Shown here piece by piece: positions 1 through 64,000 of a stretch of DNA of 64,000 bases. Every line of letters begins with the position of its first letter. The stretch's first letter is position 1. The DNA comes from Candidatus Saccharimonadota bacterium (GTDB lineage: Bacteria > Patescibacteriota > Saccharimonadia > Saccharimonadales > UBA4665). The translations under genes were made by a program, and so were the position numbers. The notes under the pieces were generated by a model. That model made no database searches. It had not been told where the DNA came from and saw nothing but the letters and a program-made list of their open reading frames with translations. The DNA lies in the NCBI GenBank assembly GCA_028286345.1, contig JAQBRT010000001.1, positions 248,001-312,000 of the forward strand. Direction: 5' to 3'.

Positions 1-200
1 TCGTCGTAGACGGTTTGCAATGACGCTTGGTGGTCTCCGTCACCGGTAAACCAGTCAGTTAACTTGTTAAGTAAGTCTTGGGCCTGGGGGTCTTGGTCCC
101 AAAAGTGCAGGCGAGTACCCAAGTGAAACTGGGCATCTGTTGGGAGCTTATCCAGATGCTTAAAATAGTAGTCGTAAATGCTCTTGCTTAAATTACTCAT
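1..200 (-). CDS. Hypothetical protein, N-terminal part (runs off the window)
   Basis: An open frame on the minus strand starts with ATG at 200 and continues past position 1 without a stop. The visible 66 residues begin MSNLSKSIYDYYFKHL and are polar and aromatic-rich (HFWDQDPQAQ, DWFTGDGDH), with no signal peptide or membrane segment. I do not recognise a family. It is divergent from the RimK-pair gene at 263, and the 62-bp gap holds TATAAT-like boxes facing both ways. The call as a real gene rests on the open frame, the start next to a promoter and codon use like its neighbours. Confidence 0.6.
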   Translation of the reverse strand, partial: MSNLSKSIYDYYFKHLDKLPTDAQFHLGTRLHFWDQDPQAQDLLNKLTDWFTGDGDHQASLQTVYD

Positions 201-206
201 TCGTGT

Positions 207-225
207 TATAATACACCGGTGTTAT
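207..225. promoter_or_regulatory. Divergent promoter region with a 10-bp palindrome
   Basis: TATAAT at 207-212 is followed directly by the perfect palindrome ACACCGGTGT (213-222) and a second AT-rich box. The site lies between the partial minus-strand gene and the plus-strand gene at 263. The palindrome could be an operator acting on both genes; that is inference from position only. Confidence 0.35.
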
Positions 226-262
226 ATGAAGTTGTTATACACCTTATTTAAGCAAGATTTCT

Positions 263-742
263 ATGAAAGAACCAGTAACAATCATCGGCCGTTCTGAGCC
301 TGTAGACTTTCCCGAGTTTCGGTTAAAGGCTGTTGCTGCACGCATCGATACCGGCGCCAAGACATCCTCAATCTGGGCATCTAACATCGTAGAAACTAAT
401 GGCAAGTTGCACTTCACCTTATTTGATAAGCCGAGTGCCCACTATAGTGGTATTGCCGTTGTCGCTAACGATTACGCCATAAAGGTTGTTGCTAGCTCTA
501 ACGGACTGGCAGAAGAGCGCTATGTGGTGCGCTTACAAGTAGAGCTGGCTGGCCGCAAAATCCGCGCCCGCTTTACGCTTGCTAATCGGGCTTCCCAAGC
601 TTATCCTGTGTTAATTGGGCGCAACATTCTCCGCGGCAAATTCCTAGTTGACGTCGCCCAGGGGCATCCGCTCCATGCCGAAGAACGCCGCCGCAGTAAA
701 GAGCTTCAAGCCAAACTTGAAGCACGAAAGGAGCAAGCATGA
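263..742 (+). CDS. RimK-associated retropepsin-like / ATP-dependent zinc protease family protein
   Basis: The 159-aa protein belongs to the COG4067 / RloA3-type family often found beside RimK-like ATP-grasp ligases. The hallmark is ARIDTGAKTSSIWA near residues 26-39, the Asp-Thr-Gly motif of a retropepsin fold, followed by a beta-rich domain ending in a PVLIGRNIL block. Older annotations call it an ATP-dependent zinc protease; structural work on relatives points to an aspartic-peptidase-like fold. It overlaps the next gene by 4 nt (ATGA), so the two are translationally coupled and probably act in one pathway, possibly trimming peptides or tails modified by the ligase. The substrate is unknown. 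Confidence 0.85.
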   Translation: MKEPVTIIGRSEPVDFPEFRLKAVAARIDTGAKTSSIWASNIVETNGKLHFTLFDKPSAHYSGIAVVANDYAIKVVASSNGLAEERYVVRLQVELAGRKIRARFTLANRASQAYPVLIGRNILRGKFLVDVAQGHPLHAEERRRSKELQAKLEARKEQA

Positions 743-1641
743 ATATCGTTATCCTGTCCAAAGGTCCTGGTAATTACTCGACCAAACGCCTAAAAGAAGA
801 AGCGCTTGCCCGTGGCCACGAAGTCCGGATTGTTAACTATGCCAAGTGCTACGTAACCCTAGAGAGTGGTAAGCCAGTCGTCCGTTACAAGGGTAAAGAC
901 CTTGGTAAAGTTGACGTTGTTATCCCGCGCATCGCCTCTAGCCTGACCAAGTATGGTAGCTCTATCGTGCGCCAGTTTGAGATGCAAAACGTGCCAACTA
1001 TCACCAGCTCTATTTCCATCGTCCGTTCCCGCGACAAGCTGCGCAGTATGCAGCTTCTGGCCAAGGCTGGAGTTGGCATTCCAAAGACCGTCTTCGCCCG
1101 TGAAACTGCCGATGTGGACGACGTCCTTGAACAGGTAGGCGGTGCCCCAGTAATTATCAAGGTTGCCCGTGGTACGCACGGCAACGGTGTTGTACTGGCC
1201 GAAACCCGCAAAGCCGCCAAGGCGGTAATGCAGGCCTTCTATGTGGAAGGCGTGAACTTCTTGGTGCAAGAGTTTATTGAAGAAAGCGCCGGTGTTGATA
1301 TCCGTGCCTTTGTAGTTAACGGCAAAGTTGTGGCCAGCATGATGCGCCAGAGCCTTGACGATGACTTCCGCTCCAACCTCCATCAGGGCGGTGAGGGCAT
1401 TGCCGTCAAGTTAACCGACGAAGAGCGCAAAACGGCCCAAAAAGCCGCCAAAACCATGGGCCTGGCCGTCTGTGGTGTGGATATGATGCGCAGTGCCCGC
1501 GGCCCGCTGGTTCTGGAAGTCAATTCCAGCCCGGGCTTTGGTATCGAAAAAGTTACCGATCACAACGTTGCTTCAAAGATTATCGATTACGCCGAGCAGG
1601 TTGCTAAAGCCGGCCGTCGTAAAGATAAAGTCGGCGCTTAA
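739..1641 (+). CDS. rimK: RimK-family ATP-grasp alpha-L-glutamate ligase
   Basis: The 300-aa protein is a full-length RimK-like ATP-grasp ligase. The N-terminal domain (MNIVILSKGPGNYSTKRL) is followed by the ATP-grasp core, with IIKVARGTHGNGVVL near residue 138 and the terminal ATP/Mg site VLEVNSSPGFGIEKVT near residue 257. The family adds glutamate residues to the C terminus of a protein (ribosomal protein S6 in E. coli) or builds gamma-Glu links in LysX-like enzymes. The start overlaps the preceding protease-like gene by 4 nt. Ligase function is well supported; the acceptor substrate is not known here. Confidence 0.9.
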   Translation: MNIVILSKGPGNYSTKRLKEEALARGHEVRIVNYAKCYVTLESGKPVVRYKGKDLGKVDVVIPRIASSLTKYGSSIVRQFEMQNVPTITSSISIVRSRDKLRSMQLLAKAGVGIPKTVFARETADVDDVLEQVGGAPVIIKVARGTHGNGVVLAETRKAAKAVMQAFYVEGVNFLVQEFIEESAGVDIRAFVVNGKVVASMMRQSLDDDFRSNLHQGGEGIAVKLTDEERKTAQKAAKTMGLAVCGVDMMRSARGPLVLEVNSSPGFGIEKVTDHNVASKIIDYAEQVAKAGRRKDKVGA

Positions 1642-1664
1642 AGCGCTCATGCTATAGTGGGAGT

Positions 1665-2174
1665 GTGACTCCCGAAGTAACCCTTGGCGCAATAATTCTT
1701 GTCCCTGTAATCATATTTATGGCGTTGCGCGTCAACGCTACGCTAGTCTTTTTGAGCCTGTGTTTAGGTGACGTTTTGGTGCAATTTGTGGCACCGGATG
1801 CCGGCTCGTTCCTGGCAATGTTTTCGGCGCATGCGATCCAGACCGAGAAGCTACAAGGTAACAACGTCAGCATTGGCCTGCTGCTCTTGCCGGTACTGCT
1901 AACAACGGTGTTTATGATTAGAACGGTTAGCGGAAAGTTTAAATTAGCGCTCAACTTGCTGCCTGCCGTAGGCGCTGGCCTGCTTGGTGCACTGCTGATT
2001 GTGCCGCTTCTGCCATCTGGCTTATCAACCAATATAATTAATTCGTCGCTATGGGCACAGGTGCAAAGCCTGCAGAACCTGATTGTCGGTGTGAGCGCCC
2101 TTATTTGTCTGCTTGTGCTCTGGCTGCAACGGCCAAAAACCGGCGAAGGCAAGCACGGCAAACACCATAAATAA
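1665..2174 (+). CDS. Multi-pass membrane protein of unknown function
   Basis: The 169-aa protein starts with GTG, 6 nt after a TATAGT -10 box (1653-1658), so its mRNA is probably leaderless. Four hydrophobic stretches are visible: about residues 5-20, 24-40, 70-85 and 95-115, with a further one near 138-155. The end is basic and His-rich (RPKTGEGKHGKHHK). The layout slightly resembles CvpA-type small membrane proteins, but no motif supports that and I do not assign a function. It stands alone between the RimK pair and the GNAT gene. Confidence 0.7.
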   Translation: MTPEVTLGAIILVPVIIFMALRVNATLVFLSLCLGDVLVQFVAPDAGSFLAMFSAHAIQTEKLQGNNVSIGLLLLPVLLTTVFMIRTVSGKFKLALNLLPAVGAGLLGALLIVPLLPSGLSTNIINSSLWAQVQSLQNLIVGVSALICLLVLWLQRPKTGEGKHGKHHK

Positions 2175-2192
2175 CTTGCTATACTACGTTAT

Positions 2193-2702
2193 ATGAGTGA
2201 AGTTCTCACTGTAGTCGATATGGCTGTAGGGCATATTGAGGCTTTTGGCAAAATGATGGTCGACATGGCCGCAGAAGCACCACGAAACTACAGTGTAACG
2301 CCCGAATATCTTGCCGAGTACGTTTCCGGCCAAAGGTTTATGGACGGCATGGCCAAATCAATTGCTTCCAACAAAGCCGGCCGGTTTGTGGCGCTCGATG
2401 GGCAGGATTGCCTTATGGGTGCAGTAGAGACTGTGGCAAGAGACGATAGCCTACGTATCGGCAATATGTATGTTGTGCCGCCCGCCCGCTCGCACGGCAT
2501 TGGAGCCTTGCTGCTCAGCGCCTGCGAAGAACGCGCTCTCTACGATGACTGCCCCCGGCTTTCGCTAGTCGTTGGCAGCGAAAACCACGATGCCCGAAGG
2601 TTCTATGAATACCACGGTTTTCACACCCTTAACCCGCCCGAATTAGTAACTTGGGAAATACATCCTGGCGTGTACGGGGAAACGCTCGCCAAAGAATTAT
2701 AA
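2193..2702 (+). CDS. GNAT-family N-acetyltransferase
   Basis: The 169-aa protein has the GNAT core: a beta-rich segment (RFVALDGQDCLMGAVETVARDDSLRIGNMYVVPPARSHGIGALLLSACEE, residues about 66-113) with the acetyl-CoA pyrophosphate-binding R-S-H-G-I-G motif, then LSLVVGSENHDARRFYEYHGF, the typical motif B end. It would transfer acetyl from acetyl-CoA to an unknown amine. TATACT (2180-2185) lies 7 nt before the ATG and there is no Shine-Dalgarno, so the transcript looks leaderless. The substrate cannot be told from sequence. Confidence 0.85.
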   Translation: MSEVLTVVDMAVGHIEAFGKMMVDMAAEAPRNYSVTPEYLAEYVSGQRFMDGMAKSIASNKAGRFVALDGQDCLMGAVETVARDDSLRIGNMYVVPPARSHGIGALLLSACEERALYDDCPRLSLVVGSENHDARRFYEYHGFHTLNPPELVTWEIHPGVYGETLAKEL

Positions 2703-2743
2703 CGAGCAAAACATCAACGGTGCTGTATGCTATAATATATTTT

Positions 2744-2812
2744 ATGAAATTGAGCAATAGCTTTAAGCCAATTAAACCCCTGTTCGCTCTGCACCGCTTG
2801 CACTGGGCTTAA
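2744..2812 (+). CDS. Leaderless 22-codon leader-type ORF upstream of the racemase gene
   Basis: ATG at 2744 lies 7 nt after a perfect TATAAT (2731-2736). The frame encodes MKLSNSFKPIKPLFALHRLHWA and then stops. The racemase gene begins 58 nt later with its own Shine-Dalgarno (AGGAG). A short, basic ORF placed exactly at the transcription start and ending in HRLHWA is what a translational attenuator would look like. A self-complementary GGGCTTAAGCCC (2805-2816) overlaps its stop. Function is inference; it may be only a leader-region coincidence. Confidence 0.45.
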   Translation: MKLSNSFKPIKPLFALHRLHWA

Positions 2813-2870
2813 GCCCTTTATTTTATTACTATTTGAATCATTCTATTTTTTAACCTAGGAGTAATATCTC

Positions 2871-3563
2871 ATGCCCGCCATTGGAATACTTGGCGGTATG
2901 GGTCCTCAAGCTAGCGCAAAACTCTACGAGTTAATTATTAAGGGTACACAGAAATATAATCGTGCAGCCATTGATGATAACTACCCAGAAATTGTATTGC
3001 TTAGCGTACCCATACCGAATTTCATCTCAAACAAAAACGAACTACCAAAAGCTAAGCAAATGCTGATTAAACGTACCAAATTACTTGAGCAGGCCGGTTG
3101 TACGGTTATCGGCATTGCCTGCAATACCGCACACATACTATTGCCTGAATTGCAGGCTGCAACCAAGGTACAATTTCTATCCATACCAATACTGGTTGCT
3201 GAGCAAATTAAAGTTGCTGGTCACAAGCGAGTAGGCCTACTAGCTACGCCTATAACTCTACGCTCAAGCCTGTATGATGAAGCATTAGCTGGCATTGCCG
3301 ACATAGTGAAACCAGACACAGCTTTTGCCAAGCAACTTGAGGGGTATATCTATAAGCAACTCAACGCAAGCTTGTTAGAGTCTGACCGGCAAAAGCTTAA
3401 GGCTCAAGTGCATAAGTTTAGGCATAATAACAGATTAGATGCTGTAATTTTAGGTTGTACTGAATTGCCTTTGGTATATGGAGAAAGCAATAAGGATCAG
3501 ACAGTGATTGATACGCTACAGCTGCTTGCTGAGGGGTTGCTCAAAAGCTATTTCGTTGAATAA
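2871..3563 (+). CDS. Aspartate/glutamate racemase family protein
   Basis: The 230-aa protein belongs to the PLP-independent Asp/Glu racemase superfamily of the aspartate racemase / YgeA type. The start MPAIGILGGMGPQAS is diagnostic. Both catalytic cysteines are visible, in IACNTAHI (about residue 83) and LGCTELPL (about residue 193). It interconverts L- and D-amino acids, most likely aspartate or a broad range; it is not the MurI branch by its N terminus. The start has AGGAG at good spacing. The gene is visibly more AT-rich than its neighbours (many AAT, AAA, TTA codons), so recent acquisition is possible. It may supply a D-amino acid for the wall. Confidence 0.85.
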   Translation: MPAIGILGGMGPQASAKLYELIIKGTQKYNRAAIDDNYPEIVLLSVPIPNFISNKNELPKAKQMLIKRTKLLEQAGCTVIGIACNTAHILLPELQAATKVQFLSIPILVAEQIKVAGHKRVGLLATPITLRSSLYDEALAGIADIVKPDTAFAKQLEGYIYKQLNASLLESDRQKLKAQVHKFRHNNRLDAVILGCTELPLVYGESNKDQTVIDTLQLLAEGLLKSYFVE

Positions 3564-3601
3564 ATGTTCATCGAGATTAATTTATGGCTGCGAAAAATAA
3601 A

Positions 3602-3622
3602 AACAGCCTCCGAAAAGGCTGA
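3602..3622 (-). terminator. Rho-independent terminator of tRNA-Lys(UUU)
   Basis: On the minus strand a CAGCCT/AGGCTG stem with a 6-nt loop is followed by TTTTTATTTTT. It lies directly downstream of the minus-strand tRNA gene. Confidence 0.8.
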
Positions 3623-3633
3623 TTCAACGCGAC

Positions 3634-3710
3634 TGGAGGGCCCAGTGGGACTCGAACCCACGACACCCTGCTTAAAAGGCAGGTGCTCTAACCGGCTGAG
3701 CTATGGGCCC
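3634..3710 (-). tRNA. tRNA-Lys (anticodon UUU)
   Basis: The minus strand folds as a full cloverleaf: acceptor GGGCCCA/TGGGCCC, D arm GCTCAGCCGGTTAGAGC, anticodon stem CCTGC/GCAGG with loop CTTTTAA, and a T arm with GTTCGAACC. The anticodon is TTT. CCA is encoded (3634-3636) after discriminator U73, the same discriminator as in the second tRNA-Lys at 59.8 kb. Confidence 0.95.
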
Positions 3711-3731
3711 AAAAACTCATTTTTGAGTTTT
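3711..3731 (+). terminator. Possible terminator hairpin
   Basis: AAAAACTCA and TGAGTTTTT form an A/T-rich stem with a short T loop, ending in a T run on the plus strand. It could end transcription from the racemase gene, reading antisense through the tRNA. Confidence 0.4.
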
Positions 3732-3907
3732 TGTAGGCTTGAGCAATAAACCCAAGCCTAGGCAAAATTAACTCCTTACATTATCCGTATTTTGGCCAAA
3801 AAGTCAATCGTCTTAGGCCTTGATTAGAGTTCTGAAATAATGCCAGACTTCTGAAATAAATCTTAACTTGAGTAACGGGAACACGCCCGGGGTGGTACAG
3901 TCCATCT

Positions 3908-5365
3908 ATGCGATTGCTGTCTCGTCACCTCCGTCGCACAACCAAACTTGGCGGGATGGCGCTTGCGTTGTTGGTTGGTCTCGGGCTTGGACGGCTGCAA
4001 GACAGACCGCCTATTTGGTGTGCAGTGATAGTAATAGGCTTGTATGTGGGTTTTTGGCTATGGCACAAGCCCGGTTTGGGGTATGTGTGTGTATTGCTGC
4101 TGTGTTTGGCCGCTGGAACAGAGCGAGGAAGTAACTACGCCCAGCAGCTGGGTCTCTATACCCCGTATGCAACGCACAAGGCCACCTTTACGGTGAGCGC
4201 CTTAACCGATGCAGTCTACGGCAATAACTCGCAGCTCAGTTTTGATGCCAATCAGGTTATCACTGAGGAGGGGACAACCTTAGTGGGAAAAATTGCTGTC
4301 AGTGGTTTTGGCGAAAATGCCATTTTTCAGGGTGATGTGGTTGAGGTTACAGGCAAGCTGCGGCCGGCGAGTGGCAGCTACCAGGCACGGTTGTCGTATG
4401 CGCAATTAGATACGCTCGGGCATCATCAATCGCTGGTTAATGAGTTAAGGCGTCGGTTTGGGGCAGGTATTGAGTCGGCATTGCCGGAGCCGGCCGCGCC
4501 GTTTGCCCTTGGCCTGCTGATTGGCCAGCGGGCCACGCTGCCGGATACAGTTAAACAAGACTTACTGATGGTTGGGTTGACTCATATTATTGCCGTTTCC
4601 GGCTACAACCTGACAATTATCTTGCAGGCCAGCAAGAACCTGTTTGCAAGACGCTCAAAACGGCTTTCAGTCGGTTTTTCTATATTCTTGATTGGTATAT
4701 TTTTGCTTATAACAGGGAACAGTGCGTCGATCATTAGGGCAGCAATAGTTAGCATGTTAAGTATTGTGACTAGTTATTATGGACGTAATATCAAGCCGCT
4801 GAACCTGATATTGCTAGCTGCTGCCGTGACTGCCTGGTGGCAGCCAAGTTATGTTTGGGGTGATATGAGCTGGTACCTAAGCTTCCTGGCATTTTACGGG
4901 GTTATTGTCTTGGCCCCTCTAATTGAACCGCGGCTGCCGGCAAAACTGCGCGAGCGGATGCTCATAAAAGTTGCCATTGAAAGCGTCTGTGCCGAGGTGC
5001 TCACCCTGCCAATCGTGCTTTTTGTCTTTGGGCAGATGTCGCGCGTGGCGCTCATTGGTAATTTAATTATTGCGGTGGTGGTGCCGATCGCAATGCTGTT
5101 TAGCTTAATTGCCGGTTTAGCCGGTATGCTTCTGCCACAGCTTGCAGGTTGGATTAGCTGGCCAGCGGCGCTGGTGTTAACTTACATGCTCGACACGGCG
5201 CATGTGTTGGCCTCGCTGCCGCATGTGTTTGTTGAGGGTATAGGGTTATCGCTACAGCAGATGCTGACGCTTTACATGTTAATTATTGCAGTAACACTGG
5301 CACTATGGTTCAAAATGAAAGCCAAAAGTGCTATAATAACAGATATAAATCATCTACAAAGCTAA
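3908..5365 (+). CDS. comEC: ComEC/Rec2-type competence channel protein, short form
   Basis: The 485-aa protein is a polytopic membrane protein with an N-terminal pair of hydrophobic segments, a beta-rich extracellular OB-like region (DUF4131, about residues 60-170) and the competence domain starting near residue 195. The domain carries LLIGQRATLP and LTHIIAVSGYNLTII, the ComEC signature. It then shows eight or more membrane segments up to residue 470. Full ComEC proteins of about 750 aa end with a metallo-beta-lactamase-like domain, which is absent here. ComEC forms the inner-membrane DNA channel in natural transformation. Type IV pilus genes lie 7 kb away. The yebC promoter sits inside the 3' end of this gene. 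Confidence 0.85.
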   Translation: MRLLSRHLRRTTKLGGMALALLVGLGLGRLQDRPPIWCAVIVIGLYVGFWLWHKPGLGYVCVLLLCLAAGTERGSNYAQQLGLYTPYATHKATFTVSALTDAVYGNNSQLSFDANQVITEEGTTLVGKIAVSGFGENAIFQGDVVEVTGKLRPASGSYQARLSYAQLDTLGHHQSLVNELRRRFGAGIESALPEPAAPFALGLLIGQRATLPDTVKQDLLMVGLTHIIAVSGYNLTIILQASKNLFARRSKRLSVGFSIFLIGIFLLITGNSASIIRAAIVSMLSIVTSYYGRNIKPLNLILLAAAVTAWWQPSYVWGDMSWYLSFLAFYGVIVLAPLIEPRLPAKLRERMLIKVAIESVCAEVLTLPIVLFVFGQMSRVALIGNLIIAVVVPIAMLFSLIAGLAGMLLPQLAGWISWPAALVLTYMLDTAHVLASLPHVFVEGIGLSLQQMLTLYMLIIAVTLALWFKMKAKSAIITDINHLQS

Positions 5366-5379
5366 ACGGAGCAACGCTC

Positions 5380-6108
5380 ATGTCCGGACATAGTAAATGG
5401 TCGACCATCAAACGCGAAAAGGGTGCCAAAGATGCCGCCCGCGGTGCAGTTTTTACCAAGCTCGGTAACGCTATTGCCATTGCTGCCCGCTCTGGGATTG
5501 ACCCAGAAACCAACTTTGCCCTTCGCCTAGCCATAGATAAGGCCCGTACCGCCAATATGCCCTCGGCTAACATTCAGCGCGCCTTGGACCGTATTAAAGA
5601 CAAATCTGCTGCCCAGCTACAAGAAATTTTATATGAAGGCTACGGCCCCGGCGGCACAGCCATTCTAGTTGAGTGTGCCACAGATAACATTAACCGCACC
5701 TACCCAGAAGTCCGCCTGGCGTTTAGCAAACATGGTGGCAACATCGCCGAGAAAGGCTCGGTTGCTTTCCAGTTTGACCGTAAAGGCGTCATCCGTGTCA
5801 AAGCCACCGGGGACGAGATCATGCTACAGGCCTTAGAAGCTGGCGCCGAGGACATCCAAGAAGAAGACGGCGACTCAATTGTATACACTGACCCCAAAGC
5901 GCTAGCCAAAGTCCGCCAGGCCCTTAGCGACGCTGGTGCCGATGTGGCTGAAGCCGAACTGAGCTATGTCCCAAACACCACAGTAGAAGTCACCGACGAA
6001 GCTACTGCTGGCAAGCTCATGCGCCTCATGGACGCCCTCGATGACTGCGACGACGTCGTCAACACCCACGTCAACTTTGACATCGACATCCCTGAGAGTC
6101 ACATATAA
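5380..6108 (+). CDS. yebC: YebC/PmpR family translation/transcription regulator
   Basis: The true start is ATG at 5380, giving MSGHSKWSTIKREKGAKDA, the invariant family N terminus; the upstream in-frame extension overlaps comEC and is not family-like. The 242-aa length is normal. The family was named for transcription factors, and recent work links it to ribosome function at difficult sequences. TATAAT (5333-5338) in the end of comEC is a likely promoter, and an imperfect GGAG lies before the start. It is followed without a gap by the IMPase-like gene (TAATG junction) and then ruvC; yebC-ruvCAB linkage is common in bacteria. Confidence 0.95.
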   Translation: MSGHSKWSTIKREKGAKDAARGAVFTKLGNAIAIAARSGIDPETNFALRLAIDKARTANMPSANIQRALDRIKDKSAAQLQEILYEGYGPGGTAILVECATDNINRTYPEVRLAFSKHGGNIAEKGSVAFQFDRKGVIRVKATGDEIMLQALEAGAEDIQEEDGDSIVYTDPKALAKVRQALSDAGADVAEAELSYVPNTTVEVTDEATAGKLMRLMDALDDCDDVVNTHVNFDIDIPESHI

Positions 6109-6911
6109 TGAATTATGATTCCGAGCTAGCTTTTGCCAAAGAACTGGCAATGGAAGCGGGCAGAGTCATGCGGCAATACTTTTTATCTGAAGATCTTGCA
6201 ACAGAGTGGAAGTCAGATAATACACCGCTAACAATAGCCGACACCACAATTAACGACATGGTAATTGAGCGGGTCAAGGCAGCATATCCCAACTACGCTG
6301 TTATTGGTGAAGAATCAAGTCACGATGCCAATGGTGAATATGTCTGGGTGGTTGATCCAATCGACGGGACTATGCCGTTTAGTATTGGCATACCAGTAAG
6401 TATGTTTTCGCTGGCACTTGTCTCAACCAGTGACGGCCAGCCAGTAGTTGGCGTGGCGTACGACCCGCAACTTGACCGTTTGTATGCCGCCCAGCGTTCT
6501 GGGGGTGCAACGCTCAACGAATTGCCGATTACTACTTCAAAACAAACAGGCCTAGAGAATACATACTTGTCCGTTATGGGATCTGTCCTGGTACCTGATA
6601 AAGGTTTTGCATATAAATCTGGGCACTGTGCTGATCTAGCTCGTCAAGCTGGTGCCAAGCCACTCAACCTATATTCCCAAGTTTATTGTGCTACCAAAGT
6701 TGCCAGTGGTGAGTTTGTAGGTTCTATTTTTGGCTATGGCTCGCCATGGGACTCGGCAGCTGTGGCGCTGATCGTAGAAGAAGCCGGGGGCATAGTTACT
6801 GATATGGAAGGCAAGCCGCGCCGTTACGACCAGTGGGGTGCGGGTTGTATCTTGGCTTCATCACCACAGATCCATACCCAATTACTGGAACTAGTTCAAG
6901 CTTCATTATGA
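6108..6911 (+). CDS. Inositol monophosphatase family protein
   Basis: The 267-aa protein has the complete metal site of the IMPase/FBPase superfamily: GEES at residues 67-70, WVVDPIDGT at 80-88 and WDSAAVALIVEEAGG in the C-terminal half. It would remove phosphate from inositol phosphate, 3'-phosphoadenosine phosphate or a sugar phosphate in a Mg-dependent way. The phenylalanine after DGTMP is in place of the usual N-F of true IMPases, so the substrate is open. It overlaps ruvC by 4 nt and sits in an apparent yebC-IMPase-ruvC operon. Confidence 0.85.
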   Translation: MNYDSELAFAKELAMEAGRVMRQYFLSEDLATEWKSDNTPLTIADTTINDMVIERVKAAYPNYAVIGEESSHDANGEYVWVVDPIDGTMPFSIGIPVSMFSLALVSTSDGQPVVGVAYDPQLDRLYAAQRSGGATLNELPITTSKQTGLENTYLSVMGSVLVPDKGFAYKSGHCADLARQAGAKPLNLYSQVYCATKVASGEFVGSIFGYGSPWDSAAVALIVEEAGGIVTDMEGKPRRYDQWGAGCILASSPQIHTQLLELVQASL

Positions 6912-7378
6912 GAATCCTAGGCATTGACCCTGGCACCGGCATCCTGGGCTTTGGGGTTATTGATGTTATCCGGGGCAAAGCCATACTGGTAGACGCTGGT
7001 GTAATCCGCACGCCAGTCAAAGAAGATGATGCGGTTCGGCTGCTAACGATTTATGAAGAGTTAACGGAGATAATTAAGCTTAATAAGCCAGAGATGATGT
7101 CTGTTGAAAAGCTGTTCTTTTCCAAGAACGTTACTACGGCTATGACCGTCTCGCAGGCCCGCGGTGTGGTGCTGCTTTGCGGCCAGCAGGCAGGCATACC
7201 AATACACGAATACAACCCAATGCAGATTAAGCAGGCCATCACCGGCTATGGCAAAGCTGACAAAAAACAGATGCAAGAGATGGTCCGGGTTATCCTAAAC
7301 CTCAAAGAGATACCTAAGCCCGATGACGCAGCCGATGCGCTGGCAGCGGCAATTACGCACTCAATGAACGTACGCTAA
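6908..7378 (+). CDS. ruvC: Holliday junction endonuclease RuvC
   Basis: The start at 6908 gives MRILGIDPGTGILGFGVIDV, with the first catalytic Asp at position 7. The 156-aa length is typical. The other acidic residues are in SVEKLFF (about 60) and KPDDAADALAAAITH (about 139-142). The nuclease resolves Holliday junctions with RuvAB. It begins inside the stop of the preceding gene (ATGA) and ends 4 nt into the convergent gene at 7375. ruvA follows 650 bp later, separated by that opposite-strand gene. Confidence 0.95.
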   Translation: MRILGIDPGTGILGFGVIDVIRGKAILVDAGVIRTPVKEDDAVRLLTIYEELTEIIKLNKPEMMSVEKLFFSKNVTTAMTVSQARGVVLLCGQQAGIPIHEYNPMQIKQAITGYGKADKKQMQEMVRVILNLKEIPKPDDAADALAAAITHSMNVR

Positions 7379-8004
7379 AGCAGGTGTTTTAGCCGGTCTT
7401 TGGTGGTGACGGCTTCGCCGGCTGAACAGCTGGCTGGGTCTTTAGTGACATCGTAGTGATGGGCAGTTTTTGGTACGCTTGCAAACTCCTTGGTAAGTAC
7501 GGTCTGGTCTGAGGGGCCATAGCTGATTAGTAAGCGGTCCTCGTCTTTGATGACACGGTCGGCAATTGAGCCGAGGCCGGTATAATCCTGGCCGTTGATC
7601 CAAATGTTGACCTTATTAGTGTCATCATTGCGGTAGACTGTGCCATCGTCAGTTTCGATCAGGTCATTGGTGACACTCCAGCCTAGGTTGTCAAAGAACT
7701 GGCCCCAGGTAACGGCGTGGTCGTGGACATGAACCACGGAATTAATCTCGTCGTGCATGTGGGCACGTTGCTGTGGGATGGTTATGCCACCATCAGCGCT
7801 ACAGATATTAACTTCTTGGTAATACTGAGGCGCTTTAAACTCGTCGCGTGTTCCGTTTAGGTAAACCGCCCAGTTAGCGTGGTAGTGGACGTGCTCTGGA
7901 GCGTAGCTAAAAAAGCGGACACCAAGGATGACAAGCGCGCCGAGCAGCAAGCCGGCAATAAATAATACGTAGGGTTTTTTGGCAAAAGTCAGGAGTTGTT
8001 TCAT
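7375..8004 (-). CDS. Membrane-anchored histidine-rich protein of unknown function
   Basis: The 209-aa protein has one N-terminal membrane anchor (residues about 12-30) and a predicted extracytoplasmic domain. His-rich motifs stand out: HVHYHANWAVYLNG near residue 38, HMHDEINSVVHVHDHAVTWGQFF near residues 82-104. Related proteins with the pattern H-x-H...HxHD...HVH...GQFF occur in bacteria and archaea as uncharacterised, possibly metal-binding proteins; that is memory of the pattern, not a search. Its start faces ruvA across a 20-bp gap with a shared palindromic -10 box, so the two may be coordinately transcribed. The gene interrupts the ruvC-ruvA order. Confidence 0.75.
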   Translation of the reverse strand: MKQLLTFAKKPYVLFIAGLLLGALVILGVRFFSYAPEHVHYHANWAVYLNGTRDEFKAPQYYQEVNICSADGGITIPQQRAHMHDEINSVVHVHDHAVTWGQFFDNLGWSVTNDLIETDDGTVYRNDDTNKVNIWINGQDYTGLGSIADRVIKDEDRLLISYGPSDQTVLTKEFASVPKTAHHYDVTKDPASCSAGEAVTTKDRLKHLL

Positions 8005-8010
8005 GTAGCT

Positions 8011-8018
8011 AGTATACT
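8011..8018. promoter_or_regulatory. Palindromic bidirectional -10 box for two divergent leaderless genes
   Basis: AGTATACT reads TATACT on both strands. On the plus strand 6 nt separate it from the ruvA ATG (8025); on the minus strand 6 nt separate it from the ATG at 8004. Neither start has a Shine-Dalgarno. One DNA element can thus serve as the core promoter in both directions. Confidence 0.7.
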
Positions 8019-8024
8019 AGATGC

Positions 8025-8606
8025 ATGATCGCAACTCTAAGAGGGATTGTTAGTGAGCGCTTGGGCGACGTGGTTGTACTTGATGTGCAGGGCGTTGGCT
8101 ATGGCCTACTTACGACTACCGAAGACCAGAGCCTGCTTATTAACGGTGAAGAAACCAAACTTTACGTCCATGAACACATCCGCGAAGACGCCCACGATCT
8201 CTATGGTTTTACGGCACTCGATACCAAAAACCTATTTGAGCAGCTCCTGAGTGTAAAAAATGTTGGGCCAAAGGTAGCATTGGCTGTTCTGGGGATTGGT
8301 TCGGCTGCCAGGGTCCGCGGTGCTATAGCCGCAGGCGACGTTAAGCTTTTGCAAACAGCTAAGGGTGTTGGTAAACGGGCCGCCGAGCAGATGGTAGTTG
8401 AGCTACGTGATAAAGTTGGCCTGTCTGCCGGTGCCGACGCCGAAAGCCTGGTAACCCGCGGTGGTGTTAATTTGGCCGATGAAGCAGTGCAAGCCTTACT
8501 GGCGCTTGGCTATACCGACGCTGACGCCGTTTTGGCACTTCAAGACATTGACCCCGAACTTTCAACCGAAGAACGCATTACCCTGGCACTAAAAGGCGAC
8601 AAATAA
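8025..8606 (+). CDS. ruvA: Holliday junction DNA helicase subunit RuvA
   Basis: The 193-aa protein begins MIATLRGIVSERLGDVVVLDVQGVGYG, the OB-fold N terminus of RuvA. A helix-hairpin-helix region follows (VKNVGPKVALAVLGIG and TAKGVGKRAAEQMVVELRDK), and a C-terminal domain III (about residues 148-192) that contacts RuvB. RuvA binds the four-way junction and loads RuvB. The start is leaderless, 6 nt after TATACT. Its stop overlaps the start of the next gene (TAATG). Confidence 0.95.
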   Translation: MIATLRGIVSERLGDVVVLDVQGVGYGLLTTTEDQSLLINGEETKLYVHEHIREDAHDLYGFTALDTKNLFEQLLSVKNVGPKVALAVLGIGSAARVRGAIAAGDVKLLQTAKGVGKRAAEQMVVELRDKVGLSAGADAESLVTRGGVNLADEAVQALLALGYTDADAVLALQDIDPELSTEERITLALKGDK

Positions 8607-9424
8607 TGGCCCTGCCAGAGATAACGCTTAATACAGGGAAAAATATCCCGCAAATTGGCCTGGGCGTTTGGCAGGTTAAGGATGACCAGGAGTTCCAAAC
8701 AGCTTTTGATGCTGCTGCAAAGGCTGGTTACCGTCACTTTGATTCTGCCCAGTTTTATGAAAACGAACATTTGCTTGGCAACGCCTGGAAAAACTCCGGT
8801 TTGCCGCGCGAAGAATTCTTCCTGACAACCAAAATTGCGCTGGCTAACTTTAAGCCTGCCAAAGTGGCCGCCAGTTTTGAAGAATCACTTAAGAAATTGC
8901 AGTCTGACTACGTTGATTTACTACTTTTGCATTTTCCGGTGACCATTTTACGCAAAAATGCCTGGAAAGCCCTGGAGCAGATTTATGCTGAGGGCGGCGC
9001 CAAAAGTATTGGCGTTAGTAATTACACTATTCGCCATCTCAAAGAGATGAAAAAATACGCCAAGATCACACCAGCCGTAAACCAGATTGAGCTGCATGTT
9101 TTCTTGCAGCAACCAGAGCTTATCGAATACTGTCAGAATGAGGGAATTGTTGTTGAGGCTTACTCACCACTGGCCCACTCCCAAGATATGAACGACCAAA
9201 CTGTCCAAAAGATTGCCGACAAATATGGCAAGACCTACGCCCAAATCATGCTGCGTTGGTTGGTCCAAAAAGGCCTGGTAATCTTGCCAAAATCAGTCAC
9301 TCCAAGCCGGATTGTCGAAAATATCTCAATTTTTGATTTTGAAATTAGCGACCAGGACATGGCCGTACTCGATACCCTCGATAAGGACCTGCGCACTTGC
9401 TGGAGTCCAGTCTACGTTCCATAA
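8606..9424 (+). CDS. Aldo/keto reductase (2,5-diketogluconate reductase-like)
   Basis: The 272-aa AKR protein has the full catalytic tetrad: D46 and Y51 (FDSAQFYENE), K76 (TTKIALA) and H109 (LLLLHFP). The NADPH-binding end has LPKSVTPSRIVENISIFDFEIS. It reduces aldehydes or ketones with NADPH; the natural substrate is not evident. It is translationally coupled to ruvA, which says little about function, as unrelated genes are often packed together in this genome. A second, different AKR lies at 38.6 kb. Confidence 0.9.
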   Translation: MALPEITLNTGKNIPQIGLGVWQVKDDQEFQTAFDAAAKAGYRHFDSAQFYENEHLLGNAWKNSGLPREEFFLTTKIALANFKPAKVAASFEESLKKLQSDYVDLLLLHFPVTILRKNAWKALEQIYAEGGAKSIGVSNYTIRHLKEMKKYAKITPAVNQIELHVFLQQPELIEYCQNEGIVVEAYSPLAHSQDMNDQTVQKIADKYGKTYAQIMLRWLVQKGLVILPKSVTPSRIVENISIFDFEISDQDMAVLDTLDKDLRTCWSPVYVP

Positions 9425-9430
9425 ACAATC

Positions 9431-9976
9431 ATGCTCAAACATCACTTCACAGAAAAGGGTAAAGCCATATCAGTTAAGGAGCTAGCTGTACTCGCTGCAA
9501 CAGGTAGCCGTCTGATTATTGGTGGCTACATGGCACGCAACGTTCTGCACCATAAGCCCGTACTTGGAAGCATGGCAATTTTTCTTTTAGCAGACCATTT
9601 TGACGGCGTTCTTGCTCGCAAAATGGGAGTTGATACACCAAAGCGGCGAGTCATTGATGCGATGGTGGACCGAGCGGCAATAGCCATGAACTTTGCAGCA
9701 CTGGCAGTAGTAAATGAAGAAGCCCGGCCGTTTATTGGCTTGCTTGCGGCGCGCGAAGCAGTTGTAGGCATGGCTAACTGGCATGTTCTGAAAGAAACCG
9801 GGGCTGTAGTTCAGGGTGCGGGTGCCCAAAAACTTGGGTCATTATCTGTAGCGCTATTTGGTGTAGCAGGGGCGCAGTATCCAGAATTTACTGATGCTGC
9901 AGGTATAGCTACGGTGGCCATTAACACCGTGCTGGCTACGGAGTATGTTGAAAATGCGCTACATACTAAACCATAA
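9431..9976 (+). CDS. CDP-alcohol phosphatidyltransferase-like membrane protein
   Basis: The 181-aa protein has the spacing of the CDP-OH-P motif D-G-x2-A-R-x8-G-x3-D-x3-D at residues 58-80: D58, G59, A62, R63, D76 and D80 are all present. The glycine at the middle position is an arginine (R72). Hydrophobic segments flank the motif. Such enzymes condense a CDP-alcohol with an acceptor alcohol to make phospholipids (PgsA, PssA). The G-to-R change and the reduced length make activity uncertain. It lies between the AKR gene and ruvB with small gaps. Confidence 0.65.
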   Translation: MLKHHFTEKGKAISVKELAVLAATGSRLIIGGYMARNVLHHKPVLGSMAIFLLADHFDGVLARKMGVDTPKRRVIDAMVDRAAIAMNFAALAVVNEEARPFIGLLAAREAVVGMANWHVLKETGAVVQGAGAQKLGSLSVALFGVAGAQYPEFTDAAGIATVAINTVLATEYVENALHTKP

Positions 9977-9992
9977 GCTATAATAGTAGACA

Positions 9993-11021
9993 ATGATTGA
10001 TCGCATTGTTACTGCCGGCAACGAGCCAGAAGATCCAATTGAGATTGAGCTTGAGGTAACACTACGGCCCCGGGACTTTGCTAGCTACATCGGCCAGGAG
10101 CGCCTTAAGCAGAACTTGCAGCTGGCAATTGATGCTGCTAAAAAACGGAGTGATCCGCTTGATCACATTTTGCTTTACGGCCCACCCGGGCTCGGTAAGA
10201 CTACTATGGCCAGCGTTATTGCCCACGAAATGGGCGCCCAAGTGCGTATTACCAGTGGTCCAGCCATTGAGCGGGCAGGGGACCTGGCTAGCTTGCTAAC
10301 CAACCTCCAGGATGGCGACATCCTGTTTATTGATGAAATCCACCGCCTCAACCGCACCGTCGAAGAAGTGCTTTACAGCGCTATGGAAGACTTTAAGCTG
10401 GATATTATGATTGGCAAGGGGCCGTCAGCTCGTAGTCTGCGCCTGGACCTGCCCAAGTTTACGATTATTGGTGCTACAACCCGGGCAGGTGCCCTGGCTG
10501 GTCCGCTACGTGACCGTTTTGGCCATATACACCGCCTGGAGTTCTATACACCAGAAGAAATCCAAAGGATTATTATCCGCGCTGCCGGTATTTTAAATGT
10601 CAAAATTGACGCCCCGGCCGCCGCATCGCTGGCTACCCGCGCCCGGTTAACGCCTCGCATCGCCAACCGCCTGCTTAAGCGTGTCCGTGACTACGCCGAT
10701 GTTAATGGCGACGGTATTATAGACAGTCACATCAGCTCGCAAGCACTTGGCCTGCTCGAAATTGATGAGCTTGGCCTTGATCCGGCAGACCGACTATTAC
10801 TAGCAGCCATTATCGACAATTATGACGGTGGCCCGGTTGGTGTAGAAACGCTGGCAGCCCTGACTGCCGAGGAGCGGAGTACTATTGAGGACTTCATTGA
10901 ACCGTACCTGATGCAGATTGGCCTGCTAGAGCGCACACCACGTGGCCGGAAAGTAACCCGCAAGACCTATAAGCACCTTGGCAAGACACCCAAAAGCCAA
11001 GAGCAAGCTTCCCTGATATAA
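9993..11021 (+). CDS. ruvB: Holliday junction DNA helicase RuvB
   Basis: The 342-aa AAA+ motor has Walker [10 protein letters not shown] at residues 63-71, Walker [10 protein letters not shown], sensor 1 [20 protein letters not shown] with the arginine finger region, and the C-terminal winged helix ([17 protein letters not shown]). It drives branch migration with RuvA. TATAAT (9979-9984) lies 8 nt before the start and no Shine-Dalgarno is seen, so the gene has its own leaderless promoter even though ruvA is nearby. Confidence 0.97.
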
Positions 11022-11028
11022 TAAAATT

Positions 11029-11655
11029 ATGAATCCAAGCCAAGAACCAAAAAACCCCATATCCGTCATGCAACAGGGCGAACAAACAGTCGCCGAAATC
11101 CGCCGCCACCCAATTGGCATTATCAGCGTTTATGTTGTGGCCGGCCTTGTGCTGGCGGCGCTTGCCGGCATTATTTTTGGCTTAGGGCCACATGTGCTAA
11201 CCAGCTATAGCCACAGTCAGGTTATTGGTATGGGCGCGGTTGCCTATGCCTTTATCGCACTGTTGACAGTCGGCTTCTTATTTATCGCCAACATTGTTTA
11301 CTGGGGCAACCGCTGGGTTATAACTACCGATAGCATCACGCAGATTACCCAAACCAGTCTGTTTAATACCCAGTCTAGCCAGCTAAGCTTGGGCAACCTC
11401 GAAGACATTAGCGCCGAGAAAAACGGTATCCTGACGCACATATTTAATTATGGCGTCCTCAAAGTTGAAACTGCTGGTGAGCACAGCAAGTTCCAGTTTA
11501 TTTATTGTCCAGATCCAAACACCTATGCCCAGAAAGTTATTGCTGTCCGTGAACAGTTTGAGCAGAAACTCGAGAACCGCGAAGGCAACACCGGCCTCAA
11601 TGTCAGCCCAGCGCCTGTGACACAGCAGCAGGCACCACCACAGCCTCAGGCTTAG
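11029..11655 (+). CDS. Bacterial PH-domain (bPH2/YdbS-like) membrane protein
   Basis: The 208-aa protein has two membrane segments (about residues 33-57 and 68-92), then a bPH2 domain: NRWVITTDSITQITQTSLFNTQSSQLSLGNLEDISAEKNG...FNYGVLKVETAGE. The C-terminal tail is Pro/Gln-rich (TQQQAPPQPQA). YdbS-type proteins are membrane proteins with unclear roles, some linked to bacteriocin resistance. The promoter TATAAT (11017-11022) overlaps the 3' end of ruvB and is 6 nt from the ATG. Confidence 0.8.
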   Translation: MNPSQEPKNPISVMQQGEQTVAEIRRHPIGIISVYVVAGLVLAALAGIIFGLGPHVLTSYSHSQVIGMGAVAYAFIALLTVGFLFIANIVYWGNRWVITTDSITQITQTSLFNTQSSQLSLGNLEDISAEKNGILTHIFNYGVLKVETAGEHSKFQFIYCPDPNTYAQKVIAVREQFEQKLENREGNTGLNVSPAPVTQQQAPPQPQA

Positions 11656-11658
11656 AGA

Positions 11659-11958
11659 CTACTCGTTAAAGGGGTTATTGCGCGCTTGTTCAAACAGCGT
11701 TTGAACGCTGACGCTATTATCGCGCAGGTCTTCGAGCTGTTTCACGACTGCTTTATCAATCTTTGGGATATGAATAGCCGTTACTTCACTATTAACAGAA
11801 GTGTCGGATGGCTGGGCGCTGCTTAAACGGTTAATCCCGTACAGGGTGTAGCCATAGACAGCAGCAATAATAACCAAGAATGCAATTACCCGGTAACGGC
11901 CGGCGCTTTCTAGAGTGTTTAAAGCAGTCTGCTTAATATTTATTGGTTGTTTTTTCAT
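11659..11958 (-). CDS. Small membrane-anchored protein at the PilP position of the pilus operon
   Basis: The 99-aa protein has a single membrane segment (residues about 24-40) and a polar domain behind it with PKIDKAVVKQLEDLRDNSVSVQTLFEQARNNPFNE. It is the last gene of pilM-pilN-pilO and overlaps pilO by 4 nt. In many type IV pilus operons this position is taken by pilP, a linker between the inner-membrane complex and the secretin. This protein has no lipobox and the cell envelope may have no outer membrane, so PilP-like is positional inference only. Confidence 0.65.
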   Translation of the reverse strand: MKKQPINIKQTALNTLESAGRYRVIAFLVIIAAVYGYTLYGINRLSSAQPSDTSVNSEVTAIHIPKIDKAVVKQLEDLRDNSVSVQTLFEQARNNPFNE

Positions 11959-12605
11959 GGCTTTATGTAAATATCCAATACTAGGCTAAATGAAAACTTG
12001 TTGTGGAATGTGTTGTCGGGTTGGATGCTAATACTGCTAACTAATGCAGTTTGGCGGTTATGCTCGAGGGAGGACAGGAAGTTAATTAGCTGTGAATAGC
12101 TGGCCAAGGTGCTGGTGCTGCTGGTGATAGTTAGCTGTAGGTCGTAGACGCCAGGGATTGTTAGTACTGGTGTTAGTTGGGACAGTTGCGGGTTGGTGCC
12201 GCTGGTGGCTGAAGCACCGGCTACAGAGCCAGTGGCTGCGGTAGCGCCCTTGACTGGGGCAGCACCGTTACCAAGCGTCGAGGCAGGGAAGTTGATCGAA
12301 TCGAGTAGAATCTGGTTGTCACCGGCAATCTTAACAATCTGCCGAACAGCTTGGGCCTGGTTCTTATTTTCTGGGACAACTACCTTGGCAATATTATAGA
12401 GGTCAGTAGAGGCAGTGATATCTTTTTTAGCCTGCTTTAGGGCAGTTTCTTGGCGGCCAAGGGCATCAACTTTGGCTTTGAGGCCAACCAGCTTATCGGA
12501 CTCTTTCTTAAGTAGCACTTGGCCAACGTAGGTACCGCCAACGATACCCGTCATAAGCAAGATAACCAAAGCGCACATAACGTAGAAGCTTCGTTTGGCG
12601 CTCAT
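11955..12605 (-). CDS. pilO: Type IV pilus inner-membrane assembly protein PilO
   Basis: The 216-aa bitopic protein has a short cytoplasmic start, one membrane segment (residues about 7-28), a coiled-coil (KESDKLVGLKAKVDALGRQETALKQAKKDI) and a periplasmic-type alpha/beta domain (GVYDLQLTITSSTSTLASYSQLINFLSSLEHNRQTALVSSISIQPD), as in PilO. It would pair with PilN and connect PilM to the pilus platform. A Gly/Ala/Thr-rich linker near residues 110-140 is unusual but not disruptive. It overlaps both neighbours by 4 nt. Confidence 0.85.
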   Translation of the reverse strand: MSAKRSFYVMCALVILLMTGIVGGTYVGQVLLKKESDKLVGLKAKVDALGRQETALKQAKKDITASTDLYNIAKVVVPENKNQAQAVRQIVKIAGDNQILLDSINFPASTLGNGAAPVKGATAATGSVAGASATSGTNPQLSQLTPVLTIPGVYDLQLTITSSTSTLASYSQLINFLSSLEHNRQTALVSSISIQPDNTFHNKFSFSLVLDIYIKP

Positions 12606-13201
12606 GATTTCTTCCCTTGGTTTACAAACAGGAACGGATTGTTGGTGTTAAACAGGGCACGGAGATGTACGGTACAAGGGTAGTTTGGATCACGGTTGTT
12701 GTCGCTTGAACAGCTGACGTTATCAATATCAACTTTTGAGAATATCTGGTTTTTGGGGTCGGCTAGATTAACCTGAACCTGGGTGGCTGTTGTATAGCTG
12801 GTAGCGGTGGCACTGAGCGTTAGCCCGCCAGACACTTTGTTAATGTTGAGCGAGGTGAGGATGCTGCCGTTTGGCATATTGGAACCGACTTGGGTAATAA
12901 GTTTTGAGAAGAGCACTTCTTGGCCCAAGACCTGAACGGCTAACTTGAGACTGTTGCTAATGTCCTGGGCCTGCTTCTTAGTCTCATCCAGTTTTTCTTT
13001 CTTGAGCTGGGCTTGGGCTTGGCTGACCTGCCGAGAGTAATCTTTAATAGAGGCTTCCATGGTAACCAGGCCAAATGTAACGATCAAAACCAGGCCGAGT
13101 AGGCTAAAGAACAAGGTTGACGCCCACTTGCGGAGCATAACATTGCGCCGGGCATAGCCGTAGCTGTCTTTCAATTCTGGTGGCATGAGGTTGAGCATCA
13201 T
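12602..13201 (-). CDS. pilN: Type IV pilus inner-membrane assembly protein PilN
   Basis: The 199-aa protein starts MMLNLMPPELKDSYGYARRN, carrying the conserved N-terminal INLLP-like PilM-binding stretch (LNLMPPE). A membrane segment follows (about residues 29-48), then a coiled coil and a ferredoxin-like domain (SILTSLNINKVSGGLTLSATATSYTTATQVQVNL). PilN binds PilM in the cytoplasm and PilO outside the membrane. It overlaps pilM and pilO by 4 nt each. Confidence 0.9.
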   Translation of the reverse strand: MMLNLMPPELKDSYGYARRNVMLRKWASTLFFSLLGLVLIVTFGLVTMEASIKDYSRQVSQAQAQLKKEKLDETKKQAQDISNSLKLAVQVLGQEVLFSKLITQVGSNMPNGSILTSLNINKVSGGLTLSATATSYTTATQVQVNLADPKNQIFSKVDIDNVSCSSDNNRDPNYPCTVHLRALFNTNNPFLFVNQGKKS

Positions 13202-14280
13202 TTAAAGAGCTCCTTGGGCTTAGCCAAGCTAAGGCCAGCAACAGTGGCGTACATTGGTTTATCGGCTTGCGAAGGCGGCTGAAGCCCCTTGTAATTAAAC
13301 GACTGCCAAGGATCTATATGGCGAACAGCCAAACGGATGGCATTGGTTAAATATTCGCTCAGCCCGGGCATGTTGGCGCCGCCACCAAGGGTAACAATTT
13401 GGCTAATTGGCCGGTCGGAGCCGTAGCGCTCTTCGTAGTAGCGCATCATGCGGCGGATTTCTTTTACAATGTCTTGCAGGATGGGGTCGAGAGCTTTTGT
13501 AATCTCTGCCTGGCGCTTGCTTGGGCCAAGCCCATACTTGGTTTTAATAAGGCCTGCTTCTTGGTCAGTTACACCCAGGGCGGCCTGGATGCTATTGGTA
13601 AATACATCACCGCCACCTTGGACAGTACCAGTTACCATGACATGTTGGTCATAGATGCTGATGTCGGCTGACAACGAGCCAAAATCAATAATCACGGTAG
13701 CGATGTCACTGTGCTGGTCGGTCGAGAAAAGGCGGCCCGATGAACTGAGTGTTGGCTCAATTAACACTGGTTCAAGGCCTGTAATTTGGGCAAAGTCCAG
13801 ATACGAATCAACGATGGTTTTTGGAACGGCAACCACAAACAGCTCAATATTTTCAGCGTCTTCTTTAATAATTTCATAATCTAGGTACAGTTCTGCGAGT
13901 GGCATGGAGATGTATTGTTCGGCTTCGAGTTCAACGGCATTTTTTAGCTCTTTGGGCTTGAGTTTTGGCAGCTGCAATGACCTGGTGTAGGTGCGGTAAG
14001 CCGGAATGGCGAGGGCAGCGCGGCGGGTAGTGATATCGCCAATCAGGTGCTTATCAAATAGGTCAAAAGCTGCCTTGGCAATCACTTCTGGCTGGACAAT
14101 GACGCCGTCTGATTGGGCGGCTTTATCGAAAGTAGTAAAACCGTAGCCAATAACTTTTGGATGATGGGCCTTGCTCCCATCGGCCGAAATCTGCATGACC
14201 TTGAGCGAACCATGGCCAATATCCAACCCGAACAGGGGTTTGTCATGGAAAAATGATGATATTTTTACTGTTTTATTCAT
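13198..14280 (-). CDS. pilM: Type IV pilus actin-like ATPase PilM
   Basis: The FtsA-like PilM fold is visible: PLFGLDIGHGSLKVMQI (phosphate 1) near residue 15, VIIDFGSLSADISIY (phosphate 2) and IVTLGGGANMPGLSEYL (adenosine motif) near residue 290. The ATG at 14280 is chosen over the GTG at 14289 because GGTGG sits about 6 nt upstream of it. This gives 360 aa. A TATACT box at about 14313-14318 on the minus strand suggests a separate promoter for pilM-N-O. Confidence 0.93.
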   Translation of the reverse strand: MNKTVKISSFFHDKPLFGLDIGHGSLKVMQISADGSKAHHPKVIGYGFTTFDKAAQSDGVIVQPEVIAKAAFDLFDKHLIGDITTRRAALAIPAYRTYTRSLQLPKLKPKELKNAVELEAEQYISMPLAELYLDYEIIKEDAENIELFVVAVPKTIVDSYLDFAQITGLEPVLIEPTLSSSGRLFSTDQHSDIATVIIDFGSLSADISIYDQHVMVTGTVQGGGDVFTNSIQAALGVTDQEAGLIKTKYGLGPSKRQAEITKALDPILQDIVKEIRRMMRYYEERYGSDRPISQIVTLGGGANMPGLSEYLTNAIRLAVRHIDPWQSFNYKGLQPPSQADKPMYATVAGLSLAKPKELFK

Positions 14281-14343
14281 GCTGCCCACCGTAGGCTAAA
14301 CCTTTATGCTTAGTATAGCAGATAGTGCGGTAAATAACAGGGA

Positions 14344-16215
14344 TCATAACGTCGGGATATCGGCCGGGCAAGTGTTGGTGTAGCTAGTGCCGCTTATCGC
14401 CCATTTGCTGCGTAAATATTCTTGTATTGACTGGGTTTCAGAGCAGGTTAGGGCGTGGTCGTAGACGATCAGCTCAGCATAATCGCCATTAAAATAAGCG
14501 GTGCCACTGCCGGGCATGGCGCCGGTTCGTGTGCCCCCAAAGTACAGCTGGTCGATACCATAGGTATATGGGCTGCCGCTTGGCTGATAGTTGTCGGCTT
14601 CGGTGACCAATGCTCCGTTGGTGTATAGGAAACTATTAACTTTGGCGCTGTCCTGGATTTCGAAACGGCTGGCAAAGATGTTGGCAACATTACTACAGGT
14701 AGTGCAGGCGTAGCTTGTCCGGTAGACACCGGCGGTTGTGCCGGAGTAAATGCTTGATATGCCATTACCGGAACTGTTGCGTAGTAGGGCGATTATCGAG
14801 CTGCCGGCGGTTGTATCGTTATTAACGCCTGAGCTGGTGCCACTTATGACACGGCCATCAGTGGAGCTGGTGGAGTAATTTGGCTTAATTACGGCAAAGG
14901 CGGTCATTTCACGCTTGCCGGCCAGGGCGGTAGTTAGGCTGGACAACAAAGCACCGTTATTAAAGCGTACAATCGGTTTGCTATTGAGGGCATTATCGAC
15001 GCGCGTTGGCGAAGTCCCGTAGGTAAAGGCTGCATTGTTGCCGTTACCGGATTTATCAATCCACAAGCCAACACTATCACCAGCATCGGCCTGAGAAATT
15101 GTTGTGGCCGAATATGAAATGCTGAGCTGGTTACTGGCTTTGCTTAGGTGCCGGCTACCACTTCCGGATACATACTGGATAGCCAGTCCCAGCCGGCCGA
15201 CACTAGGGTCCCAGTTACTGTTGTTGATGATCTCTTGGACTATGCTCGTGACGTCATAGGTGGTGTTGTTGCCTGGAGGACAGTTGTTTTCAGATACAGT
15301 AGAAGACGCAACGGTATGTAGGTTGGCGGTTGCCAATGGTGTTTTTAGTTGGTTAGAGCCGCTTTGGGTGAACAAGTCAGGGCTGGGGTTGCTAGAAGTT
15401 TTATAAAAGCCATATAACTTGTGGGTTACAGAACCGCCGGCACCCGCCGGATTGGCACAGGCCAACGTCAAAGTTGCATTGGTAATGGTGGCGTTTTTAG
15501 GAACGCTGACGTTGGAATATACCAGACCGATGTTGAGGTATTTAGAAGCATTGGTAGTACAGATCGAGTTACTGAACTCAGCAGCATCACAGATGTGCAT
15601 CTCGAAGTCGTTGCTTTGCCACGAAGCGAGCGTCTGGGTACCGTTGTCAGCCCGCTCTTCAAGGGTGTCGCGGGTGGTATCACTGACATTGCCAAAGGTC
15701 GTGGTTGGCACGGCAGTCGTGGTAGAGGAACCGACTTTTTTGAGTGTTACATAATCGCTGGCATCAAGCCATACTACCGGAGCGTAGTTATCGGGGGTTT
15801 TACAGGTCGCAAAACTGTTGACTATTTCGGAGCGGATGTTAAAAACGTACCGGGCGCTGACAGAGTTTTTTGGCAGGTAGACGCTACCAGTCCCCTGGAT
15901 ATTCTTGGTGAGGCCATCAGCGGAGGTGCTTATAACGTCAGCTTTAAACGTCAAGCGGTACTTGCTGTTACTCACCAGGTCCGTTTCGGCGGTTCCGGTA
16001 TAGTTGCCGCAAGCAGCGTTATCAAACTGTTCCTGGGCGTAGTCAATGGCCGCCTTAGAGGCCATACGGGCCATTTGGGAGTACGATTGGCGATAGGTTA
16101 ACGTCAAGTTGTTACTGGCAGCACCCAGTACGGTATAGGCAGTAATAGCCATCAGCGCCATTAACAGGATAATGACCGGGAGGGCAAAGCCACGGCTATC
16201 GAGTTTACGGCTCAT
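14344..16215 (-). CDS. Large minor pilin (PilX-like) with a lectin-like LamG domain split by a second beta-sandwich
   Basis: The 623-aa protein has an N-terminal PilX-like membrane helix (residues about 10-32, RGFALPVIILLMALMAITAYTVL), which lacks the usual Glu5, then a pilin-like region up to about residue 140. From about 148 (VVWLDASDYVTL) a concanavalin/LamG fold begins. It is interrupted at about 195-375 by a DNRLRE-like domain (VPKNATITNATLTLACANP, YDVTSIVQEIIN, LGLAIQYVSGSGSRHLSKASNQLSISYS) and resumes with SVGLWIDKSGNGNNA to the end (YFNGDYAELIVYDHALTCSETQSIQEYLRSKW). This suits a pilus-tip adhesin. It overlaps the preceding prepilin by 4 nt. Domain names are by pattern, not by search. 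Confidence 0.75.
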   Translation of the reverse strand: MSRKLDSRGFALPVIILLMALMAITAYTVLGAASNNLTLTYRQSYSQMARMASKAAIDYAQEQFDNAACGNYTGTAETDLVSNSKYRLTFKADVISTSADGLTKNIQGTGSVYLPKNSVSARYVFNIRSEIVNSFATCKTPDNYAPVVWLDASDYVTLKKVGSSTTTAVPTTTFGNVSDTTRDTLEERADNGTQTLASWQSNDFEMHICDAAEFSNSICTTNASKYLNIGLVYSNVSVPKNATITNATLTLACANPAGAGGSVTHKLYGFYKTSSNPSPDLFTQSGSNQLKTPLATANLHTVASSTVSENNCPPGNNTTYDVTSIVQEIINNSNWDPSVGRLGLAIQYVSGSGSRHLSKASNQLSISYSATTISQADAGDSVGLWIDKSGNGNNAAFTYGTSPTRVDNALNSKPIVRFNNGALLSSLTTALAGKREMTAFAVIKPNYSTSSTDGRVISGTSSGVNNDTTAGSSIIALLRNSSGNGISSIYSGTTAGVYRTSYACTTCSNVANIFASRFEIQDSAKVNSFLYTNGALVTEADNYQPSGSPYTYGIDQLYFGGTRTGAMPGSGTAYFNGDYAELIVYDHALTCSETQSIQEYLRSKWAISGTSYTNTCPADIPTL

Positions 16216-16940
16216 TGGTTCAGCCTCCTGAGGGTTATGGTTGAGGTGGCGCTCACAGGTTCAGCGAAAGCCGTATCGGTTAGGGTTAAGTTGATGGCTA
16301 CCAGGGATGCCTGTTCGGGTGTGGTCACAACCGTGCCGGAGCTATTTTTGTACGTCACTGTCATGCTGCTGAGACGATCTGTTAAGAGGATATCGGCCGG
16401 GCAGCTGGGTGAGGCATTGGCAGCCGGGCATGTCTGCTTACGGAAACTGGTGCCACAAGTAGCCATGGTGCTTGGCGCCGTTACGATACGTTTGTAGAGG
16501 TTGGTGCCACTCGTGAAGATAATGATGTTCTCATAAAGCGGGTCATTTAATTCTTTGGTGCTTTGCGGCGAACAGCCAAGGGTATTTATGTATACCGCTG
16601 AACGGCTGGCTGAGCGGTGGCTGCCAGTCTCGGCCGGCGTGGAAATAATAAACTTCAGCGGGTTGCTCGAAGCAACCCAGCCACCGCTTGGGGCATAAGA
16701 ATCGGTTAGGCCGGTATTGAGGTCGCTAACAAATGCGTTGGCAAAGAAAACATCGTCTTGCAGGTTAAAAATTGCCGCTTGGGCAGTCACCTGGAGGTTC
16801 ACTTGGGTGCTGTTTTTGGTTAGCTCACCAAATTGCCGGAAGAGGTAGCTCATCATAAAAGCAATGACTGCCATCAGGATCGGACAAATTACCATTAGTT
16901 CGACAATGGTAAAGCCTAATTCGTTGCGGCTGCGTCTCAT
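16212..16940 (-). CDS. Minor prepilin (PilW/PilJ-like)
   Basis: A class III signal is present: RRSRNELG|FTIVELMVICPILMAVIAFMMSYLF, with Glu5 after the predicted cleavage site. The start is taken at ATG 16940, directly after the previous stop (16942), giving 242 aa; the longer in-frame extension overlaps the upstream prepilin and would bury the signal. Cysteines are frequent in the C-terminal part (TCGTSFRKQTCPAANASPSCPADI). It would be cleaved by a prepilin peptidase not in this window and join the pilus initiation complex. Confidence 0.85.
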   Translation of the reverse strand: MRRSRNELGFTIVELMVICPILMAVIAFMMSYLFRQFGELTKNSTQVNLQVTAQAAIFNLQDDVFFANAFVSDLNTGLTDSYAPSGGWVASSNPLKFIISTPAETGSHRSASRSAVYINTLGCSPQSTKELNDPLYENIIIFTSGTNLYKRIVTAPSTMATCGTSFRKQTCPAANASPSCPADILLTDRLSSMTVTYKNSSGTVVTTPEQASLVAINLTLTDTAFAEPVSATSTITLRRLNQ

Positions 16941-16941
16941 C

Positions 16942-17358
16942 TTAAAGCCCATTCCTCTGTATAAAGTCAGCATATTGGACGGTGCGCTGGGTATTGCCAC
17001 TGCCATATTGGATATTGACGACAATTTGCTTAAGGGTTGGCGATACGCTATTCACGTAGACGAGGGCGGTGCGTGGCTTGGGTACTGTGGTTGGTAATGT
17101 GCTAGAAAAGTCTTCAACCTGGACCAGGGTACCACTTGGTGACGTGCTGGGAAGGCTGGCAAACGGCGTGTTTTCATACGACTGGACTTTGGCAAAGGCC
17201 AGCTGGTTGGTACTGTTGAGGTCTTTTGCCATCTTATTGAGCTGCTGTATGGTGCTGAAGCTCGATGCAAAAGTTGTGAACAAAGTGGCAAGCATCACGA
17301 GCATGACAATTAATTCAACAACCGTAAACCCACCATCGTCCATATGTATTTCGCTCAT
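16942..17358 (-). CDS. Minor prepilin (PilV-like)
   Basis: The 138-aa protein begins MSEIHMDDGG|FTVVELIVMLVMLATLFTTFASSF, a prepilin signal with Glu5. A short globular domain follows. It is the first gene of the second pilus block: a TATAAT on the minus strand (17370-17375) and GGGAG lie directly upstream, just past the pilA terminator. It leads into the two larger minor pilins. Confidence 0.85.
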   Translation of the reverse strand: MSEIHMDDGGFTVVELIVMLVMLATLFTTFASSFSTIQQLNKMAKDLNSTNQLAFAKVQSYENTPFASLPSTSPSGTLVQVEDFSSTLPTTVPKPRTALVYVNSVSPTLKQIVVNIQYGSGNTQRTVQYADFIQRNGL

Positions 17359-17369
17359 GCTTTTCTCCC

Positions 17370-17375
17370 ATTATA
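17370..17375 (-). promoter_or_regulatory. -10 box for the minor-pilin operon
   Basis: The minus strand reads TATAAT, then GGGAGAAAAGC and the ATG at 17358. It lies between the pilA terminator and the minor-pilin block and allows that block to be transcribed at a level different from pilA. Confidence 0.6.
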
Positions 17376-17392
17376 CAAGGGTAGGGGCAAAC

Positions 17393-17420
17393 TAAAAACC
17401 CCGGTTGTCCGGGGTTTTTA
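17393..17420 (-). terminator. Strong terminator after the major pilin gene
   Basis: AAAAACCCCGG, a 3-nt loop and CCGGGGTTTTT form a GC-rich stem flanked by A and T runs on both sides. It directly follows the stop of pilA and separates pilA from the minor-pilin operon. Confidence 0.9.
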
Positions 17421-17438
17421 TTCAGAGTGAACTTTTGG

Positions 17439-17915
17439 CTAGTTCAGGCTGCTGATTGCGTAGGTCGACTGACCGTTGATAGTACCTTCGTAGGTAGCTG
17501 TCAAGGTGTACTTAGCACAGTTAACGTCGTTACCAGCACCGGCACAGCTGTTACCACTGGCGTCGGTTACTGCGTAGGCGTAAACCTTAGCTGCTGGAGC
17601 TGCGACTGGGTCGTTGCTCTGGGTTGGGTTTGATGGGTCAACGAGTGAGTTGAGGTCAAAGCCTTTCATGTTAGCTGCCAACCAAGTGTCGCTCTGCATG
17701 TCGGCGAGGTTTGGATAGTAACCGTTGTCGTTGTAGAAAGCTTCGAGCTTAGTTTGTAGGGACTTAAGGTCCGTCTGGCGCTTAGTATTACGTGCTTTGG
17801 CTTGAATGCCGGCGTAAGTGGTGATGACAAGCAATGCCAAGATACCGATTACGACGATTACGATCAAAAGTTCAACAATCGTGAAGCCTTTGTTCTGTTT
17901 CTTAAGTGAGATCAT
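17439..17915 (-). CDS. pilA: Major type IV pilin (PilA/PilE-like)
   Basis: The 158-aa prepilin has MISLKKQNKG|FTIVELLIVIVVIGILALLVITTYAGIQAKARNTKRQTDLKSL, a classic class III signal with Glu5 and the polymerising alpha-1 helix. The globular domain has a NGYYPN motif and a C-terminal disulfide pair (NSCAGAGNDVNCAKYTL). It is taken as the major pilin because it is a monocistron with the best promoter in the region, a strong AAGGAGG Shine-Dalgarno, a structured 5' leader and its own terminator. It lies between pilC and the minor pilins. Confidence 0.92.
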   Translation of the reverse strand: MISLKKQNKGFTIVELLIVIVVIGILALLVITTYAGIQAKARNTKRQTDLKSLQTKLEAFYNDNGYYPNLADMQSDTWLAANMKGFDLNSLVDPSNPTQSNDPVAAPAAKVYAYAVTDASGNSCAGAGNDVNCAKYTLTATYEGTINGQSTYAISSLN

Positions 17916-17966
17916 AGGGGCCCACCCTCCTTGATTAATGTTATTTACTTTTTAATTGATACGTAC

Positions 17967-17983
17967 AGCAACGCGGTGTTGCT
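17967..17983 (-). promoter_or_regulatory. 5' UTR hairpin of the pilA mRNA
   Basis: AGCAAC, a 5-nt loop and GTTGCT form a stem near the 5' end of the predicted roughly 80-nt pilA leader. Such a 5' stem can stabilise an abundant mRNA. Function is inferred. Confidence 0.45.
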
Positions 17984-18000
17984 ATAACTATCTGGGTATG

Positions 18001-18028
18001 ATTATAACCATAAGTACTAACAGGTCAA
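18001..18028 (-). promoter_or_regulatory. pilA promoter (-35 TTGACC, 16 bp, -10 TATAAT)
   Basis: On the minus strand TTGACC (18023-18028) and TATAAT (18001-18006) are 16 bp apart, one of the few canonical two-box promoters in the window. It lies in the 137-bp gap between pilC and pilA. Confidence 0.8.
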
Positions 18029-18052
18029 GCAACCTGTGGATAACGTTGTACA

Positions 18053-19336
18053 TTATCCGCCGATATTTTTACTCAAATTAGCAATCGGGCCCATGACGCT
18101 GGCGGCGATTAAACCAACGCCAGCGCCTAAGAATACGATCATAATCGGTTCGATAATCGCTGCCAGCCCGTCGATCATGACAGTGACTTCCTCTTCATAG
18201 AAGTCGGCGATTTTAGTCAGCACGGTATCGATTTGGCCGGTTTCCTCACCTACGAGCAGCATCTGCGCGACAATTGGCGGGAAGTGTTTGCTCTGGCTGA
18301 TTGGCTCACTGAGCTGCTTACCATTACGGACCTGCTCGGCCGCTTCTTTGAGCTCCTTTTCGATAACTTTGTTACCAAGGGCAGCGCCAGTCACTTCGAG
18401 GGCCTCTAGCACGCTTACTCCTGATGACATCAGTGAGGCAAAAGTGCGCGAGAACCGGGCAATGGCAATTTTAAGGATTATGACCTTAATAATAGGAATA
18501 CGCAGCAATAGGGCATGGAACTTGTACTTACCACTGGGTGTTTTGATGTAGCGCAAAGTATAAACGGTGATAACAGCAAATATGCCCATGAGCACGATAA
18601 GGTTTGGCAAGCGGTTCAATACTGGTATGGCACTCAGGCCGGGGATTGCTTTGACAATTGTAGCGTGGACACAGAAGTTACTAAACTTAAGCAGCGCTAC
18701 AGTGTAAACCGGCAGCTTGGCATTAGGGCCACCAAGGCTCAGCAGGATGGCGCCGATTTTTGGCACCACAAACAGCATTATCCCAAAGAAGGCCACCACT
18801 GTGACACTCAATATAACAGTCGGATACATCATGGCGCTCTTAATCTTTTTGCGGATAGAAGCATCTTGCTCGACCTGAATAGCCAGGCGGTTTAAGATTT
18901 CATCCAAAATACCGCCTTCTTCACCGGCGCGGACCATGTTAACGTAAACTTCCGAGAAGACGTTCGGGAACTTTTCAAAGGCGTCGCCCATGGAAATACC
19001 GCTTTCGACATCTTTGGTGATGCTAGCCAGGACCTCGCGCACGTAAGGGTTGTCGGAATCGTTTTGTAGGGCGGACAGGGAGCGTGCCAGGGGTACGCCA
19101 GCCGAGATCATGGTTGATAACTGGCGGGTGAAAATGACAAGGTCGGCGAGTTTAATCTTTTTCTTTTTGCCAAATAATGAGCCACCCTTAGACTTTTCTT
19201 TTTTGCCGGCTTCGATAAGTACCGGGTGCAGGCCTTGTTTCTGAAGGATTGCCAGCAGCGCCTGTTTGTTGGCAACTTCGCTGGTTCCGGAAACAGTTTT
19301 GCCTTCTTTGGTGGTAGCTTTATAACTAAATAACAT
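18053..19336 (-). CDS. pilC: Type IV pilus inner-membrane platform protein PilC
   Basis: The 427-aa protein has the two T2SSF domains of the GspF/PilC family. The N-terminal FSYKATTKEGKTVSGTSE is followed by the first domain (KLADLVIFTRQLSTMISAGVPLARSLSALQ), a membrane segment near residues 170-190, and the second domain (IARFSRTFASLMSSGVSVLEALEVTG). The C-terminal membrane segment is in EPIMIVFLGAGVGLIAASVMGPI. It couples the ATPase PilB to pilin assembly. It starts 2 nt after pilB. Confidence 0.95.
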   Translation of the reverse strand: MLFSYKATTKEGKTVSGTSEVANKQALLAILQKQGLHPVLIEAGKKEKSKGGSLFGKKKKIKLADLVIFTRQLSTMISAGVPLARSLSALQNDSDNPYVREVLASITKDVESGISMGDAFEKFPNVFSEVYVNMVRAGEEGGILDEILNRLAIQVEQDASIRKKIKSAMMYPTVILSVTVVAFFGIMLFVVPKIGAILLSLGGPNAKLPVYTVALLKFSNFCVHATIVKAIPGLSAIPVLNRLPNLIVLMGIFAVITVYTLRYIKTPSGKYKFHALLLRIPIIKVIILKIAIARFSRTFASLMSSGVSVLEALEVTGAALGNKVIEKELKEAAEQVRNGKQLSEPISQSKHFPPIVAQMLLVGEETGQIDTVLTKIADFYEEEVTVMIDGLAAIIEPIMIVFLGAGVGLIAASVMGPIANLSKNIGG

Positions 19337-19338
19337 AA

Positions 19339-21144
19339 TTATTCCTGGGCAGTAACGCGCAAAATTTCCTCAATAGTAGTCTGGCCGCGGAGTGCTTTTA
19401 TGAAGCCATCAAGCTGCATGGTTATCATGCCTTCTGCGATGGCTTGGTTTTCAATAACTTCGCTCGCGGCGCTAGTAACAATCGACTTCTGGATCTCAGT
19501 GGTGTTGTTTAGGATTTCGTAGATGCCGATACGGCCCTTGTAGCCGGTATGATTGCAGGCGTCACAGCCATCATTATGGGCCTTAAATAGGCGCTGGATA
19601 GCGGTGGCGCTGGTGCTTAAACTGTCCGTGGGACTGGCTTTGGCGGTAGTAGATTTGCCGATGCTGTCTTTTAGGGCTGATTCTTCTAACTCATGCATGC
19701 GCTTTATGCCGCCGTTATCACTCAGCTTGAACATCTTTTCAATTTCTTTAACAACAACTGCGTCCGGTTCAAAAGCCTCACGGCAATCAATACATAAGCG
19801 GCGCACAAGCCGTTGGGCAACCACAATCCGTACGGTGCTGGCAATCAGGAATGGTTCCACGCCCATATCCAGGAGACGCGGCAGGCAAGTAGCGGCATTG
19901 TTGGTGTGAAGCGTACTAAAGACGAGGTGCCCTGTTAGGGCGGCCTGGATGGCTAGGTCGGCGGTTTCACCGTCACGGACCTCGCCCACCATGATGATGT
20001 TTGGGTCTTGGCGGAGTAGGGCACGCAAGCCATTGGTAAAGGTCATACCGGCAATCGGGTTAACCTGGACCTGGTTGGCACCAACAACATGGTATTCAAT
20101 TGGGTCTTCAACGGTGGAGATGTTGACGTTTGGTGTGTTAAGCGAACTTAAAACGCTAAATAACGTCGTCGACTTGCCGGAACCCGTTGGCCCGGTCACT
20201 AGCACCATGCCGTGCGGCTGGATAATCGCCTGCTTTAGGTCAAGAAGCGCGCTGCCCCAGAAGCCGAGTTCGGTAAAGTCGGCTGGCTTGCTCGATTCGT
20301 TGAGGATACGCATAACCACCTTTTCACCATCGAGAATCGGCAGGGTAGAGACACGCAGGGCATAAAGCTGGCCGCTAACTTCAACTTTAAACCGTCCATC
20401 CTGTGGCGCTCGGTGTTCGTCAATTTTCAAATTACTCAAAATCTTGATACGGCTAACGAGGGCGCCAAGCAGTTTCCGCGGCAGTTTATTGGCTTCACGC
20501 AACAGGCCGTCGATACGGTAACGGACGACCACATAATCTTCGCGCGGCTCAATGTGGATATCGCTAGCGCCAGCCTTAACACCGTATTCAATAATAATGT
20601 TGACGGTTTGGGCGACGGGCGAATCCTCGGCGACTTCGCTTTCGTCGACGTCTTCAATTTCTTCAGCTGCATCTTCTGCGGCAATGACTTTTGTTAGCTC
20701 GCTGCTAATGTTGCCACGGTACTGGTCGAGGGCTGCCTGGAGCAAGCTCGAGGTAGTTATGTGTACTTTTATGTCGGTGCCAAGCTGCTTTTGCAAGAAG
20801 TTAAGCGCCTGAATATCATCCGGGTCTTCGACGGCAATGAGTTTGGTGCCTTTTTCTTCAACCCCAAACACCACGGCGTTATATTGCCGGGCAATACGCT
20901 CTGGGAGCAGCTTGAGGATCTCGTGCTTGATCTCTTTGGCATTGAGCTCGACAAATGGCACCTCGATCTCGTCGGCGTACATTTTCGTCAGTTCTTTTTC
21001 GGTCAGGAGGTTTTCTTTAATAACCAGGTCTTGAAGCGGCTTTTTCTCATCGGCTTCTTTTTGGCGCAAGCCCGTGATTTGTTCTTTAGTGAACTTACCG
21101 CTGTGGTTTAAGAGTTTTTCAACAAGTGAGTCTGGAATACGCAT
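19339..21144 (-). CDS. pilB: Type IV pilus extension ATPase PilB
   Basis: The 601-aa protein has an N-terminal MshEN-type domain (residues 1-150), a linker rich in acidic residues, and the GspE core with Walker A GPTGSGKSTTL, the Asp box ISTVEDPIEY, Walker B NIIMVGEVRDGETA and the His box HLVFSTLHTNNAA. The zinc site is LCIDC...CDACNHTGYKGR, present in extension ATPases. A roughly 55-residue Ser/Thr/Lys-rich insertion lies between the two cysteine pairs, longer than usual. No pilT retraction ATPase is in this window. Confidence 0.96.
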   Translation of the reverse strand: MRIPDSLVEKLLNHSGKFTKEQITGLRQKEADEKKPLQDLVIKENLLTEKELTKMYADEIEVPFVELNAKEIKHEILKLLPERIARQYNAVVFGVEEKGTKLIAVEDPDDIQALNFLQKQLGTDIKVHITTSSLLQAALDQYRGNISSELTKVIAAEDAAEEIEDVDESEVAEDSPVAQTVNIIIEYGVKAGASDIHIEPREDYVVVRYRIDGLLREANKLPRKLLGALVSRIKILSNLKIDEHRAPQDGRFKVEVSGQLYALRVSTLPILDGEKVVMRILNESSKPADFTELGFWGSALLDLKQAIIQPHGMVLVTGPTGSGKSTTLFSVLSSLNTPNVNISTVEDPIEYHVVGANQVQVNPIAGMTFTNGLRALLRQDPNIIMVGEVRDGETADLAIQAALTGHLVFSTLHTNNAATCLPRLLDMGVEPFLIASTVRIVVAQRLVRRLCIDCREAFEPDAVVVKEIEKMFKLSDNGGIKRMHELEESALKDSIGKSTTAKASPTDSLSTSATAIQRLFKAHNDGCDACNHTGYKGRIGIYEILNNTTEIQKSIVTSAASEVIENQAIAEGMITMQLDGFIKALRGQTTIEEILRVTAQE

Positions 21145-21146
21145 AA

Positions 21147-21719
21147 TTAACCCCGGTAAATATCCTTGGCTGTGCCGCAGTTAATACAATATCCGGCATG
21201 AGTTATTGGGTAATTCTGGTGCGCTCGGCAGGAACCGCTAATACAGTAGTAGACCGAGCTATAGCTATCCCAGCTGCTGTCGACCCATTTTTCTTTCGGG
21301 AAATTCTTTTTACAGGTCGCTTCGTCACCGGAATCACAAAAGCGGATACTTACCTGGTAGGTTTGCGCATAACCATTAGCCGTGTCAGCTGGCCAGTTCT
21401 CCCAGTCGTAGTAACTGCCAGGCCATGGGGCATTGGGCCAGTTATTGTTTTGGCCGTTAGCCTGGATAAACTCCATGAGGCTTGCTGGTATGCCACGGCT
21501 TTGGTCAGCCGGGTAGCTATTGTATTTGGCCACGTATAGCTGAACCGCGTTGCCCATAGTGTTTAGCTCGGACACAGAACGGCTAAAATAGGTACGCTCA
21601 TGCCAGTTTGGAATAACGGTGGTAGCCGAAATAATTGCCAGTATACCCATAACCGAAATAACGATGATAATTTCGACGAGAGTGAACCCACCACTTAGTA
21701 CTTTTGTGTCTTTGCCCAT
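21147..21719 (-). CDS. Prepilin-like protein at the head of the pilB-pilC operon
   Basis: The protein (190 aa from ATG 21719; a GTG at 21722 is an alternative) has KVLSGG|FTLVEIIIVISVMGILAIISATTVIPNW, a prepilin signal with Glu5. The mature part is rich in Trp, Tyr and Asn with several cysteines (FCDSGDEATCKKNF, YYCISGSC, HAGYCINCGT). The cysteine-rich end might form disulfides or bind a metal. It is 2 nt upstream of pilB and probably a minor pilin. Confidence 0.82.
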   Translation of the reverse strand: MGKDTKVLSGGFTLVEIIIVISVMGILAIISATTVIPNWHERTYFSRSVSELNTMGNAVQLYVAKYNSYPADQSRGIPASLMEFIQANGQNNNWPNAPWPGSYYDWENWPADTANGYAQTYQVSIRFCDSGDEATCKKNFPKEKWVDSSWDSYSSVYYCISGSCRAHQNYPITHAGYCINCGTAKDIYRG

Positions 21720-21919
21720 CACTGGTTATTCTAACAGTTCGTTGTTAAAAACGTAAGCGTATTTTATTCGGTCGCCAAGTAGCGTAAAATATTAAATCCA
21801 ACTTAACTTTTGCCATATTATGCGCGCTTATGCTTGCCCTAGAGACAGCAGAGAGCCTAAGGTGGTAAAATAATAGTAACGGGTGGCTTAAGACGGGTAA
21901 CAACTGACGAGGAGATTAT

Positions 21920-22945
21920 ATGGCGAAAGCAGAAGCAACAAAAAAGACTGATGACGCGGCAACTGACGGTAAATCCAAAGCACTTGGTTTAGCGCTTGAG
22001 ACCATCGAAAAGCAATTTGGCAAAGGCTCAATTATGAAGCTCGGCGATTCTCAGACCGTTGCTGTAGAGACAGTATCAAGCGGTAGTATCTCGCTTGACT
22101 TAGCTCTCGGTGGCGGCATTCCTAGGGGCCGTATTGTGGAAATTTATGGCCCAGAATCATCCGGTAAAACCACACTTACCTTACATGTCATTTCCGAGGT
22201 GCAACGTGGCGGCGGCACGGCAGCTTTCATTGATGCCGAGCACGCGCTTGACCCCTCATATGCCAAGCGCATCGGCGTTGACGTCGACAACTTACTATTA
22301 AGCCAGCCGGACAACGGTGAGCAGGCGCTCGAAATTGTCGAGACCCTAGTCCGCTCCAACGCCGTAGACATTATCGTTGTTGACTCCGTGGCCGCCTTGG
22401 TACCACGTGCCGAAATTGAAGGCGACATGGGCGACAGCCACATGGGCCTCCAAGCGCGTTTAATGAGCCAGGCACTCCGTAAGCTGACCGGTGTTATTTC
22501 GCGCTCTAACGTCACGGTTATTTTCATTAACCAGATCCGTATGAAGATCGGTGTCATGTTCGGCAACCCAGAAACCACAACTGGGGGTAACGCCCTCAAG
22601 TTCTACGCCTCGGTGCGCATGGACATCCGCCGCATTGGCCAGATCAAGCAAGGCGAAGCCGTCGTTGGCAACCGCACCCGCGTTAAGGTTGTCAAAAATA
22701 AGATTGCGCCGCCATTCCGCGAGGCCGAGTTCGATATTATGTACAACCAAGGCATCTCCAAATCTGGTGACATTCTTGATCTAGCAGTTGCTAAGGACAT
22801 CGTCGAAAAAGCCGGTGCCTGGTTTGCTTACGGCGAGGGTAAGATTGGCCAGGGCCGCGAAGCCGCCAAGACCTACCTCGAAGAAAATCCCAAGGTCATG
22901 GACGAAATCGTCAAAAAAGTTCTCACTGCCACTAAAGAGACATAA
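21920..22945 (+). CDS. recA: Recombinase RecA
   Basis: The 341-aa protein is a full-length RecA: Walker [11 protein letters not shown] near residue 75, the MAW region [17 protein letters not shown], Walker [21 protein letters not shown], loop L2 [35 protein letters not shown], and a C-terminal domain. GAGGAG precedes the ATG at good spacing. No LexA-type box was recognised in the upstream 198 bp. The gene is followed by a YdjM-like gene and recX on the same strand. Confidence 0.98.
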
Positions 22946-22990
22946 AGTAGCCAAAACTCAATCAGTTACTTTTTGAGTTAGAATAGTGCC

Positions 22991-23461
22991 ATGACCGCAA
23001 CAAACCACTTCATTACTGGTGCTTTGATAGCAGCAACTGTGCAGCGGCCGCTCTTAGCGTTGCCGCTGGCTTTTGTTTCGCACTTCGCACTCGATGTTAT
23101 TCCGCACTACGGATACGGCACTATGCCGCTCAAAGAGCGAGATCAAAAGAAGCATTTCATATTAAAACAGGCTGTCGATATTTACTTCGCACTTGGTTTA
23201 TTTTGGCTCTTACCTTTCTTGCTGCGGGATCGTCAAGCACCGATAGTGACCGCTCTCTGCATGTTCGCTGCGTTTGTGCCAGATGCTATTTGGTCTGCTC
23301 AGTACGTTATAGCGCAACGCAGGGGCGGCGCGTATAAGGAGCCTAGTGCCTTTAACCGTTTCCACAAGGCTATCCAATGGTGTGAGAATTCATGGGGCAT
23401 CTACATTGAAATTATCTGGTTCGTTTTAATCGCACTCGGCATTAGACATATAGCGGTATGA
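22991..23461 (+). CDS. YdjM-like / membrane-bound metal-dependent hydrolase family protein
   Basis: The 156-aa membrane protein has the pattern of the YdjM/PF04307-type family: NHFITGALIAA near the start, SHFALDVIPHYGYG near residue 30, and FVPDAIWSAQY near residue 95, giving conserved His/Asp residues beside hydrophobic segments. The molecular activity of the family is not known. It is placed between recA and recX and overlaps recX by 4 nt, so it is transcribed with recombination genes. In E. coli ydjM is under LexA control, which makes the position suggestive. Confidence 0.65.
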   Translation: MTATNHFITGALIAATVQRPLLALPLAFVSHFALDVIPHYGYGTMPLKERDQKKHFILKQAVDIYFALGLFWLLPFLLRDRQAPIVTALCMFAAFVPDAIWSAQYVIAQRRGGAYKEPSAFNRFHKAIQWCENSWGIYIEIIWFVLIALGIRHIAV

Positions 23462-24066
23462 AAATCACGGCCATCAAAACCCAAGTTAAGCGGGCAGGGC
23501 GCTATTCGATATTTGTCGATGGCGCCTACTCATTTTCTTTGAGTGATATGGCGCTGCTAGAAAGCAAGCTCGTAGCCGGGCAAGAACTTACACAGCAAGA
23601 GGTTAAGGACTATAAACAGCTGTCTGATGACGATAAATTGTATGGCCGCGTTTTGCAATATTTGGCCTTGCGCCCCCGTTCGGAATGGGAAGTAAAAACT
23701 TATATGGAGCGCAAAAAGGCCTCCCCTGCCCTTGTCACATTAATACTTAACAAGTTAAGTATTAATGGTTTATTAGATGATAGGAAGTTTGCAGAATCAT
23801 TTGTGCGGGACCGCCAACTGCTCCGCCCTACTTCCAAGCGCAAGCTGACATTAGAACTTCGTAAAAAAAATGTTCCCAGTGATATCATCCAAGAGGTTAT
23901 TGTCGAAGGGGGCGGTGAAGACAGCACTGCCCTGCACGAACTTGTGGCCCGCAAACGCAAGCAGACCAGGTACCAAGATGACCTCAAACTCATGCAATAC
24001 TTGGCGCGCCAAGGCTTTGGTTATGGCGACATCAAAGCTGCCTTGCAAGTAGAATCAGAAGACTAG
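23458..24066 (+). CDS. recX: RecA regulator RecX
   Basis: The 202-aa protein has the three-helix repeats of RecX: YGRVLQYLALRPRSEWEVKTYMERK, then SINGLLDDRKFAESFVRDRQLLRPTSKRKLTLELRKKNVP, and DDLKLMQYLARQGFGYGDIKAAL. A beta-rich N-terminal piece (MKITAIKTQVKRAGRYSIFVDG) is typical of Gram-positive-type RecX. It modulates RecA filaments. Its end overlaps the convergent PRC-barrel gene by 4 nt. Confidence 0.92.
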   Translation: MKITAIKTQVKRAGRYSIFVDGAYSFSLSDMALLESKLVAGQELTQQEVKDYKQLSDDDKLYGRVLQYLALRPRSEWEVKTYMERKKASPALVTLILNKLSINGLLDDRKFAESFVRDRQLLRPTSKRKLTLELRKKNVPSDIIQEVIVEGGGEDSTALHELVARKRKQTRYQDDLKLMQYLARQGFGYGDIKAALQVESED

Positions 24067-24581
24067 GCTGCGGTTGCCGGCGCTGGCATTGGCGAGGTTT
24101 TTAAAAGCTCATTAATGATGATCTTTTTTGGGGTGATTTCGTTGACTTGGCTGCGGTCAATGCTCAGCGATCCGCCAGTCAGGCTCTTCATTATTGATTG
24201 GCTAACGTAGATTTTTTGGATGTACATCGATTCTGTTTCGGCGGCATAGTCGCTAACTTTGCCGACTTTTTGCTTGGCCAGCGTCTCGACTTGTTTGCCG
24301 ATCATCTGAAAATCCAAGGCAATAACATCTTTTAAGCGGACCAACTCTTCTGGTTCAGTAAGTACGGCGTGGTCGTTCACGACGTAGCCTTGCGGCAAGA
24401 CTTCACGGATATCCTGGCATAGCAGGACCAACTCTTCTTTGCTAAAGCGGTCCTCGCAGTAAAAACCTTCAATTTTAAGGTTATTGGGGTTGATGATCGG
24501 TGTGGTGATGGTGGCAATTGGGGTGCCGGTGCGGAGACTGAGGACAGACTTGCCAAGCAGGGATTTGCTGAGTTGAAGCAT
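24063..24581 (-). CDS. PRC-barrel domain protein
   Basis: The 172-aa protein shows two PRC-barrel-like halves: LLGKSVLSLRTGTPIATITTPIINPNNLKIEGFYCE (residues 8-44) and LAKQKVGKVSDYAAETESMYIQKIYVS (about 102-130). It is soluble. PRC barrels occur in the photosynthetic reaction centre H subunit and RimM and serve as small interaction modules. TATACT lies 6 nt before the ATG on the minus strand (leaderless). The Ala/Pro tail (TSPMPAPATAA) is short and disordered. The exact role is unknown. Confidence 0.75.
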   Translation of the reverse strand: MLQLSKSLLGKSVLSLRTGTPIATITTPIINPNNLKIEGFYCEDRFSKEELVLLCQDIREVLPQGYVVNDHAVLTEPEELVRLKDVIALDFQMIGKQVETLAKQKVGKVSDYAAETESMYIQKIYVSQSIMKSLTGGSLSIDRSQVNEITPKKIIINELLKTSPMPAPATAA

Positions 24582-24702
24582 GCTTTTAGTATAGCGCTCC
24601 TCTGCCCCTTACACAGCGGAAATCTTAACTAAGTTCAGAATTAAAGTATTTTCATTACGCACATGCTTGCCCCTAGCATGGGCTGCTTCTACAATCCGGC
24701 AC

Positions 24703-26130
24703 ATGAATAACTTATCCCTTGTCCAGCGGTTAGTTGTAGCAACCCTTGCCTTGTTGGCAAGTTGCCTGAGTATTGTCCAGGTTAGGGTGCATGCCGATAG
24801 CGCACCGCCACAGATAGTTATCAACCAATTTAAGATGACGAGCAGCAATGGCCAGTTCTTTATGCTCTATAACACCACCTCCGGCCCGCTTGATATGAGT
24901 AAGTTTGAGCTTGAGTATTTTAATAATTTCGACATCGCTAAATCGACCAGTAGTAAGTTTATCGGCCTAAGTGGCACGTTGCCAGCTCACGGCTACTATT
25001 TGGTCAGTGATGCCACTACGGCCGTTTGTTACCAGGCAGTTGTCGATTCGATATCACTTGGGCTTTCCACCACTTCGGGCATGATTGAGGTATTAAGCTA
25101 CACCCAAAGTAGTCCCGGGGGCTCAATCATGCCTACCCTCCAAGATTATGTGGGCTGGTCTAAAACAGCGGCTAGCGGTGCCCAAACATTGCCAACCAAC
25201 GCCAATGCATTTTTGCAGCGCCAGCCAATGGATGTAGCAAACAACCCCAATATTAGTGGCCCGGGCAATGGTAGCTGGCAGCAAGTTCAGCCCGATCCAG
25301 CCAACCCTTGTAAGATCACTACCGTACCAATCGGTAGCGGTACGCCAACTGCGGTGCCGGGCGGTGGCCAGTTGTTACCGGCATCACAACCGTCCGCCAC
25401 AATTATTAACCTGGATTTGGGCATAGCAACAGCACCAAGCTTACCGGCCGCCGATATTGGTTTAAAAAGCCCGCTGATTACCGAGGTTTTGCCTAACCCT
25501 AGCGGTACAGCCAATGACGGTACTGATGAGTTTATTGAGCTGTATAACGACAACGATGTGCCTTTTGACCTGAGTGGTTTTAGTTTACAAACTGGCTTAA
25601 CCTCGCTGCATACCGTGAACTTTCCGGATGGCACTCAGCTTGCAGCTAAATCGTACACTGTCTTCTACTCAAAAATCCTGGCACTGAGTTTGAGTAACAC
25701 AGCCGGCCAAGCAATTTTGATTGACCCAACCGGTGCTGCAATTAGCCAAACTGACAGTTATGGCACGGCCAAAGACGGCCAAACCTGGGCACTGGCAAAC
25801 GGTAAGTGGTATTGGACGACCAGCCCAACACCGGGGGCAGCCAATGTCATAATCTTGCCTGTAAGTAGCAGGGCGTCCGCAAAAACCAAGGCTAAAGCAG
25901 CCACATCGGGCGCTAAAACCACACCGCTCAAGGCAACAGCTAAGTCCGGCACGGTACTGGCTAGCAACAGCGCAAAGCCGCTGGACAGAGTTCCAATTCA
26001 TGGTGGTGTACTTGCCCTAGTTGCCGGCCTCGCGCTACTATACGGTGCATATGAGTACCGTGCAGACCTTAGAAACAAGTTCTTCCAGCTTAGGAGCTAC
26101 CTTAGCGCTCGCCGAGCGCATCGGGTCTAG
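24703..26130 (+). CDS. Secreted, membrane-anchored lamin-tail domain protein
   Basis: The start at 24703 gives a signal peptide (MNNLSLVQRLVVATLALLASCLSIVQVRVHA) and lies 7 nt after TACAAT (24690-24695). Two lamin-tail (LTD) beta-sandwich domains follow: PPQIVINQFKMTSSNGQFFMLYNTTSGPLDMSKFELEYF and PLITEVLPNPSGTANDGTDEFIELYNDNDVPFDLSGFSLQT. Then comes a Lys/Ala/Thr-rich stalk and a C-terminal membrane helix (GVLALVAGLALLYGAYEY) with a basic tail. This is a surface-anchored protein, possibly adhesive or nuclease-associated as other bacterial LTD proteins; no catalytic domain is seen. The 3' end overlaps tsaE. Confidence 0.8.
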   Translation: MNNLSLVQRLVVATLALLASCLSIVQVRVHADSAPPQIVINQFKMTSSNGQFFMLYNTTSGPLDMSKFELEYFNNFDIAKSTSSKFIGLSGTLPAHGYYLVSDATTAVCYQAVVDSISLGLSTTSGMIEVLSYTQSSPGGSIMPTLQDYVGWSKTAASGAQTLPTNANAFLQRQPMDVANNPNISGPGNGSWQQVQPDPANPCKITTVPIGSGTPTAVPGGGQLLPASQPSATIINLDLGIATAPSLPAADIGLKSPLITEVLPNPSGTANDGTDEFIELYNDNDVPFDLSGFSLQTGLTSLHTVNFPDGTQLAAKSYTVFYSKILALSLSNTAGQAILIDPTGAAISQTDSYGTAKDGQTWALANGKWYWTTSPTPGAANVIILPVSSRASAKTKAKAATSGAKTTPLKATAKSGTVLASNSAKPLDRVPIHGGVLALVAGLALLYGAYEYRADLRNKFFQLRSYLSARRAHRV

Positions 26131-26518
26131 GCTCCGTGGCGGCGAACTAATTGAGCTGGTCAGTGACTTAGGGGGTGGTAAAACCGCTTTTGTCCGTGGC
26201 CTGGCTCTGGGCCTAGGCTCCAAAGACGCCGTCAGTAGCCCATCATTTACGATTAGCAACCAATACCAGGCTGGCGAATTGACGCTACACCACTTTGACT
26301 TTTACCGCTTACACGAGCCGGGTATTTTAGAAGCCGAGCTTCAAGAGCTACTACAAGACCCGCAAGCAGTAGTAGTTATCGAATGGGCGGATATTGTTGA
26401 AGGCGTGCTGCCGGCGGAACGTGTCACAGTTACCATAAGGCCAACCGGGGAAACCGAGCGCAATTTTTCAATTACTTACCCAGAAACAGTTGCTTATTTA
26501 TTCGAAAGCGAGGCTTAA
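26051..26518 (+). CDS. tsaE: tRNA t6A synthesis ATPase TsaE
   Basis: The start at 26051 lies 6-9 nt after TACTATACG inside the end of the preceding gene and yields MSTVQTLETSSSSLGATLALAERIGSRL, the family N terminus; 155 aa is normal. Walker A is LGGGKTAFVRGLA, and SSPSFTISNQY and HFDFYRL are the other TsaE signatures. It works with TsaB and TsaD in making threonylcarbamoyl-adenosine 37 of tRNA. tsaB follows 3 nt after the stop. Confidence 0.95.
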   Translation: MSTVQTLETSSSSLGATLALAERIGSRLRGGELIELVSDLGGGKTAFVRGLALGLGSKDAVSSPSFTISNQYQAGELTLHHFDFYRLHEPGILEAELQELLQDPQAVVVIEWADIVEGVLPAERVTVTIRPTGETERNFSITYPETVAYLFESEA

Positions 26519-26521
26519 GAC

Positions 26522-26914
26522 ATGCTGTTATTGACCATTCGCACCGACAAACCAGAAGCCGAGATAGGCTTATATAATGACAACACCCAAATTACCTACG
26601 TAGCCTGGGAGGCGCACCGCGCGCTCGCTGAAACTTTGCACCAAAAGATAGCCGACACGTTAGTAAGCGCTGGTAGCGAGCTGAAAGGCATTCAAGGAAT
26701 TGTGGCCTATCAGGGTCCGGGCAGTTTTACGGGTTTACGCATTGGGCTTACAGTAGCCAACGCACTTGCTGACAGCCTGGCTGTGCCAATCGTGGCCCAG
26801 CAAGGGGAGCAGTGGATCCGAGATGGTGTTACCAGAATTATCGCTGGCGAAACAGATAATCTTGCCCTGCCAGAGTATGGCGCGCCGGTACATATAACTG
26901 CGCCAAAAAAGTAA
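26522..26914 (+). CDS. tsaB: TsaB-like protein, short form
   Basis: The 130-aa protein contains only the N-terminal half of TsaB: MLLLTIRTDKPEAEIGLY (actin-like phosphate strand), HQKIADTLVSAGSELKGIQGIVAYQGPGSFTGLRIGLTVANALADSLAVPIV, the core signature. Typical TsaB is 200-230 aa with a C-terminal subdomain. The reading frame closes cleanly and no remnant continues, so this looks like an evolved short form rather than a frameshift. It should scaffold TsaD in t6A synthesis; the loss may be common in reduced genomes. Confidence 0.85.
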   Translation: MLLLTIRTDKPEAEIGLYNDNTQITYVAWEAHRALAETLHQKIADTLVSAGSELKGIQGIVAYQGPGSFTGLRIGLTVANALADSLAVPIVAQQGEQWIRDGVTRIIAGETDNLALPEYGAPVHITAPKK

Positions 26915-26975
26915 TCATTCTGCTTGGATCACTGCAGGGGTGGCCATGGCCGCAGATTGAGTTGCGGATCTATAG

Positions 26976-27127
26976 AAACTAGGCGTATAGTTTATTTTAG
27001 GAATTTAGAACGTTTGAGAGCGTCTACATCCAATTTTTAAAGAAGTTGTAATAATTCGATATTCAGACACACAGCCAGAGCTAGAGAGGTGATAGCGATG
27101 CGACGGCTGGCGTCTCTGCAGGAATAG
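26976..27127 (+). promoter_or_regulatory. rny promoter and long leader with a 9-codon upstream ORF
   Basis: A TATAGT near 26976 points to a leader of about 150 nt before rny, long for this genome. Inside it GAGAGGTGATAGCG precedes ATG at 27098, and the frame reads MRRLASLQE and stops at 27127, 11 nt before the rny start. The GAGAGG at the ORF's ribosome site can pair with the downstream TCTCT. This arrangement fits feedback control of RNase Y at its own leader; that is inference. Confidence 0.4.
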
Positions 27128-27138
27128 AAAGGAAAGAT

Positions 27139-28647
27139 ATGGAAGCAATAGTGCTCGCTATCGTTGGGCTTGTTGCTGGTTTTGGCGCGAATACTGTCAT
27201 TACCAAACAACGCCTGGGCTCAGCCGAGGAAAAAGCCTTAAAAGAGCTCGAAAAAGCTAAAAAAGAATCACAAAAAGTTATCGAACAGGCCCGCGAGGAA
27301 GCCAACAGGCAGGTGGACGAAGCCCGCAAAGAAGAGCATACGCGCCGCCGCGAACTAAAAGATCTTGAACAGCGCCTGGTAAACCGCGAGGAATCCCTAG
27401 ATAAAAAGCTCGATGAACTCGACAAGCGTAATGAAAACCTCCGTAAAAACGAAGATGAAGTTGAAGCGCTTAAAAATGATATCCGCGAAATCCGCAGTAA
27501 GCAGCAAGAAAAGCTCGAAAAGATAGCCAAGCTTACTAAAGATGATGCCGCCACAAAGCTCATGCAAATGACCGAGCGCGACATCAAAAATGACCTTACT
27601 GGCCTGGTTGCCAAAATGCAGAACGAAGCCAAGGAAAACGCCGAAGAACAGGCAGCCCTAATTATCACGACTGCCATGGAACGCATGGCCAGTGAAGTTA
27701 CTGCTGAGCGTACTATCACCAGCCTCAAGCTGGTCGATGAAGAAATGAAAGGCCGCATCATTGGTAAGGAAGGCCGCAACATCCAAGCCTTGCAGCGCGC
27801 CACTGGCGTCGACATTATGGTTGACGACACCCCTGGCTACATCGTGTTGAGCTGCTTTGACCCAGTCCGCCGCGAAGTCGCCCGTCAGACCATGGAAATG
27901 CTCATGAAAGATGGCCGTATCCACCCAGGACGAATCGAAGAAGTTGTTGCTAAAGCACAGGCTACTGTCGAAAAAGACGTTGTCCGCGCAGGTGAAGATG
28001 CCGCCCGTGAAGTTGGTGTGATTGGTATTCCAAAAGAAATCCTGCACCTGCTAGGCGAGCTGCGCTACCGTACCAGTTACGGCCAAAACGTCCTCAAGCA
28101 CTCAACCGAAATGGCTCACATTGCCGGTATGATTGCCGAAGAACTAGGTGCCAACGTTAAGACTGCCAAGTACGCCGCCCTGGTCCATGACCTTGGCAAA
28201 GCCCTGACCCACAAGATCGAAGGCAAGCACCACCACATCAGTGGCGAAATGCTCCGTAAATATGGCGCTCCAGAAGAAGTTGCATTGGCTGCCGAGCAGC
28301 ATCACGACGATGTTGATGCCACGAGTGTCGAAGCCCTGATTATCCGCGTTGTTGACGCCATCAGCGCCTCGCGCCCTGGTGCCCGCAACATCAGCGCCGA
28401 AAACTTTGGCGAACGCATGAAAGAACTCGAAAACGTTGCCAACAGCTTTAACGGCATCGAAAAGTCCTACGCCATCAGTGCCGGCCGCGAAGTCCGTGTC
28501 TTTGTTAAGCCACAGGCCATTGACGACCTCAACGCCATCAAACTGGCCCGCGATATTGCTACCAAAATCGAATCGACCATGCAGTACCCTGGCACGATCA
28601 AAGTCAATGTCATCCGCGAAACCCGCGCCATCGAATTCGCCAAGTAG
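27139..28647 (+). CDS. rny: Ribonuclease Y
   Basis: The 502-aa protein has an N-terminal membrane anchor (MEAIVLAIVGLVAGFGANTVI), a long charged coiled coil (residues about 25-190), a KH domain (MKGRIIGKEGRNIQALQRATGVDIMVDDTPG) and an HD domain (HSTEMAHIAGMIAEELG and ALVHDLGKALTH). RNase Y is a membrane-bound endoribonuclease that starts mRNA decay in Gram-positive-type bacteria. The start has AAAGGAAAG. ymdB, which in Firmicutes is often found after rny, is 0.8 kb downstream. Confidence 0.97.
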   Translation: MEAIVLAIVGLVAGFGANTVITKQRLGSAEEKALKELEKAKKESQKVIEQAREEANRQVDEARKEEHTRRRELKDLEQRLVNREESLDKKLDELDKRNENLRKNEDEVEALKNDIREIRSKQQEKLEKIAKLTKDDAATKLMQMTERDIKNDLTGLVAKMQNEAKENAEEQAALIITTAMERMASEVTAERTITSLKLVDEEMKGRIIGKEGRNIQALQRATGVDIMVDDTPGYIVLSCFDPVRREVARQTMEMLMKDGRIHPGRIEEVVAKAQATVEKDVVRAGEDAAREVGVIGIPKEILHLLGELRYRTSYGQNVLKHSTEMAHIAGMIAEELGANVKTAKYAALVHDLGKALTHKIEGKHHHISGEMLRKYGAPEEVALAAEQHHDDVDATSVEALIIRVVDAISASRPGARNISAENFGERMKELENVANSFNGIEKSYAISAGREVRVFVKPQAIDDLNAIKLARDIATKIESTMQYPGTIKVNVIRETRAIEFAK

Positions 28648-28668
28648 CATCAGATAAGCATTTTTGTT

Positions 28669-29418
28669 ATGCTTATGCTAACAAGGTGGGAAATGCAAAA
28701 GCTACTCTTAACTAAAATTCGTCTCAGCACCTATTTCTGGATCTTTTTTGTGGTGTTTGCGTTGGTATCTGTGGCGGTTCCGGGCCATACTTTTGACTCT
28801 GGTGCACTGACATTGTTCTCGGTTAACTCGTTCCTGTACGGTTTTTATATTGCGCCAATCCTGGGTGCCCAAAAAGCCCGTATTGAAGAGCTGCACCGTA
28901 TTATCCGTGGCGAATCCAATGCGTTGTTCAGCATGGTGCTGCACCTCAAAAAGTTACCACCAGAGCTACGTAATGAGCTACAGGCCATGGTCGCACAGTA
29001 CGTCCGTGCCAAGCTCAAATATAAGCTAGCTGTATCCGGTGAAAAAGAGTACGAAGCACTTATTACCTACTGCATAGAATATAAGGGCAAACACCAGGCA
29101 GAGATTGATAAACTACTCGATGGCTTAATCGCCAACCAGCAAAACCGCACCAACTTTAGCATGCAAGCCGACAACAAAGTGTTTGCGAATGAGTGGCACA
29201 TTATGGCCATACTCTTTTCGATTACCCTTGGCTTTATTCTCAATATCAATATTGGCCACTCGGCAATTTTTCACATTGTCCGAGCCTTACTTTGCACCGG
29301 CCTAACCATGCTCATTTTGATCCTCATAAAGCTCAGTACTATGACTCACAAAAAAGCCAACATGATGTGGGCACCACTCAAAAAACTAGTCGAAACCAAC
29401 TTCTACCGCGTTGATTAA
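28669..29418 (+). CDS. Membrane protein of unknown function (bestrophin/DUF4239-like layout)
   Basis: The 249-aa protein has two N-terminal hydrophobic segments (about residues 20-36 and 45-64), a long polar helical middle (about 68-175) and two C-terminal segments (about 182-196 and 202-222). This 2+2 layout resembles DUF4239/bestrophin-like proteins, but I see no decisive motif. ATG codons at 28669 and 28675 are both possible starts. It lies between rny and ymdB on the same strand. Confidence 0.7.
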   Translation: MLMLTRWEMQKLLLTKIRLSTYFWIFFVVFALVSVAVPGHTFDSGALTLFSVNSFLYGFYIAPILGAQKARIEELHRIIRGESNALFSMVLHLKKLPPELRNELQAMVAQYVRAKLKYKLAVSGEKEYEALITYCIEYKGKHQAEIDKLLDGLIANQQNRTNFSMQADNKVFANEWHIMAILFSITLGFILNINIGHSAIFHIVRALLCTGLTMLILILIKLSTMTHKKANMMWAPLKKLVETNFYRVD

Positions 29419-29432
29419 CGTATAATAAAGGG

Positions 29433-30227
29433 GTGAATATCCTCTATATCGGTGACATTATGGCTGACGCAGGCATTGAAGCTGTTGAAAAAGTTCTGCC
29501 TGGACTACGCAAACAACACCAGTTTGACCTGGTTATTGCTCAGGCCGAAAACGTTACCAACGGCCGTGGCATTACGCTGCTCGACTTTAATCGGCTGCAA
29601 AAAGCCGGCGTAGACTTCTTTACCGGCGGCAACCACATTTTTGATAACGATAGTATTTTCCCGGAACTAAGTGATCCGGCCCGGCCAATTGTTCGCCCGG
29701 CTAACTATCCCGTTGGCACGCCAGGCCTTGGCCACAAATATATTGATACGCCGGCCGGCAAGGTACTGGTAGTCAGCTTGCTAGGCCAAATTGTTGGCAA
29801 GCAAGCAGCACACGCACTCGACAATCCACTCAAGGTGATTGATAGTATTTTGCAGTCGCAAAAAGACGTAGAGCGTGCTGCTACGGTAGTAAACTTTCAC
29901 GGTGATTACAGTAGTGAAAAGGTCATCATTGGCCATTACCTAGATGGCCGCGCCACAGCAGTCATTGGCGACCACTGGCACATACCAACCGCCGATGCCA
30001 GGGTACTACCTGGCGGTACAGCCCACATTACAGATGTTGGTATGTGTGGTGCACTTGATTCGTCACTTGGGGTTACTTATGACAGCGTCGTGTCGCGTTG
30101 GCGCGATGGCACACAGACGCGCAACATGATGGAGACTAGTGGCGCCCGTCAGTTTAATGCCGTGCTTATTGAAACAACCGATACGGGATTGGCAAAAAGC
30201 ATTACGCCAATCCGGCAAATACTCTAG
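29433..30227 (+). CDS. ymdB: YmdB-family metallophosphoesterase
   Basis: The 264-aa protein (TIGR00282-type) starts with GTG, 6 nt after TATAAT (29421-29426). Metal-binding residues are in ILYIGDIMADAG, IAQAENVTNGRGIT, TGGNHIFDN, NFHGDYSSEK, VIGDHWHIPTADARVLPGGTAHITDVGM. In B. subtilis YmdB is a 2',3'-cyclic nucleotide phosphodiesterase that affects biofilm and motility decisions. Here it follows rny, which fits a role in RNA turnover products. The NHIFDN replaces the more common NHTWD and the late GDHWHIP replaces GTHTHVP, small deviations in metal-site loops. Confidence 0.92.
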   Translation: MNILYIGDIMADAGIEAVEKVLPGLRKQHQFDLVIAQAENVTNGRGITLLDFNRLQKAGVDFFTGGNHIFDNDSIFPELSDPARPIVRPANYPVGTPGLGHKYIDTPAGKVLVVSLLGQIVGKQAAHALDNPLKVIDSILQSQKDVERAATVVNFHGDYSSEKVIIGHYLDGRATAVIGDHWHIPTADARVLPGGTAHITDVGMCGALDSSLGVTYDSVVSRWRDGTQTRNMMETSGARQFNAVLIETTDTGLAKSITPIRQIL

Positions 30228-30280
30228 CTTTATACGCTGTTATACGGTATAATTTGCCCCTGTAACTTGCACTAAGTTTA

Positions 30281-30357
30281 CGGGGATTGGCGCAGTTGGC
30301 TAGCGCGCTCGGTTTGGGACCGAGAGGTCGAAGGTTCGAGTCCTTTATCCCCGACCA
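30281..30357 (+). tRNA. tRNA-Pro (anticodon UGG)
   Basis: The cloverleaf has acceptor CGGGGAT/ATCCCCG, D arm GCGCAGTTGGCTAGCGC, anticodon stem CTCGG/CCGAG with loop TTTGGGA and T arm with GTTCGAG. The anticodon is TGG; CCA is encoded at 30355-30357. TATAAT (30248-30253) is the likely promoter. Confidence 0.96.
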
Positions 30358-30360
30358 TAT

Positions 30361-30394
30361 AAAAAGGACTAGACTCGCTTCTAGTCCTTTTTCT
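30361..30394 (+). terminator. Terminator of tRNA-Pro
   Basis: AAAAAGGACTAGA, a short loop and TCTAGTCCTTTTTCTT form a long stem with a T run directly after the tRNA. Confidence 0.92.
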
Positions 30395-30418
30395 TATCAC
30401 AGATGGTACCATGAGAGC

Positions 30419-33169
30419 ATGAGCGAGGTATCCCCTATGACAAAAACCACTACAGCAGCACCGGCAAAAGACAAATTACTTCCGAAACTGACCGGCTTCT
30501 TCTTCCAGCGACCACGGCTGACGGCAGCAATTTGGATCGTCCTGCTGGGCTTCGGTATTCTCAGTTATACGACGTTACTACGGCGTGAAGGCTTCCCGAG
30601 TATTACCGTACCGGTGGCGATTATTGACGGTACTTACGCCAGTGACAACCCGGCTGAACTCGATAGTCTGGTTACGCAGCCGATTGCCAAGGCAGCACTC
30701 AAGCAGCCCGACGTCAACACGGTCATGACCAAGACTGCCGGCCACTTCTATAGCGTCGTTATCCAGTATAAGGATGGGGTCGACGCCAAAGCCGCGACCG
30801 CCAAGATCAAGACCGCTATCGCCGATGTTAAGTCGATTCCGAGCACGGCCTCGGTAAAATACGAGGTACCGTATTTCGGCGCCACCGGTGGTGATACGCA
30901 GCAGATTGACATTGCTGTCTCGTTCTACGACCAGAACAATAAGGCGACGACGACCGAACTTCTGGCCAAAGCCAAGCAAGCCGTCTCGGCACTGAACGCG
31001 CAACATGTCGCCGGCGTCAAAGCTTTTAGCGTCAAAAATCCCTATGCAGAGGTCACCTTGCCTGACGGTAGCAAAACGGATGTGCAGCAGAGCTTCGACC
31101 GCATCAGTTATCTGGAAGCGGGCAAGTATACCGATGCCAACTCGGTCCTCATCACAGTCCAGGCTGATGGCAGCTCGGATGCCATTAAGCTGGACGCCAA
31201 TGTCCAGAAAGCGCTCGATAAGTTAGCTAGTAACCAGCAGCTCGGCGGCTACGGCACACGCATTTCAGCCAGCTTCGCGCCATCTATCAAGGACAATATT
31301 TCCGAACTGCAACGCGTGCTGCTTGAAGGGCTGGTGATAGTCTTGATCGTCGGTTCGCTGGTCATTGCCGTCCGCGCTTCGCTTATCACGGTGCTGTCCA
31401 TGCTAACAGTCATCGCGCTGACCATTGGCTTACTATATCTGTTGGGCTACACCCTGAACGTTATTACGCTGTTCGCGCTGATCCTTGGTTTGTCGCTGAT
31501 TGTCGACGATACCACGATCATGGTGGAGGCTATCGATGCCGGCCGGCGTCACGGCAGCGACCGGGGGGAGATTGTCCGGAAAGCCGCACGCAAAGTCAGC
31601 CGCGCCATGGTAGCGGCCACGACGACTGCCGCTCTAAGCTTCTCGCCGTTCCTATTCGTCGGCGGCATCCTCGGCAGCTTCATCCGGGCGATTCCAGTGA
31701 CGATTATCTCGTCCCTGGTTATTAGCTTGCTGGTGGCATTGATCTTCATCCCGTTCTTCGCGCGTTTTACGCTGCTGACACCCAAGCAACTCAAAAACCG
31801 CAAACACAATGAGCTGGCGGCCAAACTCGAGGCCAAGATTGCCGCGACTATTGCCCGGCCGATGCTTTGGGCGCAACATTCCCGCAAACGCCTCAGCAGC
31901 CTAGGTATCTTGGGTGTTATCGTCGGGCTCGGCTTCGTGATGGCTGGTGGTTTCCTGGCCAGCAAAGTCGTTTTCAACATCTTCCCGCCCTCCAAAGACT
32001 CCAATGCGTTGGTAGTAACCCTCAACTATCCTGGTGCCACGACCATCGAGCAGGCCCAGGCGCTGGCCAGCAAGGCCGATCAGCTGACTGCCAAAGTGCT
32101 GGGGGACAACCTGATCCAAAGTAGCTACTACGGGCTCGGTAATGCCCAGACTGCCAGCGCCCAGCTGGAAATCATTTCCTACACCAAGCGCGCCGCGACG
32201 GCACCACAGCTGGTAGATACGTTGCAGACCGCTTTCGACAAAGATTTTACGGGCGCTAAAGCCACGGTAGCTTCAGTCGATCTAGGGCCGCCATCCGCCG
32301 CCTTCACGGTGCAAATTAAAGCCGACAACCGTCCGGCAGCCCTAAAAGCCGCCAATGATGTGGCCACCTATTTGAAGACCCAAACCTTGACTCGTACTAG
32401 CGGCAAAACCGCCCACTACACCCATGTCACGCCGCCCAACCCACTGGTCTTCACCGGCACCAAAGGCCAGGTCAATGTCGATGTGACCGCCAGTTTCGAC
32501 GGTACCGACACTACGACGCTCGTCAACCTCGCCCAAACCAACGTCAAGAAAGAGTTCACCACCGCCAAGCTGCAATCCTACGGCCTGAAAGCCGGCGACC
32601 TGAGTTTTGACATCGGCCAGGAATCCCAAAACCAGGACTCCTTCAAGACGCTCGCGCTAGCGTTCCCAGTCCTGTTGGTGATCATGTACCTGGTGCTAGT
32701 CATCGAGTTCCGCTCCTTCCTGCAGCCAGTACTGATCTTCATGGCCATCCCGTTCAGCGTCTTTGGTGTCATGTTCGGCCTCTACTTCACCAATAACCCC
32801 ATCAGCTTCTTCGCAATGCTCGGTTTCTTCGCCCTGATCGGCCTGAGCATCAAGAACACCATTCTGCTGACAGACTTCGCCAATCAGGCCCGCCGGGCCG
32901 GCGCCAACCCGGTCGATGCGGCAGTAGCCGCCCTCGAAGAGCGTTTCCGCCCGCTGTTCGTCACCAGCCTGATTGCCGTGCTGTCACTGGTACCGCTGGC
33001 CATCACCAGCCCATTCTGGCAGGGCCTGGCCGTCGTCCTGATCTTCGGCCTAATCTCCAGCACCATCCTCGTCCTGACCGTCTTCCCGTACTACTATCTT
33101 GGCGCCGAATTCCTACGTACTAAGACCGGCCGCGGCGCCCGCCGCCTCTTCCGCCGTGCAAAGAGATAG
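30419..33169 (+). CDS. RND-superfamily efflux/export transporter (AcrB/HAE1-like)
   Basis: The protein (916 aa from ATG 30419; ATG 30437 with a GAGG before it is an alternative start) has the RND layout: membrane helix 1 (LTAAIWIVLLGFGILSYTT), a large extracytoplasmic loop, helices 2-6 with LSLIVDDTTIMVEAIDAGRRHG, helix 7, a second large loop and helices 8-12 with ALIGLSIKNTILLTDFANQARR. It is shorter than AcrB (about 1,040 aa). The frame open through the tRNA upstream is not coding. Codon use differs from neighbours: Phe is almost always TTC and many third positions are C or G, pointing to acquisition or strong expression. No adaptor or outer-membrane partner is adjacent. Confidence 0.92.
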   Translation: MSEVSPMTKTTTAAPAKDKLLPKLTGFFFQRPRLTAAIWIVLLGFGILSYTTLLRREGFPSITVPVAIIDGTYASDNPAELDSLVTQPIAKAALKQPDVNTVMTKTAGHFYSVVIQYKDGVDAKAATAKIKTAIADVKSIPSTASVKYEVPYFGATGGDTQQIDIAVSFYDQNNKATTTELLAKAKQAVSALNAQHVAGVKAFSVKNPYAEVTLPDGSKTDVQQSFDRISYLEAGKYTDANSVLITVQADGSSDAIKLDANVQKALDKLASNQQLGGYGTRISASFAPSIKDNISELQRVLLEGLVIVLIVGSLVIAVRASLITVLSMLTVIALTIGLLYLLGYTLNVITLFALILGLSLIVDDTTIMVEAIDAGRRHGSDRGEIVRKAARKVSRAMVAATTTAALSFSPFLFVGGILGSFIRAIPVTIISSLVISLLVALIFIPFFARFTLLTPKQLKNRKHNELAAKLEAKIAATIARPMLWAQHSRKRLSSLGILGVIVGLGFVMAGGFLASKVVFNIFPPSKDSNALVVTLNYPGATTIEQAQALASKADQLTAKVLGDNLIQSSYYGLGNAQTASAQLEIISYTKRAATAPQLVDTLQTAFDKDFTGAKATVASVDLGPPSAAFTVQIKADNRPAALKAANDVATYLKTQTLTRTSGKTAHYTHVTPPNPLVFTGTKGQVNVDVTASFDGTDTTTLVNLAQTNVKKEFTTAKLQSYGLKAGDLSFDIGQESQNQDSFKTLALAFPVLLVIMYLVLVIEFRSFLQPVLIFMAIPFSVFGVMFGLYFTNNPISFFAMLGFFALIGLSIKNTILLTDFANQARRAGANPVDAAVAALEERFRPLFVTSLIAVLSLVPLAITSPFWQGLAVVLIFGLISSTILVLTVFPYYYLGAEFLRTKTGRGARRLFRRAKR

Positions 33170-33264
33170 CATGACATCCCAAGAACACGTGCTGCAATCG
33201 ATGCGATAGTGAGGACTTCACTAATGTCCTCAAGCTGGCTTAAGTTAAGAGTACAATGGTAAGC

Positions 33265-33888
33265 ATGATCTTTATTCTCGCTGTCGCCGTTGTTTTTGTG
33301 CTGTTAATCGTTGCCGAGGTTTGGTGGCGGACCAGGCCTGTCCACGGCGAGTTTAGCCGCAAGTTTGTGCACATTACAGTTGGTAGCTTTGTGGCGTTTT
33401 GGCCATGGTTTTTAAGCTGGAACCAGATCAGGTTTTTGAGCCTGGCGTTTCTGATTGGTATTAGTATCTCTAAAGCCTTTAAGATTTTTAGGTCGATTCA
33501 TAGTGTTGGACGCCCAACTTGGGGGGAAGTATTTTTTGCCCTAGCCGTTGGCCTGACAACATTTATCACGCACGACAAATGGGTTTTTATGGCGGCGCTG
33601 CTGCAGATGAGCCTAGCTGATGGGCTTGCAGCTGTTGTGGGCGTTCAGTATGGGGCAGCTAACCGTTACCGAATACTGGGCCATGCTAAGAGCCTGGTTG
33701 GCAGCCTGGCGTTTGTAATTGTCTCGCTTGCCATACTGCTGTTATTCCAGGACCAGAGCGGGGTGATGGTAGGGGTTGCCCGGCTTATTAGCCTGCCGCT
33801 GCTCGGGGCAGCCGTTGAGAATTTTGGTATAGCAGGGCTCGATAACTTGTTTGTACCGTTACTGTTTGCAGCTGCACTAACCCACTAA
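33265..33888 (+). CDS. Dolichol/phytol kinase or phosphatidate cytidylyltransferase-like membrane protein
   Basis: The start at 33265 lies 7 nt after TACAAT (33252-33257), giving 207 aa; ATG 33256 overlaps the -10 box. The protein has five to seven hydrophobic segments and the pattern EFSRKFVHITVGSFVAF, LADGLAAVVGVQYG, HAKSLVGSLAFVIVS and VENFGIAGLDNLFVPL, characteristic of CTP-dependent polyprenol/phytol kinases related to CdsA. It may phosphorylate an isoprenoid alcohol for lipid-carrier recycling. The substrate is inference. It converges on the P-type ATPase gene, overlapping by 12 nt. Confidence 0.75.
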   Translation: MIFILAVAVVFVLLIVAEVWWRTRPVHGEFSRKFVHITVGSFVAFWPWFLSWNQIRFLSLAFLIGISISKAFKIFRSIHSVGRPTWGEVFFALAVGLTTFITHDKWVFMAALLQMSLADGLAAVVGVQYGAANRYRILGHAKSLVGSLAFVIVSLAILLLFQDQSGVMVGVARLISLPLLGAAVENFGIAGLDNLFVPLLFAAALTH

Positions 33889-35715
33889 TTTGTTGCTGTG
33901 GGCCCGCATGGCGTTAAAGATAACCACAACGTCAACAACTTCTTGGAGAACAGCACCCAGCAGTGGTGAGAATTTGCCGGTGGCAAACACACTCATCAAG
34001 ATGATGCTGAGGGCAATGCCAACTACGATACTTTGAGTAGCAATTTTGAACGTCCGGCGTGCAATGCTGGCGGCAATGGCAACATGCCCTACGCTATCAG
34101 GCAGAATCACAAGGTCGGCCGATTCGCTGGCAGCAGTTGAACCGCGGGCACCAAGTGCAATGCCTACGTCAGCAGCAGTCAGTACTGGCGCGTCGTTTAC
34201 GCCGTCTCCCACAAATACCAGTGGGCGCAAAGTTTCTTTTTCGATTACGTACAGCTTGTCGGCGGGCAGCATTTCGGCGTGGACCTCACCGATCCCGAGT
34301 TGCTTGGCGACTGAGTTTGCAGTCGTCTGGTTGTCGCCTGTAACCATTAGGGTGTGGCTAAAGCCCAGTTCGTTTAGGCGCTTAAGGGTGGCGGCACTCT
34401 CCGGGCGGAGCTCGTCTTTAAATGTCATGGTGCCAGCCAGATGGCCATCAATAGCAATGTATAGGGCTGTTTGGTTAACAGCTTTTTTGGTGGTGCCGGC
34501 AGGAAGAATAATGTTGTGTTCCTCTAGCAAGCTTAGGCGGCCAATTAATACCCGCTGGCCCTTGACGGTAGCGATTAGCCCGCGTCCGGAAACTTCTTGG
34601 ACGTTCTTAGCCTTTATGAATTTAAGCTGCTTGGCAGAAGCTGCCCGCGTTACGGCTTGTGCCAGAATATGGCTGGAGTTTTGCTCAGCACTAGCTGCCA
34701 GGGCCAGCAAGTGGTCCTCGGTGTGCTTGCCGTAGGCTTTTATGGTGTCCAGTTCAAGTTCGCCCCTGGTTAGCGTGCCAGTTTTGTCGAAGGCAATGGT
34801 TTTGGCTTCGGCCAGTTTTTCGAGGGCCGATCCGGTGCGTACGATAATACCGTACTTGCTGGCCCGGGCCATGCCGCTAATTAATGCAATAGGTGCTGCC
34901 AGCAAGAGAGGGCAGGGGGTAGCGACTATGATAACTTCCAAAAAGCGTATCGCGCTGCCGGTAAGCACCCAAACGGTGCCGGCAATGGCATATGCCGCGA
35001 AAGTAAATGGAATGCTGTAGCGGTCAGCCAGACGCACAAACGGTGCCTGGCTAGCGCCTGCACCTTGGACGAGGCGGATGATCTGCTGGTATTGGCTGTC
35101 GGCTGCTGATGCTGAGGCCTTTGCAGTAATAGCACCTTCTAGGTTAACCGTACCACTAACGATACCACCGCCAATACCACGGGCTTGTGGCAGGCTTTCG
35201 CCGGTCAGGCTCGATTCGTCAAAACTGCTTTCACCTTCAATTATGACAGCGTCAACCGGTACGACTTCACCGGGCTTGACCAAGATTTTATCACCGGGCT
35301 TAATGCTGCTAACTGCTACATCAACAAGTTTTCGGCCTTGATAGATGTGGGCTTTTTGCGGAGCGTGTTTGAGGAGCGCATCAAGCTCGCTATTGGCGCG
35401 GTGCTCGGCAAAGTCCTCTAACGATTCGCCACCAGTAAGCATCAAAACAACAACCAGCGCTGCCCAATATTGGCCTAAAATTACCGCCGTCACAATGGCT
35501 GTAGCCGCCAGGATGTCAATACCGTAGGTCCCGGTGCGTAGATCTTCGACCATGCCCCACAGTAGCGGGAACGTTTCTATAATAGCCGTTGTGCCCAGTA
35601 CCCAATGGGCGGCGGTGTGCCAGCCTTGAAGCTCTAGTGCTAGGCCAATCAAGCCAGCGATTAAACCAAAACTAAACAGCTTATACTCGCGCAAAAAGCG
35701 GGCAACTCGTTTCAT
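33877..35715 (-). CDS. Heavy-metal P1B-type ATPase without N-terminal metal-binding domain
   Basis: GGAGAC precedes ATG 35715, giving 612 aa. The protein has an N-terminal set of membrane helices, actuator motif SLTGESLP, the metal-site helix IVATPCPLLLAAPIA (TPCP type), phosphorylation site AFDKTGTLTRGE, the nucleotide domain with NSSHILAQAV in place of the classic SEHPLA (His kept), and hinge GDGVNDAPVL. No HMA or His-rich N-terminal domain exists. TPCP ATPases with this size export divalent metals such as Zn, Cd, Co or Mn; the ion cannot be fixed from sequence alone. Confidence 0.9.
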   Translation of the reverse strand: MKRVARFLREYKLFSFGLIAGLIGLALELQGWHTAAHWVLGTTAIIETFPLLWGMVEDLRTGTYGIDILAATAIVTAVILGQYWAALVVVLMLTGGESLEDFAEHRANSELDALLKHAPQKAHIYQGRKLVDVAVSSIKPGDKILVKPGEVVPVDAVIIEGESSFDESSLTGESLPQARGIGGGIVSGTVNLEGAITAKASASAADSQYQQIIRLVQGAGASQAPFVRLADRYSIPFTFAAYAIAGTVWVLTGSAIRFLEVIIVATPCPLLLAAPIALISGMARASKYGIIVRTGSALEKLAEAKTIAFDKTGTLTRGELELDTIKAYGKHTEDHLLALAASAEQNSSHILAQAVTRAASAKQLKFIKAKNVQEVSGRGLIATVKGQRVLIGRLSLLEEHNIILPAGTTKKAVNQTALYIAIDGHLAGTMTFKDELRPESAATLKRLNELGFSHTLMVTGDNQTTANSVAKQLGIGEVHAEMLPADKLYVIEKETLRPLVFVGDGVNDAPVLTAADVGIALGARGSTAASESADLVILPDSVGHVAIAASIARRTFKIATQSIVVGIALSIILMSVFATGKFSPLLGAVLQEVVDVVVIFNAMRAHSNKLVG

Positions 35716-35825
35716 GATGTCTCCATTTATCGTTCTCATTAGTATAGCAGTTTAGACGCCTGAAAGATGCTGGTGACAAGTCTCCCCTGTTGCTATATAA
35801 TGTATAGCTTAACCCGGAGGTACTT

Positions 35826-36758
35826 ATGAAAGCAGCACAGATTACCAGTTACGATGGCCCAGAAGCAGTGACCGTTAACGACGTTGAAACGCCAGAACTT
35901 GCACCAAACCAAGTCCTTATAACAGCCGTAGCCGCTGGTGTTAACCCGTTTGACTGGAAAGTTACACTTGGATACGCCAAAGACTGGGTGCCGCTTACGT
36001 TCCCAGCTACCCTTGGTGGCGATGTTGCCGGGACCATCTCACAGCTTGGTGCCGAAGTGACCGGTTTTGAGGTTGGCCAGGCAGTGTATGGCTCGGCAAA
36101 CAGCCTGAGCGGTAATGGTGCCTTTGCCGAACTTGTACCCGTCGATAGTGATAAGATTGCGCCGGCACCCGCAAGCATTGACCTGCATGCCGCCGCCGGG
36201 TACCCGCTGGCTGCTGCTAGCGCCTACCAATCACTGGTGGATACTGCCAAGATCCAGGCCGGCCAGAAAGTACTAATCCATGGCGGAGCAGGTGGTATAG
36301 GTTCGATGGCCATTCAAATGGCTAAAAATGCCGGTGCCTACGTTGCTACAACGGCCGGTGCTGAAGACTTAGACTATGTAACCAGCCTGGGTGCCGACGA
36401 GGCAATTGATTATAAGTCACAAGACTTCTCAACTCTGCTTACTGGTTACGACGTCGTTTTTGATACAGTGGGTGGCGAAACCTACAAAAAATCTTTCGAA
36501 GTACTAAAGGAAGGCGGCCAGCTAGTCTCGATGGTTGAACAGCCCGACGAAGCCTTGGCCACCGAGCACAAAGTCGCAGCCAAACACATGATGACCGGTG
36601 CCTCTACCGCTACCCTGACTGAAATCACTGCTTTAATTGATGCCGGCAAGCTCAGCGTCAACATCGACAAAGAGTTTCCACTCGACGAAGCCGCCGCTGC
36701 ACTGGCCCATTCTAAAAATGGCCACGTCCGCGGTAAAGTCATCATCACAATTGCCTAG
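35826..36758 (+). CDS. NADP-dependent quinone oxidoreductase (zinc-free MDR family)
   Basis: The 310-aa medium-chain reductase begins MKAAQITSYDGPEAVTVNDVETPELAPNQVLITAVAAGVNPFDWKV and has the NADPH fold AGQKVLIHGGAGGIGSMAIQMAKNAGAYVATTAG. It lacks the catalytic and structural zinc ligands of true alcohol dehydrogenases. It would reduce quinones or enones. TATAAT (35796-35801) and GGAGG before the start are both clear, so this gene is not leaderless. Confidence 0.9.
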   Translation: MKAAQITSYDGPEAVTVNDVETPELAPNQVLITAVAAGVNPFDWKVTLGYAKDWVPLTFPATLGGDVAGTISQLGAEVTGFEVGQAVYGSANSLSGNGAFAELVPVDSDKIAPAPASIDLHAAAGYPLAAASAYQSLVDTAKIQAGQKVLIHGGAGGIGSMAIQMAKNAGAYVATTAGAEDLDYVTSLGADEAIDYKSQDFSTLLTGYDVVFDTVGGETYKKSFEVLKEGGQLVSMVEQPDEALATEHKVAAKHMMTGASTATLTEITALIDAGKLSVNIDKEFPLDEAAAALAHSKNGHVRGKVIITIA

Positions 36759-36794
36759 AAAACCCACTGCCACGCGGCGTGCTAATCTATACAT

Positions 36795-37463
36795 ATGCAC
36801 GTCTCTCACCGGATACAAACATTCCATAACAAGTACCCGTTACTTGGGCCAGCTTTCTGGTTGCTGAGCCTCCAATATTTTCTGGCCCAGTTAGTGGTCA
36901 GTGCCTACTGGGACAGGCCGTATAGCTGGCTTAATAACACTATTAGTGACCTTGGCAATACAGCCTGCGGCGACTTTAATAGCCGCTTTGTCTGTTCGCC
37001 GCAGTATGCTTTAATGAACGCCTCGTTCATCCTATTTGGCGTAACTATGCTGCTTGGTTCGGCGCTGCTTTACCACGAGTTTAAAAAAAGCCGCCTCTCG
37101 GCACTTGGTTTTGCCGGTATGGGACTGGCAGGGATTGGCACGCTGTTGGTGGGGGTTTTCCCCGAAAATACAGTAGCTTTTATGCACGTTTTTGGAGCGG
37201 CACTGCCCTTTTTAATCGGTAATATCAGCCTTGGGCTACTTGGCCGAGCACTTGATATCCCTAGGCCGCTGCGTATCTATACTGTGCTGACTTGCATCAT
37301 CACTCTTAGTGCCCTGGTTTTATTTGTGAGTAAGCACGACCTTAGCCTCGGTATAGGCGGCATGGAACGCCTGGTTGGCTATCCGCAGACGTTGTGGTTG
37401 ATTGTCTTTGGTGTGTACACCTCGCGTAACGAGTACCGGGCTCGGCTAGCAAAGGAAAAATAA
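36795..37463 (+). CDS. DUF998-family membrane protein
   Basis: The 222-aa protein has six or so hydrophobic segments and the DUF998 pattern WLNNTISDLGNTACGDFNSRFVCSPQYALMNASFILFGVTMLLGSALLYHEF followed by GMGLAGIGTLLVGVFPENTVAFMHVFGAALPFLIGNISLGLLG. The family is uncharacterised. It lies after the oxidoreductase with a 36-bp gap containing AT-rich -10-like sequence. A terminator follows. Confidence 0.82.
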   Translation: MHVSHRIQTFHNKYPLLGPAFWLLSLQYFLAQLVVSAYWDRPYSWLNNTISDLGNTACGDFNSRFVCSPQYALMNASFILFGVTMLLGSALLYHEFKKSRLSALGFAGMGLAGIGTLLVGVFPENTVAFMHVFGAALPFLIGNISLGLLGRALDIPRPLRIYTVLTCIITLSALVLFVSKHDLSLGIGGMERLVGYPQTLWLIVFGVYTSRNEYRARLAKEK

Positions 37464-37464
37464 A

Positions 37465-37487
37465 AAGGCCTCCTACAGAGGCCTTTG
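37465..37487. terminator. Bidirectional terminator between DUF998 gene and tRNA-His
   Basis: AAAGGCCTC, a 5-nt loop and GAGGCCTTT form the stem. The T run TTTTTATTTTT is on the minus strand, so it mainly ends the tRNA-His transcript; the same tail follows tRNA-Lys(UUU). Confidence 0.88.
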
Positions 37488-37497
37488 AATATACTTT

Positions 37498-37575
37498 TGG
37501 GGCGGACTAGGGGTCTCGAACCCCCGACCTTCGGAACCACAACCCGACGCTCTAACCAACTGAGCTAAGTCCGCC
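37498..37575 (-). tRNA. tRNA-His (anticodon GUG)
   Basis: The minus strand gives acceptor GCGGACT/AGTCCGC with an extra encoded G-1 (37575) opposite discriminator C73, the identity pair of tRNA-His. The anticodon loop is TTGTGGT (GTG), and CCA is encoded (37498-37500). Confidence 0.96.
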
Positions 37576-37642
37576 ATGTTTGCGTATGTGTCACGTAAAC
37601 AGGGGTGATTATAGCTCAGTTGGCGCAGTTTTTCAACAGTCT

Positions 37643-38065
37643 CTAATGGTAAACACGAGCCCGGTTGTGATCGGTAATGTGAAACAGCCGTGAAAGCAGG
37701 AAAGCGACAACGGCGTAGACAGCCATGGCAACAAGTGTGTAAGTCTCAAAACGGGAAACGCCATACTGCAAGTTGTAGCCAAACAAGTTAAAGAATGGCG
37801 CTACAAACGGGTGGCTAACTGTGTAAATAAAGTTAGCAAACGCATTATTTGGATTAGCACCCAAGAGGGCAAGCGTAAAGCGGAATGCTAGCAGTATGAG
37901 CAAAACGCTGGCGATGAACCAGACGATGCGCTCAGCGATTGGTTCGCGTTCGGCTACGTAACCAACATTGGTGGCTGGGTCTTCGTCAATAACTCGCGTA
38001 CTTTTTGCTGTCCGGGTGCCGGTGTCATCACTAACCTGGCGGGCTTCTTCAATTCGTTGGACCAT
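37643..38065 (-). CDS. YggT-family membrane protein
   Basis: The 140-aa protein has a polar N-terminal 45 residues and a YggT domain: two hydrophobic segments around RIVWFIASVLLILLAFRFTLALLGANPNNAFANFIYTVSHPFVAPFFNLFG and RFETYTLVAMAVYAVVAFLLSRLF. YggT proteins help distribute nucleoids or division components in some bacteria and tolerate osmotic stress in others. It follows the membrane protein at 38075 by 9 nt, with AAGGAGG before the ATG, and so belongs to the operon driven by the palindrome promoter at 38.5 kb. Confidence 0.85.
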   Translation of the reverse strand: MVQRIEEARQVSDDTGTRTAKSTRVIDEDPATNVGYVAEREPIAERIVWFIASVLLILLAFRFTLALLGANPNNAFANFIYTVSHPFVAPFFNLFGYNLQYGVSRFETYTLVAMAVYAVVAFLLSRLFHITDHNRARVYH

Positions 38066-38074
38066 AGTTCCTCC

Positions 38075-38482
38075 TTAGGCCGTTGCCTTGTTACGTTTAC
38101 TTCCAGTAATGGCATCTTTCTTGCCGGATACAGTCTGTAAGAACTCCTCGCCAGTCTGCTCCAGTACATCAATGCCAGCGCAAACGCTAAATTCAAGCAA
38201 AGCTAAGCTATCAAGGAATTTCATGCTGTTATCGTAAGTGACACCAAGTGTCCACAGGCCGGTTACTAGTGCTAGCAGCCCAATACCCTGCCGTAGGATG
38301 ATGCTACGCGGCGGTGCCGTCACCAGCAGCATGCCAAATGCACCCATAAGTACCAGCCGGACAGCTGCAAATTGGTGGGATGTAGAGGCGAGCCAAACGG
38401 CTGGATTATCTGGCCATAGCAGCCCGGTAATAAAAAGTAACGATACGCCAATAAATGATAGGAATAAGACAGATTTGTGCAT
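38075..38482 (-). CDS. Small integral membrane protein, first gene of the YggT operon
   Basis: Start ATG 38482 has GGAGG five nt upstream, giving 135 aa. Four hydrophobic segments are visible (about residues 3-18, 35-52, 57-72, 80-90 into LALLEFSVCAGIDVL). The last 40 residues are polar and basic (TVSGKKDAITGSKRNKATA). I do not recognise a family. Its promoter carries the cleanest copy of the GTAA-N6-TTAC element. Confidence 0.75.
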   Translation of the reverse strand: MHKSVLFLSFIGVSLLFITGLLWPDNPAVWLASTSHQFAAVRLVLMGAFGMLLVTAPPRSIILRQGIGLLALVTGLWTLGVTYDNSMKFLDSLALLEFSVCAGIDVLEQTGEEFLQTVSGKKDAITGSKRNKATA

Positions 38483-38519
38483 GTGGGCCTCCATTCTTGT
38501 AGTTGTTCAGTATGGAATA

Positions 38520-38561
38520 ATTGTAGGCCACAATTGCCGGTCAGGCTGTAAGGAAACTTAC
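38520..38561 (-). promoter_or_regulatory. Palindrome-activated promoter of the YggT operon (GTAA-N6-TTAC element)
   Basis: On the minus strand TGTAAGTTTCCTTACA is followed, 22 nt after TTAC, by the -10 box TACAAT (38520-38525). This is the best-conserved of five such promoters. The palindrome centre falls near -41.5, where class II activators bind. Confidence 0.7.
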
Positions 38562-38602
38562 ATGCGAATATATTTTGACTTTGTCAAAGTTCTGTTTATC
38601 AA

Positions 38603-39577
38603 TTATCGATTAACTGTCGACATATCGGGGTAGCGATCACCGCTAAATGATCCCCGCGGTGCAATGGCTTCTAGCCGCTGCAAGTCTTCTTCTGTAAGCG
38701 TAATCTCGGTTGCGGCAATGTTTTCTTGCAAATAGTTAACATGTTTTGTGCCGGGAATTGGGACAATGTCATCACCTTGTGCGAGTACCCAAGCAAGTGC
38801 CAGCTGGCCGGCGGTAACGCCTTTTTCGTTAGCAATCTCTTTAACCTTTTCTACGAGGTCAAGGTTCTTCTGGAAATTTTCCGGGCTAAAGCGGGGCCAC
38901 CGGCGGCGGCTATCGTCTTCGTCTAGGTCATCTATCGATTTGATCTGGCCGGTTAAAAAGCCACGCCCCAGAGGGCTATAGGCTACAAAGCCTATGCCCA
39001 GCTCACGGCATGTCTGCAGTAGTTCGTCTTCAGGGTCACGTGACCATAAACTATATTCAGTCTGCAGGGCAGTGATCGGGTGGATCTTATGTGCCCGGCG
39101 GATTGTTTCTGGCGCAGCTTCGCTTAGGCCAATGTAACGGACTTTGCCTTCTTTAACGAGTTCGGCCATTGCCGCTACCGTCTCTTCAATTGGTACTGAC
39201 GTGTCAACACGGTGCTGGTAGTAGAGGTCGATATAATCAATGCCCAGCCGCTTAAGGCTATCTTCACAGGCCTTACGAACATATTCTGGCTTGCCGTTAA
39301 TGCCCAAAAAGTTTCCAGCTGCATCGCGTTCGTTGCCAAATTTAGTAGCAATAATAACGTCTTGCCGACGGCCTTTAATAGCTTTGCCAACCAGCTTCTC
39401 GTTGGTGAATGGCCCGTACATGTCGGCGGTGTCTAAAAAGTTAACACCATTATCGAGTGCGTAGGCTATAGTTTTAAGCGCTTCTTCTTCATTTCGTCCA
39501 CCATAAAAATCGCTCATGCCCATACAGCCGAGCCCAATTTCTGAAACAGTTAAATCACCAAGCTTTCGGGTTTTCAT
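38603..39577 (-). CDS. Aldo/keto reductase (YakC/AKR13-type)
   Basis: ATG 39577 with AGGAG at 7 nt is preferred over the upstream GTG; the protein is 324 aa. The tetrad is D49 and Y54 ([15 protein letters not shown]), K79 (IIATKF) and H122 (DLYYQHRVD). [13 protein letters not shown] and [15 protein letters not shown] are typical of AKR13/YakC-like enzymes. It uses NADPH to reduce aldehydes; the physiological substrate is unknown. It is well separated from its neighbours and has no clear operon partner. Confidence 0.9.
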
Positions 39578-39647
39578 AAGCACTCCTTTATCCGATGATT
39601 GACAGTATAGGCTCAGGATGGCGTGCTGGCAGTAAATAAAGATACAA

Positions 39648-39724
39648 TGGTGCCCCGGGGTGGATTCGAACCACCGGCCTTAGGCTTAGAAGTCCTCTGC
39701 TCTATCCAGCTGAGCTACCAGGGC
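39648..39724 (-). tRNA. tRNA-Arg (anticodon UCU) with an irregular anticodon stem
   Basis: Acceptor GCCCTGG/CCGGGGC (one T-G pair), D arm GCTCAGCTGGATAGAGC and T arm GGTGG/CCACC are sound, and CCA is encoded. The anticodon loop CTTCTAA gives TCT. The anticodon stem GAGGA/GCCTA has only three Watson-Crick pairs: G27-A43 and A31-G39 are purine-purine mismatches. Confidence 0.88.
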
Positions 39725-39891
39725 TTATGCACCAATCGTGTGGTGCAGCACGATGACTAAAGTTATAACGATATCTCGTAGTCACCAAATTGCTTTACCG
39801 AGCGTATTATAACAGATACGAAAGCAATTTTATTCGAGTTGCTTTTCTGATAGCTGATCAGTATTATGATGGAGAAAGCAAGAACACAGAC

Positions 39892-40701
39892 ATGCCCGAA
39901 GATAACGCTAATAAGCCAATAGAACAACCGGTAATTGTTGTGGGTTCAAATATCGAACCACAATTCCAACCCCAGGCAATTCCACAGTCAGCTCAGCCTG
40001 CCAATAGTAATCATAAAGTGCTTAAAGCGTATCTGGTAACATCGCTTGTTATTTTAATACTCAACGCAGGCCTATTATCACTAACGCTTATACCATTTGC
40101 TGGCGTATTCATAGCGTTGGGGGCCACGCCAATATTTTTAGCAACTGGCGTGATGGGACTAGCCAATCTCTTTATTGTTTCTAAGTCATTGTCCAAAAAA
40201 TATTTTATAGGCAGAACCAGAAAAATTGAGATTATACTCTTGGTGCTCAGCATAATAGCAGCCCTATGGGCAATACCTTCTCCTTTTATCCTGAAAGCTC
40301 AGCACAAAGAAGCTGATAAAACCCAAAAGATACAAAATCAGGCAAATAATGCTTATTCCGAAGTAACCGTTGAGAAAGCGACTGAGTTATTAAACAGCTG
40401 CCAAGTTTATCAGTTTTCATATAGCAATGGTAAAGGAAATGATTGGGAAAAGACTCCTGAAACAACACCTACAGGAATTTTAACTTACGCAGCCCCAACA
40501 AAATATGGAGCACCCTCTCCTACTGGTAGTGGCTGGGCCGGTGGCACATATATTATGTATGTTGCAGACAGGATGGTAAGTACTATGGTGCCTATAGCAC
40601 GTCAGGCACAACACACATGTGGCATACAATTTTATCACGAGGGTACTAGCGAACAGTGGAAAGACGGGCATTGGTACTTCAAAGGTAATCTAGTCGAGTA
40701 A
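39892..40701 (+). CDS. Membrane protein with extracytoplasmic C-terminal domain, unknown function
   Basis: Start ATG 39892 gives MPEDNANKPIEQPVIVVG and 269 aa; the frame is open further upstream but without a plausible start signal. After a Pro/Gln-rich cytoplasmic stretch come three hydrophobic segments (about residues 45-65, 70-95, 118-140) and a polar domain with two Cys (LLNSCQVYQFSYSNGKGN, AQHTCGIQFYHEG). The gene is clearly AT-richer than its surroundings and lies between two tRNA genes, so it may be a recent arrival. No family was recognised. Confidence 0.65.
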   Translation: MPEDNANKPIEQPVIVVGSNIEPQFQPQAIPQSAQPANSNHKVLKAYLVTSLVILILNAGLLSLTLIPFAGVFIALGATPIFLATGVMGLANLFIVSKSLSKKYFIGRTRKIEIILLVLSIIAALWAIPSPFILKAQHKEADKTQKIQNQANNAYSEVTVEKATELLNSCQVYQFSYSNGKGNDWEKTPETTPTGILTYAAPTKYGAPSPTGSGWAGGTYIMYVADRMVSTMVPIARQAQHTCGIQFYHEGTSEQWKDGHWYFKGNLVE

Positions 40702-40796
40702 TCCAGTCATTGACCTTATTTGATACAGATTCTCTCCATGACCGGTAAAAGTTGAAACCGACCAGCCGATCAAGGGAGCAATCCCTGGTGTCACAA

Positions 40797-40871
40797 TGGT
40801 GCGGGTGCGGAGAATCGAACTCCGATCTCAAGTTTGGAAAACTTGCATACTAACCGCTGTACTACACCCGC
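40797..40871 (-). tRNA. tRNA-Gly (anticodon UCC)
   Basis: Acceptor GCGGGTG/CACCCGC, anticodon stem CAAGT/ACTTG with loop TTTCCAA (TCC), T arm CGGAG/CTCCG, discriminator A and encoded CCA (40797-40799). Confidence 0.96.
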
Positions 40872-40902
40872 GCGTAACGGGGGTAATTATAGCATAGATA
40901 CT

Positions 40903-42426
40903 CTAGAGTTCGTGCAGGATTGTGATGTGGGCGCCAAGGCTGTTGAGCCGCTCGGCCAGGTCTTCGTAGCCGCGCTGGATGGTGTAGATGTTGCGCAGCA
41001 TTGATGTGCCGCTGGCGGCGAGCATGCCAATTAGGAGCAAACTGGCTGGGCGCAGGGCAGGGGGGCAGACGATATCGCTGACAGTAAAGCGGCTGGGACC
41101 GGTTACGTAGACACGATGCGGGTCGGCAAGTTCGATCTGTGAGCCAATCTTAGTGAGTTCGGTGTAGTAGATAGCGCGGTTTTCGTACATCCAGTCATGG
41201 ATCAGCGTACGGCCTTTGGCAACAGCAGCTATTGGCACAAAGTAGGGGAGGTTGTCGGCGTTGAGGCCAGGGAAGGGAAGTGAGTGGAGTTTGTCAGTAG
41301 GGGCGCGTAGCTCACCATTATGCTTGTGGATGGTGAGGTCTACCAGGTCGGCTTGGCCGTTGGCAGCTTTGTAGCGTTCGGTGCGGTCAACTTTAAGACC
41401 CATTTTTTCGAGCTTCAAAAGCTCTACGCTCATAAACTGGATAGGTACGCGCTTGATCGTAATCTTGGAGTTGGTCGTGACGGCAGCCGCTGTAAAGAAC
41501 ATGGCTTCAATTGGGTCTTCACTAGGGGCAAACTCGACGTTTTTCTTGATCACCGGGATACCCTGGACGGTCATGGTGGTGGTGCCAATGCCGCTGACTT
41601 TGACGCCCAGTTTTTGCAGGAAGTAGCAGACTTCTTGGACGGAGTAGTTGGCGCTGGCAAACTCAATGATGGTTTCTTCTGGTGTGCGGGCGGCAGCAAA
41701 CAAGGCGTTTTCGGTGACGGTATCGCCTGGTTCATAGAGAGTAATTCGGCCAGCAGCATGTTTTTTGACATTAACGTGGTAATAACCGGTAGTGGCGTTA
41801 ATATCGACGCCAAAGTGTTCGAGGGCAAATAAGTGCGGCGCTACGGTGCGGCTACCTAGTTTACAGCCGCCAGCGTAGGGGATCTTAAATGATTTTTCGT
41901 CGTGCATCATCGGGCCGATCATCATCAGGACTGAGCGGGTCATGCGGGCAGATTGGGCATTGAGGCGGTCCAGCTTGAGCTTAACTGGACGGCGGATTTC
42001 AATGTCATTGCCAGGCAGCCATTTAACAGATACACCCATGCTCTCGAGAACTTCGATAATGCGGTAGACTTCTTCAATTCGTGGAAAAGCTTTAAAGCGG
42101 GTGACCCCGTAGTTGAGCAAGCTGGCACAGAGTAGACCAACGGCGGCATTTTTGCTGGTTTTTAGGGTAATTTCGCCGTGTAGTTCGTGGCCGCCTTCAA
42201 TGCGCAGGTTTGTTGCGCCGCTACTGCTGAGGCTAATCAGCTGCTTGTTGAGTACATCACTAATACGGCCCAAAGTTTCCAGGCTCAGGTTTTGGCGGCC
42301 GTGCTCCATGCGGTTAACAGCCGACTGGCTGGTGTTGAGTTTGCGGGCAAACTCGGCTTGGGTTAGGCCTCTCTCTTGTCGTATCTGAGCAATTAAGTGG
42401 CCGATTTTCTGATTAGCGTTATCCAT
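40903..42426 (-). CDS. murA: UDP-N-acetylglucosamine 1-carboxyvinyltransferase (MurA) fused to an N-terminal HTH domain
   Basis: The 507-aa protein starts with a complete XRE-type helix-turn-helix (residues 6-64: IGHLIAQIRQERGLTQAEFARKLNTSQSAVNRMEHGRQ...). From residue 72 it is a full MurA of normal length: K92-N93 of the substrate site and catalytic-position Cys188 in AGGCKLGSRTVAPH, plus the C-terminal RGYEDLAERLNSLGA. MurA makes UDP-GlcNAc-enolpyruvate, the first committed wall precursor. The fusion is in one frame with no sign of error. It suggests that the enzyme senses precursor state and binds DNA, but this is inference. glyA is divergent. Confidence 0.93.
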   Translation of the reverse strand: MDNANQKIGHLIAQIRQERGLTQAEFARKLNTSQSAVNRMEHGRQNLSLETLGRISDVLNKQLISLSSSGATNLRIEGGHELHGEITLKTSKNAAVGLLCASLLNYGVTRFKAFPRIEEVYRIIEVLESMGVSVKWLPGNDIEIRRPVKLKLDRLNAQSARMTRSVLMMIGPMMHDEKSFKIPYAGGCKLGSRTVAPHLFALEHFGVDINATTGYYHVNVKKHAAGRITLYEPGDTVTENALFAAARTPEETIIEFASANYSVQEVCYFLQKLGVKVSGIGTTTMTVQGIPVIKKNVEFAPSEDPIEAMFFTAAAVTTNSKITIKRVPIQFMSVELLKLEKMGLKVDRTERYKAANGQADLVDLTIHKHNGELRAPTDKLHSLPFPGLNADNLPYFVPIAAVAKGRTLIHDWMYENRAIYYTELTKIGSQIELADPHRVYVTGPSRFTVSDIVCPPALRPASLLLIGMLAASGTSMLRNIYTIQRGYEDLAERLNSLGAHITILHEL

Positions 42427-42526
42427 ACGTCAATAAATAATATCATCTATGGTATTTTTTTTGCAATGTAGAAAAAGCTTCAAATCTCCCTGCTATACTT
42501 ATAGATAACCAACGGAGGAGATAGTT

Positions 42527-43804
42527 ATGGACGACCAGATTATTGCTGATTTGATTGCTGCCGAAGAAAAGCGCCAGCGCGAAGGCCTCGAACTTATCCC
42601 CAGCGAAAACTACGTTTCCCGCGATGTGCTCACCGCCATGGGTAGCGTTTTTACCAACAAGTATTCTGAGGGCTACCCCGGCAGGCGTTATTACGGCGGC
42701 AATGAGGTCACCGACAAAGTTGAACAGCTGGCCATTGACCGCGCCAAGCAACTGTTTAAAGCCGACCACGCCAATGTCCAACCCCACTCCGGTGCCCCAG
42801 CCAACGAGGCTGTGTATAGCGCCTGGCTCGAACCCGGCGACACTGTACTGGCCATGGATCTCAGCCACGGCGGCCACTTAACACATGGTGCACCAGTCAC
42901 CCGTTCGGCCAAACTCTACAACTTTATCCGCTACAAAATGAAAGACCCGGAAACCGGCGAGATTGACTATGACGAACTGCGTGCCCTAGCCCTTGAGCAC
43001 AAACCCAAAATTATCTTGGCCGGCTTTAGCGCCTACCCGCGCGAACTCGACTATGCCAAGTTTGCCGCGATTGGTAACGAAGTTGGTGCCCTGCTCATGG
43101 CTGACATGGCACACATTGCCGGCCTGATTGCCGGTGGGGTTGCCAAGAACCCTTTCGACTATGGCTTCCACGTCATTACAACTACCACCCATAAAACGCT
43201 CCGCGGACCGCGCGGCGGCCTGATCCTGTCTATGGGCGTCGTAGGTAACCCGCTTAAAGCCCCGGAAAAAACCCTCGAAAACATCCCAACACTGATTGAC
43301 CGGTCAATTTTTCCGGGTATGCAGGGCGGCCCGCACGAGCATATCATTGCCGCTAAGGCCGTTGCCTTCGGCGAAGCCCTCAAACCAGAATTTAAAGATT
43401 ACTCAGCACAAATTGTGAAAAACGCCAGCGTTCTGGCTGACGCCCTCAAAGCCCACGGTTTTAAGCTGATTACTGGCGGCACCAGCAACCACCTAATCCT
43501 GGCCGACGTTTACACCAGCTTTGGCCTCAATGGTAAAGTCGTAGAAGAAACCCTCGATAAAATTGGCCTGACCCTCAACAAGAATGCTATTGCTGGCGAT
43601 ACGCTGCCACCATTTAGCCCTAGTGGTATCCGCCTTGGTACACCAGCACTAACTACCCGCGGCCTTAAGGAATCAGATATGCAAAAACTGGCTGATTGGA
43701 TGAAAGCAGCAATTGATAACTACCAGGACGAAACTACACTTAACAAGTTAAGAGATGAAGTTAAGTCCTTTGCCTTGGGATTCCCACTACCGAGCGACAA
43801 GTAA
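42527..43804 (+). CDS. glyA: Serine hydroxymethyltransferase
   Basis: The 425-aa PLP enzyme is complete: [28 protein letters not shown], the PLP lysine in [15 protein letters not shown] and the C-terminal [14 protein letters not shown]. It interconverts serine and glycine while charging tetrahydrofolate with a one-carbon unit, linking to FolD, FolA and FolC encoded elsewhere in the window. GGAGGAG gives a strong start, and TATACT (42494-42499) is the likely promoter. Confidence 0.97.
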
Positions 43805-43814
43805 CTGGAGGAGT

Positions 43815-44846
43815 TCATGGCAGCAGTTCGGGTTCCTGCTCGAGTGTAATGCCAAACTTGGCATGAACCGCATCAACAATTTTTTGTTTAAAGGCTAGCA
43901 AGTCAGCGGTGGTTTTAGCATGTTCGTTTACCAGCACTAAAGCTTGCGCCGGCCAGGTTGCCATACCGGTTTCGGGATCGTGAAAGTCTTTAAAGCCGGC
44001 TTGCTCTACAAGCCAGGCTGCAGGCAGTTTAATGCTGCCCGGCTGCATGGGCCAGTGCGGCACGTCAGCATTGGCGTCGGCCGTAATTTGGGCTAAGACA
44101 CCTTCGGAAATAATCGGGTTGGCAAAGAATGAGCCGTTGTTATGGACGACGGCCGGATTCGGTAGGCGGGAATTACGGATAGCAATGACGGCCTCGCGGA
44201 TAGTTGCCGGTGTGTATTCGGTAATGCCATGCTCGCTAAGGTAGCCAGCCAAAGTTTTGTAAAACGGTGGCTGAGGATTGCCTTTAGTAAGGTGCAGCGT
44301 GATGGCTGTAATAAAGAACCGGCCTTTATCCGAGGTTTTAAAGCGGCTGGTGCGGTAGCCAAAGCCGCAGTCGGCGGCTGATACTGTCACAAAGTCCCGG
44401 GCTTGGGTGTCGAAAGCTTCGATTGTAACCAATGTTTGGGCAATTTCCTGGCCATACGCCCCAACATTTTGGATAGGTGTTGCCCCTGCCGTGCCAGGAA
44501 TGAGGCTTAGGGCTTCTATACCGGTATAACCTGCCGCCACACAGCGCTCTACAGCTGAATCCCAGTTTTCACCGGCACCGATGGTGACATAGACGTTCAG
44601 CTCGTCTTCTTCAAATACCTCAAAACGCTGGACCTTGTTAATAATAAGCAGGCCAGGGAAGCCTTCGTCGCGCCAAAAGATATTGCTACCACCGCCGATC
44701 ATCAGCGCCGGGATATTTTTTGTTTGGGCCCAGCTTAGTGCCTCAATAACTTCCATGCGGTTTGTAACCTCGACAGCAAAAGCCGCAATACCGCCTAGGC
44801 CCATAGTAGTGTAGGCTGCCAGGCTGACGTTTGGGACGTAGTTCAT
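43815..44846 (-). CDS. murB: UDP-N-acetylenolpyruvoylglucosamine reductase (MurB)
   Basis: The 343-aa protein has the FAD-binding part VSLAAYTTMGLGGIAAFAVEV and IGGGSNIFWRDEGFPGLLI, the substrate-domain signature LSLIPGTAGATPIQNVGAYGQEI and the proton-donor site VHNNGSFFANPII. The length and YGQE loop fit type I MurB. It reduces the MurA product to UDP-MurNAc with NADPH. It converges on glyA and is not in an operon with murA, but the two lie within 4 kb. Confidence 0.95.
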   Translation of the reverse strand: MNYVPNVSLAAYTTMGLGGIAAFAVEVTNRMEVIEALSWAQTKNIPALMIGGGSNIFWRDEGFPGLLIINKVQRFEVFEEDELNVYVTIGAGENWDSAVERCVAAGYTGIEALSLIPGTAGATPIQNVGAYGQEIAQTLVTIEAFDTQARDFVTVSAADCGFGYRTSRFKTSDKGRFFITAITLHLTKGNPQPPFYKTLAGYLSEHGITEYTPATIREAVIAIRNSRLPNPAVVHNNGSFFANPIISEGVLAQITADANADVPHWPMQPGSIKLPAAWLVEQAGFKDFHDPETGMATWPAQALVLVNEHAKTTADLLAFKQKIVDAVHAKFGITLEQEPELLP

Positions 44847-44916
44847 ACCCTACAGTATACATATACCGAACGCTTGTGCTTGCACCGCGTACAGCTGGAG
44901 CGGTACTATGGAAGTG

Positions 44917-45444
44917 ATGAATGATCACGCACCATACGTTAGCCTAGGGAAACACCTCAAGTATGTCCGCGAGCAGCAAGGACGTAGTATTGCTGAAGTC
45001 TCTGGTGCTGTCGAAATTGATGACCATCAGCTAGAGCGCATTGAATCAGGCATAGAACGCCCCAGCGAAGACATCCTCCTCCTGTTAATTAGCCACTTTG
45101 ACGTTCAGGACCAAGAAGCCATCCAACTCTGGGAGCTTGCAGGTTATGACGGCGATGTCCCAGAACAGTTCCGCCCGGGCGTTGATATCCAAAATGGTAA
45201 GGCAACGGTTATGTTGCTGGCGCTCGATATGCGCACCCAGTACAGCGACGGTATTCAGGTCGATACTACCCCAGCCGGCCTAACGCTTAACTTTACGCAG
45301 GCAAACGGTAAACAAAACCCATCGGTTGCTAAGGTCGGTATGAGTTACGACCAGGCTGAGCAAGTACTTGTTGAGCTGCAAAAGGCAATTTTGCAGGGGC
45401 GCTACCAACGTGTGCCTAAGCAACTACCCCCGTCAAATCAGTAA
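44917..45444 (+). CDS. XRE-family HTH transcriptional regulator
   Basis: Start ATG 44917 lies 7 nt after TACTAT (44904-44909), giving 175 aa; ATG 44908 overlaps the -10 box. Residues about 8-65 form an XRE helix-turn-helix (LGKHLKYVREQQGRSIAEVSGAVEIDDHQLERIESGIERPSEDILLLLISHF). The C-terminal part (MLLALDMRTQYSDGIQVDTTPAGLTLNFTQANGKQNPSVAKVGMSYDQAEQVLVELQKAI) is beta-rich and may sense or oligomerise; it resembles DUF3467-like domains only loosely. The palindrome-activated promoter of a tiny ORF follows directly. Confidence 0.85.
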   Translation: MNDHAPYVSLGKHLKYVREQQGRSIAEVSGAVEIDDHQLERIESGIERPSEDILLLLISHFDVQDQEAIQLWELAGYDGDVPEQFRPGVDIQNGKATVMLLALDMRTQYSDGIQVDTTPAGLTLNFTQANGKQNPSVAKVGMSYDQAEQVLVELQKAILQGRYQRVPKQLPPSNQ

Positions 45445-45462
45445 TTATACTCTTATGAGTCT

Positions 45463-45504
45463 GTAAGAATTATTACAGCATTACTGTAATAATACGCTTA
45501 TGAT
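45463..45504 (+). promoter_or_regulatory. Palindrome-activated promoter of the 28-aa ORF, with a third half-site
   Basis: CTGTAAGAATTATTACAG (45461-45478) is a perfect inverted repeat. Exactly 22 nt after TTAC comes TATGAT (45499-45504). A further CTGTAA at 45484-45489 makes a second inverted pair with TTACAG, so up to two dimers could bind. Confidence 0.65.
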
Positions 45505-45543
45505 TGCAACGTATTTCAGTTAGTAAAACAGAAAGGGATCGTT

Positions 45544-45630
45544 ATGACGATTGAACAAATGCTAAGCGGACTTCACGCTTCTGCTAAAAACACAGCCCCA
45601 AAAACCATCAAGCCCAAAAATACTATTTAG
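45544..45630 (+). CDS. Tiny ORF (28 aa) with promoter and Shine-Dalgarno
   Basis: The frame encodes MTIEQMLSGLHASAKNTAPK and continues TIKPKNTI. AAAGGGA lies 6-7 nt upstream of the ATG, and the palindrome-activated promoter is about 45 nt upstream. The peptide has a short amphipathic start and a Lys/Pro/Thr tail. Its stop overlaps the 3' end of the convergent NUDIX gene. The strong signals make it a likely real small protein; function is unknown. Confidence 0.6.
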   Translation: MTIEQMLSGLHASAKNTAPKTIKPKNTI

Positions 45631-46048
45631 TTAGTGTCCGGACAACCCCGAAGAATTCAGATTCTGTAAAGTTCTTGAAAGAAGTAAAGAGCTCAGTCGG
45701 TAAATTATCAAAAGTCTCCCAGTGCATACTCAGGCACTTGTCCGGTTCCATAATGCGCGGTTCGCCACCTAGCCAATCGCTGGCTATCCAGACAGTAATG
45801 TAGTGTTTTTTCTCAGGCTCAAAAAAGTCATTAGTGACGCCAACAAGCCGCATATTGGTGATTTCTAGGCCGGTTTCTTCACGGGCTTCCCGGGCGGCGG
45901 CTTCGGTAAATTCCTCGCCAAACTCAATGTGGCCACCCGGTGGTGCCCAGCTGTTAGCGCCGTGCGACCCGGTGCGCTGACAGAGTAAAAGCTGGCCTTG
46001 CTTAAAGACTAAAACGCCAACCCCAACGCCGGTATGCTTACTGCTCAT
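45623..46048 (-). CDS. NUDIX hydrolase
   Basis: Start ATG 46048 gives MSSKHTGVGVGVLVFKQGQLLLCQRTGSHGANSWAPPGGHIEFGEEF and 141 aa; a longer frame exists but lies inside the upstream gene. The Nudix box GGHIEFGEEFTEAAAREAREETGLEI is complete. The family cleaves nucleoside diphosphates linked to another group; the 8-oxo-dGTP/dihydroneopterin triphosphate type is possible but not shown. It overlaps the end of the hydrolase-fold gene by 11 nt. Confidence 0.9.
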   Translation of the reverse strand: MSSKHTGVGVGVLVFKQGQLLLCQRTGSHGANSWAPPGGHIEFGEEFTEAAAREAREETGLEITNMRLVGVTNDFFEPEKKHYITVWIASDWLGGEPRIMEPDKCLSMHWETFDNLPTELFTSFKNFTESEFFGVVRTLTK

Positions 46049-46880
46049 AGGATGGCATGTGATACTCAGCCCGGTAATCAGCCATGGCAAAATTTATCAT
46101 TATTCTAGCAAAATCATGTGCATGGGAAACATGGGGCAAATGGCCGGCACCAACAAATTCATAGGCCTCTGTGCCAAGTATGGCCAGGCTGGCAGCTTTA
46201 ACGTAGGTTGGCATAACGACGCGGTCTATTGTGCCAAAGTGTGCCCGTTCTGGTATGCCTAAGCGTTCCGGTAAAACAGTATCTTCTTCGCGCTCGACGT
46301 TTGGCCGCAGGTCCTTAACAATTTCCCAGGCTTCGGACGGCAGACAGCCAAAAGCGATCGTTTTTAAGCCAACCAGATTGTTCATTTGGGTTAGCCCGGG
46401 CCGGCCAGGAACATATTCAATGCCCGAGTAAAACAGGTCGCCGTGCTTTATCGGCAGCCCCTTGAGCTTCCCAGTGGAAATGTCGGCTTTGGTTGCCGGA
46501 ATAGTTCCGCAAACGTAATCAATTGCTGATATATCTATGAGCCTTGGCATGAGAGCGGCAACATTGCACATCCGTGAATTGGCGATAATGCGGGGGCGTT
46601 GTTCTTCGTATGGTACCAGTTCTTTAGCAGCCGCCTCGGCCATAGAGCTGTAGTCTTGGCCTAGTTCATCAATTGGCAAACGTACAGCTATAAGTTTATG
46701 GCCGTACGCTTCAAAATAACGGGCAGTTTTCAAATACTGGCGTTCGGAACCCCATGCACCGTGAAAAGCACCAAACACAAAAGATGGCCCCTGGCCTCGC
46801 TGCATACCTAATCCTGACCTTTCTAATAAGCCTCGCTGTACGGGTAGCGTAGAGGGGAGACGTTCAGAAGCGTGTGACAT
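46038..46880 (-). CDS. Alpha/beta-hydrolase-fold protein with atypical nucleophile elbow
   Basis: The 280-aa protein has the beginning of an alpha/beta hydrolase, FVFGAFHGAWGSERQYLKTARYFEAYGHKLIAVRLPIDELGQDYSSM, as in esterases of the EstC/salicylate-esterase group, and a C-terminal GAGHLPHVSHAHDFARIMINF with the catalytic-His position. Where G-x-S-x-G is expected it has IIANSRMCNVAALM; Ser is kept but both glycines are lost. Activity is uncertain. The N-terminal 30 residues are extra and unstructured. It precedes the NUDIX gene in a two-gene unit. Confidence 0.7.
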   Translation of the reverse strand: MSHASERLPSTLPVQRGLLERSGLGMQRGQGPSFVFGAFHGAWGSERQYLKTARYFEAYGHKLIAVRLPIDELGQDYSSMAEAAAKELVPYEEQRPRIIANSRMCNVAALMPRLIDISAIDYVCGTIPATKADISTGKLKGLPIKHGDLFYSGIEYVPGRPGLTQMNNLVGLKTIAFGCLPSEAWEIVKDLRPNVEREEDTVLPERLGIPERAHFGTIDRVVMPTYVKAASLAILGTEAYEFVGAGHLPHVSHAHDFARIMINFAMADYRAEYHMPSYEQ

Positions 46881-47014
46881 ATGGTAACCCTACGTTATTA
46901 CAACTACTATAATATAGTGATCAAAAAGCAGTGTGGTTTTTTATACACAGGTTGTTGTAATTTTAGAAAAGCTGAAGCAGCTTGGCAGCCGTTTTGTAGG
47001 TGCGAATCGTCATG

Positions 47015-47449
47015 CTATTTCAGTTCGTCGTGGTGCTGGTAGCCGCCATGGCCGCTGTCATTCATGGACTCTACTTCATCCCAGCTTACGGCCTCGGTTT
47101 TTATAATCATGCCTTGGACAATTTTATCGCCGGCCTCAACAGTTACCGGATCGTCAGTAAAGTTGTGCATGAACGCCAGGTTTTCGTCGCCATCGCCGCA
47201 ATAAAACGGGTCAACTACACCAACACTATTGGCGAGCATTAAGCCTTTGCGCAGAGGCGTGCTGCTACGGACAAATAGGAGTAAAGCGTAGCCGTCGGGT
47301 ACTTTGAGTGCAAAGTTCTGCTTAATGGGCTTAATTTGGTGTGGCGGGATGGTGACCGTTTCGCGGCAGATCATATCGAAGCAGGCCGCACCAGGCTCAG
47401 GTGCTGGTAGTGGAAAACGGGTGTCAAAACGTTTAATTTTTATCTTCAT
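47015..47449 (-). CDS. dut: dUTP diphosphatase
   Basis: The 144-aa trimeric-type dUTPase has motif 1 GAACFDM, motif 2 RSSTPLRKGLML, motif 3 NSVGVVDPFYCGDGDEN, motif 4 VEAGDKIVQGMI and a C-terminal motif 5-like HGGYQHH. Motif 5 differs from GTGGFGS. It hydrolyses dUTP to dUMP, protecting DNA from uracil. TATACT lies 7 nt before the ATG (leaderless). Confidence 0.9.
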   Translation of the reverse strand: MKIKIKRFDTRFPLPAPEPGAACFDMICRETVTIPPHQIKPIKQNFALKVPDGYALLLFVRSSTPLRKGLMLANSVGVVDPFYCGDGDENLAFMHNFTDDPVTVEAGDKIVQGMIIKTEAVSWDEVESMNDSGHGGYQHHDELK

Positions 47450-47478
47450 AGCAAGCAGTATACCCTAACAGGAAACCT

Positions 47479-48279
47479 CTAGATGCAAGAGTAGTCGTAG
47501 TCTAGACCGCCAGAGACATACTGGGTGAGGCTTACGGTACCTCCCGATGTCAGCGGTGCGAGCGAACAGTACGACTTGGCGCTCGACGACGATGCGCCTG
47601 CGAGCCAGCTCTGTAGCCCGTTCAGGTTACTGGTGCTGGTAGTTGGGCCAACAATCTGGCCCCATTGGTAACTGGTCGAATAAATGCCTACCCGGGCGCC
47701 TATGGATTGAAAATATGCCGTCATGCCTTCTAAGTCTGCTGTGTTCGCAGCTTTGTTAGCTTCCCAACTGTTTGTTGTCTCCACATCGAGCCACCACTTA
47801 TAGGCCGCAGGGTTGCTGACGCCGCGGACATTGGCGTCATCGTAGGCTTTAGCATAGCCATACATGTAAGCGCAGGCAGCATTGTCGCTGCCGTCACAGG
47901 TGCCGTATGGGCTGGTCACAGTAGTGCCGCCATAATAATTTGATGTTGGCCACCAACTGCCGGTAAGCCCTGGGTTAGCCGTGTTTACGTATAGAGCGGC
48001 TTTATCCTGGCCGGTTTTGCCGCTGGATGCCTGAGCCCAAGATAATTCAGTAGCAAAGCATGGGTTGGTGGTGTTGGCGAGGCCGTTATTTACCCCCACA
48101 ATACCAAACGCCTGGCCTTTTGGCAGGCTCTTTCTACACTGTGGATAAGAAATGTCGTTGCCGAGCAGCACTGGGGTGCTAGCCACTGGCCTGGCGGCAT
48201 AGACTGGGCTGGCACCCGAAAGCCCAACTGTAATTAAGGTTAACAATAATAAAAAAGATCGAAATGATTTTATACGCAT
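47479..48279 (-). CDS. Secreted GH25-like (DUF1906-type) glycoside-hydrolase-fold protein
   Basis: The 266-aa protein has a signal peptide (residues 1-28, FLLLLTLITVGLSGASPVYA). The rest resembles a TIM-barrel domain of the GH25-like/DUF1906 group: GNDISYPQCRKSLPKGQAFGIVGVNNGLANTTNPCFATELSWA, KWWLDVETTNSW (acidic catalytic-position cluster) and RVGIYSTSYQWGQI. Several Cys suggest disulfides. Similar proteins are frequent in Actinobacteria, known hosts of Saccharibacteria. It may bind or cut peptidoglycan. TATAAT lies 7 nt before the ATG. Confidence 0.8.
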   Translation of the reverse strand: MRIKSFRSFLLLLTLITVGLSGASPVYAARPVASTPVLLGNDISYPQCRKSLPKGQAFGIVGVNNGLANTTNPCFATELSWAQASSGKTGQDKAALYVNTANPGLTGSWWPTSNYYGGTTVTSPYGTCDGSDNAACAYMYGYAKAYDDANVRGVSNPAAYKWWLDVETTNSWEANKAANTADLEGMTAYFQSIGARVGIYSTSYQWGQIVGPTTSTSNLNGLQSWLAGASSSSAKSYCSLAPLTSGGTVSLTQYVSGGLDYDYSCI

Positions 48280-48302
48280 GTGCTTTATTATAACAGGGAA
48301 AA

Positions 48303-48379
48303 TGGTACACCCGATAGGAGTCGAACCTACGACCTTTGGTACCGGAAACCAACGCTCTATCCAACTGAGCTACGGGTGC
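48303..48379 (-). tRNA. tRNA-Arg (anticodon CCG)
   Basis: Acceptor GCACCCG/CGGGTGT (first pair G-U), anticodon stem TTGGT/ACCAA with loop TTCCGGT (CCG), T arm GTAGG/CCTAT, discriminator A and encoded CCA (48303-48305). Confidence 0.94.
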
Positions 48380-48414
48380 ATGCTCAGTATTCTAACAGAT
48401 TACACTCTAGAAGC

Positions 48415-48834
48415 TCAGGCTAAAGAGCCGGTCTTAACATCACCAGCACGTTTGTAGGAGGCTATAATTACGCCGCTTGGAGAGGCGTGTGATTCTAGTA
48501 AGTCATATGCGGCAGGTATAGTGCCATCGCCAAACAGCCGCTTGCCGCTGCCAAGCGTCACCGGAAATATTTTGAGCCAGAACTCGTCAATTAAATCTTC
48601 CTAGAGAAGTGTCTGTAGCAAACTGCTACTGCCGTGAACCTGAAGTATTGGGCCGTCTTCGGCCTTTAAATCCTTGATTTTTGTAGCGACATCGCCGGTT
48701 ATGAGGACTGAATTTTCCCAGCTCAAATCAGGTGAACCGCCTGAAACGACATATTTCTTAGCTTTGTTGAGCTCTCCGGTGCCTAGCTGGACTTCGGGAT
48801 CCTGCTTTGGCCAAAATGAGTAAGAATTGTTACA
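48415..48834 (-). pseudogene. Decayed dihydrofolate-reductase/RibD-C family gene (YyaP-like)
   Basis: Translated on the minus strand in one frame, the segment gives YSFWPKQDPEVQLGTGELNK and then KKYVVSGGSPDLSWENSVLI, IKDLKAEDGPILQVHGSSSLL, a TAG stop, and [57 protein letters not shown]. This is the C-terminal two-thirds of a DHFR-superfamily (RibD C-domain) protein. It lacks the NADPH-binding N terminus and carries an in-frame amber stop, so it is a broken gene. The truncated 5' end coincides with the promoter of the next plus-strand gene. Confidence 0.85.
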
Positions 48835-48861
48835 GAATTGAGCGCCTAATGCGCCTATGCT
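48820..48861 (+). promoter_or_regulatory. Palindrome-activated promoter of the 78-aa gene
   Basis: GTAAGAATTGTTAC (48820-48833) is followed by AG and, 22 nt after TTAC, by TATGCT (48856-48861). A near-perfect tandem 9-mer (GCGCCTAAT, GCGCCTATG) covers the spacer. Confidence 0.65.
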
Positions 48862-48886
48862 TGGTGTACTAAACGTGGAGGGTAGT

Positions 48887-49123
48887 ATGGCAACAGCAAT
48901 AAATCTTGGGCGCCAACGGCTGCGCCAAGAACATGGTATAGGCGGGACGCTTAATTATGAAAATATGGCACGGCAAGCTGGGGTGATGGCACTGCGTGCT
49001 CCACAGATACCACATCAAGAAAAAACTGCCCCCGAAGAGGCAGCTATCGCATTTACTGACGAGCAGCTTCGCGCGCTGGCTGGTCCAGCCATTGAGAAAA
49101 CCGCTGAATTAGTTGACGCTTAG
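48887..49123 (+). CDS. Small soluble protein of unknown function (78 aa)
   Basis: Start ATG 48887 has GGAGGG at good spacing; the longer in-frame start at 48857 lies on the -10 box. The protein begins MATAINLGRQRLRQEHGIGG and ends EEAAIAFTDEQLRALAGPAIEKTAELVDA, two predicted amphipathic helices with an Ala-rich centre. No family was recognised. It is driven by a palindrome-activated promoter and so belongs to the putative stress regulon. It overlaps the convergent DUF1761 gene by 4 nt. Confidence 0.7.
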   Translation: MATAINLGRQRLRQEHGIGGTLNYENMARQAGVMALRAPQIPHQEKTAPEEAAIAFTDEQLRALAGPAIEKTAELVDA

Positions 49124-49533
49124 TACCAAAGCGCCAATAGAACACTGTTGGCAACCAGTACTAATAGGTAATAGCCCTGATTAATTTGCCACAACCGCAT
49201 GCTGCGGCCAGTGAACATGGTGTCGGAAATAGTGCAGGCAGCAACAAAGCCAACCCACAGCAAAACGCCTAGCTCTACTGCTTTGCCAACGGTGGTAACA
49301 GCAAGATTGTGCACTAACACTGCCAGCAAAAATGACTGCGCCACAGCTGCCACGGTGGTCATTGTGTAGGCCGCACCGGCATTGTCTTTCATCATATCTT
49401 CAAGTTTCACTTTAGCTGCAGCAGCCCACGGCTTACCAAACCCTTGCTTCGAGTACCAAAAAGACCCGACGACCATATTAATGACGGCAGCAACCAGTAC
49501 CGCCCAATAGTTAAGGTTTTCTACATTTAACAT
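49120..49533 (-). CDS. DUF1761-family membrane protein
   Basis: Start ATG 49533 has AAGGAG upstream, giving 137 aa. The pattern NYWAVLVAAVINMVVGSFWYSKQGFGKPWAAAAKV and the four hydrophobic segments fit DUF1761, an uncharacterised family. TATAAG on the minus strand just upstream may be the -10 box. The neighbour at 49624 is divergent. Confidence 0.85.
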   Translation of the reverse strand: MLNVENLNYWAVLVAAVINMVVGSFWYSKQGFGKPWAAAAKVKLEDMMKDNAGAAYTMTTVAAVAQSFLLAVLVHNLAVTTVGKAVELGVLLWVGFVAACTISDTMFTGRSMRLWQINQGYYLLVLVANSVLLALWY

Positions 49534-49623
49534 CTTCGTTTTCTCCTTATACCTTTGGTATACGCCCAAGGGGCTGACAATGCAATGCGTCATTTATCAC
49601 ATTGGCGTATACTGAGATGTATT

Positions 49624-50181
49624 ATGACGGCAACAGATACGACGGCACCTGCTGGCTTTGATTATGAAGCTTTGGCTAAGACCCTCGCCAATTCCACCCC
49701 TGACAACTTGCATTCAACTATTGTAAATGCGCCGTTTAGCTGCCCAATGCAGGCCGCTATGCTTTTCCTGGGTATTGTCGTCTTGCTGATTGTCGATGAA
49801 GAGGCTGGTACTATAAACCGCGTCGCCTTATCAGATACCGAACTTGCCAAAAACACCACTGACGTTTCAATGGTGCCTTTTGAGGAGATCAAAATCCCGC
49901 TGAATAACGACGAGAATATTATTGCCCAAGCTATCCGTAGCGGTGAGCTGCATGACACAACCGACTGGCGATTCTTATTCACGCCAGTTTTAAACGCCGA
50001 AGACGCCCGTATTAACCAAGCCAGCGGTGGAATAGCATACAGCGCCGTCTATCCGCTCAAAACCACGCCGCGAGCAGCTATGATCTTTAGCTATTTCCAG
50101 TACGCCCACGACATTGGTGAGCAACAACACGAGTTCATGAAGCTCTATTCTGAGTTGGTCGCTGCCCAGCTAAGTCGATAA
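49624..50181 (+). CDS. GAF-like domain protein
   Basis: Start ATG 49624 gives MTATDTTAPAGFDYEALAKTLANSTPDN and 185 aa. The middle shows a pattern like a GAF sensor domain: FLGIVVLLIVDEEAGTINRVALSDTELAKN, GIAYSAVYPLKTTPRAAMIFSYFQYAHDIGEQQHEFMKLYSELVAAQL. No output domain is attached, so it may be a free-standing ligand sensor. The assignment is by pattern only. It overlaps the convergent methyltransferase gene by 47 nt. Confidence 0.6.
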   Translation: MTATDTTAPAGFDYEALAKTLANSTPDNLHSTIVNAPFSCPMQAAMLFLGIVVLLIVDEEAGTINRVALSDTELAKNTTDVSMVPFEEIKIPLNNDENIIAQAIRSGELHDTTDWRFLFTPVLNAEDARINQASGGIAYSAVYPLKTTPRAAMIFSYFQYAHDIGEQQHEFMKLYSELVAAQLSR

Positions 50182-51472
50182 CAGCTGCATGCTTATCGGC
50201 AACTTTACCAGCCTCAAATAGTAGGTCTTCTATCTTGTGAAGTTCTCCCTTGATTGCAATATGCCCAGCACCTATGGCTAGATCCTTGCAGCGGCTATCG
50301 TTAGCGCGGCAGTACTCTTGGAAGCCAAGGTTAGGAAAGAGGGGATCATAAATGAATGCTCGGTAACGGCCGCGTTTATGCCAGTGTTTGTAGTAGTAAA
50401 GGGTGCGTGGATTTGTTGATTGTACCCAAGCAAAATCTTTAATAAGCAGCAAGCCCCCAGGTGCCAGGAATTCCCGGGCCGCCCCTATCATGGTTTGTCG
50501 GTCGTGCTTGCTGAGTTGGTGGAGGACAGTTGACATAGTTATGAGTTCAAAACGCTCACCATCGAGCTTGGCACGCAAGGTTTCGACATCTTTCTCGTCT
50601 GTTAGATCAAGCCGCTGATAACTAAGTTTTGGGTGGGGCTGAGCTGCAAGTGCGTCATAGGTTTTCATAAATTCTGGGTTATCCAACTCGCTACCCCGCA
50701 GTAACCCGCGGGCCCATTTGTAAGCATGGTCCTTACGGTAGGGCTCATTCAGGTCAACTGCCAGCACCCAATCGATAGTATGGTCTTGGGCCAGCAAGTA
50801 ATTAGCACCGGCGGTCAGTTTTGTCGATACTGTCCATTCTGATTTGCTGTGGCCCAACCCAGTGCCATCGTAAACATTTATGGGACCCATGGGGTGGTCA
50901 TTTTTCTGCAGGATCTGATTTACGGTAGTAAGCATACCAGCACCACAATCGAGCATTCGCACGCCATTTGGCCAGCGCTCGGCGACTAGCTGCATGAGTA
51001 CTTCATCAGGATTCGCCCGGCTAAATGGACTGGTATCGACTGAATCGGCGACCAGGTTCATTTGGACCCGCTCTGCACGTCCACCCTGAGTTATATCGGG
51101 CTCAGGCTCCTTAACAAGTGTTACTACCTCCCTGATTGGTTTGAGCCAGTCATCGCGGCAGTAATATTTCTGCGGTTGGTTCCCAAGTTCGAGCTGATCA
51201 CCAAAGAGCGTGCCGCGGATGTTGCCGGCTACCTCGGAAGCACCAAGATCATCGTTTTTTAAGCGCCGGATAGCGATAGTGTCTTCAAGTACTTCACCAA
51301 GCTCGGGATTCATGAGTGATTCGTAGTGCAATGCCTCAAACATAGCCGACATAGCGAGTTCGCCATTTTTCTTCCAGTAGATATGCTGGTCGTGAAACTC
51401 TTTTTTAAGCGTTTCAAGGCCACCAACAGGCGATAATGGCTCACTATCAATCAGCGGCCGCCTATTGCTCAT
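50135..51472 (-). CDS. Class I SAM-dependent methyltransferase domain protein
   Basis: The 445-aa protein has about 170 N-terminal residues of unknown fold, then a Rossmann methyltransferase domain: motif I VRMLDCGAGMLTTVNQIL, motif II WVLAVDLNEPYRKDHAYKWA, motif IV ELITMSTVLHQLSKHDRQTMIGAAREFLAPGGLLLIKDFAW. The C-terminal part includes a small Cys pair (YCRANDSRCKDL). The target is unknown. Its length and extra N terminus are unlike common small-molecule methyltransferases. Confidence 0.8.
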   Translation of the reverse strand: MSNRRPLIDSEPLSPVGGLETLKKEFHDQHIYWKKNGELAMSAMFEALHYESLMNPELGEVLEDTIAIRRLKNDDLGASEVAGNIRGTLFGDQLELGNQPQKYYCRDDWLKPIREVVTLVKEPEPDITQGGRAERVQMNLVADSVDTSPFSRANPDEVLMQLVAERWPNGVRMLDCGAGMLTTVNQILQKNDHPMGPINVYDGTGLGHSKSEWTVSTKLTAGANYLLAQDHTIDWVLAVDLNEPYRKDHAYKWARGLLRGSELDNPEFMKTYDALAAQPHPKLSYQRLDLTDEKDVETLRAKLDGERFELITMSTVLHQLSKHDRQTMIGAAREFLAPGGLLLIKDFAWVQSTNPRTLYYYKHWHKRGRYRAFIYDPLFPNLGFQEYCRANDSRCKDLAIGAGHIAIKGELHKIEDLLFEAGKVADKHAAVIDLAGQRPTQNRAS

Positions 51473-51564
51473 AACTACCTTGAGCCCGAAGCTGTTGTAC
51501 GGTGCAGTCCATACTTATAATTTTACACCACTTTACAGGTTAAAATCCAAGCTTTCGGCCAAAT

Positions 51565-52077
51565 TTATGTTTGCTCGTGTGTAAAATCGGTAGAGACTCG
51601 TTTAAGAAGTTGGACCATTTCATCAATGCTGTTATAGCCAAGGATGCCTAGGTCGGTGCTAATTTGTTCCGTGAGCAGTTGGCAGTAACGGGTATATTGG
51701 CCCTGTTCAAGGGGCAGCCGGTCAATTGTCAGCGGTGCCAGGCTGCCGGCTGTCAGGAGCTCAGCATAGAGCTGAGTTTGCTTGAGCAAGTCCTGGTAAT
51801 GGCCCGATAGCTGGCGTTTCCCGAGAATTACTGGGTCTTGGTCAAGGCAAGCCAGTAATCCATCGTACAGATACCCTGTAAAAGCTTTTTCGAGTTCGGG
51901 ATCGGCACTGATAAAGTCTGGCCGCTCCGGTGCCACAAATGAAGCTATTGCGGCCGCACCAAGACGTTTTTCTGGTGCCTGCTTGGCTTCGAACGCGCCT
52001 AATTTGTCGCATAAAAAGTCAAATGCCTCCGGCGACAAAAATTGCGGCTGTGATGAATCTTGAATGAATTCCGACAT
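51565..52077 (-). CDS. Soluble protein of unknown function (170 aa), palindrome-regulated
   Basis: The acidic, helical protein begins MSEFIQDSSQPQFLSPEAFD and has no signal peptide, membrane segment or known motif. The start lies 8 nt after TATAGT (52086-52091), i.e. leaderless, and that box is preceded at 22 nt by the GTAA-N6-TTAC element. It is thus tied to the putative regulon and not to the methyltransferase downstream, which has its own start 93 nt later. Confidence 0.7.
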   Translation of the reverse strand: MSEFIQDSSQPQFLSPEAFDFLCDKLGAFEAKQAPEKRLGAAAIASFVAPERPDFISADPELEKAFTGYLYDGLLACLDQDPVILGKRQLSGHYQDLLKQTQLYAELLTAGSLAPLTIDRLPLEQGQYTRYCQLLTEQISTDLGILGYNSIDEMVQLLKRVSTDFTHEQT

Positions 52078-52085
52078 AGGCTTTA

Positions 52086-52127
52086 ACTATAAGCAATAAC
52101 GTAATGATTGTGAGTAAGCTGTTTTAC
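52086..52127 (-). promoter_or_regulatory. Palindrome-activated promoter of the 170-aa gene
   Basis: On the minus strand CTGTAAAACAGCTTAC (GTAA-N6-TTAC core at 52114-52127) is followed after 22 nt by TATAGT (52086-52091). The divergent gene at 52172 uses a different -10 box (TAAGAT). Confidence 0.65.
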
Positions 52128-52171
52128 AGACAGCACATGATCTTGCTAGCTAGCAGGTGTAAGATAAGGTC

Positions 52172-52519
52172 ATGAATGTCATCGACGAATACCTCAAACC
52201 CCTATCGCCCGATACCCGTGCTGCCCTGGAGCGCCTGCGCAAAATTGGCCACGACAACATTCCTGGTCTCAAAGATGACTGGGGTTACGGCATTCCGGCC
52301 CTTAAACTGGGCGGTAAAACAGTTTACGGCTTTGCAGCCCGCAAAACCGGGATCAGCCTCTACCCCTTCAGCGGTGAACCGATCGCTATTCTCAGTGAGA
52401 AACTAAAAGATTACAAATGCTCAAGCGGGGCAATCCAGATCCCTTTGGATAAACCGATTTCCGAAGAACTCGTTAAAGACATCATTGTGCTACGTTTGGC
52501 AGCGCTAAAAACAAAATAA
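52172..52519 (+). CDS. DUF1801/YdhG-like protein
   Basis: The 115-aa protein has the family pattern: IDEYLKPLSPDTRAALERLRKIG, DDWGYGIPALKLGGKTVYGFAARKTGISLYPFSG, CSSGAIQIPLDKPISEELVKDIIVLRL. The family has a frataxin-like fold and is related to YdhG/Fra, possibly iron- or metal-linked; function is not established. TAAGAT (52160-52165) lies 6 nt before the ATG (leaderless). Confidence 0.88.
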   Translation: MNVIDEYLKPLSPDTRAALERLRKIGHDNIPGLKDDWGYGIPALKLGGKTVYGFAARKTGISLYPFSGEPIAILSEKLKDYKCSSGAIQIPLDKPISEELVKDIIVLRLAALKTK

Positions 52520-52520
52520 T

Positions 52521-52597
52521 TGGTGCGCCCGGCAGGACTCGAACCTGCGACCCTTTGGTTCGAAGCCAAATACTCTAATCCACTGAGCTACGGGCGC
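52521..52597 (-). tRNA. tRNA-Arg (anticodon UCG)
   Basis: Acceptor GCGCCCG/CGGGCGC, anticodon stem TTTGG/CCAAA with loop CTTCGAA (TCG), T arm GCAGG/CCTGC, discriminator A and encoded CCA (52521-52523). Confidence 0.96.
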
Positions 52598-52643
52598 GCA
52601 TAACGTATACTATCTTATCAGAGAAGTAAAAGAGGCGATAGCT

Positions 52644-53876
52644 ATGAAGATCACGAACTTTACCGAAGCTAACCATTACCTAGAGCAGTTTTACGCCAAT
52701 AACCGCGAGTCGTATAACCTCGACACCATGCGCGAACTATTGGCGTTGCTGGGCAACCCTCAGGATAGACTAAAGGTTATTCATGTGGCTGGTACATCTG
52801 GCAAGACATCCACCTGTTACTATGCTGCCTCGCTGTTAACGGCTGCGGGCTACAAGACGGGCCTAACGGTATCGCCACACGTTGATGAGATAAATGAACG
52901 CGTCCAAATTAACGTACAGCCCGTTGGCGAAGCCGAGTTTTGCTCTGGTCTGGAAGCTTTTGCACAGGTTATCGAAAGTAGCGGCACCAGCCCATCGTGG
53001 TTTGAGGTAATGGTAGCTTTTGCCTACTGGTATTTTGCCCGGGAAGAGGTTGATTACGCGGTAATTGAAGTTGGTTTGGGTGGCCTCCTTGATGGGACTA
53101 ATGTTATTACTAGACCAGATAAAGTCTGCGTTATTACCGACATTGGTTTTGACCACACCCAAGTGCTAGGCAATACGCTGGCAGCCATCGCCGGGCAAAA
53201 AGCCGGCATTATCCAACAGGGCAACAGCGTGGTTTTATACCAACAAGATGCAGAAGTTATGGAGGCCGTGACAAGCCGCGCCCAGGCAAAACAGGCAAGC
53301 TTGACCGTTATCAACGATTTTGCCGAGATACCCGGCCTGCCCGTATTCCAACAGCGTAACTTTGGCCTGGCCGGGGCAGCCGTGAGTATGCGTTTGGCGG
53401 CAGACGCTAAGGCCGAACTAACCGCTCAGGCCTTGCAAGTAGCCAGCCAAACCTACATTCCAGGCCGCATGGAAGTCATTACTTACCGCGGCAAGTCGAT
53501 AGTGCTTGATGGCGCACACAATGCCCAAAAATTAGCCGTTTTAGTGGATGCTTTACATGTTAAGTATCCAGGACAACAGATAGCAGCACTGGTTGGTTTT
53601 GTGGAAGGGGACAAAGATCGGCTCAGTGGCGCTTTGGATGTATTACAAGGTATAACGTCCTACTGCGTAGCGACATCGTTTATAACGGCAAAGGACTTCA
53701 TTAAGGCTTCGGTTGACCCGCAGTTGGTTGCAGAGCAGGCAAAGTTTGAAGTCGTTGTTGAACCAGACGTTGCCAAAGCCTTTGGTCAGCTCCTAGGACG
53801 ACCAGAGTCCGTACTACTAGTGGCCGGCTCTTTCTACTTGCTCAATCACATCAGGCCGCTTATGCTTAAAGGATGA
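52644..53876 (+). CDS. folC: Folylpolyglutamate / dihydrofolate synthase
   Basis: The 410-aa Mur-ligase-family enzyme has KVIHVAGTSGKTSTCYYAASLLTAAGYKTGLTVSPHVDEINERVQIN (ATP site and folate loop), YAVIEVGLGGLLDGTNVI, ITDIGFDHTQVLGNTLAAIAGQKAGII and LDGAHNAQKLAVL (C-terminal domain). It adds glutamate to folates, keeping them in the cell. The first P-loop GTSGKTS and the LGGxLDxTNV motif set it apart from MurC-F. It overlaps folA by 4 nt (GGATGATT), so the two are translated together. Confidence 0.95.
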   Translation: MKITNFTEANHYLEQFYANNRESYNLDTMRELLALLGNPQDRLKVIHVAGTSGKTSTCYYAASLLTAAGYKTGLTVSPHVDEINERVQINVQPVGEAEFCSGLEAFAQVIESSGTSPSWFEVMVAFAYWYFAREEVDYAVIEVGLGGLLDGTNVITRPDKVCVITDIGFDHTQVLGNTLAAIAGQKAGIIQQGNSVVLYQQDAEVMEAVTSRAQAKQASLTVINDFAEIPGLPVFQQRNFGLAGAAVSMRLAADAKAELTAQALQVASQTYIPGRMEVITYRGKSIVLDGAHNAQKLAVLVDALHVKYPGQQIAALVGFVEGDKDRLSGALDVLQGITSYCVATSFITAKDFIKASVDPQLVAEQAKFEVVVEPDVAKAFGQLLGRPESVLLVAGSFYLLNHIRPLMLKG

Positions 53877-54349
53877 TTCGACTGATTGCAGCTGTGGACT
53901 GGAAGCGGGGCATTGCCAAAAATGGCCTACCACCATGGTCGCTGCCCAGCGATATGCTCAACTTTGTCGAAAAAACTAAAAGTAACGGTGGCATCGTCTT
54001 AGTTGGCCAAAAAACCTATGAGACTTTCCTTCATGCCGGCCCCCTAGAAGGCCGACGCACCTATGTGTTAAGCCATGAGGCAAAAACCGGCGATGGCGTT
54101 ATTTATATCCAAGACCTCGATGAATTTTTTAACCAGCAAGCAGAAGATGTATGGGTAATTGGTGGCGAGTCGCTGTTCCGCCAAACCATTATCGTGGCCG
54201 ATGAACTATACCTGACGCAAATTGAAGCCGATTTTGGCTGTGACCAGTTCTTTCCAGAGTACGAGCACGTCTTTGAACTCAAAGAGTCCAGTGACCTACA
54301 CACCGAAAATGGATTTATCTTCCGTTACAATACTTACGGCAAACTTTAA
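53873..54349 (+). CDS. folA: Dihydrofolate reductase
   Basis: The 158-aa DHFR has MIRLIAAVDWKRGIAKNGLPPWSLPSDMLNFVEKTK (the substrate Asp27 position in the SDM segment), VLVGQKTYETF, EDVWVIGGESLFRQTI and DQFFPEY. It reduces dihydrofolate to tetrahydrofolate with NADPH. folC-folA without the folate synthesis genes in view fits salvage of external folate. A decayed DHFR-family gene of a different subfamily lies at 48.4 kb. Confidence 0.94.
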   Translation: MIRLIAAVDWKRGIAKNGLPPWSLPSDMLNFVEKTKSNGGIVLVGQKTYETFLHAGPLEGRRTYVLSHEAKTGDGVIYIQDLDEFFNQQAEDVWVIGGESLFRQTIIVADELYLTQIEADFGCDQFFPEYEHVFELKESSDLHTENGFIFRYNTYGKL

Positions 54350-54492
54350 CTTATATCTGTCTCTTCAAACTCACTGCTTGGCAGGCTGGTCTGTATAGGC
54401 CGTTGCTTTAGGTCATTCACCGATTTGCTCTTCTTGGTGAGATGTTTGGGATGCCCACTCGAGTGTAAGAGTCGCTCAACGTCATTTATCAT
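54346..54492 (-). CDS. Small basic protein (48 aa) of unknown function
   Basis: Start ATG 54492 lies after AGGAG at 6 nt; the in-frame upstream part has no ribosome site and reads through the promoter. The protein begins MINDVERLLHSSGHPKHLTK and is rich in Lys, Ser and Pro with an acidic end (SSEFEETDIS). TACTAT lies directly upstream of the Shine-Dalgarno. Its stop overlaps the end of folA. I do not recognise it. Confidence 0.6.
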   Translation of the reverse strand: MINDVERLLHSSGHPKHLTKKSKSVNDLKQRPIQTSLPSSEFEETDIS

Positions 54493-54633
54493 AAGGGTCT
54501 CCTCATAGTAGTTTAGTAAATACCTGTAATAGTTTATGAGACATCTCACAAGTGATCTGTTAAATAATTCATAGTAGCAAAATTACACAACCTTTAAGCT
54601 AAGGGTATTACTAACGTAAGCAAGGAGTAAGCA

Positions 54634-54726
54634 ATGTCTAGGGACCTCGAAGAACTATGCCGACCCGCCATAAAGTCATACTTTGACTTTAGTCAGCAAA
54701 ACGACCGCACTTTGGCTATTGCTTAA
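54634..54726 (+). CDS. Tiny ORF (30 aa) upstream of the GlsB/YeaQ gene
   Basis: CAAGGAGTAAGCA precedes the ATG; the frame encodes MSRDLEELCRPAIKSYFDFS and QQNDRTLAIA. The next gene begins 31 nt later. A -10-like TACTAA at 54609-54614 has ATTACA 22 nt upstream, the right half of the regulon element with a poor left half. It may be a small protein or a translated leader. Confidence 0.5.
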   Translation: MSRDLEELCRPAIKSYFDFSQQNDRTLAIA

Positions 54727-54757
54727 GCTGTTGCGGCATAAACAGGAGGAATAGCAT

Positions 54758-55024
54758 ATGAGTTTATTAGTTGCGATTATTTTAGGTGGACTAGTAGGCT
54801 GGATTGCCTCGGCCATTATGGGCCGTGATGAAGGTGTTTTTGCCAGCATTGTAATTGGTATTATTGGTTCATTCATCGGTAGCTTTGTTTCATCATTGTT
54901 CACCGGTAGCGATAAATCATTCCTAGCATTTAGCTGGATGGGCCTATTCTGGTCACTGATCGGTTCGGTCATTCTTGTGGCCATCATGAACGCCATGTCC
55001 CGTCCGCGACACCACACAATCTAA
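54758..55024 (+). CDS. GlsB/YeaQ/YmgE family stress membrane protein
   Basis: The 88-aa protein has the family layout: MSLLVAIILGGLVGWIASAIMGRDEGVFASIVIGIIGSFIGSFVSSLF, two Gly-rich membrane helices, and a third helix in SWMGLFWSLIGSVILVAIMNAM. Members are induced by general stress in Gram-positive and Gram-negative bacteria (also called transglycosylase-associated proteins, without shown activity). CAGGAGG lies before the start. A strong hairpin follows. Confidence 0.93.
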   Translation: MSLLVAIILGGLVGWIASAIMGRDEGVFASIVIGIIGSFIGSFVSSLFTGSDKSFLAFSWMGLFWSLIGSVILVAIMNAMSRPRHHTI

Positions 55025-55051
55025 TCTAGACCAGCAAACCCACTGGTAGGT

Positions 55052-55084
55052 GCAACACCCCCGTGACCACGGGGGTGTTGCTTT
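55052..55084 (+). terminator. Strong hairpin after the GlsB/YeaQ gene
   Basis: GCAACACCCCCGTG and ACGGGGGTGTTGC form a 12-13 bp GC-rich stem with a tiny loop, followed by TTT only. It is terminator-like; the short T run leaves room for partial read-through. Confidence 0.75.
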
Positions 55085-55103
55085 ACGAGGGTATAATTAC
55101 AGC

Positions 55104-55652
55104 ATGCACAAATTCTATACATGGGTGGCAGCAGGTGTCATCATTACAGGTATTTTTATGACTATTTATGGTGTAGGCCAGCAAGTGCTACGCCAGTCAG
55201 CCAACGATCCGCAGAGCTATATAGCCGAGGATATAGCGGCCCAGCTCGACAAAGGCGCCCAGCCGACAGATTTGCTCGGGCGCAACAAAGTACTTGAGAA
55301 AGAGTCGGCACCATTTACCGGCATTTATAACCTCAAAAGTCAGCTTTTAGTAACCGATGCCACGTATCATGGCAAAGAGCTCAAAATACCAGCAGGCGTG
55401 CTGGGACACGCCGGCAGTTCAGATCCTTATACCATTACCTGGCAGCCCGCTAGCGACTTGCGCCTTGCCAGCGTCACCGTAAAAGCCAAGGGATATTACG
55501 TGGTGACTGCCCGTTCCTTGGCTAATACTGAGTCACGCATTGATATGGTTGGCCTGATGGTGCTTATAGGCTGGCTAGGCTCGCTTGTAGCACTGGCTGT
55601 TGCCTTGTTTTTGCACCGGCGCATTCCGGCGTATACTAGAAGTAATGAGTGA
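55104..55652 (+). CDS. Membrane protein with extracytoplasmic loop, unknown function
   Basis: Start ATG 55104 lies 6 nt after TATAAT (55092-55097), giving 182 aa. Residues 7-25 and about 148-168 are membrane helices. Between them is an extracytoplasmic domain with NKVLEKESAPFTGIYNLKSQLLVTDATYHGKELKIPAGVLG. The end overlaps the start of the DnaQ-like gene by 8 nt. No family was recognised. Confidence 0.72.
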   Translation: MHKFYTWVAAGVIITGIFMTIYGVGQQVLRQSANDPQSYIAEDIAAQLDKGAQPTDLLGRNKVLEKESAPFTGIYNLKSQLLVTDATYHGKELKIPAGVLGHAGSSDPYTITWQPASDLRLASVTVKAKGYYVVTARSLANTESRIDMVGLMVLIGWLGSLVALAVALFLHRRIPAYTRSNE

Positions 55653-57078
55653 GTTTGGGGCGAAGATTTTTGGGGCACCGCTGGTGTTTGTCGATATTGA
55701 GACTAATGGGCTAAACCACGTCCGTGGCCGGGTGATTGAAGTTGCCGCTATACGGGTAGAAAACGGCAAAATCGTCGGTTCTGTTAACACCTTGCTTGAC
55801 CCAGAAACCGAACTGCCATATTACATCACCAGCCTGACGGGCATTACGACTGATCAGGTTCGCAAAGCGCCTACTTTTGACCAAGTTGCTGATGAGCTCA
55901 AGGAACTGCTTGATGGCGCGGTGTTTGTGGCGCACAACGTCCGTTTTGATTATTCGTTCCTTAAGCAGGAGTTTGGCCGGCTAGGCATGGACTTTCTGCC
56001 TAAACAGCTGTGTACTGTCCGCTTATCGCGGGCACTATATCCGCACGAGCGTAGCCACAAGCTGGAATCACTGATCCAGCGCCACGGTTTTACTTTTGCC
56101 CAACGCCACCGGGCTTATGACGACGCTGCTGTGCTGTGGCAGTTTTTGCAGTATATCGCCAAACATTTCCCGCCAGAACAGATTGACGCTGCCGTTGCCA
56201 AGCAGCTCAAGCAGCCAGCTATTCCTAAGCAGTTGCAGCCAGAACTAGTACGCGACCTGCCAAATACCCCTGGTGTCTATATTTTTGAAGACTCAGAGGG
56301 GCGACCACTTTATGTTGGCAAAAGCATCAATATTAAGCAGCGCGTGCTCAGCCACTTTGGCCGTGACCATGCCGAAGTTAAAGAATTTAAAATCTCACAG
56401 AATATTAGCCACATAACCACCCATCAGACACCAGGCGAACTATCTGCGCTACTGCTAGAGTCGCGGTTGGTTAAGGAGCTGCAGCCGCTCTACAACCGCC
56501 AGCTACGCCGTACTAGCAAGCTCATTTTGGCCGAGCAACAGCTTGATAAAGAGGGCTATCTCCAGGTGCAACTCACCGAAACCGCTGCCATTGAGCCCGA
56601 AAGTGCTACGCAGGTGCTGGCCGTTTATCCACGCCGCAGTAAAGCCAAACAGAACCTGCTAGAACTGCAAAAAACCTATGACCTATGCCCAAAACTGCTC
56701 GGGCTCGAAAAAGCGTCCGGCAGCTGCTTTTTGTACCAACTGAAAAAATGCCGCGGTGCCTGTATTGGCCAAGAATCCGCCCCCAGCTACAACCGCCGCC
56801 TGCACGAAGCCTTTGATCACCAACGCATCCAAGCCTGGCCGTACAGCGGCGCTGTACTCGTTGAAGAAAAGACGCCCGATACCACGAGTAGGGGCATTGT
56901 TATTGACCAGTGGTGCGTTATTGGCGAGCTGACACAAGAACCATACTGCGAGCCACTACTTACAAGCCAAGACAAAAGCTTTGACCTTGATACATATAAA
57001 ATCTTGCAAAGTTTCTTGGCTAATAAGCTCAATACCTTACGTATCCAAGCGGTCAGTTTAGAGCAGCTTGGAGTGTAG
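55645..57078 (+). CDS. DnaQ-like 3'-5' exonuclease fused to UvrC-type GIY-YIG nuclease domain
   Basis: Start ATG 55645 lies 7 nt after TATACT (55632-55637), giving 477 aa. Residues about 11-180 form a DEDDh exonuclease: FVDIETNG (D17, E19), FVAHNVRFDYSFL, HRAYDDAAVLWQFL. Residues about 205-290 are a GIY-YIG domain of the UvrC N-terminal type (TPGVYIFEDSEGRPLYVGKSINIKQRVLSHF). The C-terminal part has KKCRGACIGQESAPSYNRRL, the UvrC Cys-rich signature. Similar fusions exist in Actinobacteria as epsilon-like/Cho-type repair proteins. It probably acts in DNA repair or end trimming. Confidence 0.9.
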   Translation: MSEFGAKIFGAPLVFVDIETNGLNHVRGRVIEVAAIRVENGKIVGSVNTLLDPETELPYYITSLTGITTDQVRKAPTFDQVADELKELLDGAVFVAHNVRFDYSFLKQEFGRLGMDFLPKQLCTVRLSRALYPHERSHKLESLIQRHGFTFAQRHRAYDDAAVLWQFLQYIAKHFPPEQIDAAVAKQLKQPAIPKQLQPELVRDLPNTPGVYIFEDSEGRPLYVGKSINIKQRVLSHFGRDHAEVKEFKISQNISHITTHQTPGELSALLLESRLVKELQPLYNRQLRRTSKLILAEQQLDKEGYLQVQLTETAAIEPESATQVLAVYPRRSKAKQNLLELQKTYDLCPKLLGLEKASGSCFLYQLKKCRGACIGQESAPSYNRRLHEAFDHQRIQAWPYSGAVLVEEKTPDTTSRGIVIDQWCVIGELTQEPYCEPLLTSQDKSFDLDTYKILQSFLANKLNTLRIQAVSLEQLGV

Positions 57079-57169
57079 CACACGGCTGCAACCGGCATTT
57101 TAACAGACAGCGCTGCCATGCGATCATATAATAAATGTACTATAAACCTAAGTGGAAGGAGAATAGATT

Positions 57170-57307
57170 ATGGCAGACAATACTAGCAACCGTGGTTTCG
57201 CCTCGATGGACGAAAACAAGCAAAAAGAAATTGCTAAAAAAGGGGCACAAGCTCAACCAACCGAGGCCAAGGCCAAGGGTGGTAAAAACAGCCACCGTAA
57301 CCAGTAA
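57170..57307 (+). CDS. KGG-domain (YciG-like) small stress protein
   Basis: The 45-aa protein MADNTSNRGFASMDENKQKE, then IAKKGAQAQPTEAKAKGGKN, has the KGG/stress-induced motif (RGFASMDxxKQKEIAxKG). A strong GGAGAA precedes the ATG. Such hydrophilic proteins are induced by stress or stationary phase. The promoter TATAAT (57127-57132) has TAACAG at the place of the regulon's right half-site, but no left half. A terminator follows closely. Confidence 0.9.
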   Translation: MADNTSNRGFASMDENKQKEIAKKGAQAQPTEAKAKGGKNSHRNQ

Positions 57308-57330
57308 TTTCCACATCTGACTGTGCTTCA

Positions 57331-57356
57331 AACCGCCCTTCGGGGCGGTTTTTTTA
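57331..57356 (+). terminator. Terminator after the KGG gene
   Basis: AACCGCCC, TTCG loop and GGGCGGTTTTTTT form a classic terminator. The A run on the other side is weak, so it acts mainly on the plus strand. Confidence 0.95.
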
Positions 57357-57635
57357 GTGCAGCCAGTTATTAAAAAGCCAGCCCGAAACAACTGCGATGT
57401 TGCAGCTAATACCTACAACTTGGGCGACGATCAGCGGTTTTTGGCGGTGAATAATTGCATAGGCCAGCCAGATAAAGCCAATCCCTACAAATAGTAACCA
57501 GGTGAGTACTGCCAATCCTGGGGCATCGCTCTGCCAGGCTTTAATAATTTGCGGCAGCACCGCAATATTGCCGGCCACGCCTACAAAATAGGCCATGCCA
57601 TCAATTGCCCGGGTATTTTTCTCTGGTGCATTCAT
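57354..57635 (-). CDS. SemiSWEET / PQ-loop family transporter
   Basis: The 93-aa protein has one three-helix PQ-loop unit: GMAYFVGVAGNIAVLPQIIKAWQSDAPGLAVLTWLLFVGIGFIWLAYAIIHRQKPLIVAQVVGISCNIAVV. The PQ motif LPQI is present. SemiSWEETs work as dimers that move sugars or related solutes across the inner membrane. It overlaps the DUF2127 gene by 4 nt. Confidence 0.9.
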   Translation of the reverse strand: MNAPEKNTRAIDGMAYFVGVAGNIAVLPQIIKAWQSDAPGLAVLTWLLFVGIGFIWLAYAIIHRQKPLIVAQVVGISCNIAVVSGWLFNNWLH

Positions 57636-58132
57636 GGAGATTCGTCTGCCGCCTTTGCTTTCTTGTACTCAAGCCAGACTAGGTAGATGACAAATAGGTC
57701 GTAGACAGTAAGTAGAGCGTAGCCAATCGATGCCTTAGCAACCGTGGCGTAAATCTGATAGATCGCAAAACCAGAAAATACTGCGATTGCAGCCGGATAG
57801 GCCCACTGTTTCTTAAATAGTAACGCTATAACAATCCCAATCTTAAGCACCCCATGGCTCAGGAGGTAGATGGCTCCAAATAAAGTAGAATGTAACCCCA
57901 GATGGCTGCTCCAGTGCATCAAGTGGCTGGCTATAAAGTCATGAGGGTCTTCAAGCAGTTCTGAACGCGTTATGGCTGCTACCACTGATTGGATTTGCAC
58001 CGGTGAGATAAACAGTAAACCAATGCCAGATATGCATTCAATCAGTCCTCCAATTGCTTTGAGGATAATGCTGAATTCATAAACGTCATCAATCAGTGAC
58101 GTTGGGTGAAAGATTTTTTGAGTAATGCGCAT
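57632..58132 (-). CDS. DUF2127-family membrane protein
   Basis: The 166-aa protein has four hydrophobic segments and the pattern SIILKAIGGLIECISGIGLLFISP, HLGLHSTLFGAIYLLSHGVLKIGIVIALLFKKQWAYPAAIAVFSGFAIYQIY, typical of DUF2127. The function is not known. It is operonic with the SemiSWEET gene by a 4-nt overlap. Confidence 0.88.
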   Translation of the reverse strand: MRITQKIFHPTSLIDDVYEFSIILKAIGGLIECISGIGLLFISPVQIQSVVAAITRSELLEDPHDFIASHLMHWSSHLGLHSTLFGAIYLLSHGVLKIGIVIALLFKKQWAYPAAIAVFSGFAIYQIYATVAKASIGYALLTVYDLFVIYLVWLEYKKAKAADESP

Positions 58133-58288
58133 ACATGCCTAGTATTGCACGTTGCATAGCACCTTCCAACCACCGTTTTGGTGGTTCAGCAGACAGTTCC
58201 GCTTCATCTACTAACTAAGCACCTTTTAGTTACTGTACTTTTTTGCAAAAGGGGCTACACTTGCGGCATAAACTGCAAGGAGATACGT

Positions 58289-58591
58289 ATGGAGTTACTT
58301 AAAACACTGTGGGCACAGGTACAAGGTGACCCGGTTTTCATGAGGCGGGTCAACGGCTGGTTCACGATCTTTTGGATCGTAATGATTCCTTTGTCCTTTT
58401 CACTACATTGGCTGAGCAGCGTGACTTTCGTCTCGGCCCTGTCGCTTTGGGCGCTAGTCTCAGGCCACTGGTCGGCATGGCAGGCCGCACGAGTCGAAGT
58501 TAACCAAGAAGCCGAAGCCAAGAAACGGCTCAAAGAAGACATCCCCAAGGAAACAGCTAAAGAAGTTACCAAAAAAATGCGCAAGCGCTAG
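58289..58591 (+). CDS. Small membrane protein (100 aa) of unknown function
   Basis: Start ATG 58289 has AAGGAG upstream; the frame open further 5' has no start signal. Two membrane helices lie at about residues 22-38 and 44-60, followed by a highly charged C-terminal helix (EAEAKKRLKEDIPKETAKEVTKKMRKR). The promoter box TACACT (58256-58261) has TTAC exactly 22 nt upstream, again a right half-site without the left half. It overlaps the convergent gene by 4 nt. Confidence 0.72.
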   Translation: MELLKTLWAQVQGDPVFMRRVNGWFTIFWIVMIPLSFSLHWLSSVTFVSALSLWALVSGHWSAWQAARVEVNQEAEAKKRLKEDIPKETAKEVTKKMRKR

Positions 58592-59175
58592 TTTTTGGTA
58601 ATCTTCATTTTATATATCAGCCAGGCGGCAAAGCTAAGGCCAAATAAACCAGCACACACGCCAATACCACGAACCGTATTACCAATTAACGTATCCAGTC
58701 CAAGGATATGCAGCCGTCCAAACACAAAATGCCAATCATGAGTCGCAGTGTCACTACCTGAGAGGGCGCCTCCCAGGCTAACAAGGTTGAGTTTTTGCGC
58801 CCGGGCATCAGCCATGTAAATTCCGGCGCTTTGGCAAGCTAACATTAGCCACAAAGAACAGATCATACTGGCAAAATAGCCGCGCGTTTTAAATGCACCA
58901 AAAACCAGCAGGCTTCCCAGCAGTATTTCTGATAAGGACCCGGCCGAAGCTGTAATAACCGCTGGCAAAAAGGCTGTTACTGTATGCGCCATTTCATGAA
59001 GAAAGAAATCGAACGATTGCGCCGGCATGATGAGCAGCGACGACTGCTTATTGGGGTTGAATTGCAAGATTTCAAAGAACAGGTACAGGCCAACAAACCA
59101 TCCGGGTACATACCAATACCAGGTTTTGTTCTGTACGTATTTGCCTATGTCACTTTTTATTTTGGCGATCGTCAT
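58588..59175 (-). CDS. Multi-pass membrane protein with HExxH motif
   Basis: The 195-aa protein has about five hydrophobic segments. HEMAH sits at residues about 60-64 within SFDFFLHEMAHTVTAFLP, at the edge of a membrane segment, and a later HDWHFVFGRLHILGLD (about 146-161) offers Asp and His as further metal ligands. This is the layout of a membrane-embedded zinc metallopeptidase, but it does not have the NPDG-type motif of M50. Protease activity is inference. Confidence 0.65.
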   Translation of the reverse strand: MTIAKIKSDIGKYVQNKTWYWYVPGWFVGLYLFFEILQFNPNKQSSLLIMPAQSFDFFLHEMAHTVTAFLPAVITASAGSLSEILLGSLLVFGAFKTRGYFASMICSLWLMLACQSAGIYMADARAQKLNLVSLGGALSGSDTATHDWHFVFGRLHILGLDTLIGNTVRGIGVCAGLFGLSFAAWLIYKMKITKN

Positions 59176-59191
59176 CTAGCCCTATCATAAC

Positions 59192-59213
59192 AAAAAGACT
59201 TCCGGAGAAGCCT
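59192..59213 (-). terminator. Terminator upstream of the HExxH gene
   Basis: On the minus strand AGGCTTC, loop TCCG, GAAGTCT and TTTTG form a short stem with a T run. It lies 17 nt upstream of the start at 59175, so it ends a transcript from the region above, for which no ORF of note is seen. Confidence 0.6.
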
Positions 59214-59345
59214 TTAAATGAGTTTTCTGTAGGTGCACCGCGGATACTACCGCAACTAATGTTAATCAAAATATATCTCTATTTTGCATCTCGGCCCAAT
59301 GCCCGAAGGCTTCTATGAAAAATTCAGAAAGATTCAGTAAGTGAA
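59192..59345 (-). ncRNA. Candidate small RNA
   Basis: A -10-like CATAAT at about 59350 on the minus strand and the terminator at 59192-59213 frame about 150 nt without a plausible protein (the only ATG frame gives 7 codons). The sequence has a GC-rich stem (GCGG/CCGC near 59240-59258). Evidence is the promoter-terminator frame only. Confidence 0.25.
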
Positions 59346-59366
59346 TTATTATGCTAAAGTATTTTT

Positions 59367-59768
59367 ATGACTAAGGTATCTCCAAAAAAATGGTATATAC
59401 CTTTCGCGATTATTGTCGTACTGCTTCTAGGGGGAGTTACGGTGTATGCGTTCAATAATGACACTTCAACTTCGGTCAATTCTTCTTCACCGGTAGCGTC
59501 TCCTGCCCATCCAGAAAAGCCAATCACAGTAGATGGTACAGTGGAATGTCTGACACCGAACAGTACCACTAGTACACAAGCAAGCTCTTGTGCCATAGGC
59601 CTGAAAGGAGATGACGGTAAAAACTATGCAATAACCGCAACTGACCCTACCACAACAGGGAGCCTGCCGACCGGAACACACGTACAAGTAACTGGCATGG
59701 TGAAGCAACAAACAACCCAGTATGACATCTCGGGCATTATCCAAGTCAGTTCTGTTAAGCGCCTGTAA
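59367..59768 (+). CDS. Membrane-anchored small extracytoplasmic protein (OB-like)
   Basis: The 133-aa protein has an N-terminal anchor (PFAIIVVLLLGGVTVYAF), a Ser/Pro linker and a beta-rich domain with two Cys (VECLTPN, SSCAIGLKGDDGKNYAITATDP, TGTHVQVTGMVKQQTTQYDISGIIQVSSVKRL) that looks like an OB-fold. TAAAGT lies 6 nt before the ATG (leaderless). Function unknown. Confidence 0.75.
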   Translation: MTKVSPKKWYIPFAIIVVLLLGGVTVYAFNNDTSTSVNSSSPVASPAHPEKPITVDGTVECLTPNSTTSTQASSCAIGLKGDDGKNYAITATDPTTTGSLPTGTHVQVTGMVKQQTTQYDISGIIQVSSVKRL

Positions 59769-59790
59769 CTATTTGCCCACATCTAAACAA

Positions 59791-59818
59791 AAAAGACCCC
59801 TCAATTGAGGGGTCTTTA
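59791..59818. terminator. Bidirectional terminator before tRNA-Lys(CUU)
   Basis: AAAGACCCCTC, AATT loop and GAGGGGTCTTT form a perfect stem. The longer T run is on the minus strand (tRNA-Lys side), but it can serve the plus-strand gene too. Confidence 0.92.
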
Positions 59819-59832
59819 ATAATTCTTGTGCT

Positions 59833-59909
59833 TGGAGGGCCAGGAGGGACTCGAACCCTCGACACCCTGCTTAAGAGGCAGGTGCTCTAACCGGCTGAGC
59901 TACTGGCCC
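59833..59909 (-). tRNA. tRNA-Lys (anticodon CUU)
   Basis: Acceptor GGGCCAG/CTGGCCC, anticodon stem CCTGC/GCAGG with loop CTCTTAA (CTT), T arm GAGGG/CCCTC, discriminator U and encoded CCA (59833-59835). Confidence 0.96.
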
Positions 59910-59995
59910 GGGCTATCATGCAAAAAGCAAAACAACAGAGGCTAGTCTAGCATTTTCTGCGTTATTTTTCAATACTCAGCCGGTAGTAGAACAAT

Positions 59996-60091
59996 TTACC
60001 AAAAAAGCTGGTTGTCGGCGTCGAGTGCGTCTCGTACCTGACGGCGGTCTTTACGGTGCTCGCGAAAATTGTCCAAATTAAATATTGCCAT
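59996..60091 (-). CDS. Tiny basic protein (31 aa)
   Basis: The minus strand encodes MAIFNLDNFREHRKDRRQVR and DALDADNQLFW with GGGAG 8 nt before the ATG. The charged helix with an aromatic end looks like a real small protein; codon use is normal. Its promoter, TATGCT at 60116-60121, carries the GTAA-N6-GTAC version of the regulon element at the same 22-nt spacing. Confidence 0.7.
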   Translation of the reverse strand: MAIFNLDNFREHRKDRRQVRDALDADNQLFW

Positions 60092-60115
60092 ACAAACTAC
60101 TCCCTTTACCGTATA

Positions 60116-60157
60116 AGCATACAAAGTTGTAGATTATGACGCTGTACGGAATTTTAC
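60116..60157 (-). promoter_or_regulatory. Palindrome-activated promoter of the 31-aa gene
   Basis: On the minus strand GTAAAATTCCGTACAG (GTAA at 60154-60157, GTAC at 60144-60147) is followed after 22 nt by TATGCT. One base of the right half differs from TTAC. Confidence 0.6.
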
Positions 60158-60182
60158 GCTGTTTTCAGGTAAAATAGATGAG

Positions 60183-61001
60183 ATGAAAGTATTAAACGGC
60201 AAAGAACTCGCTGAGTTTATCAAAGAACGGCAGGCGCGCCAGGTACGTGGCTTGCGCCAGGCTTCGGGTATTGCTCCTAAGCTGGCCATTGTCGTAACAA
60301 TAGATAACCATATAATTGACGTCTACATACGGCTCAAAAAGCAGTACGGCGCAGACATTTTGATTGATGTGGATGTGTACCGTGTCTCGCAAGCCGAAGT
60401 ACCTGATTTGCTTAACAAGTTAAGTGATGACGACACAGTTCACGGGGTTATTGTGCAACTGCCATTACAAGATCCAAGCAAAACGGACGAAATTGTAAAC
60501 ATGGTTTCTGCCAAAAAAGATGTTGATGCGCTTGGTTTAGCACCAGATTTTGACCCAGCCACACCAATGGCCATCATGTGGCTGCTTTCTGGCTATAATG
60601 TGGACCTTCGCGGTAAGCGCGTACTGCTTGTTGGCCGCGGTAAGCTGGTTGGTGCGCCATTAGAGCGGATGCTCAAAGCCTCAGATGTGGATGTGCACGT
60701 AGCTGACCGCAAGACTGAGAACCTGGCCCAAGAGACCTTGGAGGCTGACATTATTATTACTGCTACCGGTAGCCCAGCAATTTTATACCCAGACATGATT
60801 AAAAATGGCGCCGTAGTAGTTGATGCCGGCGTGGCCAGCGAAGACGGCAAAACCGTTGGCGACGTTGCCTCAGAAGTCTACGACCGCGATGACCTCACAA
60901 TTACCCCTGTAAAAGGCGGCGTTGGACCATTAACGGTCTGCGCATTGTTTGATAACGTTATCCGGGCTGCCCGCCGGGTTGCCGACGCGCAAGAGGCTTA
61001 G
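60183..61001 (+). CDS. folD: Bifunctional methylenetetrahydrofolate dehydrogenase/cyclohydrolase
   Basis: The 272-aa FolD has the N-terminal catalytic part with VYIRLKKQYGADILIDVDVYR (the Lys of the Y-x3-K motif is kept), DTVHGVIVQLPLQDPSKTDEIVNMVSAKKDVDAL, and the NADP-binding half VLLVGRGKLVGAPLERMLKASDVDVHVADRKT and PVKGGVGPLTVCALFDNVIRAA. It links methylene-, methenyl- and formyl-tetrahydrofolate. VGRGKLVG replaces the usual VGRSxxVG; TAAAAT lies 7 nt before the ATG (leaderless). Confidence 0.95.
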   Translation: MKVLNGKELAEFIKERQARQVRGLRQASGIAPKLAIVVTIDNHIIDVYIRLKKQYGADILIDVDVYRVSQAEVPDLLNKLSDDDTVHGVIVQLPLQDPSKTDEIVNMVSAKKDVDALGLAPDFDPATPMAIMWLLSGYNVDLRGKRVLLVGRGKLVGAPLERMLKASDVDVHVADRKTENLAQETLEADIIITATGSPAILYPDMIKNGAVVVDAGVASEDGKTVGDVASEVYDRDDLTITPVKGGVGPLTVCALFDNVIRAARRVADAQEA

Positions 61002-62278
61002 CGGAGCTCTTGTTCTAGGAGAGTAAATATCTCGGGTGGCATGCTGTGCTCACTCCAGGCACGGAAATCGTAGCTTTCCGGAATATCGAAATTATAGCGG
61101 GAAAGCTCAGGATATTTTTGTTGCGCTAAACGCATTGCTGCCCGAGCTTCTTTAATCTCGCCAACGCAATCAAAGGGCTTGTCGCCCTCAATGCCAAGAA
61201 GCTGCTTGTATGTCTGTTGAAGTGTGGGATCTAGAAGGAGGTTTTTGCCGCCCCACAATTGTTCGAGATCAGCTTGCTCAATAAAAGGGGTGAGTATTAA
61301 GAATACGAAGGCGCATTTTGCACACTCACCGCACCAAAACATATGGTTTTGGTCGTGGGTAAACGCCCGGTTACAGGAGCTAAAGACGGTTTTATATTTT
61401 TCGTAGCCATTTTGGGCAAATAGTTCGGCAATGTGCAGCTCACTAAAGGGCCTCAATAAGGAGTAATAACGAAGGCTGCTGCCAAATAAACGGCTGAGGC
61501 AGGCTTGGAAATCAATTTCATATTCCAATGATTTTGAATACTGGTGGTTAATGGATTGACCTTGGTATTCCATGGTCGGTTCGCTGGCGGAGCTTTCATT
61601 GGAGACAATTGCGTCGCGTTTACCACTCAATATCGACACTATGCTACCCACGGCCGAGAAAATGGCAGAGATAGGCACGTGTCCGTTCAAAGCGCCTTGT
61701 TTGTTGAGGCTTGCAATTTGCGGGTCCCAAGTACGACCAACCCATAGGTGGTGCGTGCCCAGAACAGAAATTAAAGGTTCAAGTTGCGAGCGGTGATTTA
61801 GGCTCCAGGTGGTGATGACCGTCGTAGCCTTAAGTAGCTCTGCGGAGAGTAAGGAATCCTTACCGCCGCCTATACCAACGAGCAAGCCCTCGCTATTAGT
61901 TGCTACAGGAGCCAAGGCCTCCGTATTGATTGGAAAATCAATCGGAGTTTGTACATCTAGCTGGTTAACTACAAAAAACTCGCCTAGACCTTTTTGGTAG
62001 GTTTTTGTAAGAAAGGCGGCCAATGGGGTATCAATCTGGCCAGTCTCTACAACAATTTCAGGGGCCAGGTACATTTTGTAGTAAGAAACGCCAGCAATAA
62101 AAAACAAAAGTTGGAGGGCACGGTCGAGGGCTTGAGGGTCATAATCCACAAAAGGGAAGTCAAAATGGTAGGTTTCGGTAAAATTCAGGGCTTCGTCATA
62201 ACCGTAGTTAAAGCTTAATAACCCCGTTGCGGGATCAAAATCATACTGCTTGAAGCGAAAAGTAGCGTAATCACTCAT
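60998..62278 (-). CDS. murL: UDP-MurNAc-L-Ala-L-Glu epimerase (MurL)
   Basis: The 426-aa protein has a PP-loop-like ATP site (LLVGIGGGKDSLLSAELLK) and the MurL end motif SSCNRAFTHDQNHMFWCGECAKCAFVFLILTPFIEQADLEQLWGG. MurL epimerises the terminal L-Glu of UDP-MurNAc-L-Ala-L-Glu to D-Glu with ATP, as shown in Xanthomonas. It overlaps the MurD-like gene upstream by 4 nt (ATGA), the known murD2-murL pair. This offers a MurI-independent route to D-Glu. Confidence 0.85.
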   Translation of the reverse strand: MSDYATFRFKQYDFDPATGLLSFNYGYDEALNFTETYHFDFPFVDYDPQALDRALQLLFFIAGVSYYKMYLAPEIVVETGQIDTPLAAFLTKTYQKGLGEFFVVNQLDVQTPIDFPINTEALAPVATNSEGLLVGIGGGKDSLLSAELLKATTVITTWSLNHRSQLEPLISVLGTHHLWVGRTWDPQIASLNKQGALNGHVPISAIFSAVGSIVSILSGKRDAIVSNESSASEPTMEYQGQSINHQYSKSLEYEIDFQACLSRLFGSSLRYYSLLRPFSELHIAELFAQNGYEKYKTVFSSCNRAFTHDQNHMFWCGECAKCAFVFLILTPFIEQADLEQLWGGKNLLLDPTLQQTYKQLLGIEGDKPFDCVGEIKEARAAMRLAQQKYPELSRYNFDIPESYDFRAWSEHSMPPEIFTLLEQELR

Positions 62279-63579
62279 AGCGCTAGCACCGCTGCCTTAA
62301 ACTGGACTCCGCGGTCTTCAAAGTTTTTAAACATATCAAAACTAGCAAAACCCGGGGAAAGCAGTATGGCGTCGCCATCGGCCGCCAGACTTTTAGCTTT
62401 GGCCACCACTTCTGGCATCGTTTTAAGATCAGTGGCATCCACAAAGTTACTGTAGCCCTGCGTATTTAATGCTTCAATCAAGCGGATGCCGCTGGCACCA
62501 ATTATCATCAGTGTTTTGATGCTGTTGGCATTAGTTTTTAAGAACTCCATAAAGTGATCGAGTGGCAGCATGCGGTCATAGCCGCCCACAACTACTACCT
62601 TGGGCAGACTGATGGAGGCTATAGCCGCTTCTGTGGAATGTAACCCTGATGAAAAAGAGTCATTATAGTAGCTCACTCCACCAAGCTCACGTACCAACTC
62701 CAAGCGGTGCTCTAAACCGGCAAATGTGGTCAAAACTGACCGCAATGCAGCCACATCCTGTGTGACCTGCCAGGCGGCCGTTACGGCAGCGCAGGCGTTC
62801 TGCCAGTTGTGCTCACCGAGCAGTTTGAGTTCATCGGTTTGGCAAATAACCTGGTCATCAATGGTAATGGCGCCGTTTTCTACAACTGCGCCCGGCTTTT
62901 CGTAGAAAGGAATCTGGACGCCCATGCTGGCATCGGCAATACTTACCGAGTTTTCATTCTTAGCGTAATAAATCGCCAGGTCTTCGTCGTCTTGGTGCAT
63001 AAACAGTTGCTGCTTGGCGGCAATGTATTCTTCAAAATCTTCATGCCAGTCCAGGTGTTCTGGTACTACCATCAGGCAAACAGCGATATGCGGCGAGCTT
63101 TTAAGGTCAATTAATTGGAAGCTTGAAAGCTCTAAAATGACCCAATCATCTTCTTGGATGTCGTTTTTGAGCAATTCTAGTGCCGGAACGCCAATATTGC
63201 CTCCAAGGTGGACAATTTTGCCGGCTTGGCCGAGCATGTTGGCAATCAGTGTGGCGGTCGTGCCCTTACCCTTGGTGCCGGTCACGCCAATGATGTTTTT
63301 TGTGGGGCAAACTTTCAGGAATTCATTGGTGTTGCTGGTAACGAGGTCTAAAACACCCGGTCCGGCCGCCTCAACCAGCTTGCTGGGGTGCACAAACGGC
63401 GAGCGCACTATTACATCAAAATCATTGAGGTTATTTAAGTAGCTTTCACCAAACTGTGTAGCAACTCCCTCGGGGGCGCTGACCTCATTTTGGTCGCAAA
63501 TGGTAATCTCATTGTCCTTTGACCAGTAGTCGTAAGCAGCCTGGCCCTCGAGGCCGTAGCCGATAATTGCGATCTTCAT
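62275..63579 (-). CDS. murD2: MurD2-type UDP-MurNAc-L-alanine--L-glutamate ligase
   Basis: The 434-aa Mur ligase has NIIGVTGTKGKGTTATLIANMLGQAGK (ATP site), LELSSFQLIDLKSSPHIAVCLMVVPEHLDWH (MurD-type LSSFQL and the HLDWH metal site), YNDSFSSGLHSTEAAIAS and SPGFASFDMFKNFEDRG. General features are MurD-like. Because murL is fused to it by a 4-nt overlap, I read it as MurD2, which adds L-Glu rather than D-Glu; the specificity itself is inference from context. TAAACT lies 6 nt before the ATG. Confidence 0.85.
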   Translation of the reverse strand: MKIAIIGYGLEGQAAYDYWSKDNEITICDQNEVSAPEGVATQFGESYLNNLNDFDVIVRSPFVHPSKLVEAAGPGVLDLVTSNTNEFLKVCPTKNIIGVTGTKGKGTTATLIANMLGQAGKIVHLGGNIGVPALELLKNDIQEDDWVILELSSFQLIDLKSSPHIAVCLMVVPEHLDWHEDFEEYIAAKQQLFMHQDDEDLAIYYAKNENSVSIADASMGVQIPFYEKPGAVVENGAITIDDQVICQTDELKLLGEHNWQNACAAVTAAWQVTQDVAALRSVLTTFAGLEHRLELVRELGGVSYYNDSFSSGLHSTEAAIASISLPKVVVVGGYDRMLPLDHFMEFLKTNANSIKTLMIIGASGIRLIEALNTQGYSNFVDATDLKTMPEVVAKAKSLAADGDAILLSPGFASFDMFKNFEDRGVQFKAAVLAL

Positions 63580-63588
63580 ATGTATAGT

Positions 63589-63960
63589 TTAAGCAGCAAG
63601 TTGCTTTTTGACCAGGTCAGCCACCTGGCGCGGAGTCATATCAGCTTTCAGGATTACGGCGCTCACCCCAAGGTCTTTGACCTTTTGAGGGATTTCTTGC
63701 TCGCCCATATTGGTCAGGATGATAACTTTCATATTCTTGCCCCAAGTGGTGGCGCGTAGCTTCTCGAGCATCTGGTCACCGGTCATTTCTGGCATCATTA
63801 GGTCGAGTAGAATGATGTCTGGTTTGAGTTTTTCGGTCAGTTCGAGGCCGAGTAGGCCGTTCTCGGCAGTTTCGACGTTAAAACCTTCCGCCTCAAACTT
63901 AAAGCGATACATCTGTGAGATGGCCTGGTCATCCTCGATAATTGCGATATTTGTTGGCAT
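63589..63960 (-). CDS. Single-domain response regulator (CheY-like)
   Basis: Start ATG 63960 lies 7 nt after TATAAT (63968-63973), giving 123 aa. Receiver motifs are IAIIEDDQAISQMYRFKFE (acid pocket), IILLDLMMPEMTGDQML (phospho-Asp), IILTNMG (Thr/Ser switch) and VILKADMTP (Lys). No output domain is attached. No histidine kinase is adjacent. It may regulate pilus motility or an unlinked kinase pathway; that is open. Confidence 0.9.
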   Translation of the reverse strand: MPTNIAIIEDDQAISQMYRFKFEAEGFNVETAENGLLGLELTEKLKPDIILLDLMMPEMTGDQMLEKLRATTWGKNMKVIILTNMGEQEIPQKVKDLGVSAVILKADMTPRQVADLVKKQLAA

Positions 63961-64000
63961 TACCGTCATTATACCTGTAAACGCCCTCTATAAAACCCTT

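Follow-up and report, generated by a model that had tools for sequence, protein, structure and literature searches.

Saccharibacteria are a group living on other bacteria, and host choice by episymbiotic Patescibacteria has so far been poorly understood. TM7 pilins vary, and host specificity has been proposed as the cause (PMC7739484). Modular pilins in general are known, including PF13385 and vWA types, with 264 architectures listed (PMC8179133). The minor pilin PilC of S. sanguinis (PDB 7oa8/7oa7) is a proven glycan-binding pilin in a tip complex, with sialylated glycans as its ligand (PMC9934059), and PilB of S. sanguinis is a vWA pilin (PMC8179133). In Nanosynbacter lyticus TM7x, deletion of PilX2, a large-headed minor pilin of the recA-linked pilus, halves host binding, and most T4P-2 pilins are encoded away from the recA-linked locus (PMC12206443). 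The DNRLRE family of beta-sandwich domains includes the alginate-binding CBM96 (PMC9971899).

The window analyzed here, 64,000 nucleotides from a genome of Candidatus Saccharimonadota, encodes a minor pilin, K, that can be set beside each of these proteins. Like S. sanguinis PilC, K is a putative tip-complex minor pilin in which a short pilin carries a predicted ConA-like lectin head and one further domain, Ig-like in PilC. The two proteins do not match in sequence, and they differ in that PilC has Glu5 and carries its two extra domains in tandem, whereas K has no Glu5 and carries a sandwich nested in the lectin. With the GspK/PilX group of HIJK minor pilins, K shares its place as the third I-J-K gene, the absence of Glu5 and an N-terminal profile match; GspK, however, has its pilin sheet interrupted by an alpha-domain (PMC8179133), whereas K has a large C-terminal beta head. 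PilX2 of TM7x is, like K, a minor pilin of Saccharibacteria with an enlarged C-terminal head and recA-linked machinery (PMC12206443), but its head is an RCC1 beta-propeller and its gene lies in a separate locus. K has no vWA head and in this is unlike S. sanguinis PilB, the design of which recurs in vWA-headed K pilins of family f6 (L018, L010, and L223). DNRLRE domains of the K type are placed either within a pilin's LamG domain or, in relatives, as part of the I pilin. No description of a nested LamG/DNRLRE pilin or of I-J-K cassette replacement was found in the literature searched, most subscription journals being outside the search.

The pilus operon and the K pilin gene

The source genome is 0.90 Mb in size and 98% complete. 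In the window, the I, J, and K genes follow one another with overlaps on the reverse strand. The I pilin (GspI/PilV position, 16942..17358) and the J pilin (GspJ/PilW position, 16212..17024, true start probably within the ORF) both have Glu5, and the ATG of K (14344..16215) overlaps the J stop. The triad is flanked on one side by a probable major pilin (17439..17915, N_methyl E 7.6e-8), the PilC/GspF platform protein (18053..19336, GspF E 1.6e-102), and the PilB assembly ATPase (19339..21144, PilB E 6.8e-163), followed by an additional pilin with a GspG-like N-terminus (21147..21722). On the other side lie PilM (13198..14289, PilM_2 E 6.9e-33) and the PilN and PilO positions (12602..13201 and 11955..12605), which were assigned from operon order, with no reliable family match for the former and no family match for the latter. 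All of these genes are on the reverse strand. The operon adjoins recA (21920..22945, forward strand, RecA E 3e-170) and recX (23458-24066, E 2e-32), as does locus two of TM7x, and this layout suggests that the locus is of the T4P-2 type of TM7x.

As the preliminary description had proposed, the pilus operon encodes a 623-aa PilX-like protein, here found as an ATG ORF in the K position of the I-J-K triad, and this protein is without Glu5. It starts with MSRKLDSRG followed by FALPVIILLMALMAITAY, a prepilin-type signal with cleavage between G9 and FALPV, and the mature pilin has Pro as residue 4 and Val instead of Glu as residue 5. Residues 1–66 (16018..16215) hold this leader, the FALPV stretch, and the alpha-1 helix, as judged from the sequence, the GspK profile, and a structure model, and residues 67–138 (15802..16017) form the pilin beta-sheet body, with strands at 74–132 in the model. 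The NCBIfam GspK profile matches residues 8–66 with an E value of 5e-5 and 22.9 bits, against a cut-off of 130. K is GspK-like by operon place and N-terminus, yet it lies outside the NCBI GspK family proper. It has the features of a modular pilin, namely a prepilin motif and a pilin module together with domains foreign to pilus biology (LamG_3 and DNRLRE). Glu5 is absent from every K pilin that could be parsed, in all of the head classes described below. Pro at mature residue 4 (codon region at 16174-16188 in the window) was seen in 9/9 parsed nested-head pilins and 2/2 pilins of class h3 and is rare in the other classes; PilA of S. sanguinis, which likewise lacks Glu5, is reported to have Pro4 too.

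A DNRLRE domain nested in a LamG/ConA-like head

K is a modular pilin with a nested head, in which a DNRLRE domain lies inside a LamG/ConA-like sandwich. We hold this to be practically certain because family matches, an alignment at W149 and W385, and an AlphaFold2 model with Foldseek searches agree. The first part of the LamG/ConA-like domain (VVWLDASDYVTL), at which uninterrupted LamG homologues align with W149, spans residues 146–168 (15712..15780). The inserted DNRLRE (CBM96-like) beta-sandwich, with strands at 184–375 in the model, spans residues 180–372 (15100..15678), and the rest of the LamG/ConA-like domain, from LWIDKSGNGNNA to EYLRSKW, spans residues 376–608 (14392..15090), all on the reverse strand. 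The preliminary description had placed the start of the LamG fold at about residue 148 and had it broken by about 180 residues of a DNRLRE-like domain before resuming; profile matches, alignment, and model bear out this arrangement, with the insert present but longer, at ~190–205 residues (about 170/180 to 372).

When K was scored as a single sequence, the GspK, DNRLRE, and Laminin_G_3 matches were all under the curated cut-offs, and the assignments were therefore tested by other routes. Pfam Laminin_G_3 (PF13385) matches residues 434–593 (E 0.005, 17 bits against a cut-off of 27.6), and NCBIfam DNRLRE (NF033679) matches residues 234–334 of the full-length protein (E 0.0025), a value that falls to 1.3e-4 when the insert (residues 180–372) is searched alone, at 22 bits against the curated 34. 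Homologous inserts searched in the same way matched NF033679 in 14 of 16 cases, with a best E value of 1.8e-6. Sequence searches of solved structures with the protein and with an insert profile gave no match.

Uninterrupted homologues of the LamG domain are found in Verrucomicrobia, Bacteroidetes, Alphaproteobacteria, and others, and the whole-domain alignment of the K head to these LamG proteins of other phyla is clear. The spacing between WxDA and WxDKSGN is about 13–31 residues in the uninterrupted proteins and 236 in K (W149 and W385). Unguided MAFFT aligned all of the uninterrupted homologues but one to K positions 149 and 385 and opened a gap across the insert. Removal of the insert in silico shifted the Pfam LamG E value from 0.0051 to 0.0037, which is no clear gain because the Pfam match leaves out the first strand. 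Alignment with the uninterrupted relatives gives better evidence for nesting.

AlphaFold2 run with 7 alignment rows gave a poor model (pLDDT 67), and an alignment of 63 rows was used instead (pLDDT 88.3, pTM 0.69). The resulting model has a long helix at residues 11–66, the pilin sheet at 74–132, and a head that is almost all beta. It agrees with nesting, and the one continuous fold unrelated to LamG that had been named beforehand as the opposing outcome did not appear. A Foldseek search with the model returned S. sanguinis PilC second (7oa8, E 1.1e-6, with 7oa7 also listed), which is the best pilin match to K by fold, along with ConA-like glycan binders including CBM40 and pentraxins (E 1e-6 to 1e-4). 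On this model, the K head holds a ConA-like sandwich fold.

Divergence of the head and the pilin part

Among 12 full-length nested-head proteins, the pilin body has a mean identity of 52%, the insert one of 38%, and the second LamG part one of 37%; among the 22 closer pairs the corresponding values are 71, 54, and 51%. The pilin body is the most conserved globular segment of K among homologues, and in these comparisons the entire head outpaces the pilin part in divergence, with the insert no faster than LamG. The idea, raised earlier, that the insert might be specially divergent as a fast-changing, host-linked part is rejected, because it changes at the rate of the LamG half. One relative (G199, L225:6894-8798) has an insert 67% identical to that of the window K and a second LamG half only 45% identical, a hint of recombination within the head.

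Distribution and turnover of K heads

The nested K pilin, full or fragmentary, was found in ~15 of 393 genomes of the order (Saccharibacteria), in about ten families. No full-length nested K was found outside the order in the phylum sample or among the named genomes, in which full-length relatives of K come nearly all from Candidatus Saccharibacteria. An uninterrupted LamG pilin of the K kind was not found among the Saccharibacteria examined. Insert-free LamG proteins of other Saccharibacteria (G127 and L235) were considered as pilin counterparts and turned out to be non-pilins; the uninterrupted LamG proteins at L235:3238-4620(-) and at loci in G001 and G131 resemble tail-fibre or repeat surface proteins.

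For a comparison of heads, the region upstream of PilM was taken from 94 genomes, and K was read where I, J, and K are adjacent. The K slot holds at least five kinds of head, which are switched even inside one genus. These mutually unrelated classes are h0 (34 genomes, mostly 450–510 aa and repeat-rich), h1 (11 genomes), h2 (the nested LamG/DNRLRE head), h3 (2 genomes), and the vWA head of family f6. In genomes of family f35, open frames of about 430–1350 aa carry K-like pilin N-termini, which suggests further, larger head types.

On a tree built from PilM and PilC of 53 genomes, h2 requires 8 changes for 8 genomes and all classes together require 14, in parsimony counts that do not separate gain from loss, and a single h2 clade is rejected (log-likelihood 463 lower, AU p 1.7e-6). 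On the J pilin tree the head classes need 6 changes, the h2 genomes and the vWA genome form one starred clade, and a clade of h2 alone is not rejected (p 0.06). Because the J tree tracks head type and the machinery tree does not, I, J, and K are inherited together, as a set replaced on a motor with another history. The I-J-K tip complex behaves as an exchangeable cassette, with the motor conserved. What these data add to the earlier work is that the head is exchanged together with the rest of the I-J-K cassette and that the motor is retained.

For the scatter of the nested head itself, we lean slightly toward an old, vertically inherited head that was replaced or lost many times in other lineages, rather than recent transfer of the nested cassette. 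The deep splits of h2 mirror the machinery tree, with G070/G072 basal and with G061/G071/G095 and G000/G003/G036 each grouped, and the nested head may therefore be old and repeatedly replaced; the data do not show that it was itself transferred recently. Vertical inheritance does not cover every case, however, since the sister genomes G003 and G009 (PilM 80%) have an h2 and an h1 head, respectively, species of genus g2 have h0 or h1 at the same place (PilM 76% identical), and K of G009 is 63% identical to K of a g2 species. Different heads in sisters, together with this identity, mean that transfer is needed for at least the replacing cassettes.

The DNRLRE module in K and I pilins

In G166 and G159, two species of one genus with LysS 84% identical, the cassette follows lysS at the same position. 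The nested head is found on K of G166, where the I pilin is short. In G159 the head of K is of the vWA kind, and the I pilin, of 512 aa, combines a DNRLRE domain with a galactose-binding-like one (PF22633, E 2e-7). Between G166 K and G159 I, the DNRLRE domains are 38% identical (E 8e-36), and the match between the two K proteins is confined to the pilin part. Inside one genus, the DNRLRE module changes subunit, lying in K in one species and in I in the other. I-position minor pilins of ~510 aa at L223:5914-7452, L229:5824-7380, L230:7559-9106, L231:5499-7007, and L011:502-2103 have a discoidin-type galactose-binding-like domain and a DNRLRE domain, ahead of the last pilin strands, and lie beside a vWA-headed K.

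A proposed role of the K head in host contact

In the mechanism we propose, the pilin part of K would assemble with I and J at the pilus tip, where K, without Glu5, would take the topmost place. It would display there a two-sandwich head, with the DNRLRE/CBM96-like domain in the loop after the first LamG/ConA-like strand, and this head would most likely make the first contact by binding glycans on the surface of the bacterial host or of another cell. As a whole, the reading of K as a GspK/PilX-like tip pilin of the recA-linked pilus, with a nested head for glycan contact, is likely. A location at the tip, to which the I-J-K triad, the missing Glu5, and precedent point, is highly probable. Glycan binding, suggested by both folds and by the PilC and CBM96 precedents, is a reasonable expectation, against which it counts that LamG and DNRLRE domains have structural roles too. 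Host recognition, for which lifestyle, the TM7x data, and head turnover argue, we consider evenly balanced; heads turning over on a conserved motor are as expected for a recognition element. The tip location and adhesin role put forward in the preliminary description are supported by analogy, with S. sanguinis PilC and TM7x PilX2.

It is possible, if rather unlikely, that the head targets something other than a host, such as extracellular polysaccharide or other surfaces, and serves biofilm life rather than host recognition. This would fit the binding of alginate by CBM96 (PMC9971899), the many LamG relatives of K in non-episymbiont bacteria, and the fact that the genomes here are MAGs without known hosts, but every cultivated member of the Patescibacteria is an obligate episymbiont, and in TM7x the effect of T4P-2 is on host binding and not on motility or competence (PMC12206443). 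A mainly structural head, which would cap or stabilize the tip complex or prime assembly with no particular ligand, is improbable, because, although GspK-type pilins cap and prime filaments (PMC9934059) and DNRLRE domains are found in S-layer proteins (PMC9971899), priming should need the pilin part alone, which is common to all head classes (residues ~4–138 are matched in many relatives), and a common structural duty leaves unexplained why heads are unrelated across classes and switch within a genus.

Since relatives keep the same pilus motor under quite different heads, the head of K is a good and precise candidate for the element that determines what the cell attaches to. We suggest tentatively, with rather less than even confidence, that Saccharibacteria may choose or change hosts by swapping the whole I-J-K tip complex of their recA-linked pilus. 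The motor would be conserved, the cassette would come with one of several heads (nested LamG/DNRLRE, vWA, repeat-rich, propeller, and others), and domains would even move between tip subunits. Close relatives with different heads are natural pairs in which the host-range idea becomes directly testable.

The same genome has a second pilus locus (L190) with its own PilB, PilT, PilC, PilM, and pilins, which resembles T4P-1; either pilus may be the one that contacts the host, and this counts against the explanation preferred here. Beside PilM of this second locus, L190:10606-14007(-) encodes a 1133-aa, probably exported protein without an NCBIfam match, a candidate surface component of the second pilus. 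Near the pilus locus of the window, positions 24667-26130 on the forward strand encode a probable surface protein in which two stretches match the lamin tail domain (PF00932, E 1.8e-22) and a membrane segment lies at the C-terminus.
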